Source: a virus. Taken from it: a stretch of 35,297 nucleotides of DNA. The DNA lies in the IMG/VR virus record IMGVR_UViG_3300044695_003736, positions 1-35,297 of that record. One strand, written 5' to 3'. This document shows positions 1-35,297 of this stretch, one piece after another. Position numbers and translations under genes: made by a program. The notes beneath the pieces are model-generated. The model made no database searches. It saw only the letters and a list, made by a program, of their open reading frames with translations, and was not told where the DNA came from. Each line of letters starts with the position of its first letter. Position 1 is the stretch's first letter.

Positions 1-363
1 CCAATTCTTAGCCCCTGGATATTCCATGTTAGAAGTTACACCACGATTGGCATGCTTGTACCAAGTAATAACTAAACCATTTTTCTTATATACAAAGTTG
101 GGTGCACAACCATCTGGATGAGGACCTTCATACTCTCCCCAACCTGAATCACACCAGCAATAAGGACGCATCTCAAATACATCATTGACAAATTCTGGAT
201 CACCAGAGTTTGATGTTAGAAGGTTTGCATATCCATACTTGCCGTGAGAATATCCACGGTGCTCAGCAATAACCTCTGCAATTAAGTTAAGACCTTCAGT
301 AGCCCAAAACCCATCATATGTCTGTGATGGAGTATTACTAAGTAGCATCTGTCCTAATTCCAT
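1..363 (-). CDS. Hypothetical phage protein, 3' end outside window
   Basis: The reading frame is open from an ATG at 363 to the window edge (121 codons) and has no stop, so the C-terminus is missing. The start is supported by a GAGAGGAT ribosome site about 10 bases upstream. The protein starts MELGQMLLSN and is rich in Gly, Trp and aromatic residues. It has a Cys-Trp-Cys at about residues 69-71 followed by a Trp/Gly-rich stretch. I recognise no domain; the composition suggests a compact soluble protein. It is transcribed in the same direction as the three small genes upstream, with a 72-base gap that has no convincing promoter. Confidence 0.8.
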   Translation of the reverse strand, partial: MELGQMLLSNTPSQTYDGFWATEGLNLIAEVIAEHRGYSHGKYGYANLLTSNSGDPEFVNDVFEMRPYCWCDSGWGEYEGPHPDGCAPNFVYKKNGLVITWYKHANRGVTSNMEYPGAKNW

Positions 364-435
364 TATTTTAATATCCTCTCAATTAAAGTAAATTGGCTTT
401 TACTATAAGTTGTGGATGCTGAGTTATAGTTCACT

Positions 436-609
436 TTAAATACCTTTTCTTTTCTTGCACCTTGCACACCAAATTCTATCTGAATTAGTAGAACCAACTA
501 TCATATGGTCACCTTTTTTGCACATTCTGTCTCCCCGCCATTTTAGATATTTTGCGGGAATATATGGAAGCGCATACCACCATATCCATAGTTTAAGTTT
601 ATGAATCAT
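436..609 (-). CDS. Small basic protein with a Cys pair
   Basis: A 57-residue protein starting MIHKLKLWIWWYALP. It has an aromatic N-terminus (Trp8, Trp10, Trp11) followed by a Lys/Arg-rich part with Cys30 and a Cys48-x2-Cys51 pair, which could form a small zinc knuckle. The ATG overlaps the stop of the upstream gene as ATGA (606-609), which points to translational coupling. No family is recognised. The function is unknown; the coupling to the two upstream genes is the main support that it is real. Confidence 0.6.
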   Translation of the reverse strand: MIHKLKLWIWWYALPYIPAKYLKWRGDRMCKKGDHMIVGSTNSDRIWCARCKKRKGI

Positions 610-782
610 CCCAACTCCTTCTCAATAGTATCCCTTATTGCCTGTTTCCAATACATTTCGTCAGTGGACTCATACCCATGTGGTCTAGCCAAATACATTA
701 ATGCGTTTATTGCTTTCATTTGCTTTCGTATTAACTCATTCAAATCTTCTATTATGGCAATATAAGGCAATTCATCTGTCAT
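606..782 (-). CDS. Small hypothetical protein
   Basis: A 58-residue acidic, helical-looking protein starting MTDELPYIAII. A longer frame opens at 800, but I chose the ATG at 782. It has a GGAGG ribosome site 6-8 bases upstream, and it overlaps the stop of the preceding gene as ATGA. Both ends overlap neighbours by four bases, so it sits in the middle of a translationally coupled trio (985 to 436). Function not recognised. Confidence 0.7.
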   Translation of the reverse strand: MTDELPYIAIIEDLNELIRKQMKAINALMYLARPHGYESTDEMYWKQAIRDTIEKELG

Positions 783-985
783 CAGTATCCTCCAAGACAT
801 TCGTTGCGTGTGTGAAATAATCTAATCTTTGTCATAATTTTGCGGGATGGAGCATAAAGCATCTCATTACAAGCACACTTATAAGACCATTCCCCAGTAA
901 AGAAATCATGCACATACCCCTTGGCATTGGCATACTTCTTGGCTACAAAGGTTTGAAATGGATCTGGTATTTCCATATTGATCAT
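782..985 (-). CDS. Small hypothetical protein, first gene of a leaderless operon
   Basis: A 67-residue protein starting MINMEIPDPFQ, with Cys38-x-Cys40 and a late Cys63. No domain is recognised. The ATG at 985 lies six bases after a TATACT hexamer with TTGACA 17 bases further upstream, so the mRNA probably starts at the A of the start codon and has no leader. A second in-frame ATG at 976 is possible but lacks a ribosome site. It heads the operon of the two following small genes and perhaps the partial gene at the window edge. Confidence 0.75.
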   Translation of the reverse strand: MINMEIPDPFQTFVAKKYANAKGYVHDFFTGEWSYKCACNEMLYAPSRKIMTKIRLFHTRNECLGGY

Positions 986-1020
986 ATAATAAGTATACAG
1001 TTTTAAAAAAGTTATGTCAA
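986..1020 (-). promoter_or_regulatory. Consensus promoter for a leaderless mRNA
   Basis: On the minus strand TTGACA (1020-1015) is followed by a 17-base spacer and TATACT (997-992). The ATG begins six bases after the hexamer. The predicted +1 is the A of the ATG at 985. Confidence 0.85.
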
Positions 1021-1071
1021 GTTTCTTTAATTTATATTAATATAATATGTTGGGATCAATGTTAATTTTGT

Positions 1072-1809
1072 TTAGCAGTCTTCTCTAGAAGATAGATGTG
1101 TTCCTGGAACATTGCTCCAGCATGTGCCGTATAGGGTGTGTCTGTTACCATTTGTTACTTTTGTAACTCTATGTTCAAACTCTTTATATAAAGGAACATT
1201 TACTAGCATTCCGATTTCTGGCTTAACAACATAGTCTTTATTTTTAAACTCTAATATTCCGCCATCATAGTTGTCATTTATATAGATGCTAAAGGCTCCT
1301 GTGATTTGTGCTTTACCAAATAAATTTTCATCATCTTCTGCCTCATGTCTTTCATAGTGAAAGTCCATAGCATAATCAACATTGTGACCCAACTCTTGAA
1401 TTATCTGTTCATCTGGCACCTCAAAGAATGACTGTAGTGCCCCAGCACCACCAAAATATTTTGGAAGAACTGCTTCCAGTCTTTCTTGTATCTGTCCTAT
1501 AAAAGGAACTGGAACATGTTTAGGATTATTTTTTGGATGTGGTGGAAGCATCACTCCATCTTCACCATATTGAGGGATGTATCCAAAAAACTTGTTTTTA
1601 ACATTGCCACCGTATGGAGATCTCATAGTTGGATACCATGCATCTGGGTCATTTGCCTGCTCTGTAAGCCAGTTCAACTCTTCTTCTGTGAAAAAGTTTC
1701 TAATTACCCATAGATCTTTGTCTATATATTCTTTTCTAGGTTCCAACTCTGCCTTTATTAGTTCCAGTTTTTTTGGATCTCTATCTTCTAAAAGGTCAAC
1801 GCTTTTCAT
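1072..1809 (-). CDS. 2OG-Fe(II) oxygenase, prolyl-4-hydroxylase type
   Basis: A 245-residue protein with the layout of the 2-oxoglutarate/Fe(II) dioxygenase double-stranded helix. An N-terminal helical part contains the 'IRNFFTEEELNWL' entry typical of the family. The metal-binding segment is around His151-Tyr-Glu153 to His155. Tyr182-Asp-Gly-Gly lies before a beta strand, and the distal 'EHRVTKV' gives His213 and the 2OG-binding Arg223. The usual proximal motif is HxD; here HxE (or a shifted His155) stands in its place, so activity needs testing. Members of the family hydroxylate proline or other side chains using O2 and 2OG. The ATG at 1809 is six bases after a TATACT box, so translation is probably leaderless. 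It stands alone, divergent from the Cys-rich gene at 1850. Confidence 0.85.
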   Translation of the reverse strand: MKSVDLLEDRDPKKLELIKAELEPRKEYIDKDLWVIRNFFTEEELNWLTEQANDPDAWYPTMRSPYGGNVKNKFFGYIPQYGEDGVMLPPHPKNNPKHVPVPFIGQIQERLEAVLPKYFGGAGALQSFFEVPDEQIIQELGHNVDYAMDFHYERHEAEDDENLFGKAQITGAFSIYINDNYDGGILEFKNKDYVVKPEIGMLVNVPLYKEFEHRVTKVTNGNRHTLYGTCWSNVPGTHLSSREDC

Positions 1810-1824
1810 TTGTTAAGTATATCA
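1810..1824 (-). promoter_or_regulatory. Extended -10 promoter (TGATATACT) abutting the start
   Basis: TGA-TATACT (1824-1816) then six bases and the ATG of the oxygenase. No good -35 is visible; the TGn extension may compensate. Confidence 0.7.
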
Positions 1825-1849
1825 TGAAGTTAACAAGGTGTGATAGACT

Positions 1850-2128
1850 ATGCCTATGAAACCAAAAGATCAAAATTATAACTCAGACCCCCAACATTGT
1901 TCAGGAAGTCCTAATGGTGGACACTCTGGCCAATATGGTAAAGTAGGTTTCTGTCCGTGTGGAGAGTATGTTGCACATCAAGCCAATAAGCCTTGTGATG
2001 TTATAGACACAAATACTCTTATAGAATCACAAAAACCAAGGACTTGTCAATGTCGAACTGACCACTGCCCTTGCCGTAAATTCTTGGCTCACAGCGTATT
2101 TGAGACTTGTACTGCAGTTGCCAATTAA
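1850..2128 (+). CDS. Cys-rich protein with an internal CPC-x5-H-x5-C duplication
   Basis: A 92-residue hydrophilic protein. Two copies of the same spacing are visible: Cys35-x-Cys37-x5-His43-x5-Cys49 and Cys73-x-Cys75-x5-His81-x5-Cys87, both with Cys-Pro-Cys and Ala-His. Each copy has the ligands for one zinc ion, so the likely product is a two-knuckle zinc protein; this is inference. The ATG at 1850 is used; a second ATG two codons on is possible. No strong TATAAT lies at the leaderless distance, but AAGGTG at 1835-1840 may serve as a ribosome site. It sits just before the fibre operon. Confidence 0.75.
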   Translation: MPMKPKDQNYNSDPQHCSGSPNGGHSGQYGKVGFCPCGEYVAHQANKPCDVIDTNTLIESQKPRTCQCRTDHCPCRKFLAHSVFETCTAVAN

Positions 2129-2149
2129 GTTTATCTTTTAACAAACTTC

Positions 2150-2164
2150 TGATATAATGTTTAA
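2150..2164 (+). promoter_or_regulatory. Extended -10 promoter TGATATAAT for the tail fibre gene
   Basis: TATAAT at 2153-2158 is preceded by TGA and followed by exactly six bases before the ATG at 2165. No clear -35 is present. A leaderless mRNA is predicted. Confidence 0.8.
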
Positions 2165-3811
2165 ATGGCCGTTCTAAGCATACAAAACCTATTGCTCAAA
2201 TTTGGAGCAGGCAAGTCTCCAAGATCTGCAGACTATATTGACCTTATTGATACCCTTGCAGATGATAGAAATGCTGTATATTTTTCAACAACTGCCCCGA
2301 CAGATACAGAAGCCAACAGAATTTGGTTTAACACAGACACACAAATCCTTAGCATTTATGACGATGGTGGTTGGGTAACTGCAGGTGGAGCACAAGGACC
2401 TCAAGGTCCCAAAGGTGACACTGGAAATACAGGTGCAACTGGTCCGCAAGGCTTACAAGGTGAGCAAGGACCACAGGGTGTTCAGGGTGAAACAGGAGCA
2501 ACTGGACCACAAGGAATGCAGGGCGCAAAAGGAGACAAGGGTGATACTGGAGATGCTAGTACTGTAGCAGGACCACAAGGACCTAAAGGAGATACTGGAG
2601 ATACTGGCCCTGCAGGAACAACTGATTATGAGCAACTAGATAATCTTCCAGACTTAACAGTTTTAGCAACTAAGACTTATGCAGATAATGCTGCAACTAC
2701 TGCGGTAGCAGCAGCAATAGATTCGGCCCCCTCAACACTCAATACTCTTAATGAATTAGCAGCAGCGATCAACGATGACGCATCATTTGCTTCTACTGTA
2801 ACCACTGCTCTTGGAACTAAGGCTCCAATTGATTCCCCAACTTTTACGGGGACTGTAGCAGGAATAACAAAATCAATGGTAGGACTATCTAATGTAGACA
2901 ACACATCAGATACTAATAAGCCTATTTCATCAGCAACCCAGACTGCGTTGGACGCAAAGTTATCATCATCAACTGCATCAACAACATATGCTCCTATTGC
3001 TAATCCAGCATTTACTGGTACCGTTTCGGGAGTTACTAAGTCTATGGTTGGTTTGGGAAACGTCGATAATACAACTGATCTTAATAAGCCTATTTCAACA
3101 GCAACACAAACAGCGTTAAATGGAAAGGCCAGCCTAACCGCAGACAATGTTTTTTCTGGAAACTCAACATTTAGTGGAACGATTGTAGAAACATCAACAA
3201 CTGCTGGTATACATGCTGGAGTTCAAAACAGCACTCCAAGAATAATGTTTGCTCCTCCAGGATCATCGTCTTCTGCAAACAACTGGCAGATAGATGTCGC
3301 TTCTGGTGTATTTAGATGGTTTACTCCAGGAGTTTCACAGATGACACTTTCTTCCCCTGGAATTTTAACAACAAATTCTTTTGTTAAAAGTGGTGGGACA
3401 TCTTCTCAATTTTTAAAAGCAGACGGCAGTGTTGACTCATCATCATATGTAACAGCATCTAGCACTAACACATTAACAAATAAGAGGGTATCAGAGAGAG
3501 TAACTACAGTATCAGACTCCGCAACACCAACACCAAGTGCAGATACTGACGACATGTATATAATTACTGGTCTAACACAAACAGCAACCTTCGGTGCACC
3601 TACTGGAACACCCACACAAGGACAAAAGATCATTATTAGAGTAAAAGATAACGGAACTGCCAGAACATTGGCATGGAATGCCATCTATCGTGCATCATCT
3701 GATCTGTCACTACCTACAGTGACTGTAGCAAGCAAAACAATGTATCTTGGTTTTATTTATAACTCCACTGACTCTAAATGGGATTTGCTATCAAGGATGA
3801 ATAACTTCTAA
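2165..3811 (+). CDS. Collagen-like tail fibre / short tail fibre protein
   Basis: A 548-residue virion protein. After an N-terminal attachment-like part (about 1-75) comes a Gly-x-Tyr collagen-type run (about 76-155) rich in GPQG, GDTG and GETG triplets. Two related modules of about 47 residues follow, each with 'PTFTGTV' or 'PAFTGTV' and then 'KSMVGL-NVDNT', as found in many phage tail fibres. The C-terminal third has Ser/Thr-rich beta-type sequence with 'TLTNKR' and a terminal domain starting near '[13 protein letters not shown]'. The collagen run should form a trimeric triple helix, and the distal part probably binds the host surface. The same [13 protein letters not shown] module recurs in the fibre at 32986. 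Confidence 0.9.
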
Positions 3812-3812
3812 A

Positions 3813-4364
3813 ATGGCAATAAGACGTAAAATTTGGATGTATCCAGATGCAAATCCAACAATTGGAAAGCATTTTGATTCAAATGGAACAGCCTCAGCAT
3901 CCTCTGTTCTTGTTAACGATTATTTAAAAGTAACATACACAATGACTCAGACTGGTGGTAATGGCTATCTTTATGCATTTATACCAACAACATCACATAC
4001 AGTTCAGGCTGGTGATTTTTTAGAATACGATATCTTTTTAGAAAGCAACCAGCCAGCAATTGGAACAGATGTACATTTTTCTAATGGAGCACTGAGAGAT
4101 GCTGGTGTTACAGATCAAAATGGTGTAAGCGTTCATCCAGCGGTAGATTTAAGACCATATGCCTATAATCAATGGTATCGAAGAAGAATGCCAATTACAA
4201 ATAGTACTGGTGGAAACACTATAGGTCAAACACTTAACTATCTAAATGTTGTTTGTGAATTAGATACTGCTGGAACATATGTTGCATATTACAAAAATTT
4301 AGCAATTACTGATGGCAATGGCGTTGGTGTCGACGACAAAAATTCATTCAACCTATTCTTTTAA
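3813..4364 (+). CDS. Fibre-associated structural protein (beta-rich)
   Basis: A 183-residue protein starting one base after the stop of the collagen-like fibre, so the two are co-translated. The sequence is beta-rich and aromatic with many Gly, Asn, Thr and Tyr residues. A middle part (about 70-140) reads like a carbohydrate-binding or jelly-roll type domain, but no motif proves it. There are no catalytic signatures. By position it is a fibre tip, fibre partner or receptor-binding subunit. Confidence 0.7.
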   Translation: MAIRRKIWMYPDANPTIGKHFDSNGTASASSVLVNDYLKVTYTMTQTGGNGYLYAFIPTTSHTVQAGDFLEYDIFLESNQPAIGTDVHFSNGALRDAGVTDQNGVSVHPAVDLRPYAYNQWYRRRMPITNSTGGNTIGQTLNYLNVVCELDTAGTYVAYYKNLAITDGNGVGVDDKNSFNLFF

Positions 4365-4399
4365 GTTCGGCGCAAAATAGGAGTTATAAACCTTTCTAT

Positions 4400-4440
4400 G
4401 CCCTAGACGGGCACTAGTGGTTAGTGTCTCGCACTTGCCC
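4400..4440. terminator. Hairpin region between convergent genes, candidate bidirectional terminator
   Basis: GCCC (4400-4403) can pair with GGGC (4409-4412). GGGCA (4409-4413) can instead pair with TGCCC (4436-4440). CACTA/TAGTG forms an inner stem (4412-4426). There is no long T-run on either strand. It lies exactly between the stops of the plus fibre operon and the minus nuclease operon. Confidence 0.4.
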
Positions 4441-5169
4441 TTAATGATTGTATTTTTCTAAATAAAGAATAGCCATCCTAAGCAAATCTGTTCTATCTTT
4501 TAGATTTCCTATGCCGATATTGCAACTTGAGCAAAGAAGCCCTCTTCTGCACTTGTCGCAGGACCTACCTTGTGGACAACAAGAGTGATCATGGTCTATA
4601 ACATAGTTATACTCCCAGCGATCAACTCCATCTTTGGTTGTATATCTAATCCTTTTGCCATCTCTGCCAGTGCCAGACCTTTCTAAAAAATCAATCTGGC
4701 ATATATCGCACTTGTTTGACTGTTTATTTAAAAGTTCTTGTTCTTTCTCAGGAGTAAACCCTTCATGCCTTTGAGTTCTTCTTCTTTTATTTTTTCTATT
4801 AGAACATATAAACTTGATTTCTCCATTTTTAAGCCAAAGATTCGGGGTAACCAGAACTGGACCACATACAGAGCACATGCCGTCTTGCTGCCTACCAACA
4901 GAAGCATCGAATCCAGAGATAGAGTGCTTGACAACTCCTTTTACAGGCCTTCTCATTTGTTCATAATGAAGCCTACAAAGACCTTTTGCATTATGTTTTT
5001 CATTACAGCCGTCAATAGAACAAAATTTTTCTTCTTTTTTAGTTACTATTCTTATGCTGAGATCCATATTTGCACCACGCCTGAACCTTCTGTAGTGTGG
5101 CCTACAAAACCCTAAGCCTTCATGCTTTCTTAAACATCCCTCTACTGAACAGCCTTTGTTGACTACCAA
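4441..5169 (-). CDS. Endonuclease VII-type HNH nuclease with N-terminal zinc fingers
   Basis: A 242-residue protein. Two repeated CxxxxC fingers lie at the N-terminus (Cys7-x4-Cys12 with Cys22/His25; Cys50-x4-Cys55 with Cys65/His68). A middle segment with Cys99/Cys102 and a Lys/Arg patch follows. The C-terminal recombination endonuclease VII domain has Cys154-x2-Cys157, the catalytic 'IDHDH' at 191-195, then Cys213-x2-Cys216-Asn217 and 'GIGNLKD'. This family cuts branched DNA (Holliday junctions) or acts as a free-standing homing endonuclease. The start is TTG at 5169 with AGGGAA upstream, overlapping the preceding gene by seven bases. It is the last gene of a three-gene minus operon. Confidence 0.88.
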   Translation of the reverse strand: MVVNKGCSVEGCLRKHEGLGFCRPHYRRFRRGANMDLSIRIVTKKEEKFCSIDGCNEKHNAKGLCRLHYEQMRRPVKGVVKHSISGFDASVGRQQDGMCSVCGPVLVTPNLWLKNGEIKFICSNRKNKRRRTQRHEGFTPEKEQELLNKQSNKCDICQIDFLERSGTGRDGKRIRYTTKDGVDRWEYNYVIDHDHSCCPQGRSCDKCRRGLLCSSCNIGIGNLKDRTDLLRMAILYLEKYNH

Positions 5170-5390
5170 CTGATTTCCCTATTTGGATTCAACAAACTTT
5201 GGCTATGCCACTCAAGACTTGGCTCAACGGCAACACCTTTATACTGCTGACCAAGCCAGATAGCATCTTCCACTGTTTCAATATAGCCAAGGTCCTTCAT
5301 CTTGCTATGACAAAGGCTACACTCAAGATTTATGGTTCCAACTCTTAGTGTGTCACAATTCTTACAATAAACAACATTCTGCTTAATCAT
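5163..5390 (-). CDS. Small zinc-ribbon protein
   Basis: A 75-residue protein with Cys9-x2-Cys12 and Cys24-x2-Cys27, the pattern of a small zinc ribbon. It ends in a 'WHSQSLLNPNREISW' tail. Its ATG overlaps the stop of the upstream gene by four bases, and its own end overlaps the nuclease start, so it is translationally coupled on both sides. It may help nucleic-acid binding, but the function is unknown. Confidence 0.7.
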   Translation of the reverse strand: MIKQNVVYCKNCDTLRVGTINLECSLCHSKMKDLGYIETVEDAIWLGQQYKGVAVEPSLEWHSQSLLNPNREISW

Positions 5391-5680
5391 TTTCTAGGAT
5401 ACTCCTGTCTTATCTGATGCTTTCTTTCGGCATGTGAAAGTTTCATGAGATCCTTAAGGTTTGCAGCCTTTTCCATATTGCCATCATTGTCATTTCTAAT
5501 CTTAAGAGAATAAATCTGAGTCCTGTAGTCAGGAAATTTTTTAGCCAACTTCTTAAGCAGTTTATTATATTCTTCTATTTCAAGCCTATTTTTATGATCT
5601 TCTAATTTTTGAAGAATCTTAATAGCCTCACTATTGAGCACAGAGTTAGAGTCTGTTGCGACTACTTTCCAAACATTCAT
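5387..5680 (-). CDS. Small basic helical protein, first gene of nuclease operon
   Basis: A 97-residue Lys/Arg-rich, mostly helical protein, with likely coiled-coil sequence at about 20-50 and a basic C-terminus. No family is recognised; DNA or RNA binding is plausible from charge. The ATG at 5680 is six bases after a GATACT hexamer with TTGACA 17 bases upstream, so its mRNA is probably leaderless. Confidence 0.7.
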   Translation of the reverse strand: MNVWKVVATDSNSVLNSEAIKILQKLEDHKNRLEIEEYNKLLKKLAKKFPDYRTQIYSLKIRNDNDGNMEKAANLKDLMKLSHAERKHQIRQEYPRK

Positions 5681-5715
5681 AAACTAAGTATCCCATAAAT
5701 TGCGGGGGATGTCAA
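5681..5715 (-). promoter_or_regulatory. Promoter TTGACA-N17-GATACT, leaderless
   Basis: TTGACA occupies 5715-5710 and GATACT 5692-5687 on the minus strand; the ATG follows six bases later. Its -35 box sits one base away from the -10 box of the divergent promoter of the plus gene at 5729. Confidence 0.85.
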
Positions 5716-5716
5716 G

Positions 5717-5728
5717 TATAATAGACTA
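5717..5728 (+). promoter_or_regulatory. TATAAT box of divergent leaderless promoter
   Basis: TATAAT at 5717-5722 with six bases to the ATG at 5729. No consensus -35 is seen; the region where it should be is occupied by the opposing promoter. Confidence 0.75.
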
Positions 5729-6043
5729 ATGACCCTATTATATATACTCTATAGCCCTGTGTATAAGGCTGTCAAGATAGGTATATCAGATGTGTCAGGT
5801 AGAAGGTTTGCAAGCCATAGGACCAAGGGTTGGATATTGATCAAGTATTGGTGGTTTTCCGAACGGGATAAGGCAAGAGCAGTAGAAACACTAGTATTAA
5901 GAACACTAAGGGAAAAGCATGGTTCTTTCCTAGATAAGGCAGATATGCCACAAGGGGGCTATACAGAGACATTTGATGCATCGAAGATAACCAGGAAAGG
6001 CCTGATCCGTATGGTCAATAGGGCTATAAAGGACCTATCGTAA
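5729..6043 (+). CDS. GIY-YIG-like / T5orf172-type nuclease domain protein
   Basis: A 104-residue protein made of one small domain. It shows the 'YILYSP' and 'KIGIS' strands (residues 5-20) in place of GIY and YIG. Arg25/Arg26 and His30 follow, then a helix with Glu53, and the closing 'GGYTETF' (76-82) typical of this phage branch. Members are small single-strand nicking or homing-type nucleases; the exact substrate is unknown. The start six bases after TATAAT supports a leaderless transcript. The stop codon context TCG-TAAT belongs to the TCGTAAT motif repeated in the 6.8-7.4 kb region. Confidence 0.75.
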   Translation: MTLLYILYSPVYKAVKIGISDVSGRRFASHRTKGWILIKYWWFSERDKARAVETLVLRTLREKHGSFLDKADMPQGGYTETFDASKITRKGLIRMVNRAIKDLS

Positions 6044-6068
6044 TCTTTATATACCGTGGTTTTTAGAA

Positions 6069-6083
6069 TGATATAATCTATAT
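6069..6083 (+). promoter_or_regulatory. Extended -10 promoter TGATATAAT, leaderless
   Basis: TATAAT at 6072-6077 preceded by TGA; six bases to the ATG at 6084. Confidence 0.8.
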
Positions 6084-6665
6084 ATGTCCATATCTATAGC
6101 AAATGATATATTTTCACAAAAAGAGATAGACCGTATTCGTCGTTTTGTTTCAAAGATAACCCCTAAATTAAATGATGAGTTGGGAAGGCTTGTATTTGGT
6201 GATATCAGAGATGCTTTGAGCGATCAGACATGCACTAAGTTATCAAAAATTGCAAAAAATGTTACCGACCTACCCTTGTCAATAGGCAGTGCAATCTATG
6301 TAGAATATAGTCCACTATATGGCAAACCTAACCTACCACCACACTTTGATGCAGACACAAATGATCTAATCCTTAACATCCAACTGGAGTCTAACACGGA
6401 TTGGCTGCTAGGATTAAACCTTGAAACATACCTATTAAAAGACAACTCTGCCCTGATATTTAATGGAAATAAAGAGATTCATTGGAGAGTGCATAAAGAG
6501 TTTAAAGAAGGAGAGTATGTTAAGATGTTGTTTGTAAGGTTTTCTAATCCCGACAATCTGTCAGACTACTCACACCTTAACCTTCTACAAGACAATGAGG
6601 TTTTTAAAGAAGCAAGAGAGTTTAGAGATAGTTATCCACAGCCTGATAAGCCAAAAATGTCATAG
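6084..6665 (+). CDS. 2OG-Fe(II) oxygenase-fold protein
   Basis: A 193-residue protein. His87-Phe-Asp89 ('PPHFDAD') is the proximal metal motif. 'ALIFNGNKEIHWR' supplies the distal His133, with Arg135 close by instead of the usual Arg about ten residues on. The same 'HFDA...HWR' layout recurs in the protein at 27310, so the two are paralogues and form a separate branch from the classic prolyl hydroxylases of this window. Substrate unknown. It stands alone with its own leaderless promoter. The last 11 codons contain a perfect DnaA box at the DNA level. Confidence 0.75.
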   Translation: MSISIANDIFSQKEIDRIRRFVSKITPKLNDELGRLVFGDIRDALSDQTCTKLSKIAKNVTDLPLSIGSAIYVEYSPLYGKPNLPPHFDADTNDLILNIQLESNTDWLLGLNLETYLLKDNSALIFNGNKEIHWRVHKEFKEGEYVKMLFVRFSNPDNLSDYSHLNLLQDNEVFKEAREFRDSYPQPDKPKMS

Positions 6666-6685
6666 TTATCCACATGTTATCCACA
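6632..6685. other. Cluster of three DnaA boxes, candidate replication origin
   Basis: Perfect TTATCCACA occurs at 6632-6640, 6666-6674 and 6677-6685, all on the plus strand. The first is inside the oxygenase gene end, the other two just after its stop. Further perfect boxes lie at 15547, 17195 and 17207 in promoter regions. A DnaA cluster next to repeats and AT-rich DNA is typical of origins; use as an origin here is inferred. Confidence 0.6.
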
Positions 6686-6722
6686 GATTAATCTTACTGA
6701 TAATATTGTTAGACATTCTAGA

Positions 6723-6749
6723 AGTGGAGTGAAGTGGAGGATAGTGGAG
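6723..6749 (+). repeat. Three AGTGGAG repeats at exact 10-base spacing
   Basis: AGTGGAG is found at 6723, 6733 and 6743, one helical turn apart, 38 bases after the last DnaA box. The phasing suggests repeated binding of one protein on the same DNA face. Confidence 0.6.
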
Positions 6750-6909
6750 CATAGAGCCCTTTTATAGAAGGCGTTCGTAATCTTTTTGCGGGAGAGGGGC
6801 CCTATCACAAAACCTTTATATTGTCAAACCTTCAAACCCCATAGCCCGATTTCGGATGATACCACAGATATAATGGTTTGTCAAGTCTTTTCAAACCTCA
6901 AAACCCCAT

Positions 6910-6935
6910 AAAAAAATCTCCCAAAACCAGGGAGA
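6910..6935 (-). terminator. Rho-independent terminator (minus strand)
   Basis: On the minus strand TCTCCC (6935-6930) pairs with GGGAGA (6922-6917) around a seven-base loop and is followed by seven T (6916-6910). It ends the transcript of the gene at 7242. Confidence 0.8.
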
Positions 6936-7011
6936 ATTTGTCGATAATCGTAATGTTATTTTATAAAACCAATATGAAATTTCTAGAAAACCAGGATAAA
7001 TGGTTTGTTAT

Positions 7012-7242
7012 TTACCATAGGGGTAATTGTGTATACTTTTGATCCCCGCTTGCAGCGTCCTTAACAGGATTATTAGTCATCGTTGGGGCGGGGGCAGAAG
7101 GAAAGAAAGCCTTAAGAGTAACAATAGAATACAACATACCACATAGAGCACCCATGTTTTTATTAAAGATCTCTATATCACGTGGTTGGTCGTGGCGATG
7201 TGAGGTTTGTTTAGATAGTTGAGAAAAATGATCTCTTGGCAT
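7012..7242 (-). CDS. Small hypothetical protein in the repeat region
   Basis: A 76-residue protein starting MPRDHFSQLSK. It has a His/Arg/Gln-rich N-terminus, a hydrophobic stretch at about 30-48 (possible amphipathic helix or single membrane pass), and a Pro/Ala-rich tail. The start is supported by TATAAT six bases upstream, and the end by a clear terminator 77 bases downstream, so it is a monocistronic unit. Its promoter overlaps a GGTTTG-T-CAAACC palindrome, hinting that the product or another regulator controls this locus. No family recognised. Confidence 0.6.
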   Translation of the reverse strand: MPRDHFSQLSKQTSHRHDQPRDIEIFNKNMGALCGMLYSIVTLKAFFPSAPAPTMTNNPVKDAASGDQKYTQLPLW

Positions 7243-7271
7243 AAAACCATTATAACATGGTTTGACAAACC
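7243..7271 (-). promoter_or_regulatory. Leaderless promoter overlapped by a palindromic operator
   Basis: TGT-TATAAT (7257-7249) lies six bases before the ATG at 7242. The perfect inverted repeat GGTTTG-T-CAAACC covers 7259-7271, just upstream of the -10 box. Binding there would block this promoter and the opposing one. Confidence 0.65.
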
Positions 7272-7290
7272 TGGTTTGATATGGTATAAG
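7262..7290 (+). promoter_or_regulatory. Plus-strand promoter TTGACA-N17-TATAAG
   Basis: TTGACA at 7262-7267, 17-base spacer, TATAAG at 7285-7290. No plus-strand gene follows; the next 80 bases end in a weak hairpin and T-run. Confidence 0.5.
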
Positions 7291-7296
7291 GTTTGG

Positions 7297-7375
7297 GGAT
7301 ATAAGGTTTGGATCGTAATGTTCTGTGGGGGCTACGGTTTGGTCGTTCGTAATGTCCTGATTCAGGGATTTTTTA
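7297..7375 (+). ncRNA. Candidate short RNA from the repeat region
   Basis: It would start about seven bases after TATAAG and end at the short stem TCCTG-ATT-CAGGGA followed by six T (7369-7374). It contains four GGTTTG and two TCGTAAT motifs and no usable start codon with a ribosome site. Known RNA families do not come to mind. Confidence 0.3.
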
Positions 7376-7451
7376 GATCGGTTCGTAATAAGGTTTGAAG
7401 GTTTGAAAGATGCACCGCCCCCTTCCAGCCCCGCAGGGCCAGAATAGAGAT

Positions 7452-7715
7452 CTAGTCTTGCTCTTCCATCAAATCATCAAGTGATTCAAACCCTGTATCC
7501 TCAGTGTCCAAACCTTCAAGGAACAATGCCCATGTCTCATTGATGTATTGTTCTAGTGTTGGAGTGTGATTAATGATACCCTCGGCAAATGCGAAAGCAA
7601 GTGGCAAACCTAAATCGTTGTATTCAAAGAAATCAGAGAACTCATCATCTCCCTTGAATTGAATCCATAGTTGTCCTAGGATTAGTGCCTTGTTATCAAA
7701 GGTTGTTGTAAGCAT
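7452..7715 (-). CDS. Acidic hypothetical protein
   Basis: An 87-residue protein starting MLTTTFDNKAL, strongly acidic at the C-terminus (Glu/Asp-rich last 25 residues) with aromatic residues in the middle. Its ATG lies inside the end of the upstream gene (20-base overlap), suggesting coupling. Last gene of a two-gene operon. No domain recognised. Confidence 0.7.
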   Translation of the reverse strand: MLTTTFDNKALILGQLWIQFKGDDEFSDFFEYNDLGLPLAFAFAEGIINHTPTLEQYINETWALFLEGLDTEDTGFESLDDLMEEQD

Positions 7716-7902
7716 AGTTAGTACCTTCCTTAGTTTCTTTTGCTGACTCGGCTATTGTCTGTAATCTATTGTACACCACATGAGGTTGGGACTTGGCTAG
7801 GTATTCCCCGACCAATTCCAAATCTACACGCAGGTCTGAAACCATGTTACCCAATCTATTGGCAACCTTTTCTTCCTCTGTAATTCGTCTGCTAATACGC
7901 AT
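7696..7902 (-). CDS. Small charged helical protein
   Basis: A 68-residue protein starting MRISRRITEEEK, predicted all-helical from its heptad-like Leu/Val/Ala pattern. The start has a strong AGGGAG ribosome site within an 11-base leader. No family recognised. Confidence 0.7.
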   Translation of the reverse strand: MRISRRITEEEKVANRLGNMVSDLRVDLELVGEYLAKSQPHVVYNRLQTIAESAKETKEGTNYAYNNL

Positions 7903-7913
7903 GGTTCTCCCTT

Positions 7914-7948
7914 GTATTCATTGTATCAAAAAGTGGGGGAAAGAGCAA
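7914..7948 (-). promoter_or_regulatory. Promoter TTGCTC-N17-TACAAT
   Basis: -35 TTGCTC (7948-7943), 17-base spacer, TGA-extended TACAAT (7925-7920). Predicted +1 at 7913 gives an 11-base leader that is almost only the ribosome site. Confidence 0.7.
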
Positions 7949-7977
7949 GCCCCACGCCTGCCCCTTCCACCCGATAA

Positions 7978-7999
7978 TCTAGGTGACCCAATACCTAGA
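7978..7999 (-). terminator. 3' stem-loop overlapping a stop codon
   Basis: TCTAGGT (7999-7993) pairs perfectly with ACCTAGA (7984-7978), loop of eight. The TAG stop of the upstream gene is inside the stem. No T-run follows, so it may protect the mRNA end rather than terminate. Confidence 0.5.
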
Positions 8000-8360
8000 C
8001 TGTCTCAACTAAACTTGGTAGGTATGCTACTATAAATTTATCCCAGTCAACTACGACAGTGGAGCCCACATGATTGATAGTTTCTTTAGCAATATCGATG
8101 ACTACAGTAGTCTCACCTAAATCAAAGTTGCTGCCTGTGATAGCATAGATACCAAACCCTGTCTCCTCTAGCACGGAGTCTTGAATAAGATAACTAATCA
8201 TCATACGTGTAAAGTAGGCATAGTCTTTCCACCTAGGCTTTGCATGCTCCAGGGCCATTGCTAGGTCCCGTTGCCATTCAGTCTCACCCCAATGGCTGTA
8301 GAGTACTACGTGTGCTTCATCCTCAACATCTTTAAATACAAAGTTAATACGTGCTCCCAT
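7995..8360 (-). CDS. Conserved phage hypothetical protein
   Basis: A 121-residue protein starting MGARINFVFKD with 'VVLYSHWGET' at about 18-27, 'RWKDYAYFTRMMIS' in the middle and 'TGFGIYAI' at about 67-74. I recognise this arrangement from small proteins of actinobacterial phages, but no function is known for it. It starts where the upstream gene stops (TAATG overlap at 8360), so it is co-translated. Last gene of a long minus operon running from 10001. Confidence 0.8.
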   Translation of the reverse strand: MGARINFVFKDVEDEAHVVLYSHWGETEWQRDLAMALEHAKPRWKDYAYFTRMMISYLIQDSVLEETGFGIYAITGSNFDLGETTVVIDIAKETINHVGSTVVVDWDKFIVAYLPSLVETV

Positions 8361-8542
8361 TATTCTTGCTCCTCTTCATTAATTTCTGTAACTTCTAGTG
8401 GGTACCAATCGAATGCATATTCCTCAACATCCTCGTTAAGTTCAATACGGTTCATTTCTTCAATGGCTTCTTCTTCTGAGTCAGCCTCAAAGTTGAATTC
8501 ATATATAGTTTCTCTTTTGGCTATGATTGTATACAGTGGCAT
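8360..8542 (-). CDS. Small acidic protein
   Basis: A 60-residue protein starting MPLYTIIAKRE. A longer frame begins at 8557, but the ATG at 8542 has a GAGGAG ribosome site and forms a TAATG overlap with the preceding stop, so I chose it. Glu-rich, with the beta-strand-then-acidic-helix look of small phage accessory proteins. Function unknown. Confidence 0.7.
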   Translation of the reverse strand: MPLYTIIAKRETIYEFNFEADSEEEAIEEMNRIELNEDVEEYAFDWYPLEVTEINEEEQE

Positions 8543-8904
8543 TACTTCTCCTCGCATAGGTGGGGTTCATCTTCTTCAATTATCTCATCGCATAGTTCAC
8601 ATGTCAAGTCAGGCTCGGCAACCATTATCTGAATGTGTGTGTCAGGTGGGCACGGTACCTCAGTGATGAAGTATCCTAGTCTATTTACAAATCCCCAGCC
8701 AGACCAGATGTATAGGCCACCGTCGTCTCCGTCTCCAAACATCCAAATTTTGTCAGGGGACTGAGACTTAACAAACTCTACCTCACTACCATAAGTCTCA
8801 AACATGAGGCCGTCAAAGGAGGCATTAGTATCAAGATGATTATCGATAGGCTTGTAAGTGGCTTCCCACTCTTCCATAGTAAGTTCAATAAAATTAGTTG
8901 ACAT
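8542..8904 (-). CDS. Conserved hypothetical protein with C-terminal Cys/His cluster
   Basis: A 120-residue protein starting MSTNFIELTM. 'GLMFETYGSE' and 'WMFGDGDDGGLYIWSGWGF' precede 'VNRLGYFIT', a pattern I associate with actinophage hypotheticals. The end carries Cys-x2-Cys and a late His/Cys, a possible zinc site. The start is uncertain: an in-frame ATG also occurs at 8916. The gene overlaps the upstream one by 11 bases, so coupling probably sets the start. Confidence 0.75.
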   Translation of the reverse strand: MSTNFIELTMEEWEATYKPIDNHLDTNASFDGLMFETYGSEVEFVKSQSPDKIWMFGDGDDGGLYIWSGWGFVNRLGYFITEVPCPPDTHIQIMVAEPDLTCELCDEIIEEDEPHLCEEK

Positions 8905-9085
8905 TGTATTGCTCATCAAAGATTAGAAAGTGGGCAACTGATAGTGCTTCTGCATAGCCTTCTGCAAATGAGCACTCTAGTGCTACAGCATGGTTGTCAG
9001 GCTTTTCTTCTTGTTCCTCTAATGAACGCTTGTACTCTCTCCAAGCATCGTCAATCATGTCTTGCAACATTTCTTGTGGGGTCAT
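8894..9085 (-). CDS. Small acidic helical protein
   Basis: A 63-residue protein starting MTPQEMLQDM. Helical and Glu-rich with 'ALECSFAEGYAEAL' near residue 34. Its ATG overlaps the upstream stop as ATGA (9082-9085). The next protein upstream has a similar 'WLDGYMQAL' segment, so the two may share a fold. Function unknown. Confidence 0.7.
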   Translation of the reverse strand: MTPQEMLQDMIDDAWREYKRSLEEQEEKPDNHAVALECSFAEGYAEALSVAHFLIFDEQYNVN

Positions 9086-9330
9086 TGGGTCTCCTCTAGT
9101 TGTTTTCTGTCTATAGATAAATTATACGTCAAGCAGTAGATATCTGTCAAGGCTTGCATGTAGCCGTCTAGCCACTCACGCTCATCGTCTTGGTCACAGC
9201 GTTCTAACTTCTCCTCTGCCTCTAGCATTTCTACCTTTAGGTGTCCATGTAGAAGATCAATAAGAGGGATAGAAAGGTCCTCTAGACCCTTCTCTAGGTG
9301 ATGTGGAATAAAAGGATACTTACTGCTCAT
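9082..9330 (-). CDS. Small helical protein
   Basis: An 82-residue protein starting MSSKYPFIPHH, helical and Glu/Leu-rich. The segment 'DEREWLDGYMQALTDIYCL' near residue 50 resembles the end of its downstream neighbour. It overlaps the gene before by 11 bases and the gene after by four. Function unknown. Confidence 0.7.
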   Translation of the reverse strand: MSSKYPFIPHHLEKGLEDLSIPLIDLLHGHLKVEMLEAEEKLERCDQDDEREWLDGYMQALTDIYCLTYNLSIDRKQLEETQ

Positions 9331-9472
9331 TAAGCACCTCGATTAAATGTTTAACAGCATAGATTTGTCCCTCAATGTCTACCACATGGATAGAGGCAGG
9401 GTTTTCTTCAAGGTCTTGTTCAAGACTAATTAAATGTAGATTGATGTACTGCTTGAATGTATTTAGGTCCAT
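9320..9472 (-). CDS. Very small hypothetical protein
   Basis: A 50-residue protein starting MDLNTFKQYI and ending in 'VLNEQ'. Amphipathic helix, then a beta hairpin-like centre and a second helix. It fills the gap between two genes with an 11-base overlap downstream and a three-base gap upstream, which is the main reason to call it real. Function unknown. Confidence 0.6.
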   Translation of the reverse strand: MDLNTFKQYINLHLISLEQDLEENPASIHVVDIEGQIYAVKHLIEVLNEQ

Positions 9473-9475
9473 GTA

Positions 9476-9682
9476 TTAATTATAGGGGTTGGTGTTGATT
9501 TTTACAACTTCTGAGGGTGTGATACTCATCACAGTTGGCATTACCGTTGGCTCCAGGCCAGTACGGGTTACCCATGCCTTACGGCTACAGGTACAGGATG
9601 CATTTTCTTCGGGGATGATCTGAGTAGTAATCTCAATCAAAGCATCACAGTTAGTACAAACATAACTATACTTAGTCCACAT
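9476..9682 (-). CDS. Small zinc-ribbon protein
   Basis: A 68-residue protein starting MWTKYSYVCTNC. Cys9-x2-Cys12 and Cys30-x-Cys32 form a likely zinc ribbon. Similar 'MWTKYSY-C-NC' proteins are common in actinophages, without a known function. The ATG at 9682 shares a base with the preceding stop (TAATG). Confidence 0.75.
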   Translation of the reverse strand: MWTKYSYVCTNCDALIEITTQIIPEENASCTCSRKAWVTRTGLEPTVMPTVMSITPSEVVKINTNPYN

Positions 9683-9837
9683 TAGTCAAAGTACCCTTCT
9701 GCCCATAGTCCCTTTAGGAACTCCTCTGCTTTATCCAAACCAGCATGGATTCTAAGTTGTGTACTTGGTACTGATTTCTTAGATAGGACAACAGCCCTAA
9801 TCATTTCATCCAGGTCATCTACTGTATAGCCTAACAT
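9682..9837 (-). CDS. Small hypothetical protein
   Basis: A 51-residue protein starting MLGYTVDDLDEM. A longer frame exists, but this ATG has a GAGGAG ribosome site and the TAATG overlap with the upstream stop. Mostly helical with a hydrophobic C-terminal segment around 'FLKGLWAEGYFD'. Function unknown. Confidence 0.7.
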   Translation of the reverse strand: MLGYTVDDLDEMIRAVVLSKKSVPSTQLRIHAGLDKAEEFLKGLWAEGYFD

Positions 9838-10001
9838 TAGTTCTCCTCGTCCCACCAGTATTTGACTATTGTATTCAAGGTAGTGTGAATTGCACAATCA
9901 CAATCCCCACCGTTCATATTTTCCATGTATTCGAGATGTTGCTCATTGTCCATGTACATCTCATTGACTAGTTCGTCAATCGTTCTCATTGTTTGGGTCA
10001 T
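9837..10001 (-). CDS. Very small acidic protein heading a large operon
   Basis: A 54-residue protein starting MTQTMRTIDEL, acidic, with Cys34-x-Cys36. The start at 10001 is preferred over the ATG at 9989 because TAGAAT lies exactly six bases upstream with TTGCAT 17 bases further. It is the first of nine tightly coupled genes down to 7995. Confidence 0.65.
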   Translation of the reverse strand: MTQTMRTIDELVNEMYMDNEQHLEYMENMNGGDCDCAIHTTLNTIVKYWWDEEN

Positions 10002-10036
10002 AGATTAATTCTACCCTAGAACTGGGGAAAATGCAA
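10002..10036 (-). promoter_or_regulatory. Promoter TTGCAT-N17-TAGAAT, leaderless
   Basis: TTGCAT (10036-10031), 17-base spacer, TAGAAT (10013-10008), then six bases and ATG. The same TTGCAT -35 is used at the DUF932 promoter near 11331. Confidence 0.75.
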
Positions 10037-10080
10037 CTCTATCGTAATTAAATTTTGGTTTGACATTTTTTAGGGGATTT

Positions 10081-10100
10081 TTAATTATCTTCGTAAAGAT
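10081..10100 (+). terminator. Short hairpin with T-run
   Basis: ATCTT-CGTA-AAGAT followed by six T on the plus strand. No plus gene lies upstream, so it may instead be part of the repeated TTTGACATTTTT-flanked block between the tRNA and the next operon. Confidence 0.35.
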
Positions 10101-10130
10101 TTTTTAATTTGACATTTTTGGAAAGTTGTG

Positions 10131-10148
10131 ACCGCCCCATTTTTCTTG
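10131..10148. repeat. GC-rich intergenic element GACCGCCCC + CATTTTT (family of eight)
   Basis: GGGGCGGTCC or its complement, usually followed by GCATTTTTGCAG-GGGA, recurs near 7415, 10131, 11414, 13156, 14192, 15570, 16449 and 17217. Every copy lies between minus-strand transcription units, next to stops or 3' stem-loops. Some copies can fold (for example GCAT-AAAA-ATGC near 14205). GGCGTGTCG-type sequence accompanies several copies (13126, 15556, 16398, 17153, 17267). Confidence 0.55.
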
Positions 10149-10222
10149 CGATTCCAACGGGACTTGAACCCGTAGCCTCTACCGTGACAGGGTAGCGATC
10201 TAACCAATTGATCTATGGAACC
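10149..10222 (-). tRNA. tRNA-Asp (anticodon GTC)
   Basis: A 74-base cloverleaf on the minus strand. The acceptor stem is GGTTCCA (10222-10216) with TGGAATC (one G-T pair). D-arm GATC/GATC, anticodon stem CTACC/GGTAG with loop CTGTCAC giving anticodon GTC, and T-arm ACGGG/CCCGT with loop TTCAAGT. The discriminator is G and CCA is not encoded. It follows a conserved stem-loop 3' of the DUF932 gene and may be cotranscribed with it. Confidence 0.95.
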
Positions 10223-10226
10223 AAGC

Positions 10227-10250
10227 GAGCAGTTTTACATCATGCTCAGG
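10227..10250 (-). other. Conserved 3' stem-loop, copy 1
   Basis: CCTGAGCA-loop-TGCTC on the minus strand, ten bases after the DUF932 stop and just before the tRNA. The loop ends in TAAAAC, shared by the family. Confidence 0.65.
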
Positions 10251-10259
10251 ATTATTTAA

Positions 10260-11276
10260 TTATACCAGTTGCAATTTATTCTGTACAACTTTTAGCAAAC
10301 GATTTTTTTCTGCGTTAATCGCAGGGTCAAAACCAGATGCAGATGCAAGGATTGATTCGTTAGAACCACCACGAGCAGAACGGTACCAATCAAGGCGTTC
10401 AGTTAGTGCATTGAAAGCACCCCAAGCATTACCAGCAATCATGCCGTTAAATTCGCCTGTGTAGATGTCATTGATAACATCGACCTTGTTTTCCCATTTC
10501 TTGAAAGCACCCTTAGAATCTTTTTCTGGCTTAGGGTATGCAGCAAGAATGATGTCATTAAATTGTTGAGCAGATACTTCTGTTTCAATCATAGCCTTAG
10601 CCATAAGGTCAAAAGAATCCATGTACTTGTGAGCCATGCCAAGAGTCTCACGAGCAACGGCTACCTTGCCAGATGCAGTTTGCGTGTGGCGAATCTTGAA
10701 AGATTGCTTAACGCCACCCTTGCGCTTAGTTGTGTTAAGTGCAATGTTAAGTGTGTTAGCACACACAACACGAACAGGTGTAATTGATGCTTGAATAGCG
10801 ATTGAGCCATCGTGTGATGTATTGATGAGAAGATAAGTTTTGATTTTATCTGCAACACCATTTGGGTCAAGAACTGTTTCACGCTCTAGTGCAAGGGCAC
10901 CGAATACAACACGTCCACCCTTAAGTGAACCAGCCGTTTCCCAACGACCTCCACCATCTAGAATGTTGTCACCGAATGAGAATAAATCTTCATTCTGCAT
11001 TACGTGATAACGTTCACCAACGACACCAAGAATGTCAGTCTGTGAGTTATCAGTAGGATTAGTACGCAAAACGTATTGGTACGCCTTGTCGCTTGTTAAA
11101 TGTGATGGGGTTTCCAAATCTTCCAGACGAACATTCCAACCGTTTAGGTTAGCAGCAGCAAGCATTTCGCTTGTTGTTTTTTCTTCTGTAAATACGGTAC
11201 CCAATCCATGCCATGCTGGTTCACGAAATGATGCGAATGAAGCCTTACCATTTTGTGTTTCGATTTCATGTGCCAT
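10260..11276 (-). CDS. DUF932 family protein
   Basis: A 338-residue protein starting MAHEIETQNG. I recognise DUF932 (phage/plasmid-like protein family) from the N-terminal 'AWHGLGTVF', the 'LGVVGERYHVMQNEDLF' segment and the central 'LLINTSHDGSIA' followed by 'TPVRVVCANTLN'. The biochemical role is unknown; members are widespread in plasmids and phages. A frame continues upstream to 11411, but the ATG at 11276 has an AAAGGAG ribosome site and a promoter in the leader region, so I use it. It is monocistronic or joined with tRNA-Asp. Confidence 0.92.
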   Translation of the reverse strand: MAHEIETQNGKASFASFREPAWHGLGTVFTEEKTTSEMLAAANLNGWNVRLEDLETPSHLTSDKAYQYVLRTNPTDNSQTDILGVVGERYHVMQNEDLFSFGDNILDGGGRWETAGSLKGGRVVFGALALERETVLDPNGVADKIKTYLLINTSHDGSIAIQASITPVRVVCANTLNIALNTTKRKGGVKQSFKIRHTQTASGKVAVARETLGMAHKYMDSFDLMAKAMIETEVSAQQFNDIILAAYPKPEKDSKGAFKKWENKVDVINDIYTGEFNGMIAGNAWGAFNALTERLDWYRSARGGSNESILASASGFDPAINAEKNRLLKVVQNKLQLV

Positions 11277-11307
11277 GAGTTTACTCCTTTGTTGTTGTTG
11301 AGATTTA

Positions 11308-11336
11308 AGTATAACAGGACGGGCTGACAAATGCAA
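11308..11336 (-). promoter_or_regulatory. Promoter TTGCAT-N17-TATACT with TGTCAG box
   Basis: TTGCAT (11336-11331), TATACT (11313-11308). TGTCAG at 11329-11324 lies ten bases before the -10, as in five other operon promoters. Confidence 0.75.
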
Positions 11337-11444
11337 ATTGGGATAGTTAAAGATTGGGGCAATTCGGACATTTCTTAATTGCATCGTAAACCATTTTGTG
11401 ATCTTGGTCACACGGGGCGGTCCGCATTTTTGCAGGGACTGAGG

Positions 11445-11468
11445 GAGCAGTTTTAAAACATGCTCAGG
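11445..11468 (-). other. Conserved 3' stem-loop, copy 2
   Basis: CCTGAGCA / TGCTC with loop ending TAAAAC, about 20 bases after the stop of the 11489-11908 gene and immediately before a GC-rich element. Confidence 0.65.
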
Positions 11469-11488
11469 TTATTATTAGTAGCCCCCTA

Positions 11489-11908
11489 CTAAATATCGAT
11501 ACGGTCTACAGTGGATGATAGGTAAGTTACACCTTGTGGCTCAGACACTGAGTCAAAATCAATATCATGAATTAAATTCATTGCTGATTCTTCATCACGT
11601 GCATTGACTGTAATTGAATATTGAACTGTAACTTCCAACTCAAATTCTTGTGTTAACTCAAATCCGCAAATGTTTGCAATCTCTTCTGCAGTACCTTCTG
11701 AAAGGGTACCGTCGCTTAAGTTTTCTAAGGTCCACTCTTGCATTTCATTTTGCATACGTGAACGCTCTGCAGCCTCGCCATATGAGCGTTGGGTTACCTT
11801 TTGGATGTGCTCTTCAAGTTGCTGAATGCGTTCTTTGTTTTGCACAAGAGTGGTTTCTAAAAACTCTCGTGTCATGAAGTGGTCGTCTACTTTTGTTACT
11901 TGGTCCAT
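11489..11908 (-). CDS. Coiled-coil hypothetical protein
   Basis: A 139-residue acidic protein. Residues about 12-60 form a likely coiled coil (Glu/Gln/Leu heptads). The C-terminal half is beta-type, with 'FELEVTVQYSITVNARDEESAM' resembling small phage beta-alpha folds. The start has GAAAGAGG about eight bases upstream. Function unknown. Monocistronic with its own TGTCAG promoter and 3' stem-loop. Confidence 0.8.
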   Translation of the reverse strand: MDQVTKVDDHFMTREFLETTLVQNKERIQQLEEHIQKVTQRSYGEAAERSRMQNEMQEWTLENLSDGTLSEGTAEEIANICGFELTQEFELEVTVQYSITVNARDEESAMNLIHDIDFDSVSEPQGVTYLSSTVDRIDI

Positions 11909-11941
11909 TGGGGGCCTCTTTCTGTTTGTTTGATTAATTCA

Positions 11942-11963
11942 ATTGTACTGTGTGCCACTGACA
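11942..11963 (-). promoter_or_regulatory. Promoter with TGTCAG-N10-TACAAT
   Basis: TGTCAG (11963-11958) then ten bases and TACAAT (11947-11942). No consensus -35 is seen, so TGTCAG itself may be the upstream recognition element or an activator site. Confidence 0.6.
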
Positions 11964-12023
11964 AATAGCGCCATACCCCTAGGGGATCCTTGCTAACCAT
12001 AGCGTGAAACGCAAGGGGTAAGG

Positions 12024-12049
12024 CTGAGTAGTTTAGCGACATACTCAGG
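12024..12049 (-). other. Conserved 3' stem-loop, copy 3 (covariant)
   Basis: CTGAGTA / TACTCAG perfect 7-base stem, loop ending CTAAAC. Compared with the other copies both sides of one pair have changed (C-G to T-A), which supports a functional RNA helix. It lies 16 bases after a stop codon. Confidence 0.7.
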
Positions 12050-12064
12050 TCGTTTATTATCTAA

Positions 12065-12487
12065 TTAGAGATAACGAGCAACTGCATTGTATGTAGAAGT
12101 ATTAACTACTTCCTCATCTGTCATCTTGAGAATACGAATTGCGTTCTCAATTTCTTGCTTCTGCTCTAGGTAGTTGTGACGACCAATTTGCTCAAAGTCA
12201 CGCTCAGGCTCTTTTGGTAGGTCTGACTCTGATGTTGTTAAATCAAAGTCAATGTTTAGTGTGTTGTTCCAAGAACGATAGTTTGTTCTAACATTTTCTG
12301 CTTTCTTGATGTTAGTAATAGCATAAGCAAAGATTTCCTTACGCCACTTTTCCATAGCCTTGTTATACTTTGCTTCGTTTGCTTCTTGGTTAGAATAGTT
12401 AGTGTTAAGTTCTACTAACTTTGCCTCAAGTGCCTTGATTACCTTTGGTGTTGCTATCTTTACTGAGATTGCTTTTCCTCTTGCCAT
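12065..12487 (-). CDS. Helical hypothetical protein
   Basis: A 140-residue protein starting MARGKAISVKI, charged and helical with 'LEAKLVELNTNYSNQEANEAKYNKAM' at about 20-45 (coiled-coil-like) and a helical C-terminus. The start has AAAGGAAC upstream. No promoter is seen in the short gap to the upstream gene, so readthrough from 12735 past stem-loop copy 4 is likely. Function unknown. Confidence 0.8.
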   Translation of the reverse strand: MARGKAISVKIATPKVIKALEAKLVELNTNYSNQEANEAKYNKAMEKWRKEIFAYAITNIKKAENVRTNYRSWNNTLNIDFDLTTSESDLPKEPERDFEQIGRHNYLEQKQEIENAIRILKMTDEEVVNTSTYNAVARYL

Positions 12488-12523
12488 GTGGGTCTGTTCC
12501 TTTTCTGTTAGTGGGGGTTGTGT

Positions 12524-12548
12524 TGAGCAGTTTTACATCTTGCTCAGG
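12524..12548 (-). other. Conserved 3' stem-loop, copy 4
   Basis: CCTGAGCA / TGCTCA with loop ending TAAAAC, 22 bases after the stop of the 54-residue gene and 40 bases before the next ATG. Confidence 0.65.
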
Positions 12549-12570
12549 ATTGCTTCTCAGGGCGAGAAAC

Positions 12571-12735
12571 TTACTTAGCCGTCCATGTTGTGTAACGAGC
12601 CTGTCCATTGACATCTAACTTTACACGAACATTTCCGTTAGCCTGTGGGTTGATTTCTGTGATGATACCTGTGACCTTTGACTTCTGTGTTGTGAAAGTG
12701 TCGCCGACCTTGTATGTTGCTGTTGCTACTGCCAT
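12571..12735 (-). CDS. Small beta-barrel-like protein, paralogue of the next upstream gene
   Basis: A 54-residue protein starting MAVATATYKVG. 'YKVGDTFTTQKSKVTGII' and a second half of alternating polar and hydrophobic residues suggest a tiny SH3 or KOW-type barrel. It aligns along its whole length with the 56-residue protein at 12838-13008 ('YQIGDLFTTSKTGVTGRI'), so this is a tandem duplication. RBS AAAGGAAA; strong promoter at 12778-12806. Confidence 0.75.
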   Translation of the reverse strand: MAVATATYKVGDTFTTQKSKVTGIITEINPQANGNVRVKLDVNGQARYTTWTAK

Positions 12736-12777
12736 TTGTTTATTTCCTTTTCTGTTAGGGGTTGTTGTTATGTATTA

Positions 12778-12806
12778 AGTGTAACATTTTTGAGATTTAA
12801 TGTCAA
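12778..12806 (-). promoter_or_regulatory. Promoter TTGACA-N17-TACACT
   Basis: TTGACA (12806-12801), 17-base spacer, TACACT (12783-12778); leader of about 40 bases with a ribosome site. Confidence 0.8.
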
Positions 12807-12837
12807 ATACATTTCTGACATTTCTCACATTGTGAGA

Positions 12838-13008
12838 TTACTTAGAGGTCTTAACCATAGCCAAGCGACGAGAGCCATTTGCTAAAACTAGGCTAACTCT
12901 GGTAACCTTATTAGACATTGGTGTAAAACCTGCGATACGACCTGTAACGCCTGTCTTGCTTGTTGTGAATAGGTCTCCGATTTGGTATGTGTATCCGTTT
13001 AGTGACAT
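12838..13008 (-). CDS. Small beta-barrel-like protein (tandem paralogue)
   Basis: A 56-residue protein starting MSLNGYTYQIG. A longer frame goes up to 13116, but the extension crosses the promoter and the ATG at 13008 has AGAAAGG upstream. The whole chain matches the 54-residue protein downstream: 'IGDLFTT', 'GVTGRI', then a Val/Leu strand and a basic end. Role unknown; a nucleic-acid-binding barrel is possible. Confidence 0.75.
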   Translation of the reverse strand: MSLNGYTYQIGDLFTTSKTGVTGRIAGFTPMSNKVTRVSLVLANGSRRLAMVKTSK

Positions 13009-13046
13009 TGGGTCTTGCCTTTCTGTTGTGGGGGTTAATTGCTTAT

Positions 13047-13052
13047 AGTATA
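13047..13052 (-). promoter_or_regulatory. -10 box TATACT of the 13008 gene
   Basis: TATACT about 38 bases before the ATG. Upstream CTGACA is 15 bases away, so the -35 is imperfect. Confidence 0.5.
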
Positions 13053-13183
13053 ATTTTAGCAGAAAAATGTCAGAAATACCAATCCTAGCGACATTTTTCG
13101 GTGTGTGCTTAATCACATCTTAAAGGCGTGTCGTAACTTGACAAATCAGGGACTGGGGGGCGGCCCCACCTTTCGCAGGGGAT

Positions 13184-13246
13184 TTACTGATAAAAGAAAA
13201 CTAGTAGTAGGAACCACGCAAAGAATATGATTTGTGTTTTACTCAC
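13184..13246 (-). CDS. Candidate 20-residue hydrophobic microprotein
   Basis: GTG start seven bases downstream of the GP88 stop codon. The product reads MSKTQIIFFAWFLLLVFFYQ: a Lys-bearing start, then one membrane-spanning stretch. A GAGA four bases before the GTG is the only ribosome site. A similar 20-residue membrane peptide lies at 16483-16545, also at an operon end, which raises confidence in both. Confidence 0.4.
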   Translation of the reverse strand: MSKTQIIFFAWFLLLVFFYQ

Positions 13247-13252
13247 AGTGTC

Positions 13253-13975
13253 TCATTTCTTAGTAGCAGAAAAAATTATGTCACTCTTAGAGTATACACA
13301 AAGTGAGCAAGAAACGCAAGCCGAGCCAGCGCTGCTAATAAGTGGAATCTGTTTATTATTCTCAGGACACTTAGCAGCAGGACGACCAATCATTTCTTTT
13401 ACATCTGCTTGACCCATTGCGAAATTCTTAGCAAGGTATGCCATGCGTACACCACTATTAATTTTTAGATCTACTGCTGTTTTAACATTTTCACTGTCTG
13501 CAGAAAAATAAAGACTTAGGTTATCAATACCCTTTAGCATAAGTGCTGCAGACTTCACACGTGTGTATACCCAGAATTGAATATCAGGTTGTTCTTCGAT
13601 AACCATTTTCCATGCACGTGTATAGTCATCGTTAAAGAAGTCGCCGTCCCAGTGAATACGAAATAGCATTGGTGCGTCTTTCTTTACACAATCAGTTTTA
13701 AATTCTGCAATCATCTCAGAAAGTAAAGTGTACATACCCTGCAGATCTTCATCCTTAAGCAGGTCCCAGTTATGAAGAAGGGAAGCCTTCACACCTTTGA
13801 ATAGTTTTTCCAATTTGCCTGCATAGCAAACACTCTCACAGACAGACGTTGCGCCAGGACATGAATAAGCCTTTCCTGCAGGTAATCCGAATGTGTTAGC
13901 AATTGCTGCTTGCTTTCCATTTTTTGTGACAAGGTTAGCCACCTTTCTATCATTGGAGCGTTTTAGTTTAGTCAT
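13253..13975 (-). CDS. GP88-like protein (phage gene product 88 family)
   Basis: A 240-residue protein. The N-terminus has 'NTFGLPAGKAYSCPGATSVC', with Cys39, Cys46 and Cys50 in 'CPG-x4-C-x3-CYAG', the signature I associate with mycobacteriophage gp88-type proteins. A central part contains 'LFRIHWDGDFFNDDY' and 'FWVYTR'. The C-terminus has Cys203 and Cys220-x2-Cys223-x2-Cys226. Two Cys clusters and the barrel-like middle suggest metal or Fe-S binding, but the function is unknown. RBS AGAGG at 13982; start overlaps the preceding small gene by eight bases. Confidence 0.8.
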   Translation of the reverse strand: MTKLKRSNDRKVANLVTKNGKQAAIANTFGLPAGKAYSCPGATSVCESVCYAGKLEKLFKGVKASLLHNWDLLKDEDLQGMYTLLSEMIAEFKTDCVKKDAPMLFRIHWDGDFFNDDYTRAWKMVIEEQPDIQFWVYTRVKSAALMLKGIDNLSLYFSADSENVKTAVDLKINSGVRMAYLAKNFAMGQADVKEMIGRPAAKCPENNKQIPLISSAGSACVSCSLCVYSKSDIIFSATKK

Positions 13976-14117
13976 GAGGGCCTCTTTCTTTCTTTAATTC
14001 TAACATGAGGGACTGACATTTTTTACGATTATACTTTTTCTTATTGGGTACGGCAGAGGCTGCATTGCTACGGCGTAATTCCATAAGCCTGCGTAATTCC
14101 TCTTCGCTTTTCTTCAT
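13968..14117 (-). CDS. Small basic helical protein, leaderless
   Basis: A 49-residue protein starting MKKSEEELRRLM, Lys/Arg/Glu-rich, helical. It was found because TTGACA-N17-TAATAT-N6-ATG stands exactly upstream. Its end overlaps the GP88 start by eight bases. Its coding region contains the TGTCAG-N10-TAGAAT promoter of GP88, an unusual nesting. Function unknown. Confidence 0.6.
   Translation of the reverse strand: MKKSEEELRRLMELRRSNAASAVPNKKKYNRKKCQSLMLELKKERGPHD
13997..14018 (-). promoter_or_regulatory. TGTCAG-N10-TAGAAT promoter inside the small upstream gene
   Basis: TGTCAG (14018-14013), ten bases, TGT-extended TAGAAT (14002-13997); leads to GP88 with a 15-20 base leader carrying AGAGG. 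Confidence 0.55.
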
Positions 14118-14152
14118 ATATTAATATTAGCAGATAGGGGGAAAAATGTCAA
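14118..14152 (-). promoter_or_regulatory. Promoter TTGACA-N17-TAATAT, leaderless
   Basis: TTGACA (14152-14147), 17-base spacer, TAATAT (14129-14124), six bases, then the ATG at 14117. Confidence 0.75.
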
Positions 14153-14226
14153 CGTACGTAATTGGGATATTCTAGACAATTCGGACATTTAGACCGCCCC
14201 GCATTTTTATGCAGAGGATTGATTAA

Positions 14227-14469
14227 TTATTCATCTTCATCAATAAAAACATACAACGGAATTACATCATTGTATGCATACTGTGTAACTTCTTTTTCAC
14301 CAAACTCATTTTGTGTTTGTATGTCGTAGTTATCTCCTGTTGAGTCACTCTCAATAAAAATAACTTCAACAATGTCATCACCAATCTTGATTAAATCACC
14401 AAGCATAACTTGATCTGCTTTTAGATTATCAGCGTGTACTAATTCCATGCTTACCATTGTATCAGACAT
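14227..14469 (-). CDS. Small acidic beta-rich protein
   Basis: An 80-residue protein starting MSDTMVSMELV. 'ADQVMLGDLIKIGDDIVEVIFIESD' looks like a small barrel of the kind found in several actinophage accessory proteins. The acidic tail ends 'FIDEDE'. TAATG overlap with the upstream stop at 14469. Last gene of the 15416-14227 operon. Function unknown. Confidence 0.75.
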   Translation of the reverse strand: MSDTMVSMELVHADNLKADQVMLGDLIKIGDDIVEVIFIESDSTGDNYDIQTQNEFGEKEVTQYAYNDVIPLYVFIDEDE

Positions 14470-14792
14470 TATTCTAATCCTAACCCTAGTTCGTAGCCTT
14501 CATCTTCAACAAAGTCATACTCATCATCTTGTGGCAACCAAGCGTTCAAGTGGTGTTGTTCAATAATTGCATACGCTGGTGCATGACTCATGCCCTTATA
14601 GAATACACCATCTGGCATAGCAATAAATCTATCAAAGTCCTCATCATAGTATGCATCAATAGCATCAATACAAGGTTGAACCATGCTTAGAGGTACTGGT
14701 GGATAGTGATTACCTTGCAAGTGATAACCAATAGCCTGTTCAAGTGTTATGTCAATGTTTTCTGCTAGTTCTGTTGCGAAATTGCTTCCCAT
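14469..14792 (-). CDS. Conserved actinophage-type hypothetical protein
   Basis: A 107-residue acidic protein with 'ITLEQAIGYHLQGNHYPPVPLSM' at about 15-37, a pattern I recognise from phage hypotheticals, and a very acidic C-terminus. TAATG overlaps on both sides show tight coupling. Function unknown. Confidence 0.8.
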   Translation of the reverse strand: MGSNFATELAENIDITLEQAIGYHLQGNHYPPVPLSMVQPCIDAIDAYYDEDFDRFIAMPDGVFYKGMSHAPAYAIIEQHHLNAWLPQDDEYDFVEDEGYELGLGLE

Positions 14793-15013
14793 TATCGTGT
14801 TGTTACCTTTCCCATTCGGTCAATAATTTTTGTGTGCATCTTACCTGAAGGTTCAGACAGATTAACTGTAACGTATTCGTTAGCAAATCCTACATCTACA
14901 AAGCGTTGATAAACTTCAACGGCAGATAAAGCATCTGAGTAACGACCAACCCAATTAGGCTTAGCCCCTGAGTCATAGGTAATTGTAACTGAGTATAGGT
15001 ATTCTTTTTCCAT
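14792..15013 (-). CDS. Small hypothetical protein
   Basis: A 73-residue protein starting MEKEYLYSVTI with a beta-alpha-beta look ('YSVTITYDSG', 'DALSAVEVYQRFVDVG', 'EYVTVNLSEPSG'). Co-translated by TAATG at both ends. Function unknown. Confidence 0.75.
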   Translation of the reverse strand: MEKEYLYSVTITYDSGAKPNWVGRYSDALSAVEVYQRFVDVGFANEYVTVNLSEPSGKMHTKIIDRMGKVTTR

Positions 15014-15204
15014 TATGCGTTCTCCAATGTGTATTCGTTTAATTCGTTCTCAGCGTACCACTCAACGTAGTAATTTTCAAGTTCATTACCCTTAGAACAC
15101 TCACAAAATTCTGAGTCGTATTCTCCGCCTGAGTTACCCCAAAAGATAACTCCCTCATCATGGCAATCAACACAATCAACAAGTGACTCAATTAAGTTTC
15201 CCAT
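15013..15204 (-). CDS. Small acidic zinc-ribbon-like protein
   Basis: A 63-residue protein with Cys11-x2-Cys14 and Cys33-x-Cys35, acidic throughout and ending 'NEYTLENA'. The four Cys could hold one zinc. Coupled to its downstream neighbour by TAATG; two-base gap upstream. Function unknown. Confidence 0.7.
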   Translation of the reverse strand: MGNLIESLVDCVDCHDEGVIFWGNSGGEYDSEFCECSKGNELENYYVEWYAENELNEYTLENA

Positions 15205-15206
15205 TA

Positions 15207-15416
15207 TTATTCTCCAATCTTTACTGCAACAGTAGCATAACGGTCTGACAAATACTTAGGTACATCAACCTGAACGACATAAGCCTCAATGCCTTCTCCG
15301 TACCAAATACCTTCACGCTTTTCTGCGTGAGTAATTACACCCTCAAAGTGGCGAGAGCGTGAGCGATAGTTTTTTCCTACAAGTAGGCTTTCGATAGTGT
15401 GTAGTTTAGTAGCCAT
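15207..15416 (-). CDS. Small hypothetical protein heading an operon
   Basis: A 69-residue protein starting MATKLHTIESL, beta-rich with 'FEGVITHAEKREGIWYGEGIEAYVVQVDVP'; it resembles a small barrel. RBS AGAAGG. First gene of a five-gene operon controlled by the TGTCAG promoter at 15456-15477. Confidence 0.75.
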   Translation of the reverse strand: MATKLHTIESLLVGKNYRSRSRHFEGVITHAEKREGIWYGEGIEAYVVQVDVPKYLSDRYATVAVKIGE

Positions 15417-15455
15417 GTGGCGACCTTCTTTCTTTATTTAACTTATTACTCTGTA

Positions 15456-15477
15456 ATCCTATCATGGGGGTCTGACA
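15456..15477 (-). promoter_or_regulatory. TGTCAG-N10-TAGGAT promoter
   Basis: TGTCAG (15477-15472), ten bases, TGA-extended TAGGAT (15461-15456). The 22-base core is identical to the one at 16240-16261. Confidence 0.65.
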
Positions 15478-15546
15478 TTTTTCAAGTTATAAACCAATAA
15501 TCTTAAATAGTGAGACGCTCAGAGGGTGTGATTAATCTCACATAAG

Positions 15547-15555
15547 TTATCCACA
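15547..15555 (+). other. Isolated DnaA box
   Basis: Perfect TTATCCACA between the operon promoter and the GC-rich element; may allow DnaA-linked control. Confidence 0.45.
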
Positions 15556-15592
15556 GACACGCCCGACTGCGGGGCGGTCCCAAAATTTGAGA

Positions 15593-15617
15593 TGAGCAGT
15601 TTTAGATCGTGCTCAGG
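15593..15617 (-). other. Conserved 3' stem-loop, copy 5
   Basis: CCTGAGCA / TGCTCA with loop ending TAAAAC, about nine bases after the stop of the 15626-15811 gene. Confidence 0.65.
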
Positions 15618-15625
15618 ATTTTATT

Positions 15626-15811
15626 TTATACTAACGCAGGTTCTTTTACGCAAGCATCCCAAAATTTATTTTCATCAAAATTTGGATTGTCTGCTAAAAA
15701 CAATTCACTAAATTCAAAAACTAAATCTTGAAAAACGTGAGAGTCGATTGAATTTGAAAATTGATTTAAGATGTCTGAAACATCAATAAAAGTTTTTCGA
15801 GTGTATTTCAT
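15626..15811 (-). CDS. Small helical protein
   Basis: A 61-residue protein starting MKYTRKTFIDV, Phe/Asp/Leu-rich and helical. TAATG overlap with the upstream stop. Last gene of a three-gene operon. Function unknown. Confidence 0.7.
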   Translation of the reverse strand: MKYTRKTFIDVSDILNQFSNSIDSHVFQDLVFEFSELFLADNPNFDENKFWDACVKEPALV

Positions 15812-16020
15812 TACTGGACCACCTTAAGAATTGCATAGGACCCGTTTTTGTTGATGTCCTCAATTGTTGGAATTAGTGCAGGCACTAGAAGGTCCTTTAG
15901 CATTCCCTCAAGCATTGTTACCAATTCTGATTGAGGTAGTGCAAGTGCCCGTTGTGCAACAGGATGAGTTTCATCAAATTCAGTAACGAATTTTAGATTG
16001 TGTTCGATTGAGATTGTCAT
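15811..16020 (-). CDS. Small hypothetical protein
   Basis: A 69-residue protein starting MTISIEHNLKF. A frame continues up to 16071, but the ATG at 16020 forms a TAATG overlap with the preceding stop and so is preferred. Helical centre ('ELVTMLEGMLKDLL') and a short C-terminal strand. Function unknown. Confidence 0.7.
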   Translation of the reverse strand: MTISIEHNLKFVTEFDETHPVAQRALALPQSELVTMLEGMLKDLLVPALIPTIEDINKNGSYAILKVVQ

Positions 16021-16205
16021 TATAGTGAAGCCTTTCCACGAAGTGTGCCAGTAATTCCAAGAGTATCGCAAGCGATTTTTACAGATACGCCAACAGGTAA
16101 AGTGTTAGGGTATTCATTTACGAATTGAGCAACAGCACCCTTGCTAGGGAGTGAGATTGTTTTTGTAGAACCTGAAAAGGTTTCTAGTTTTACAGTGTAA
16201 GCCAT
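16020..16205 (-). CDS. Small hypothetical protein heading an operon
   Basis: A 61-residue protein starting MAYTVKLETFS, ubiquitin-like in pattern (beta strand, Gly/Ser turn, strand, helix 'KGAVAQFVNEYP'). RBS GAAAGG. Promoter with TGTCAG box 40 bases upstream. Function unknown. Confidence 0.7.
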   Translation of the reverse strand: MAYTVKLETFSGSTKTISLPSKGAVAQFVNEYPNTLPVGVSVKIACDTLGITGTLRGKASL

Positions 16206-16239
16206 TTATTGACTACCTTTCATTTAAGTTGATAAGACT

Positions 16240-16261
16240 ATCCTATCATGGGGGTCTGACA
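16240..16261 (-). promoter_or_regulatory. TGTCAG-N10-TAGGAT promoter
   Basis: Same core as at 15456-15477. The 277-base stretch 16206-16482 otherwise holds a duplicated GCTAGGCTCAT (near 16279 and 16313), a second upstream TTGACA (16370s) and a GC-rich element, but no supported gene. Confidence 0.65.
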
Positions 16262-16482
16262 AATTTTGACATTTATTCGCTAGGCTCATTGTGATACTCG
16301 TCACACTTATTTGCTAGGCTCATGCCTTGATTTATCTTTATTTAATTGTATAAGTAGAATACTACACTAGAAATGTCAAAAAGTCAAGTCCAAACACGGC
16401 GTGTCGTATGTGACCTTAACCACATTATTCCTGAGAGTCAACTGAGAGGGGGCGGTCCCATTTTTCAACGGGATCTAAACTT

Positions 16483-16545
16483 TTATAAATTACTATGGTA
16501 GTAAAGAAAACCAAAAACTAAAAATGCAATCATTACAACTAACAA
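16483..16545 (-). CDS. Candidate 20-residue membrane microprotein
   Basis: TTG start one base after the upstream stop, with AGGAGA five bases before it. The product MLVVMIAFLVFGFLYYHSNL is one membrane-spanning helix. Together with 13184-13246 it makes a pair of similar operon-end membrane peptides. Confidence 0.5.
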   Translation of the reverse strand: MLVVMIAFLVFGFLYYHSNL

Positions 16546-16546
16546 T

Positions 16547-16690
16547 TTATTCTCCTAACAATTCTAAAATCATTTGCAAATCTTTTTCATTTAGCAAAAC
16601 CTGAGATGCACCCCAAAGGTATGCAAGATAATTATCGCCATGTTTTTCTTTTGCAAGAGTAACAATGTCTTTTGTTAGAATGTCGTTCAT
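16547..16690 (-). CDS. Very small hypothetical protein
   Basis: A 47-residue helical protein starting MNDILTKDIVT with 'HGDNYLAYLWGASQVLL' in the middle. TAATG overlap with the upstream stop. Function unknown. Confidence 0.65.
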   Translation of the reverse strand: MNDILTKDIVTLAKEKHGDNYLAYLWGASQVLLNEKDLQMILELLGE

Positions 16691-16836
16691 TAGTTTTCTA
16701 CTTTCTTTAGTTCATGATTATTATTAAGGGGGCGATTATTGTTAGAGAACATAGCCTCTATACTAGCCTTATTTTTTTCTAGTTGAGCAAGTCTTTTTTC
16801 TTGTTGCTCTTTTAGTATTCTGTTATAAGTATCCAT
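16690..16836 (-). CDS. Very small coiled-coil-like protein
   Basis: A 48-residue protein starting MDTYNRILKEQ. Charged helix ('QQEKRLAQLEKNKASIEAMF') followed by an Asn-rich segment (NNN twice) and a basic end. RBS GGGAGT. Coupled downstream by TAATG. Function unknown. Confidence 0.65.
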   Translation of the reverse strand: MDTYNRILKEQQEKRLAQLEKNKASIEAMFSNNNRPLNNNHELKKVEN

Positions 16837-16841
16837 TACGA

Positions 16842-17066
16842 TTACTCCCAACTTCTAGTAGTAGCGTACACTACACGATTACTAGGTGTATAGTTTTCTA
16901 ACTCTGTTAGAGAAACTTCTAGGATAGTACCTCTCTGAGATACTAGGTCTAAGTATTCATTAGCATAGACCTCGCTAGGTACTGTTAGAGAAACATTACC
17001 AAACTCTTTTGATAGAGGGTAGTTAGGATTAGAGTTATACTCTACTTTATACTTTAGTGAGAACAT
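16842..17066 (-). CDS. Small hypothetical protein heading an operon
   Basis: A 74-residue beta-rich protein starting MFSLKYKVEYN. RBS AAAGGAG. Its promoter has the TGTCAG box. First of four genes ending in the microprotein at 16483. Function unknown. Confidence 0.75.
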   Translation of the reverse strand: MFSLKYKVEYNSNPNYPLSKEFGNVSLTVPSEVYANEYLDLVSQRGTILEVSLTELENYTPSNRVVYATTRSWE

Positions 17067-17114
17067 TTTGTTCTCCTTTCTTTTTTGTTACTATTTAACT
17101 TTCTTTATACTGTA

Positions 17115-17136
17115 AGTCTAACATAGACCACTGACA
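17115..17136 (-). promoter_or_regulatory. TGTCAG-N10-TAGACT promoter
   Basis: TGTCAG (17136-17131), ten bases, TGT-extended TAGACT (17120-17115). Confidence 0.65.
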
Positions 17137-17194
17137 AATTAGGGCGTATTTCGGGCGTGTCGGAAAACTATTTTTGTGATAAGGGTCACATAGG

Positions 17195-17215
17195 TTATCC
17201 ACATAGTTATCCACA
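17195..17215 (+). other. Two DnaA boxes in a divergent intergenic region
   Basis: TTATCCACA at 17195-17203 and 17207-17215, next to a GC-rich element, between the minus operon at 17066 and the plus operon at 17338. Confidence 0.45.
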
Positions 17216-17276
17216 GGGGGCGGTCCCATGTGACGGACATCACATAGAAAAGGGGGTATCTATACGGCGTGTCGCC

Positions 17277-17305
17277 TTGACTTTTGAGGGTATGTATGTT
17301 AGTAT
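17277..17305 (+). promoter_or_regulatory. Promoter TTGACT-N17-TAGTAT
   Basis: TTGACT at 17277-17282, TGT-extended TAGTAT at 17300-17305; drives the small-gene cluster from 17338 to 17874. Confidence 0.75.
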
Positions 17306-17337
17306 TACTACTATACAAACTAAAGAAAGGTAGTCAA

Positions 17338-17553
17338 ATGATTACACTAGATAAGAACGAAATTAAGTCCTCTAAGTATGGACAGTATGACTTAGAACAG
17401 CGTATTGCTATCGCTGCTCAAATGGTAGTAGATGGACAGACAGTATCCTTTAGAGGGGCTTCTGCTGATACCTACAACAAGGTTATGGCTCTTGCTAATC
17501 GCATTAAGCAAGAACTAGAGTTTATGCCTTGCCCATGTGAGGAGTGCAACTAA
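17338..17553 (+). CDS. Small hypothetical protein with C-terminal CxC-x2-C
   Basis: A 71-residue protein starting MITLDKNEIKS. An upstream frame (17284) has no ribosome site, while this ATG has AAAGGT. Helical and polar ('QRIAIAAQMVVDGQTVSFRGAS'), ending in 'MPCPCEECN'. First gene of a four-gene plus operon. Function unknown. Confidence 0.75.
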   Translation: MITLDKNEIKSSKYGQYDLEQRIAIAAQMVVDGQTVSFRGASADTYNKVMALANRIKQELEFMPCPCEECN

Positions 17554-17676
17554 ATGAATCCTTTTACAATGTTTATTGATTGGTTAGATGAGTATGCTGA
17601 TGTCGCTGCTCCAGTAGGTGCTTTTGTTGGTGTTGCAATCGCAATCATCATTGGTTTTGTTGTTGGAGGTAACTAA
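17554..17676 (+). CDS. Small single-pass membrane protein
   Basis: A 40-residue protein starting MNPFTMFIDWL. Residues about 18-38 are Val/Ile/Gly/Ala-rich and should span the membrane. It starts directly after the preceding stop codon, which supports it. Function unknown; size and shape fit a small holin-like or membrane-anchoring peptide. Confidence 0.6.
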   Translation: MNPFTMFIDWLDEYADVAAPVGAFVGVAIAIIIGFVVGGN

Positions 17677-17775
17677 TTGATTACTTTATCATGTCGCCTA
17701 TGCGATACTAAAATGTCAAGTGAAATCTTTGCGAGTGATGATGTTATCACTTGCCCTAAGTGTTGGGATAAGTAA
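17677..17775 (+). CDS. Tiny zinc-ribbon protein
   Basis: A 32-residue protein from a TTG start directly after the preceding TAA. Cys6-x2-Cys9 and Cys26-x2-Cys29 fit a zinc ribbon. Head-to-tail packing with its neighbours and the complete four-Cys motif make it likely real. Confidence 0.6.
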   Translation: MITLSCRLCDTKMSSEIFASDDVITCPKCWDK

Positions 17776-17874
17776 ATGAGCGCAATGTACGCACACACAT
17801 GCGAGACATGTGGAGACACAGGTATCATTATTTTTGATAAGAATGAGACCCGTATAGACCCCTGTAAATGTTAA
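17776..17874 (+). CDS. Tiny zinc-binding protein
   Basis: A 32-residue protein with Cys9-x2-Cys12 and Cys30-x-Cys32. It starts on the base after the previous stop. Like its neighbour it seems to be just one zinc knuckle. Confidence 0.6.
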   Translation: MSAMYAHTCETCGDTGIIIFDKNETRIDPCKC

Positions 17875-17901
17875 ATAATTTGGTGGCACCAGTGTAAGTA
17901 G

Positions 17902-17933
17902 TAGTGCGTCTATTATGGGCGCACTATTTTTTT
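17902..17933 (+). terminator. Rho-independent terminator
   Basis: TAGTGCG (17902-17908) pairs with CGCACTA (17920-17926), followed by seven T. Ends the 17338-17874 operon. Further on, ATGTAT-C-ATACAT (17954-17966) is a perfect palindrome and may be an operator. Confidence 0.9.
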
Positions 17934-18023
17934 GTGTGTATTTTCTGTATAGTATGTATCATACATCTGGACAAAATATTCAGATTTTAGGCTATTTGGG
18001 TTTTACAAAATTTTTCAGAATTG

Positions 18024-18038
18024 TGCTATAATGGTTTT
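18024..18038 (+). promoter_or_regulatory. Extended -10 promoter TGCTATAAT, leaderless
   Basis: TATAAT at 18027-18032, six bases to the ATG at 18039. Confidence 0.75.
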
Positions 18039-18128
18039 ATGACTGAAGAAACAACCAAACTAAGCCTGTGCTGCGATGCCTGCACATGCACCACATCACA
18101 CAGTTCAAAGCCACCAGCAGAAGACTAA
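18039..18128 (+). CDS. 29-residue Cys-rich peptide
   Basis: MTEETTKLSL followed by a Cys-Cys-x2-Cys-x-Cys cluster and a Ser/Pro tail. Position six bases after a strong TATAAT is the main evidence. The next gene ends with a similar cluster, suggesting a related metal site. Confidence 0.5.
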   Translation: MTEETTKLSLCCDACTCTTSHSSKPPAED

Positions 18129-18129
18129 T

Positions 18130-18297
18130 ATGGGGATCCTAGACAATTTAGAAAATGCCTGGGACGATGACTTCATGTTTGAATCAAAGGCAATGACTGT
18201 AACTGACAACATGGGTAGACCAATTGAAGACACATCTTTGGCTGTAAAATTATTTTCAGAAACATGCTGCACAGATTGTAGTTGTAAAAATGAATAG
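18130..18297 (+). CDS. Small acidic protein with C-terminal CC-x2-C-x-C
   Basis: A 55-residue protein starting MGILDNLENAW. Acidic front half, ending with 'CCTDCSCKNE', the same Cys spacing as the peptide just upstream. It starts one base after that peptide's stop. Function unknown. Confidence 0.65.
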   Translation: MGILDNLENAWDDDFMFESKAMTVTDNMGRPIEDTSLAVKLFSETCCTDCSCKNE

Positions 18298-18460
18298 CGA
18301 TCAACAAGAACTAAGTCCAGAGCAAGTTCAAGCAATCTTATTATTTCAGATTGAGCAAAAACTTAGAAACAGAATTGCACTTCAGGTAGAGTCAAAATTT
18401 CACGGTAAGTATCATAACGAATCGCATGAGATAGCGCAATTCATACGCAATATGTCTTAA
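18290..18460 (+). CDS. Small helical protein
   Basis: A 56-residue protein starting MNSDQQELSPE. Helical with 'QVQAILLFQIEQKLRNRIALQ', then a His-rich segment. Overlaps the preceding gene by eight bases, and its stop overlaps the convergent oxygenase stop by four. Function unknown. Confidence 0.65.
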   Translation: MNSDQQELSPEQVQAILLFQIEQKLRNRIALQVESKFHGKYHNESHEIAQFIRNMS

Positions 18461-19053
18461 AGAGTATACTTATATCCATCTGATTGCTCAATATCACCAA
18501 ATATACTTTTGTTTAGACTAACATTTTTTTCTTTTGTTCCAAACACAAAGGTTGTAGAAAAATATCTAACGTCGGAACTTAAAACCTTTGTAGTTCCATG
18601 AAGTATGCGTCCTCCATGAATTAACAGCGATCTGGCCTTTGGCTTATGCACTATTCCAACTTCTGGATAGTTAACTGCTCCACCATCATATTCGTCATTA
18701 TAGTAAAGAACTATCCCATATCTAATATGTTCGTCTTGCAATGTGTTCTTTAATGGGTCATAATCTCTATGAGGTTTCATAAAGTTTGTTTCTAAGTGTC
18801 TATTTAAACCAATTGGATAGACTTTATCTAATTCAAAAAAAAGATCTTTAATTTTTTTGTCAATATCTGAAAAAAAGTCTGGCTTGTCTCCAATTTTAAT
18901 TTTTCCATTAAAAAACTCTGAAACTTTTGGATCTTCGGTCCACCATTCAGACTCATCTAGAGATTTGCAGTAATCTAAAACTTTTTCTTGTTCTTCGATA
19001 CTTATAAAATCTTCAATTTCGTAAATATCTGGGGAAAGAAGTTTAACCTTCAT
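18457..19053 (-). CDS. 2OG-Fe(II) oxygenase (prolyl-4-hydroxylase-like)
   Basis: A 198-residue protein with all family landmarks: 'YEIEDFISIEEQEKVLDY' at the N-terminus, proximal metal motif His95-Arg-Asp97 ('KPHRDYDPL'), 'YYNDEYDGGAVNY' at 117-129, distal His152 ('ILHGTTKV') and 2OG-binding Arg163 ('DVRYFSTTF'). The catalytic set is complete. Phage members of this type are usually annotated only as hydroxylases; the substrate is unknown. Last gene of a four-gene operon with the DNA methyltransferase. Confidence 0.88.
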   Translation of the reverse strand: MKVKLLSPDIYEIEDFISIEEQEKVLDYCKSLDESEWWTEDPKVSEFFNGKIKIGDKPDFFSDIDKKIKDLFFELDKVYPIGLNRHLETNFMKPHRDYDPLKNTLQDEHIRYGIVLYYNDEYDGGAVNYPEVGIVHKPKARSLLIHGGRILHGTTKVLSSDVRYFSTTFVFGTKEKNVSLNKSIFGDIEQSDGYKYTL

Positions 19054-19243
19054 CTACTAGTTCCCACATACGGATATCAACAAAACCGTAGCGAGAAAGA
19101 TCTGCTAATTCCTGAGTATCTGCTTCAATTACAAGTCGAATATTTGACTCAACGTCAAAACCAGGATTGTATTCCTTTTTAGCATTTTCTAAATATGTTT
19201 CCTTAATTGTTTCAAGGATTGGCTTGTAGTAATACTTAGGCAA
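19043..19243 (-). CDS. Small hypothetical protein
   Basis: A 66-residue protein starting MPKYYYKPILE, with a helical front and a strand-helix end ('IRLVIEADTQELADLSRYGFVDIRMWEL'). Overlaps its neighbours by 11 and 8 bases. Function unknown. Confidence 0.7.
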   Translation of the reverse strand: MPKYYYKPILETIKETYLENAKKEYNPGFDVESNIRLVIEADTQELADLSRYGFVDIRMWELVDEG

Positions 19244-19421
19244 TTACACCACTCTCCTTCAACTTGTCATAAATGTTTGACATCATGAAGTTAAGGCTTG
19301 GCTGGCTTGCTTCAATTTGTTTTTCCATGTCATCAGCACTGATTCCAGCCTGAAGACCCATTGCTCTATTGTCTGAATTAATGCTATTTAGCATCAATGC
19401 TACTGCTTCGTCTTTTGTCAT
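19236..19421 (-). CDS. Small helical protein
   Basis: A 61-residue protein starting MTKDEAVALML, Met/Ser/Ala-rich and helical. Its ATG overlaps the methyltransferase stop as ATGA. Function unknown. Confidence 0.7.
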   Translation of the reverse strand: MTKDEAVALMLNSINSDNRAMGLQAGISADDMEKQIEASQPSLNFMMSNIYDKLKESGVIA

Positions 19422-20122
19422 TTCTGACCCTTTCTGTCGGATTCAATTGTATCATAAATTCGTTTCTTTGCCAAATCCATTTGGAGAATAGATACATCGT
19501 TGTATATTGCTTTTCTGTTATTTTCGAGGGAGCAAAGTGCAACAGTGCCTGTTCCAGCAAGTAGATCTGCAACAGTATCGCCTTCATTAGAAAAAACCCT
19601 TATAAGGGTTTCTATCATTTTTTTCGGCAGGGCATCGAAGAACGAAACTTTGTCTATATAGTAAACAGACCAATCCTCCTCTATAACGAAACTACTAAGT
19701 TTATTTACTGGGTGGACGGTGTCTTCATTTTTGGTCATATACAGAATATGATTTATCTCATTTCCAGATATAACGCCATTGACTATTTTGCTTTTTTCAA
19801 AATTCCAGACTATGTCACGTCTTATGACTAATGACGTATTCTGAAGGATGTCTTTTATAATCTTAAAAAATACACGAATATTTGGCAAAATTAAAAGTAT
19901 GGCTCCGCTATCTTTAAGCGCTATCTCCATTGTTTTTAAACATTCAACCAATGCTTTAGAAAAATCTTCTGGAGTATCAGCATTTTGGATTTGAAGGTTT
20001 GGATCACCACCATGTGCATCTGGTATTTTATTCAGAAATGGTGGGTGGGTTATAAATAGATCAACAGATCCTGGCTCCAAAAAATTTTCTCTGGCATCCT
20101 TGCAATAAAACTCTATATCCAT
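19418..20122 (-). CDS. DNA methyltransferase (N4/N6 amino type)
   Basis: A 234-residue protein. Motif IV reads Thr-His-Pro-Pro-Phe (25-29), a variant of the usual (D/N/S)PP(Y/F). The SAM-binding motif I is 'DLLAGTGT' at 186-193, preceded by 'PKKMIETLIRVFSNEGDTV', so the order is IV then I (beta class). A companion restriction enzyme is not seen, so it is likely a protective or regulatory orphan enzyme. The His in motif IV is unusual. Four-base overlap with the gene after. Confidence 0.82.
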   Translation of the reverse strand: MDIEFYCKDARENFLEPGSVDLFITHPPFLNKIPDAHGGDPNLQIQNADTPEDFSKALVECLKTMEIALKDSGAILLILPNIRVFFKIIKDILQNTSLVIRRDIVWNFEKSKIVNGVISGNEINHILYMTKNEDTVHPVNKLSSFVIEEDWSVYYIDKVSFFDALPKKMIETLIRVFSNEGDTVADLLAGTGTVALCSLENNRKAIYNDVSILQMDLAKKRIYDTIESDRKGQK

Positions 20123-20133
20123 AAAATTCTCTC

Positions 20134-20727
20134 TTACTTGTTTATACTAATGTTTGGATTTCCAGTAAATATGTCATTTCGGTAAGCATCATTATCGATA
20201 TGCTTAGGGTCAACCCACCAGTCTTCGCTATTGGTTTGTCCGATAAGTTTATATCCTAGGCTGCTTAAAATTTCTCTTTGAGCATCCCTCATAGATGCTC
20301 TCTTGTAGTTTTCGCACAGGTCATGTTCGATAACTATAACTGAAAACCTGTACTCTAGCATAGGCAATGCAACTAGTGCAAGTAAACAGTTTCCTTTGTC
20401 GTGTCCATCAATATCAATCTGTAGAAAGTCAATTACTTTTGGAAAATTATTTTCTTCAAAGTATGACACATAGTCAAATTTTAACGCATCTGCATTAATG
20501 CACTTGTTTACACGATCAGAAGAGTTGTAGCCTTCGGCAACACTTTTTTCAATTTCAAGTGCAAGACCTTTCCAACCGAACTCAGACTCCAAAAGCGATG
20601 TATTGCTTTCTCTGTAAGGATCTCCCGATCCTAACTCAACATAAAAACCATCTTTTTTCTCTTTGGTCATAGATATAGCAAAAGACTCTTGGAACGAAGC
20701 GCTTTTACTGTTTTTATAGTTGATCAT
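20134..20727 (-). CDS. FkbM-like SAM methyltransferase
   Basis: A 197-residue protein. 'GFYVELGSGDP' (27-37) is motif I. 'SNTSLLESEFGWKGLALEIE' and 'VIDFLQIDIDGHD' (98-110) are typical of the FkbM/Methyltransf_21 family, which O-methylates sugars or small molecules. The ATG is six bases after TATAAT, so a leaderless mRNA is likely. It may modify glycans added by the GT61 enzyme, but that is speculation. Confidence 0.78.
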   Translation of the reverse strand: MINYKNSKSASFQESFAISMTKEKKDGFYVELGSGDPYRESNTSLLESEFGWKGLALEIEKSVAEGYNSSDRVNKCINADALKFDYVSYFEENNFPKVIDFLQIDIDGHDKGNCLLALVALPMLEYRFSVIVIEHDLCENYKRASMRDAQREILSSLGYKLIGQTNSEDWWVDPKHIDNDAYRNDIFTGNPNISINK

Positions 20728-20742
20728 ATATTTATTATATCA
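20728..20742 (-). promoter_or_regulatory. Extended -10 promoter TGATATAAT, leaderless
   Basis: TATAAT (20739-20734) preceded by TGA; six bases to the ATG at 20727. Confidence 0.75.
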
Positions 20743-20749
20743 GAGCAGT

Positions 20750-21520
20750 CTAGTTCCAAGAAATTTCTTGGTCATATGTAACAGAATACTCACCTGTAAA
20801 TATTTCTGCATATGAAATTATATCTTTATTATATCTTGTTAGGGTTGATAAGCCTACTTTGTCGCACACATACTTCATACCCTGGACAAGTGGCTCAAAC
20901 TTCATCTCTTGCCCTGCTAAGGCGCTATTTAGGGTATCTATGTAACGTGTCTTGCCATATCTTTTAGAAACAAATGCTTGATCAACATAGTCAAACCTTG
21001 CTTGTGCATCATTTCTTTTTGCAATGTCCGAATTGTCTATTATGTACCTTGTTGCATGATGATCCATCCGTGTAGACCAGTTTCGCATGTTATCGCTGTA
21101 CTTCTCCATGTTCTTGAGAGTTGAGTCAGCGAAAGCCATGCGTATAAGGTCTTGTTCGGATAAGTCAGCCTCTATTGCGAACGAAATCAAAAAAGCGGTT
21201 GCGAAAGGAAACTTGTCGCTATATGTCGAAACGCCGAAGTGCACGTTCGGATTAAACGACTCGACGGACATATTATCTTCTAAGAGTCGCATATGGTTGC
21301 CGAGAGATACATACTCTTGACGATTCATATCGCAATCGACGAACAAGCATTCTTCTGGATTGATCCCGTCGGCGAGACACAAAATATTTTTGTCATACGA
21401 ACCGACTATTTTCGAACCGTTAAAACGCTCTAATAATTTTGCGGTCATAAAACCATCCATGTCAGGGGATATAATTAAGTTTTTAGAATACTCCAGAGTT
21501 TCAAGTATGTCTGTTTTCAT
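20750..21520 (-). CDS. DHH-superfamily-like phosphoesterase
   Basis: A 256-residue protein. 'IISPDMDGFMTAKLL' at 17-30 resembles DHH motif I (DxD). 'LFVDCDMN' at 59-66 fits motif II. 'GNHMRLLEDN' at 74-83 lies where motif III is expected, and a literal Asp-His-His is at 153-155. DHH proteins include RecJ-type nucleases and small nucleotide phosphatases. The match is motif-based and the C-terminal half is not recognised. It could be a single-strand nuclease or nucleotide phosphodiesterase. Confidence 0.55.
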   Translation of the reverse strand: MKTDILETLEYSKNLIISPDMDGFMTAKLLERFNGSKIVGSYDKNILCLADGINPEECLFVDCDMNRQEYVSLGNHMRLLEDNMSVESFNPNVHFGVSTYSDKFPFATAFLISFAIEADLSEQDLIRMAFADSTLKNMEKYSDNMRNWSTRMDHHATRYIIDNSDIAKRNDAQARFDYVDQAFVSKRYGKTRYIDTLNSALAGQEMKFEPLVQGMKYVCDKVGLSTLTRYNKDIISYAEIFTGEYSVTYDQEISWN

Positions 21521-21552
21521 TTTATTAAAATACCCCTTATAATAATCTAGTT

Positions 21553-21822
21553 ATGACAATCCAGGACTGGGCTTCGTTAATCGTAGCAATACTTACAATT
21601 GTATCATCTTTAGGCCTTGCAATCAAGTGGCTTGTAAAACATTATCTCAGCGAACTTAAGCCAAATTCTGGATCATCATTAAAAGACCAAGTTAATAGAC
21701 TTGAAAGCGCACTAGATGAGCAAAGGATTGATTCACAAAGATCCAGAGATCGCCAAGAAAAGAAACTTGACGAAATGTATCAGATTTTGATTAAGCATAT
21801 TGCTAAAGTTGATAAAGAATAG
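21553..21822 (+). CDS. Small membrane protein with coiled coil, holin-like
   Basis: An 89-residue protein. One membrane helix at about residues 5-27 ('LIVAILTIVSSLGLAIKWLV') is followed by a polar, charged coiled coil. This is the layout of one-helix holins and of small membrane anchors in actinophages. TATAAT lies nine bases upstream of the ATG (21541-21546 region), so the leader is at most three bases. It begins the plus-strand structural block; the lysozyme is 9 kb away, so a lysis role is only possible. Confidence 0.65.
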   Translation: MTIQDWASLIVAILTIVSSLGLAIKWLVKHYLSELKPNSGSSLKDQVNRLESALDEQRIDSQRSRDRQEKKLDEMYQILIKHIAKVDKE

Positions 21823-21846
21823 TTTTCCTATATACTATATATAAAG

Positions 21847-21863
21847 ATAGTTTTTAAAACTAT
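21847..21863 (+). terminator. AT-only palindrome after the holin-like gene
   Basis: ATAGTTTT-T-AAAACTAT is perfect, 25 bases after the stop, with T-rich DNA after it. Weak as a terminator because it lacks GC pairs. The stretch 21823-22004 otherwise holds AT-rich DNA and the inverted repeat at 21942. Confidence 0.4.
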
Positions 21864-21941
21864 AAAGATATTCTTTTCTTTTATATATATTTTAAGTATA
21901 CACTATCCCAATCTTGGCAAATAGTTCTAAAAGTAACAAAT

Positions 21942-21989
21942 CGGACATTGGCTATTATAACAATTTGATAACTTTAAATATAATGTCCG
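21942..21989. repeat. Inverted repeat CGGACATT ... AATGTCCG
   Basis: Perfect 8-base arms separated by 32 bases, followed by TTTTGTCC. CGGACATTT also occurs near 11365 and 14172. Could be an operator pair or a weak terminator. Confidence 0.45.
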
Positions 21990-22004
21990 TTTTGTCCTTT
22001 ATGG

Positions 22005-22088
22005 TATAATTTATTATTGGCTAATACCTTGGTTTGTCCTATACCCACCAACCTTGGTATTAGTCAATTTTTATGGTATAATCACAGT
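22005..22088 (+). promoter_or_regulatory. Tandem TGGTATAAT promoters flanking a hairpin
   Basis: TATAAT at 22005-22010 and again at 22077-22082. Between them TTGGCTAATACC (22017) pairs with GGTATTAGTCAA (one G-U), with an inner TTGGT/ACCAA stem, then TTTTT. RNA from the first promoter would begin at the 5' arm. The second box has TTGGTA 17 bases upstream and leads to the ATG at 22089. Confidence 0.6.
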
Positions 22089-22484
22089 ATGCCTATTCAC
22101 TCTTCACTCACATTTGGTGCTGATCCAGTCAGTATGCAATGGAGCGTTGTTAGAGGAGATACTGCAACTCTTAGGGTTGAGTTCTTAGAAGATAATGAAG
22201 TAGATTTTTATGATACTTCTGGCTGGATTTTTAGAGCAACCGCCTATGATCAATCTGGAAATGTTTTAGATGCCCTTGAATGTGAGCCTGGTGAGGGATT
22301 TGTAGATATTACAGCATACCCATCGGTTACAAAAAATTGGGGATCTAAATACTCTTCAATCGTGGCTCAACTACCATTTGATGTACAGGTAACAATTCCA
22401 GAATTAATAGAAGACACAGTTTGGACTCCTGTAATTGGAACCATTCATGTATTAGGCGACATCACACCAGGAGGTACACTATAA
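22089..22484 (+). CDS. Tail/fibre structural protein (LtfC-like beta sandwich)
   Basis: A 131-residue protein starting MPIHSSLTFGA. It matches the 31891 protein in layout: 'WSVVRGDTATLRVEF' versus 'WTVVRGDSAAFRVYV', then beta-rich sequence and a 'TIHVLGDIT' end. This type looks like the small beta-sandwich (LtfC-like) proteins of phage tails. An in-frame TTG at 22017 six bases after another TATAAT could give a 24-residue longer form. I prefer the ATG because the paralogue starts comparably. Confidence 0.75.
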   Translation: MPIHSSLTFGADPVSMQWSVVRGDTATLRVEFLEDNEVDFYDTSGWIFRATAYDQSGNVLDALECEPGEGFVDITAYPSVTKNWGSKYSSIVAQLPFDVQVTIPELIEDTVWTPVIGTIHVLGDITPGGTL

Positions 22485-22741
22485 TGGCAGTTATTAAGAT
22501 TGTTCCAATGCCAGGCGCAGTTGGAGACAAGGGAGATCCAGGAGAACCTGGAGCAAGAGGACCAGCAGGAGATACTTATGTGATACCTGGACAAGTTCCT
22601 AACTCAATGCTTGGTAGAGATGGCGACGTTGCTGGAATGTTTGCAACATCATCTGATTATTTTTATTTCTGTATTGCAAACTATACTACTGGCTCTACTG
22701 CAATTTGGAAAAGAGTTTCTTGGACACCAGGAGCCTGGTAA
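22484..22741 (+). CDS. Small collagen-like structural protein
   Basis: An 85-residue protein starting MAVIKIVPMPG. Gly-x-Tyr triplets (GDKGDPGEPGARGPAGD) at about 14-30 form a short collagen-like segment, followed by a compact domain ending 'VSWTPGAW'. TAATG overlap with the preceding stop and GGAGGT upstream. Probably a trimeric fibre or baseplate piece; the triple-helix prolines are potential hydroxylation sites. Confidence 0.8.
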   Translation: MAVIKIVPMPGAVGDKGDPGEPGARGPAGDTYVIPGQVPNSMLGRDGDVAGMFATSSDYFYFCIANYTTGSTAIWKRVSWTPGAW

Positions 22742-22768
22742 ATTATAATAACATGAGATAATAACACC

Positions 22769-23500
22769 ATGGCCGTTTCTAAATCTATGGATTTTCCAGG
22801 TGCAAAAAAATCTTCTTATGCTGCACAAGTAGAACAAAGTCAAGCATCTCCTACTGTAGATAATTCACTTTCATTTCTTCCAGTCCCTGGCCCAGTTGGA
22901 CCACAAGGACCTGCAGGTAGAGATGGTAAAGATGGAAAGCCAGGACCTGAAGGACCAGAAGGAAAACCAGGTCCAAAAGGAGAAAAAGGTCCAGCAGGTA
23001 AAGACGGACTAAGTTCTTTATCATCTTCAGGACAGCAAGCAGGATGGGCATCTTACACAAATACAATAACCAAACCAATTAAACTTGGAGTATCTCAAGG
23101 AAACGATGGATGGGTAACTCTCTTGTTAGATACAAAAGATAAATCACAAAATGAGACATACCTTCCTAAAGGTTGTACCAGCCTTTGGAATAGCCATCAA
23201 AGAGCCCTAAACTTCCACGGCATAAAAGAAGGCTCACAAATATTCGTAACCTACAACTTTGAACTAACTACCTATACAGCCAATACTGAGGTTTGGCTAA
23301 GAACCTATTTTGCAAGCAATGACCAAGAGTTTGTACAATTTGTGGGTTCACTTAAGTACCAAAACACCTACAACCTTTCGGTTACTCAAAATATCTTTAT
23401 TGAGAACAAGGCCATGTGGGGTAATGGGGCAGTTCCTCAACTTAGAACAGACTTTGATGCATCAGTAATACTCAATTCTGTCTACGTCAGCGTGGTATAA
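22769..23500 (+). CDS. Collagen-like tail fibre protein
   Basis: A 243-residue protein. A 35-residue N-terminal part precedes a collagen-type run (about 37-80, GPQGPAGRDGKDGKPGPEG and so on), then a 160-residue beta-rich C-terminal domain that could be receptor-binding. GATAAT six bases upstream of the ATG suggests a leaderless mRNA. It ends in Val-Val-stop, where GTA-TAA-T makes the TATAAT of the next gene. Confidence 0.85.
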   Translation: MAVSKSMDFPGAKKSSYAAQVEQSQASPTVDNSLSFLPVPGPVGPQGPAGRDGKDGKPGPEGPEGKPGPKGEKGPAGKDGLSSLSSSGQQAGWASYTNTITKPIKLGVSQGNDGWVTLLLDTKDKSQNETYLPKGCTSLWNSHQRALNFHGIKEGSQIFVTYNFELTTYTANTEVWLRTYFASNDQEFVQFVGSLKYQNTYNLSVTQNIFIENKAMWGNGAVPQLRTDFDASVILNSVYVSVV

Positions 23501-23507
23501 TAAAACC
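23491..23507 (+). promoter_or_regulatory. TATAAT promoter built on a stop codon
   Basis: TATAAT at 23496-23501 contains the TAA stop (23498-23500) of the upstream gene. TGG extension; six bases to the ATG at 23508. Confidence 0.8.
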
Positions 23508-24263
23508 ATGGCATTTCCAGCAATCTATGACTTTAATTACTATAAGGGTGATACCTTTGAGTTTCGTATCTACCCAAAAAAGAACGATGGAACGGTTTTT
23601 GATTTAAGTCAATTTTACATACCTTCAAACTTTGCAAATAATCCAGATGACGTAAATGATTCGTATGCACCATATGACAGTGCTCAATTTACAATCTCAA
23701 ATGTTCGTGGATCTTCTGGTCTTGCTGCAGAAATGCCTCTTAGATGTTTTGCTAGAGTATCAGACGATAATACCTATGTTCAGTGTGCTATAAGGCCAGA
23801 AGAAGGAGTCAAGATGCTTGCTGGAACAGAATACGTTTATGACGTTGAAGTAAGAAAGCCTTCTGGAGCAGCAGGTAGTGGGCAATATGACATTATTCAA
23901 ACTTTGCTTACTGGAAAAATTACAGTTACAGATCAAGTTACAGGTTCTACATCTACAACACTTTATTCAGAGCCATTTGCATCAGTTGGTGGAGTTGCTG
24001 CACCAGTTAAAGGAAGCACTCCTATTACAGGATTTACTGCTTTAAACGGATACAAGGGAACTGTTGTTTGGTCTGGTGTTTTGACAAATGATGGAAAATT
24101 TGCTCCAGAAACTGTTTATACAGCAACAATTACTTTAGATCTTTATGGATATAATAAAAATTCAATTACAGCAAACTTCTTCCAAGTGCAGGGTGCAACA
24201 TCTTCAGCCAACCCTCTTAAATCAGGAGTAATCACTGCTGTTTTCCCTGCGACAGGGGCTTAA
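23508..24263 (+). CDS. Structural protein, tail/fibre associated
   Basis: A 251-residue beta-rich protein starting MAFPAIYDFNY. Residues 1-140 read like the same small beta-sandwich as 22089 ('FNYYKGDTFEFRIY'); the second part is Ala/Gly/Thr-rich and may be a fibronectin- or Ig-like domain. Leaderless start. Role inferred from neighbours. Confidence 0.7.
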   Translation: MAFPAIYDFNYYKGDTFEFRIYPKKNDGTVFDLSQFYIPSNFANNPDDVNDSYAPYDSAQFTISNVRGSSGLAAEMPLRCFARVSDDNTYVQCAIRPEEGVKMLAGTEYVYDVEVRKPSGAAGSGQYDIIQTLLTGKITVTDQVTGSTSTTLYSEPFASVGGVAAPVKGSTPITGFTALNGYKGTVVWSGVLTNDGKFAPETVYTATITLDLYGYNKNSITANFFQVQGATSSANPLKSGVITAVFPATGA

Positions 24264-24265
24264 AA

Positions 24266-24871
24266 ATGGCAGATATACTTTTATCTAACGAAGACTTAAC
24301 AGTTTTTGGTGGACCAGAAAATATAAGTCTAGACCTAGACATAGGACCACAAGGAGATCGTGGTAGCATAATCGTTGCTTCAAATGGAAATCCACAAGAT
24401 GCAAATGTTCATGCAGAAATTCTTAATCTACCAACAGGAATTGAGGCTTTAGATATTGCTATAGACTCAAACCCATACTCACCAACATATAAAACAGTAT
24501 TTCAAAGAGTAGCAACTACAACTGGAACCCAGTGGACAGAAATGCTTAGTCTTAAAACAAACTTTTACTCTTCTGTAAAAGATGTTGTGGCTGTTGCAGG
24601 CACCGACGGGATTGGAACAATCACAATACCACCAATCAATATAACAGAAATTGCAAGCAATATAAACTTAACATCTGCAAACTTTAGTATTCAGTACTCT
24701 ATTTCATCACCGACTGGCGGACCTGTTTCAACAAGTCTTGTAGTAAAAGATGTAGTAGATAGTCCAGTTAGAGCACTACCACTTGAAATAAAGGGTGTAG
24801 AATATAACGGAACAACTTGGGTACCTATGTCTGGCCCCAAGCGTGTTCATTTATTCATTACGGTGGTATAA
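24266..24871 (+). CDS. Minor tail protein-like structural protein
   Basis: A 201-residue protein starting MADILLSNEDL, two bases after the previous stop. 'GPQGDRGS' at about 27-34 is a short collagen-like trace, and the rest is Thr/Ile/Val-rich beta sequence. It ends Val-Val-stop, again merging TAA with the next TATAAT. Role inferred from context. Confidence 0.7.
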   Translation: MADILLSNEDLTVFGGPENISLDLDIGPQGDRGSIIVASNGNPQDANVHAEILNLPTGIEALDIAIDSNPYSPTYKTVFQRVATTTGTQWTEMLSLKTNFYSSVKDVVAVAGTDGIGTITIPPINITEIASNINLTSANFSIQYSISSPTGGPVSTSLVVKDVVDSPVRALPLEIKGVEYNGTTWVPMSGPKRVHLFITVV

Positions 24872-24890
24872 TGATAAGAGGTGATTTATA
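24862..24890 (+). promoter_or_regulatory. Stop-codon-embedded TATAAT plus short leader with RBS
   Basis: TATAAT at 24867-24872 includes the TAA stop at 24869-24871. The predicted +1 at about 24879 gives a 12-base leader that is essentially the AGGTGA ribosome site before the GTG at 24891. Confidence 0.7.
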
Positions 24891-26999
24891 GTGGCAGAAG
24901 AGAATATTGACAATACCCCTAACGGTACTGGACTCTTCAATACCAAAATCCCAGGTCTTTCAGATGCAGCAGATATTCAGGCAGCACTAAGACTTTATCA
25001 CTATGGAACATACGAGTATGATGGTGCAAACACAAACCCTGCACTTCTTCCTAACCCATCAATCGCAAAGCATCTTCAAAACCTTGTCGCAGCCGATGCA
25101 GCAGAAATAGTAAATAGAAATGCAGCAATTGCAGCACATTCTGCAGACACTACAAGTGTTCATGGCATAGAAGACACATCTTTATTGGCAACACAAGAAT
25201 ATGTTGATAGTTCAATAAGCGATGCAATTGGTGGAGTGTCTGGATCATATTCTGGTCTTGCTGGAACAGGTCTTGACTGGAACCTTATTGATTTAAGGTT
25301 TGATGTTGAGCCAAGAATCTCAAACTCTTCATTAGTTACAACAAAAACAGATAGTTTTTCTTTAAGTCTTGACGATATTTCAAAAACAATATTGCTTGCA
25401 TCTCAAATACAAGGTTCTCCAATTCCTGGAGACCCAAATCCACCAATCACAATGACCGTGACTGTTCCAAACAATACGTCTGTTGCTATTCCAGTTGGAT
25501 ATAGTTATAACTTGATTCAGTTTAATTATGGAAGAACAATCTTTAGTCCAGCAAATGGTGTGACAATAAATAGTAAAAATTCTCAAATGTGGATTGATGC
25601 TCAATATGGAAAAGCAACAATATTAAAGGTTTCAGAAAATGGTTGGGTTCTTTATGGAGATATATATGAGGGTGTTGCAGAAACACCAGTAACCCCACCA
25701 GTTACACCACCTGTAACCCCACCAGTTACTCCTCCAGTTACACCACCCGTTACTCCTCCAGTGACACCACCTGTAACTCCACCTGTAACTCCACCTGTAA
25801 CTCCACCTGTAACTCCACCAGTGACACCACCAGTGACACCACCAGTGACACCACCAGTTACACCACCAGTTACACCACCAGTTACACCACCTGTAACTCC
25901 ACCAGTGACACCACCAGTGACACCACCAGTAACTCCACCTGTAACAACAGGAACAGTATATATAACATATTGTTATCAGGGAACACCAACCTCAGACACA
26001 TTTGTTGTTGATGAAAACAATGTTGTAACAACAAACATAAATAATGCTTGTTCTGCCTATGCATCTGTAATTGCTGGACTTCCAAATGGAGGAGGAACAA
26101 ACTACTCTTGCTCAATTGTTTCAATGCCTGCATTGCCTACTAACTGTTCTACTCCCGTTACTCCACCTGTGACACCACCAGTTACTCCACCTGTAACCCC
26201 ACCAGTGACACCACCTGTCACACCACCAACAGGTGGATGGTTTGCAACATTCTGTGCTAATGGAGTAGCAATCACAGAAGGTGGCAGTGAGTACCAAACT
26301 CTGGGTGAACTTCAGAACTGGATTGCTGGACAATATCTTTCAATAAGCAATGCTACTTACCAACAAGGCTCAGCACCTGCACTTCCAACTAACTGTGCTA
26401 CACCCGTTACTCCTCCAGTTACACCACCTGTCACACCACCAGTGACACCACCTGTAACTCCACCTGTAACTCCACCTGTAACTCCACCAGTGACACCACC
26501 TGTAACTCCACCAGTTACTCCACCAACATCTTGGTATGCATCTTTCTGTAGCAATGGCGTTGCTCTATCAGATGGACCACAACCAACTCAGCAAGATATG
26601 GCTCTTTACATAAGCGGAAACTATACAAACGTAAGCAACATTACATATCAGCAAGGATCCGCACCAGCACTTCCATCTTGCACACCACCACCAGTTACTC
26701 CTCCAGTGACTCCTCCAGTGACTCCTCCAGTGACTCCACCTGTCACACCACCTGTCACACCACCTGTTACTCCACCAGTGACTCCTCCAGTGACTCCTCC
26801 AGTGACTCCACCTGTGACACCACCTGTAACTCCACCTGTCACACCACCTGTCACACCACCTGTTACTCCACCAGTGACTCCTCCAGTGACTCCTCCAGTG
26901 ACTCCACCTGTGACACCACCAGTAACTCCACCTGTGACACCACCTGTTACTCCACCACCAGCATTTGGCGGAGGAAAATGGGACCCACAGAGTATATAA
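24891..26999 (+). CDS. Fibre/adhesin with PVTP repeats and three Cys modules
   Basis: A 702-residue protein, GTG start. Residues 1-266: fibre-type N-terminus with 'AAHSADTTSVHG' and 'TQEYVDSSISDAIGG'. Then PVTP tandem repeats in four blocks (about 267-350, 421-447, 505-545, 600-689). Between them lie three related modules of 55-70 residues with paired Cys: one starting 'YITYCYQG', the next 'WFATFCANGVA', the third 'WYASFCSNGVA', the last two sharing 'YQQGSAPALP'. The Thr/Pro blocks should be extended, mucin- or extensin-like stalks with many O-glycosylation or Pro-hydroxylation sites. The modules look like surface-binding domains held by disulfides. Confidence 0.9.
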   Translation: MAEENIDNTPNGTGLFNTKIPGLSDAADIQAALRLYHYGTYEYDGANTNPALLPNPSIAKHLQNLVAADAAEIVNRNAAIAAHSADTTSVHGIEDTSLLATQEYVDSSISDAIGGVSGSYSGLAGTGLDWNLIDLRFDVEPRISNSSLVTTKTDSFSLSLDDISKTILLASQIQGSPIPGDPNPPITMTVTVPNNTSVAIPVGYSYNLIQFNYGRTIFSPANGVTINSKNSQMWIDAQYGKATILKVSENGWVLYGDIYEGVAETPVTPPVTPPVTPPVTPPVTPPVTPPVTPPVTPPVTPPVTPPVTPPVTPPVTPPVTPPVTPPVTPPVTPPVTPPVTPPVTPPVTPPVTTGTVYITYCYQGTPTSDTFVVDENNVVTTNINNACSAYASVIAGLPNGGGTNYSCSIVSMPALPTNCSTPVTPPVTPPVTPPVTPPVTPPVTPPTGGWFATFCANGVAITEGGSEYQTLGELQNWIAGQYLSISNATYQQGSAPALPTNCATPVTPPVTPPVTPPVTPPVTPPVTPPVTPPVTPPVTPPVTPPTSWYASFCSNGVALSDGPQPTQQDMALYISGNYTNVSNITYQQGSAPALPSCTPPPVTPPVTPPVTPPVTPPVTPPVTPPVTPPVTPPVTPPVTPPVTPPVTPPVTPPVTPPVTPPVTPPVTPPVTPPVTPPVTPPVTPPVTPPPAFGGGKWDPQSI
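25687..26957 (+). repeat. 12-base tandem repeats encoding PVTP in four blocks
   Basis: Near-perfect CCA-GTN-ACN-CCA/T units fill 25687-25944, 26151-26229, 26404-26525 and 26688-26957. Third positions vary (GTT/GTA/GTG/GTC; ACT/ACA/ACC), so the protein repeat is conserved more than the DNA. Copy number changes by slippage are likely. Confidence 0.9.
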
Positions 27000-27044
27000 T
27001 TTTTAACTAATCTGTGTAAATAGTATCTGATTTGGATTGTGTAG

Positions 27045-27071
27045 TATAATTGTTTAGTATACAATAAGGAG
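27045..27071 (+). promoter_or_regulatory. TATAAT promoter and AAGGAG ribosome site
   Basis: TATAAT at 27045-27050; AAGGAG at 27066-27071, seven bases before the ATG at 27078. It drives the oxygenase/GT61 cassette. Confidence 0.65.
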
Positions 27072-27077
27072 CAAAAA

Positions 27078-27308
27078 ATGTCTATGTCGATATGGGAAGC
27101 ATACAAAGAAAAAAATGGGGTTACCCCATTGGACATGTTAAATCCTATGACCAACTATGTTGAAGATGATGTCTATTCTTCAAGAATGTCTATTTGTAGA
27201 GCATGCCCAGAGTTAATTCAACTTACAGCACAGTGCAAAAAGTGTGGGTGTTTGATGGCCATTAAAAACAAGTTAGAAGCAGCAAAATGCCCTATTGGAA
27301 AGTGGTAA
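27078..27308 (+). CDS. Small zinc-ribbon protein (DUF6171-like)
   Basis: A 76-residue protein. 'RMSICRACPEL' and 'QCKKCGCLM' give Cys40-x2-Cys43 and Cys54-x2-Cys57-x-Cys59, and the end 'KCPIGKW' gives a further Cys. This matches small phage zinc-ribbon proteins often found next to oxygenase genes. Function unknown. First gene of the cassette. Confidence 0.75.
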   Translation: MSMSIWEAYKEKNGVTPLDMLNPMTNYVEDDVYSSRMSICRACPELIQLTAQCKKCGCLMAIKNKLEAAKCPIGKW

Positions 27309-27309
27309 T

Positions 27310-27897
27310 ATGAATAGAAAAGCATTTGTAATATCAGATGTGTTAAGTGAAAATGAGTTCCAGATAGGAAAAGAATATTTTATTAATTACTCACTAACAA
27401 GCAACAATGCATTAGATCAAGACGGTAGATGGCTTATAGGAAATGATGATCCGATGGTAAAGAAATATCATGAAATGCTTGTTCCACTTGCAAAAAAAGT
27501 TTTTAACAGCGAAACACTTTTGCCAACAAATGCGTTATTTGCAGAGTATACGTCTAAAGGATCTAAACTTGGTAAACATTTTGATGCTAATGCATGCACT
27601 TATACCATAGATCTTTGTTTTTATGAAAGTCATTCTTGGCCGCTTTTTGTTGAGGGAGAGCCATTTTTTTATAATGAAAATCAGGCAGTTTGTTTTTTTG
27701 GTGAAGAGCAAGAACATTGGCGTGAAGTTCTTAATGAAGAAAATATAAAGATTGGTGTTGCGTACTTTCATTATGTAGAGCCCGACCATTGGTTTTTTAC
27801 AAAGGGTCCAGGGTATGTAGAAGAAATAAGAAATGATTACAGATCAAGAGGATATACATATAATCGTATAAATAATACTGGAATGGCCCCACTTTAA
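27310..27897 (+). CDS. 2OG-Fe(II) oxygenase-fold protein, paralogue of 6084
   Basis: A 195-residue protein from the ATG at 27310, just after the preceding stop (an in-frame TTG at 27295 is less likely). His90-Phe-Asp92 ('LGKHFDANA') and 'EEQEHWREV' with His136 and Arg138 match the protein at 6084. The N-terminal half is helical. It belongs to the same transcription unit as GT61, which links hydroxylation and glycosylation. Confidence 0.78.
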   Translation: MNRKAFVISDVLSENEFQIGKEYFINYSLTSNNALDQDGRWLIGNDDPMVKKYHEMLVPLAKKVFNSETLLPTNALFAEYTSKGSKLGKHFDANACTYTIDLCFYESHSWPLFVEGEPFFYNENQAVCFFGEEQEHWREVLNEENIKIGVAYFHYVEPDHWFFTKGPGYVEEIRNDYRSRGYTYNRINNTGMAPL

Positions 27898-27898
27898 T

Positions 27899-28798
27899 AT
27901 GAAAATCGAAGAAAGCAAATTCCTTAATTTTGACTTTAATAATTTAATTATTCATAATCTAGAAATTGTAAATGGATCAGATGTAGTAAAATATAGTGGA
28001 CAAGTTTATTTGTTTCCAATGTTTATGGCTTATGGCCACTCTTTAATGGATGTTTATGCACATTATAAAATTTTAAAGTTAAAATACCCAAACTTAAGAC
28101 CAGTTTGTTTTGAAGACTCTAGCAGGGGATGGTTGGCATCAAAAAACAATATATCAGAAGACTTAATGGAAGTTCTTGATGAAATAGAGATTATAGATAT
28201 TTCTAAAAATACTTACATTTTTGAAGAAATTATAGCATTTTTTGATCTGTCAAAAACATTGCCAATTGATCACTATGTTCCGTTTTGCGATTGCTATATG
28301 GGAACAGAAAAGTGTGGAACAAGCGAGTGGTTTAAGTACAACTATTTGGCAATAGATATAATAAGAGAAGATTTTAAAAAATATATGCAGCCAACAAGAT
28401 TTAGAAAAATATTTATTTCAAGAGAAAAATATAATCAAAAATATTTACGAACAATTGACGACTATGAATCAAAAAAAAGATATTACAAAGATGAAAAACA
28501 ATTAGAAGATTTTCTAAAGTCTAAAGGCTATGAAATTGTTTATGCTGAAGACTACGGTTTAAAAGATCAGATAAAACTATTTAGTGAAGCAAAGGTTATA
28601 GCAAGTATTTCTGGAGCAGGACTTTTTAATTTAATCTGGGCAGACAAAACAACAAAAGTGTTAGAGATAATGGCTAACCCATTGTATAGATATCATTTTA
28701 AAGAGTTTGGTGAGCACGTAGGGGTAGACTACATTAAGATAGACTGCAGAGAAAAGTCTTTTGAGTATCTGGTAGAACAACTAAGGGAGAAAGCATGA
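27899..28798 (+). CDS. GT61 family glycosyltransferase (DUF563-like)
   Basis: A 299-residue protein. 'AYGHSLMDVYAHY' at 44-56 and 'KIFISREKYNQKYLR' at 170-184 match the N- and C-terminal lobes. 'EIVYAEDYGLKDQIKLFSEAKVIASISGAGLFNLIWAD' (212-249) is the nucleotide-sugar-binding signature of the DUF563/GT61 group (usually hGAGLxN). These enzymes add sugars, often to O-glycans. The acceptor here is unknown; the neighbouring Thr/Pro-rich fibre is the obvious candidate. Four-base overlap with the next gene. Confidence 0.85.
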   Translation: MKIEESKFLNFDFNNLIIHNLEIVNGSDVVKYSGQVYLFPMFMAYGHSLMDVYAHYKILKLKYPNLRPVCFEDSSRGWLASKNNISEDLMEVLDEIEIIDISKNTYIFEEIIAFFDLSKTLPIDHYVPFCDCYMGTEKCGTSEWFKYNYLAIDIIREDFKKYMQPTRFRKIFISREKYNQKYLRTIDDYESKKRYYKDEKQLEDFLKSKGYEIVYAEDYGLKDQIKLFSEAKVIASISGAGLFNLIWADKTTKVLEIMANPLYRYHFKEFGEHVGVDYIKIDCREKSFEYLVEQLREKA

Positions 28799-29379
28799 CA
28801 GATTCGCTCATTGACCTGGAACTAATACAACAGGCAATAGAAGAAAAAAAAATTCACGTATTTAAGAATCCATTTCCAAGTCTTCCGTCTTGGGACACCA
28901 TCCTTGATGTTATAGGAAAATATGTTGAAGAAGATACAACAAAATATCCAGATACGTCTTATTTAGACAGAGATAATCTTGATAGTGAGTATTTAAGTTT
29001 TAAGTTAAAGTGCAGATTTTGGTCAAGACTTGCATTTCAACTTAATGATCCAGAAGACCCATACATGAAAATAATACCAGAACTAAATCCAGTTACAGAG
29101 TTTGGGTTATCACTGTATGGAAAAGATATTTACACAAATAACTTTGGGCTTGTAACATTTATGAAAAATAAAGGCGCTGTAGGAAATAAACATCATGACT
29201 TAGTAGATCAGTTTCAGTGGGTAGTAAAAGGAGAAATGATCTGGCGCACTGGAGAAAATTTAGAAAATGAAACACATGTTGTTGAGGGTGATTTTGTTTT
29301 TGTGCCAAAACTATTGGTTCATGAAGTGGAAACATTTAAAGCGCCTCGTGCATGCATTAACTTAGCGATTAGGAACTAA
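28795..29379 (+). CDS. Cupin/JmjC-type metal-binding protein
   Basis: A 194-residue protein. 'KHHDLVDQFQWVVKGEMIWR' (132-151) gives His133, His134 and Asp135 before a cupin strand. 'HVVEGDFVFVPKLLVHEVETF' provides the distal His176. This is the cupin or JmjC-like layout, probably iron-binding. No 2OG-binding residue can be assigned. Co-translated with GT61 by an ATGA overlap. Confidence 0.7.
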   Translation: MTDSLIDLELIQQAIEEKKIHVFKNPFPSLPSWDTILDVIGKYVEEDTTKYPDTSYLDRDNLDSEYLSFKLKCRFWSRLAFQLNDPEDPYMKIIPELNPVTEFGLSLYGKDIYTNNFGLVTFMKNKGAVGNKHHDLVDQFQWVVKGEMIWRTGENLENETHVVEGDFVFVPKLLVHEVETFKAPRACINLAIRN

Positions 29380-29380
29380 A

Positions 29381-29947
29381 ATGCTTAATGCTAAAGTTAT
29401 TAAAAACTTTATATCTAAAGAGGATTGCAAATATTTAATTGATCTGTCAAACTCACTAAATGTTTGGGAAAATGCTGGCGATCCTTTTTGGGATAATAGA
29501 GTTATAAATTATGAGTCAGTTTTAAAATTTGATAAAAATGCTGCATCTATTATGATGAATGCAAACATTGGGTGTAGAAATATTATTAAAAATAGTTATG
29601 CTTTAAATTTTGATGTATATTCTGACACATTGCAAATAGTTAGATGGTTTCCAGGAATGGAGCAAGGCCCTCATGCAGATGACATGACAAACTCAGATGT
29701 CAAGGGACTTGATCATAGGGCATTTGGATCAATAATTTATTTAAATGATAACTATAGGGGTGGCCACACATACTATCCCAACTTTAATAAAGAAGTAATT
29801 CCAGAAACTGGGTCCCTTGCAATTCATCCAGGGGATCCAGAACATCTACACGGAGTAACAAAAGTAGAAGATGGAATGAGATATACAATTGTATCATTTT
29901 GGACTTTTGAAAAGGAGAAGAGCCGTGAATGGCCAATACCTGAATAA
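29381..29947 (+). CDS. 2OG-Fe(II) oxygenase (prolyl-4-hydroxylase-like)
   Basis: A 188-residue protein with the full catalytic set: 'IVRWFPGMEQGPHADDM' with His98-Ala-Asp100, 'IIYLNDNYRGGHTYYP' at 118-133, distal His157 ('HLHGVTKVEDGMRY') and Arg167. Same type as 18457. Starts one base after the cupin stop; its end overlaps the next gene. It is the best candidate for hydroxylating prolines of the fibres in this block. Confidence 0.88.
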   Translation: MLNAKVIKNFISKEDCKYLIDLSNSLNVWENAGDPFWDNRVINYESVLKFDKNAASIMMNANIGCRNIIKNSYALNFDVYSDTLQIVRWFPGMEQGPHADDMTNSDVKGLDHRAFGSIIYLNDNYRGGHTYYPNFNKEVIPETGSLAIHPGDPEHLHGVTKVEDGMRYTIVSFWTFEKEKSREWPIPE

Positions 29948-30677
29948 TCCTGGTTACGAAGTTCCAGACAACACGATATTAATTGTTCCTCATAATCTTG
30001 AGAGTGATGGGTTTTATAAAGAAGTTATTTTGCCATTAAAAGGAGAAAGCAAAAGAGATTGGTTTACTTCACACTTCTACTATTGCCTTCCTTTGAATAT
30101 TGGAAATCAGTATGGGTTTTTAATACAGTCTTTAAGAGATTTTGAAATAATATGGGATGGGTCAGCATCAGACCCAGTTATAACATTTTTAAATTCAGAT
30201 AATGAAAACAAGCAATTCATTACTGGTGGTTTTGGTAGTGGAATTGTTACAGTTCAAAATTCTTTTGCAATTAAAACTCCTATAGGTGTAAATGTCATGA
30301 CCATACAGCCACCAAACATGTTTGTTCCTGGCTGCATAGCAATGACAGGGGTTATTGAAACAGATAACATAAAAAGAGACTTTACGTTTAATATTAAAAT
30401 GACTGTTCCAAACCTTAAGGTTGTTGTAAAAAAGGGAGATCCTTTGGGAGCCTTTATACCAATCAAAAGACATTATGTTGATCAGTTTGAGGTTAAACTT
30501 ATTGATGAGTTTTTTTCTAAAGAAGTTCATAAAAATGAAATAGATGAGCAGGCCAGACTAAGTCACGAAAGAAATACGGTAGACTTAGAAAGGCCTCATC
30601 AATCTGGAAGAAGATATTTTAAAGGTATAAATACTGACGGAACTGAATACCCAGAACATCAAAGAAAACTTACTTAG
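29925..30677 (+). CDS. DUF6065-like protein
   Basis: A 250-residue protein. I prefer the GTG at 29925 because AAGGAG lies seven bases upstream; a frame opening earlier (29889) has none. 'HFYYCLPLNIGNQYGFLI' and 'WDGSASDPVI' in the first half, then 'FGSGIVTVQNSFAIKTPIGVN' and 'PLGAFIPIKRHYV', look like the DUF6065 family, which often sits beside oxygenase and sugar genes. Function unknown. Converges with the lysozyme gene (8-base overlap of stops). Confidence 0.65.
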   Translation: MNGQYLNNPGYEVPDNTILIVPHNLESDGFYKEVILPLKGESKRDWFTSHFYYCLPLNIGNQYGFLIQSLRDFEIIWDGSASDPVITFLNSDNENKQFITGGFGSGIVTVQNSFAIKTPIGVNVMTIQPPNMFVPGCIAMTGVIETDNIKRDFTFNIKMTVPNLKVVVKKGDPLGAFIPIKRHYVDQFEVKLIDEFFSKEVHKNEIDEQARLSHERNTVDLERPHQSGRRYFKGINTDGTEYPEHQRKLT

Positions 30678-31233
30678 GGAACTTTGACATCCAGGACTTA
30701 GTTCTTGGAGTCATACCCTTCCAGGCAATCCAGTTTTCTCCACCTTTGCTCATGTGGTATGCAATCTGTGCATTCAGTACTGGATTAAAAAGTTCAGCAT
30801 TTGAAGATAACTCAAACTTGTCTCTGCGGTCAGGACCAAGGGAGTCAATCATATTAATCTGGAATATTCCATATGAGGAGTCTCCAGTGCTTTCGTTTCC
30901 ATTAAAAGCAAATGGACGACCATTAGACTCTTTCTTTGCTACAGCCCAAGCCTCAACAAGGTTTTGACCTTTGAAGCCAACTAGGGATAGCATCTTCTTT
31001 AGTTCTAAATCTGTAAGAGATGTCTTGTTTGCATACCTCTCCAACATTTCTTCCTTAGAAACCAAAAAAACCTCTTTCGAGGTTGTGTCCGATTCCTGAG
31101 CCTGTTCAAGGCTAAGGTTATTTTTTGTACTTAGTTCTGGGGTAGCATTAGCAGCATTAGAAAATACACTGACAAGTGCTACGATACTGAGTGTGCTAAT
31201 GATCTCTTTGTTTCTTTCGATAAATTTAATCAT
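30670..31233 (-). CDS. Secreted lysozyme-like muramidase / transglycosylase
   Basis: A 187-residue protein. Start at 31233 with a perfect AAGGAGG eight bases upstream (an earlier frame at 31290 is not needed). Signal peptide at 1-30 with hydrophobic core 'IISTLSIVALVSVF' and a likely cut after 'NAANA'. The SLT/lysozyme domain has catalytic Glu102 ('AVAKKESNGRP'), 'SSYGIFQIN' at 119-127 and 'NPVLNAQIAYHM'. It cuts peptidoglycan, either for lysis or at entry. Being exported by a signal peptide, it may be SAR-free and host Sec-dependent. Confidence 0.85.
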   Translation of the reverse strand: MIKFIERNKEIISTLSIVALVSVFSNAANATPELSTKNNLSLEQAQESDTTSKEVFLVSKEEMLERYANKTSLTDLELKKMLSLVGFKGQNLVEAWAVAKKESNGRPFAFNGNESTGDSSYGIFQINMIDSLGPDRRDKFELSSNAELFNPVLNAQIAYHMSKGGENWIAWKGMTPRTKSWMSKFPK

Positions 31234-31254
31234 AGTTTCCTCCTTAGAAAACAA

Positions 31255-31274
31255 TAACACCCTGGTAGGTGTTA
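31255..31274 (-). other. Stem-loop at the 5' end of the lysozyme mRNA
   Basis: TAACACC and GGTGTTA (7 bp, 6-base loop) starting exactly at the predicted +1 (31274). It lies between the promoter and the ribosome site and may stabilise the mRNA or tune lysis timing. Confidence 0.55.
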
Positions 31275-31280
31275 CTACCA

Positions 31281-31309
31281 AGTATAGCATGAGATTTTTC
31301 TAAAATCAA
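31281..31309 (-). promoter_or_regulatory. Promoter TTGATT-N17-TATACT for lysozyme
   Basis: TTGATT (31309-31304), 17-base spacer, TGC-extended TATACT (31286-31281). Confidence 0.8.
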
Positions 31310-31322
31310 CCTTACAGGGTGG

Positions 31323-31335
31323 TATAATAAATATT
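31323..31335 (+). promoter_or_regulatory. TATAAT promoter, near-leaderless
   Basis: GTGG-TATAAT at 31323-31328, seven bases to the ATG at 31336. Confidence 0.7.
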
Positions 31336-31878
31336 ATGCCACAATACGCATCTAACTATCCTAATTCACTTTCATATCCGATTGCATCAGATCCAGTCAA
31401 TGTGCACGGAGATTTTAAGGTATTGGTAGATGCTTTAAATAATATTTTGCCACCCCTAGGAATGACTAGTGTTTCTTCTAAGGTTAAAAACAATTCTGGA
31501 GTGTCTTTGGTTGCTGGAACTCCCGTTTTTATTTCTGGTAGCGTTTCTGGTTTGCCAACGGTAGAAAAATATAACCCATCCAGCCCTACACATAACCCAG
31601 ATGTTCCAATCCTTGGAATAGTACAAACTACTATATTAAATAATAACGAAGGTGTTGTAGTCGTATCTGGTGTTTTACAAATAAATCTTACAGGGATTGC
31701 ACAAACTGTTGGTGCAAAAATTTATGTTGATGATAGTGGAAATCTTGTTCAGGGTCGTCCTTCAAGTGGACCAGCAAGATATGTTGCAGTTGCTGCAGTT
31801 TTAGGAGCACAAGGTTTGTTAATAGTTCAAGCAAAAGGAAACGGTACTTGGGGTGCACTCAAGGACGGTTTGTCGTGA
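31336..31878 (+). CDS. Structural protein, tail/fibre associated
   Basis: A 180-residue beta-rich protein starting MPQYASNYPNS. The central part 'KNNSGVSLVAGTPVFISGSVSGLPTVEKYN' with 'ILGIVQTTILNNNEGVVVVSGVL' resembles decoration or fibre-stalk domains in phage baseplates. TGA stop at 31876-31878 is the TGn extension of the next promoter. Role inferred. Confidence 0.7.
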   Translation: MPQYASNYPNSLSYPIASDPVNVHGDFKVLVDALNNILPPLGMTSVSSKVKNNSGVSLVAGTPVFISGSVSGLPTVEKYNPSSPTHNPDVPILGIVQTTILNNNEGVVVVSGVLQINLTGIAQTVGAKIYVDDSGNLVQGRPSSGPARYVAVAAVLGAQGLLIVQAKGNGTWGALKDGLS

Positions 31879-31890
31879 TATAATAACATT
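31879..31890 (+). promoter_or_regulatory. TATAAT promoter, leaderless, abutting a stop codon
   Basis: TATAAT at 31879-31884 directly after the TGA stop; six bases to the ATG at 31891. Confidence 0.75.
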
Positions 31891-32280
31891 ATGGCTACCT
31901 TCAGAAACCAACCAACAGATTCGTATGCACTTGGTGCAGCACCACCAGAAATTAGGTGGACAGTTGTTCGTGGAGATTCAGCAGCATTTCGTGTTTATGT
32001 AACAAACGATGCAAGAGAGCCACTTTTTCTTGATGACTGGGAAGTTGCAATGGATATTTATCGTCCTTCAACTGATGAGGTCATTGTTTCTTTATCCCCT
32101 GAGCCAATTGAGTTTCAAGACACAGAAGGAAGTTTTACTGTAAACCTTACATCAGCACAATCAGAACTTCTTGAGACAGGAGATATCTTCGACATACAAC
32201 TCACAGAACTTCTATCAGAAGCCAGAGTTTGGACGGTAGCCAAAGGGTCAATGGTTATTATTGAAGATGTAACACAGTAA
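31891..32280 (+). CDS. Tail/fibre structural protein (LtfC-like), paralogue of 22089
   Basis: A 129-residue protein starting MATFRNQPTDS. 'IRWTVVRGDSAAFRVYVTND' aligns with the 22089 protein, as do 'FDIQLTELL' and 'WTVAKGSMVII' near the end. Beta-sandwich type; role in tail or fibre assembly is inferred. Overlaps the next start by one base (TAATG). Confidence 0.75.
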   Translation: MATFRNQPTDSYALGAAPPEIRWTVVRGDSAAFRVYVTNDAREPLFLDDWEVAMDIYRPSTDEVIVSLSPEPIEFQDTEGSFTVNLTSAQSELLETGDIFDIQLTELLSEARVWTVAKGSMVIIEDVTQ

Positions 32281-32486
32281 TGCCAACACATCAATTAGCA
32301 CATGCACAGATAACAGATCTTGATTTAAGACGAATTAGAATAGACCATATTCAACCAAAAGCACGAGTTCATGAGGTTTTGCCATTTAGAGTTCAGTTTA
32401 TTAACGTAAGCGTCTTTGGATATTCTAAGACTAATCCACCTCCTATCCCCTTGCAGATTATTGGCTACAGCAACTATCTTTTGTAA
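32280..32486 (+). CDS. Small hypothetical structural-region protein
   Basis: A 68-residue protein starting MPTHQLAHAQI. Basic, with 'RIRIDHIQPKARVHEVLPFRV' and a Pro-rich middle before 'IIGYSNYLL'. Co-translated with the gene before. Function unknown. Confidence 0.65.
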   Translation: MPTHQLAHAQITDLDLRRIRIDHIQPKARVHEVLPFRVQFINVSVFGYSKTNPPPIPLQIIGYSNYLL

Positions 32487-32509
32487 TAATATTATTTAAA
32501 AAGAGGGGT

Positions 32510-32521
32510 TATAATTACCAC
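32510..32521 (+). promoter_or_regulatory. TATAAT promoter, leaderless
   Basis: GGGGT-TATAAT, box at 32510-32515, six bases to the ATG at 32522. The same GGGGTTATAAT is repeated near 35253. Confidence 0.75.
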
Positions 32522-32968
32522 ATGGCCAAAGTATCAATTCCAGCAGTTAAGAGTCTATTTCAAACTGGAGATAGACCAACTCAAGAAAACTATGAAGATT
32601 TAATCGATACCGCTTCCGCTCAAGCAACAGACTTGGGTTCAGCAGGTAACAATGAAAACACAATCACTGGTATTGAGAACGTAACTGTTGTTGATAACTT
32701 TGATGCTACAGTTTGGCGTATGGTCAAGTATATTGTTTCAATATCAAAGACCACTGCAGGGGACAACAAGTTCTATGCAACCGAACTAACAATTCTCGTT
32801 GACGGTACAAATGTAAATGTCAGCGAATACGGAACAATCGACAATGATGGGAATATTGGCACCATTAATGTCTCTCGCACTGGAAATACCGTGGCCTTAA
32901 CAGTCACTCCAGATCCTGCGATCAAGCCAGTCACCGTACGATATGCTCGTATGGGACTTAAGGCATAA
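32522..32968 (+). CDS. Fibre base or tail protein
   Basis: A 148-residue protein starting MAKVSIPAVKS. 'LFQTGDRPTQENYEDLIDTASAQATDLGS' resembles the N-terminal attachment of phage fibres and of the 2165 fibre ('[13 protein letters not shown]'). The C-terminal part is beta-type with 'VSEYGTIDNDGNIGTINVSRTGNTVALTV', which is echoed at the end of the 589-residue fibre ('VTEYGIVGTNG'). Likely a fibre component. Confidence 0.75.
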   Translation: MAKVSIPAVKSLFQTGDRPTQENYEDLIDTASAQATDLGSAGNNENTITGIENVTVVDNFDATVWRMVKYIVSISKTTAGDNKFYATELTILVDGTNVNVSEYGTIDNDGNIGTINVSRTGNTVALTVTPDPAIKPVTVRYARMGLKA

Positions 32969-32985
32969 CTAAGGAGATATAAAAA

Positions 32986-34755
32986 ATGGCAACAGTAAAT
33001 AAAGATTTTAAGATTAAGAGTGGGCTCGTAGTTGAAGGTACAACAGGTACAATCAATGGTTTAGACATTCTTACAAAGAAGCAAGCAGACCAAGACTACA
33101 TTGTTAGTCTTATTGGCGGAACAGCCACATCTGCTAACACTGCAAACACAGTTGTAAAGCGTGATGCTGATGGCAACTTCGCTGCAGGAACAATCACAGC
33201 AAATTTAACTGGTAACGCAAGTACAGCAACAACACTTGCTACAGCAAGAACTATTGCTGGTCAATCATTTGACGGTAGTGCTAATGTTAGCATTGCACCA
33301 ACAGACCTAACAGGAGTAACTGCTACAGCAGCAGAAATTAATCTTCTTGATGGCGTAACAGCAACTACAGCAGAATTAAACATCCTTGACGGTGTAACTG
33401 CAAGTGCATCAGAACTTAATATTCTTGATGGCGTAACAGCATCTACAGCAGAACTTAACTTTGTTGACGGTGTAACTTCAGCAATTCAGGATCAGATTAA
33501 TGCTAAGGCACCATCTGCTTCACCTACATTTACAGGTACAGTTTCTGGTATTGACAAGACTATGGTTGGTCTTGGAAACGTAGATAACACTTCCGATGCA
33601 GACAAGCCAGTTTCAACTGCTACTCAAACAGCACTTGATCTAAAGGCTCCACTTGCATCACCTGCATTAACTGGAACACCTACTGCCCCAACAGCAGCAG
33701 CAGGTACAAACACTACACAGGTAGCAACAACAGCATTCGTAGGAACAGCAGTATCAAACCTTGTAGGTTCAGCACCAGAACTTTTGGATACACTTCAAGA
33801 GTTGGCTGCAGCAATAGATAATGATCCAGAAACAATCAATAACCTACAAAGTCTTGCAGCAGGAAAGCAAGATAACTTAACTGCTGGAGATAACATCAGT
33901 ATTGATGGATCAAGCGTAATTTCTGTAACTGGTCTAGATGCAGCAGATATTTCAGATTTCTCAACGGCAGCACTAGCAGCAACTTCAGCAGCATACGATG
34001 TTGCAGGCGCAGCAGCAGCAGCACAAGGTGCAGCAGAAGATTATGCAGATGCAAAGATCAGCGATGCATCTTCATCTGCTACAGACAAGGCTTGGTCAGC
34101 ATACAAGACAGCAACAGAAATTAGTCTTGCACAACAAGCAGCAACTGATGTAGCAAACAGCCTTACAACAGACGATGTAGCAGAAGGATCAGCACAGTAC
34201 TTCACAGATGCTCTTGCTAAGTCTTCAGCAGCAGATCTTTTGACTGGTGCTTCACTTACAAACATTACAATTACAGGAACAGGCGCAGGACTTACTATCA
34301 CCGCAGAAAACGGTGTAGCAGATTCTGATACTGATGACCTAACAGAAGGTTCAAACAACCTATACTTCACAGATGAAAGAGCAGTAGATGCACTTGATGG
34401 AACAACTCCAAACTTTGTAGCAGTTGAACTTGGAGAAATCTCTAAGAATGTTGCAGCAACAACAGTAGTTCCAGTAGCAGGTATAGCAACAGCATACTCA
34501 TGGCTAAAGGCGAACTACCGTTCAGCAGAGTTTCTTGTAAAGGTTGCTTATGGCGATCACACAGAAATCTCAAAGGTACTTTTAACTCTTGCTGCAAATG
34601 ATAACATTTCAGTAACAGAGTATGGAATTGTTGGAACAAATGGCTCAGGCTCATCATCAGTTTCAGCAGTAATCTCAGGTAACGATGTACAACTTCAGGT
34701 AACTACAACAAATAACACTTCAACAGTTTCAGTTGTTGGAACATTGCTTGCGTAA
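32986..34755 (+). CDS. Long tail fibre protein
   Basis: A 589-residue protein starting MATVNKDFKIK. Landmarks: 'GLVVEGTTGTINGLDIL', four copies of a 17-residue 'AELNILDGVTA'-type repeat (about 113-168), the fibre module '[20 protein letters not shown]' shared with 2165, 'APELLDTLQELAAAIDNDPETI', then Ala/Ser-rich helical sequence and a C-terminal 'VTEYGIVGTNG' domain related to the 32522 protein. AAGGAG ribosome site at 32972. Probably the main long side or central fibre. Confidence 0.88.
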   Translation: MATVNKDFKIKSGLVVEGTTGTINGLDILTKKQADQDYIVSLIGGTATSANTANTVVKRDADGNFAAGTITANLTGNASTATTLATARTIAGQSFDGSANVSIAPTDLTGVTATAAEINLLDGVTATTAELNILDGVTASASELNILDGVTASTAELNFVDGVTSAIQDQINAKAPSASPTFTGTVSGIDKTMVGLGNVDNTSDADKPVSTATQTALDLKAPLASPALTGTPTAPTAAAGTNTTQVATTAFVGTAVSNLVGSAPELLDTLQELAAAIDNDPETINNLQSLAAGKQDNLTAGDNISIDGSSVISVTGLDAADISDFSTAALAATSAAYDVAGAAAAAQGAAEDYADAKISDASSSATDKAWSAYKTATEISLAQQAATDVANSLTTDDVAEGSAQYFTDALAKSSAADLLTGASLTNITITGTGAGLTITAENGVADSDTDDLTEGSNNLYFTDERAVDALDGTTPNFVAVELGEISKNVAATTVVPVAGIATAYSWLKANYRSAEFLVKVAYGDHTEISKVLLTLAANDNISVTEYGIVGTNGSGSSSVSAVISGNDVQLQVTTTNNTSTVSVVGTLLA

Positions 34756-34790
34756 TAAAAAATAAAAATAGTTGGAAGAAGGAGTAGTAA

Positions 34791-35246
34791 ATGACAACAG
34801 TCGATAAAGACTTCAAGGTCAAGAATGGATTAGTCGTAGCAAACGGCGGTACATTCGGAGATGCAGTAACAGTAGGAGCACCAACTCTTGCTGGACACGC
34901 AGCAACTAAGGAGTATGTAGATTCATTAACAGGATCTATGTCTGTAGGCTCAACTGCTCCTTCTTCACCAACTAATGGAACACAGTGGTTAGACACTCTA
35001 ACAAACAGAGTTAATTTCTATTACAATGGAACTTGGTATACCCAAGCAACGATTGATGATACAAATAACCTACCACAGCACATTCACGATACCGCAATTG
35101 ATGGAACTGGTTTCATAGTATCTCAGTTCTATGAAGGTGGATCATTCAACAGCCCATTGGGTGTAGGTTTGGATGCAGGTGGACCCTCTACAACAGAGTG
35201 GACAGTTGTATTCGATGGCGGTAGTGTAGTAGATAACTTCAATTAA
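34791..35246 (+). CDS. Fibre protein, short relative of the long fibre
   Basis: A 151-residue protein starting MTTVDKDFKVKNGLVVANGG, whose N-terminus matches that of the long fibre directly upstream, so the two share an attachment domain. A central 'QWLDTLTNRVNFYYNGTWYTQ' looks like a fibre knob segment. AAGGAG ribosome site. Likely a fibre branch or assembly partner. Confidence 0.8.
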   Translation: MTTVDKDFKVKNGLVVANGGTFGDAVTVGAPTLAGHAATKEYVDSLTGSMSVGSTAPSSPTNGTQWLDTLTNRVNFYYNGTWYTQATIDDTNNLPQHIHDTAIDGTGFIVSQFYEGGSFNSPLGVGLDAGGPSTTEWTVVFDGGSVVDNFN

Positions 35247-35251
35247 AACAG

Positions 35252-35297
35252 GGGTTATAATAAGATAAGTTAATGGGCAGCCCCCATAAGGAGAATA
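35252..35297 (+). promoter_or_regulatory. Promoter and leader of a gene beyond the window
   Basis: GGGGT-TATAAT (box near 35256), then a hairpin ATGGG/CCCAT and AAGGAG at the very end, so the start codon lies just outside. The small ATG at 35272 is inside the hairpin and is not taken as a start. Confidence 0.6.

Follow-up and report, generated by a model that had tools for sequence, protein, structure and literature searches.

Does the sparsely coding stretch described here, which the first-pass annotation had proposed as a candidate replication origin, start DNA replication, or does it serve transcription or packaging? The window analysed is an entire IMG/VR virus record (35,297 bases, classed as linear), which is probably a fragment of a larger phage genome. 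Its DUF932 gene (10260-11411) displays 81-94% identity across 80 kept viral contigs with lengths up to 118 kb, and about 50% identity to Streptomyces BE-cluster phages. Homologues of terL, DnaE, helicase, primase, SSB, RecA, portal, capsid and WhiB are common to the BE phage Samisti12 and six relatives of 108-118 kb. By these comparisons, the source phage would have a genome of roughly 100-118 kb and would be kin to the Streptomyces BE phages (Stanwilliamsviridae). The phage group infects freshwater bacteria, and WhiB together with the kinship to BE phages suggests an actinobacterial host. A DnaB-type helicase gene is present in the phages checked, in which no DnaA C-terminal domain was detected; DnaE, primase, SSB and RecA homologues are present in the relatives.

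Elsewhere in the window, a 702-aa ORF (24891-26999) lies in a stretch with raised GC and a strong C excess. Short repeated words resembling CCTCCAGTGACTCC dominate the frequent k-mers of the window and may come from this ORF, whose product might in that case be a repetitive fibre-like protein. Several 2OG-Fe(II)-oxygenase-like or related PHROG matches also occur in this one fragment (1072-1809, 18457-19053, 27295-27897 and 29381-29947).

The locus comprises the following features.

6632-6640, plus strand: DnaA box 1, TTATCCACA, within the 3' end of the ORF at 6084-6665, at a less conserved position
6666-6674 and 6677-6685, plus strand: tandem DnaA boxes 2 and 3, 11 nt start to start, the core of the module
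6688-6711, plus strand: AT-rich tract of eight triplets (TTA ATC TTA CTG ATA ATA TTG TTA), all with T in the middle
6723-6749, plus strand: three AGTGGAG units (6723, 6733 and 6743) in exact 10-nt phase
6740-6770, no strand: putative left end of a terminal repeat, placed by spacing analogy with BE phages
6775-6781, plus strand: TCGTAAT unit 1, exact match
6825-6897, no strand: GGTTTG/CAAACC zone 1 (units at 6825, 6833, 6875 and 6892), overlapping the leftward promoter
6856-6884, minus strand: leftward sigma70-type promoter, TTGACA-17-TATCAT, 11/12 consensus positions, with CAAACC overlapping its -35
6908-6935, minus strand: intrinsic terminator, TCTCCCTGGTTTTGGGAGA followed by a T run, closely preceding the promoter
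6948-6954, 7313-7319, 7347-7353 and 7383-7389, plus strand: TCGTAAT units 2-5, exact matches
7012-7242, minus strand: conserved 76-aa gene, with homologues in 28/80 relatives on the same strand (median identity 63%)
7204-7405, no strand: GGTTTG/CAAACC zone 2, with nine units plus three TCGTAAT units

The three perfect boxes reported earlier were confirmed as exact TTATCCACA copies at 6632, 6666 and 6677 on the plus strand, spanning 54 nt. Order-2 Markov simulation of the window (300 runs) gave no such cluster (simulated maximum 1 vs three observed). When up to one mismatch was allowed, the whole window held 14 box-like sites vs 13.7 expected, and the enrichment is limited to the cluster of exact boxes. 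The repeat counts given with the boxes also proved exact and far above chance: the AGTGGAG triple at 10-nt phase appeared in 0 of 300 order-2 Markov simulations, the five TCGTAAT units compare with a simulated maximum of 3, and the GGTTTG/CAAACC family (14 units between 6825 and 7405) reaches 16 in its best 768 nt vs a simulated maximum of 6. The region had also been described as almost free of genes; genes are indeed sparse, but the frame at 7012-7242 is a real conserved gene and box 1 lies inside the ORF at 6084-6665.

Conservation was then assessed in 69 relatives and in a held-out set of 20 loci, retrieved by other queries and unused when the pattern was first noticed. The box pair lies directly upstream of the tract in 60/69 relatives and 19/20 held-out loci, with a third box 5' of the pair in 36/69 relatives; the relatives are akin to one another, so that these counts do not represent independent events. 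The adjoining gene (6084-6665) varies, unlike the conserved block at 6660-6790, and the box-to-tract spacing stays fixed despite this variable flank. The most conserved word, ATNTTACTGA, lies inside the tract and begins 5-6 nt after the second box of the pair wherever exact boxes occupy the expected place (70 sequences including the window). Sequence separating the boxes diverges while the exact boxes recur, in the relatives as well as in BE and BK phages of Streptomyces. AGTGGAG-like units, usually three, are conserved in most relatives and replaced in several (L011, L013, L020, L022 and L048). TCGTAAT around the block was counted 399 times in the plus orientation and 0 times in the minus orientation across the relatives. 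A coding explanation of the block was rejected, as no ORF is conserved and one subgroup shows a 2-nt length difference. We consider the locus, with high confidence, to be real, conserved and regulatory. Because exact boxes recur in the relatives, in the held-out loci and in BE and BK phages, the earlier suggestion that the host initiator is recruited is well supported as a claim about binding sites, and host DnaA likely binds here.

None of the bacterial chromosomes in our collection has ATNTTACTGA beside a box pair, and the sole match is a MAG-binned contig that is probably from a phage; an oriC captured from the host chromosome was rejected, the composite pattern being absent from every chromosome of the collection. 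The matching contig (L327:2379-2700), binned in a Chitinophagaceae MAG and probably mis-binned, carries the complete module. Both repeat families also occur together outside the main region, at 10042-10065, where TCGTAAT is followed 15 nt later by GGTTTGACA beside a tRNA-Asp gene (10148-10222).

The bacterial basal origin unwinding system (BUS) consists of tandem DnaA boxes and a DnaA-trio (PMC8287927, PMC6669920). The window resembles it in having tandem boxes, a short spacer and then triplets with a conserved middle base; the 2-3 nt gap between boxes, within the BUS limit of 3 bp, is shared by nearly all of the 60 pair-bearing relatives. A permissive search rule for trios (PMC8287927) asks for three or more NAN triplets no further than 16 bp from a box; the middle T of each tract triplet gives this pattern on the other strand, and runs of at least three occur in 69/69 relatives and 20/20 held-out loci, the window having eight triplets from 2 nt past box 3. 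Runs of at least five were found in 65/69 relatives, although the rule is permissive enough that 5.7% of shuffled tracts also reach such a run in some phase. Unlike BUS, the window triplets fit the strict consensus 3'-[G/A]A[T/A]-5' only in part, phased AGTGGAG and a strong promoter follow, and the boxes are replaceable. Since the strict form fits only some triplets, the tract is retained in relatives lacking boxes and BE phages have no clear tract, the trio reading is weak, suggestive rather than decisive.

Of 64 distinct sequences, 63 have at least one leftward promoter with 10-12 of 12 consensus positions in the searched span, against a shuffled background of 22 in 300. The relatives carry one or two near-consensus leftward promoters each, in which GGTTTG/CAAACC falls on the -35 or within the spacer; those with 11-12/12 positions cluster tightly between +150 and +250 relative to the tract and seldom occur in the rest of the span from -600 to +1600. 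Overlap with GGTTTG/CAAACC at preferred positions, e.g. GGTTTGACAAACC, was seen for 88 of 93 near-consensus promoters, which makes GGTTTG operator-like. The first-pass annotation had read the repeat families as origin features; their presence stands, but GGTTTG/CAAACC is reinterpreted here as operator-like and as overlapping strong leftward promoters. On the simplest reading of these sequences, GGTTTG is an operator, and the transcript, with a start predicted near 6849 from the consensus match, would cross TCGTAAT, AGTGGAG, the tract and the boxes. The terminator, present in 20/64 distinct sequences, would insulate the promoter from leftward genes. GGTTTG zone 2 (7204-7405) of the window contains no near-consensus promoter.

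Lambda ori and the T7 primary origin are transcription-activated phage origins, in which transcription from a strong promoter crosses an AT-rich element next to the initiator sites. The window is like them in this respect at the sequence level only, as are 63/64 of the sequences. It is unlike them in that its promoters are near-consensus host-type ones under GGTTTG operators, and no phage O-like initiator was identified.

The overlap of promoter and operator, the strongest single signal at the locus, might equally be expected if the locus controlled transcription alone. In such a case a repressible strong promoter would produce a short noncoding or antisense RNA, and DnaA would act as a transcription factor or roadblock, or would be titrated to hinder host replication. 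Units on -35 elements are typical of operators, and further exact boxes lie in intergenic positions of the window (15547 and 17195/17207), the genomes holding 4-13 exact boxes each vs about 1.5 expected. Against this, the downstream sequence shows neither a conserved reading frame nor a supported RNA structure (nine predicted pairs, none with a compensatory change), titration would need no fixed spacing to an AT-rich tract, and box clusters recur in BE and BK noncoding gaps that lack a strong leftward promoter. We regard purely transcriptional or titrating function as possible but doubtful. A structured RNA was rejected as a candidate: Rfam gave only a tRNA, and no covariation was seen. The additional boxes, one at 15547-15555 and a pair 12 nt apart at 17195-17215, precede leftward genes, and many relatives have similar boxes in that part; GGGGCGGTCCCA follows both the single box and the pair, with a third copy near 16450.

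Exact boxes are absent in 9/69 relatives. Two GGTTTGATAG units with 11-bp spacing stand at nearly the box position in L024, L026 and L030/L043, a GGTTTGA unit lies near it in L050, L073 and L079, and L035 has a degenerate box. When the presence of boxes was mapped on the DUF932 tree, six changes were most parsimonious, at least four of them on well-supported branches, with the caveat that the box region may recombine separately from DUF932. Boxes thus appear to have been lost several independent times, usually with GGTTTGA units in their place. The absence of boxes in these relatives and in the BE-like phage Coruscant, which has TCGTAAA, indicates that DnaA would not be indispensable.

This replacement at nearly the same place, with its 11-bp tandem in L024, L026 and L030, and a median density of 13 units per 800 nt would also fit a GGTTTG array of iterons for a phage-encoded initiator, with the DnaA boxes as auxiliary sites. 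P1 oriR and iteron plasmid origins likewise have DnaA boxes beside a short-repeat array in a single noncoding region. The window units differ from those: they are 6-8 nt long (consensus roughly AAGGTTTG), point in both orientations at irregular spacing rather than forming regular direct repeats, are operator-like in lying on the -35 or in the spacer of most near-consensus promoters, and have no recognised Rep gene nearby. An iteron origin is accordingly very improbable.

Cultured relatives offer a counterpart of the locus. Six BE phages (Samisti12, NootNoot, Bmoc, Riptide, MulchMansion and MindFlayer) have direct terminal repeats of 10.7-12.2 kb; their exact boxes lie 58-154 bp to the left of, and outside, the repeat start, and three to five TCGTAAA units, the BE counterpart of TCGTAAT, lie 212-725 bp inside it. 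The BE edge is thus like the window in placing exact boxes together with TCGTAA repeats in a single large noncoding gap, with homologous replication and packaging genes. Unlike the window, BE boxes mostly form an inverted pair about 23 nt apart, and the ATNTTACTGA tract, GGTTTG array and strong leftward promoters are lacking. In the BK phages Annadreamy and TunaTartare the repeats are 0.78 kb long, and three exact boxes lie 5.3-6.1 kb off in a noncoding gap of 1.0-1.5 kb, which in Annadreamy contains TCGTAAA as well; the boxes therefore follow the gap and not the cut site. No promoter above 10/12 matches was found in the BE and BK gaps, and none was placed like that of the window. The Rhodococcus relatives Trina and Francesca have no exact TTATCCACA near the repeat start.

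A genome end at or near the locus is observed in BE phages, and by analogy the freshwater genome may, with low confidence, have its left end near 6740-6770. The locus may well sit at the edge of a terminal repeat, so packaging and end-processing form a real rival to replication. The boundary would then be a terminase recognition and processing (pac) site, with AGTGGAG binding terminase and the promoter and boxes aiding duplication or processing of the repeat, and T7 provides a transcription-coupled concatemer junction as a parallel. Apart from the placement of BE boxes and TCGTAAA on the two sides of the repeat start, this is favoured by the similar box-to-TCGTAA spacing (109 nt in the window vs 114 nt in MulchMansion), by terL (52-55% identity) and the replication module being common to freshwater and BE phages, and by BE1 genome ends mapped from read-start pile-ups (PMC5764925). 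It is countered by the BK boxes, kilobases from the repeat start in a different gap, by the contig ends of the freshwater group, which scatter and share no one site, and by the exact DnaA boxes, which phased terminase sites leave unexplained. No freshwater record has two full-length DUF932 copies. A packaging site as the whole explanation seems unlikely to us, yet this rival and the transcriptional one are both live and could coexist with an origin.

The satellites MulchRoom and MiniFlayer were looked at as a test between origin and packaging, and both lack the cluster. MulchRoom (L328) shares end-proximal words with its BE helper, namely TGGGGTAT..TCGTAAG at the left end and CATGTAT at the right end, suggesting common end-processing signals in the two.

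The GC-skew check proposed for the candidate origin gave no support. In six near-complete relatives rotated to the block, the cumulative maximum lies 7-17 kb to the left and the minimum 16-35 kb to the right, away from the locus where a BUS would place the minimum; this is weak evidence, as gene direction probably shapes the skew. The BE gap is annotated with converging genes on both sides, and forks leaving it would therefore meet transcription head-on. Besides the skew extremes, the missing boxes in some relatives, the weak trio and the lack of a strong leftward promoter in BE and BK phages count against an origin. For it speak the arrangement conserved across about 70 relatives and the 20 held-out loci, the fixed box-tract spacing, the promoters in 63/64 sequences, replisome genes without DnaA, GGTTTGA replacement, a GGTTTG cluster unique in its density in the six near-complete relatives examined, and the association of DnaA boxes with TCGTAA, which recurs at the BE repeat edge and in the noncoding gap of a BK phage. 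The candidate origin thus remains plausible on its elements and conservation, with skew against it. The best single explanation, to which we give a probability of about 0.5, is a transcription-coupled, host-DnaA-assisted origin and control region.

From this pattern we infer that DnaA and a repressor bind, that the duplex unwinds, that helicase is loaded and that the locus is active as an origin, in the following way. Host DnaA would bind the tandem boxes (6666 and 6677) adjoining the AT-rich tract, and a factor on the GGTTTG/CAAACC operators would control the strong leftward promoter (6884 to 6856), whose transcription would pass through the tract. DnaA binding and transcription would jointly open the duplex, onto which the phage DnaB-type helicase, primase, SSB and DnaE polymerase would be loaded, with TCGTAAT as a strand-specific site for some factor.

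No description of the arrangement was found in the literature searched, which comprised open-licence papers only, so that its absence there is weak evidence; an origin with DnaA boxes has been predicted in another phage (PMC11512268). Cluster A mycobacteriophages have RNA-based prophage origins beside parABS, for prophage maintenance, in a text that does not mention DnaA (PMC7157519). These are like the window in lying in an actinobacteriophage noncoding region, theirs having a transcript implicated in replication, and unlike it in their prophage role, as the closest cultured relatives of the window phage are presumed virulent.

How replication starts in large virulent actinophages, and how long terminal repeats are duplicated, is poorly known. 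The locus brings boxes, tract, promoter and two repeat families together as separable parts of one precise, conserved candidate; cultured Streptomyces phages hold a counterpart open to direct testing, and natural variants without host-initiator sites exist. A virulent-phage origin at the edge of a terminal repeat, with a bacterial-style DnaA unwinding module under a repressible leftward promoter and with host boxes and phage GGTTTG sites exchangeable, is an unlikely reading. If it is true, replication begun there would copy the repeat, and lineages would repeatedly have put a phage factor in place of the host initiator.
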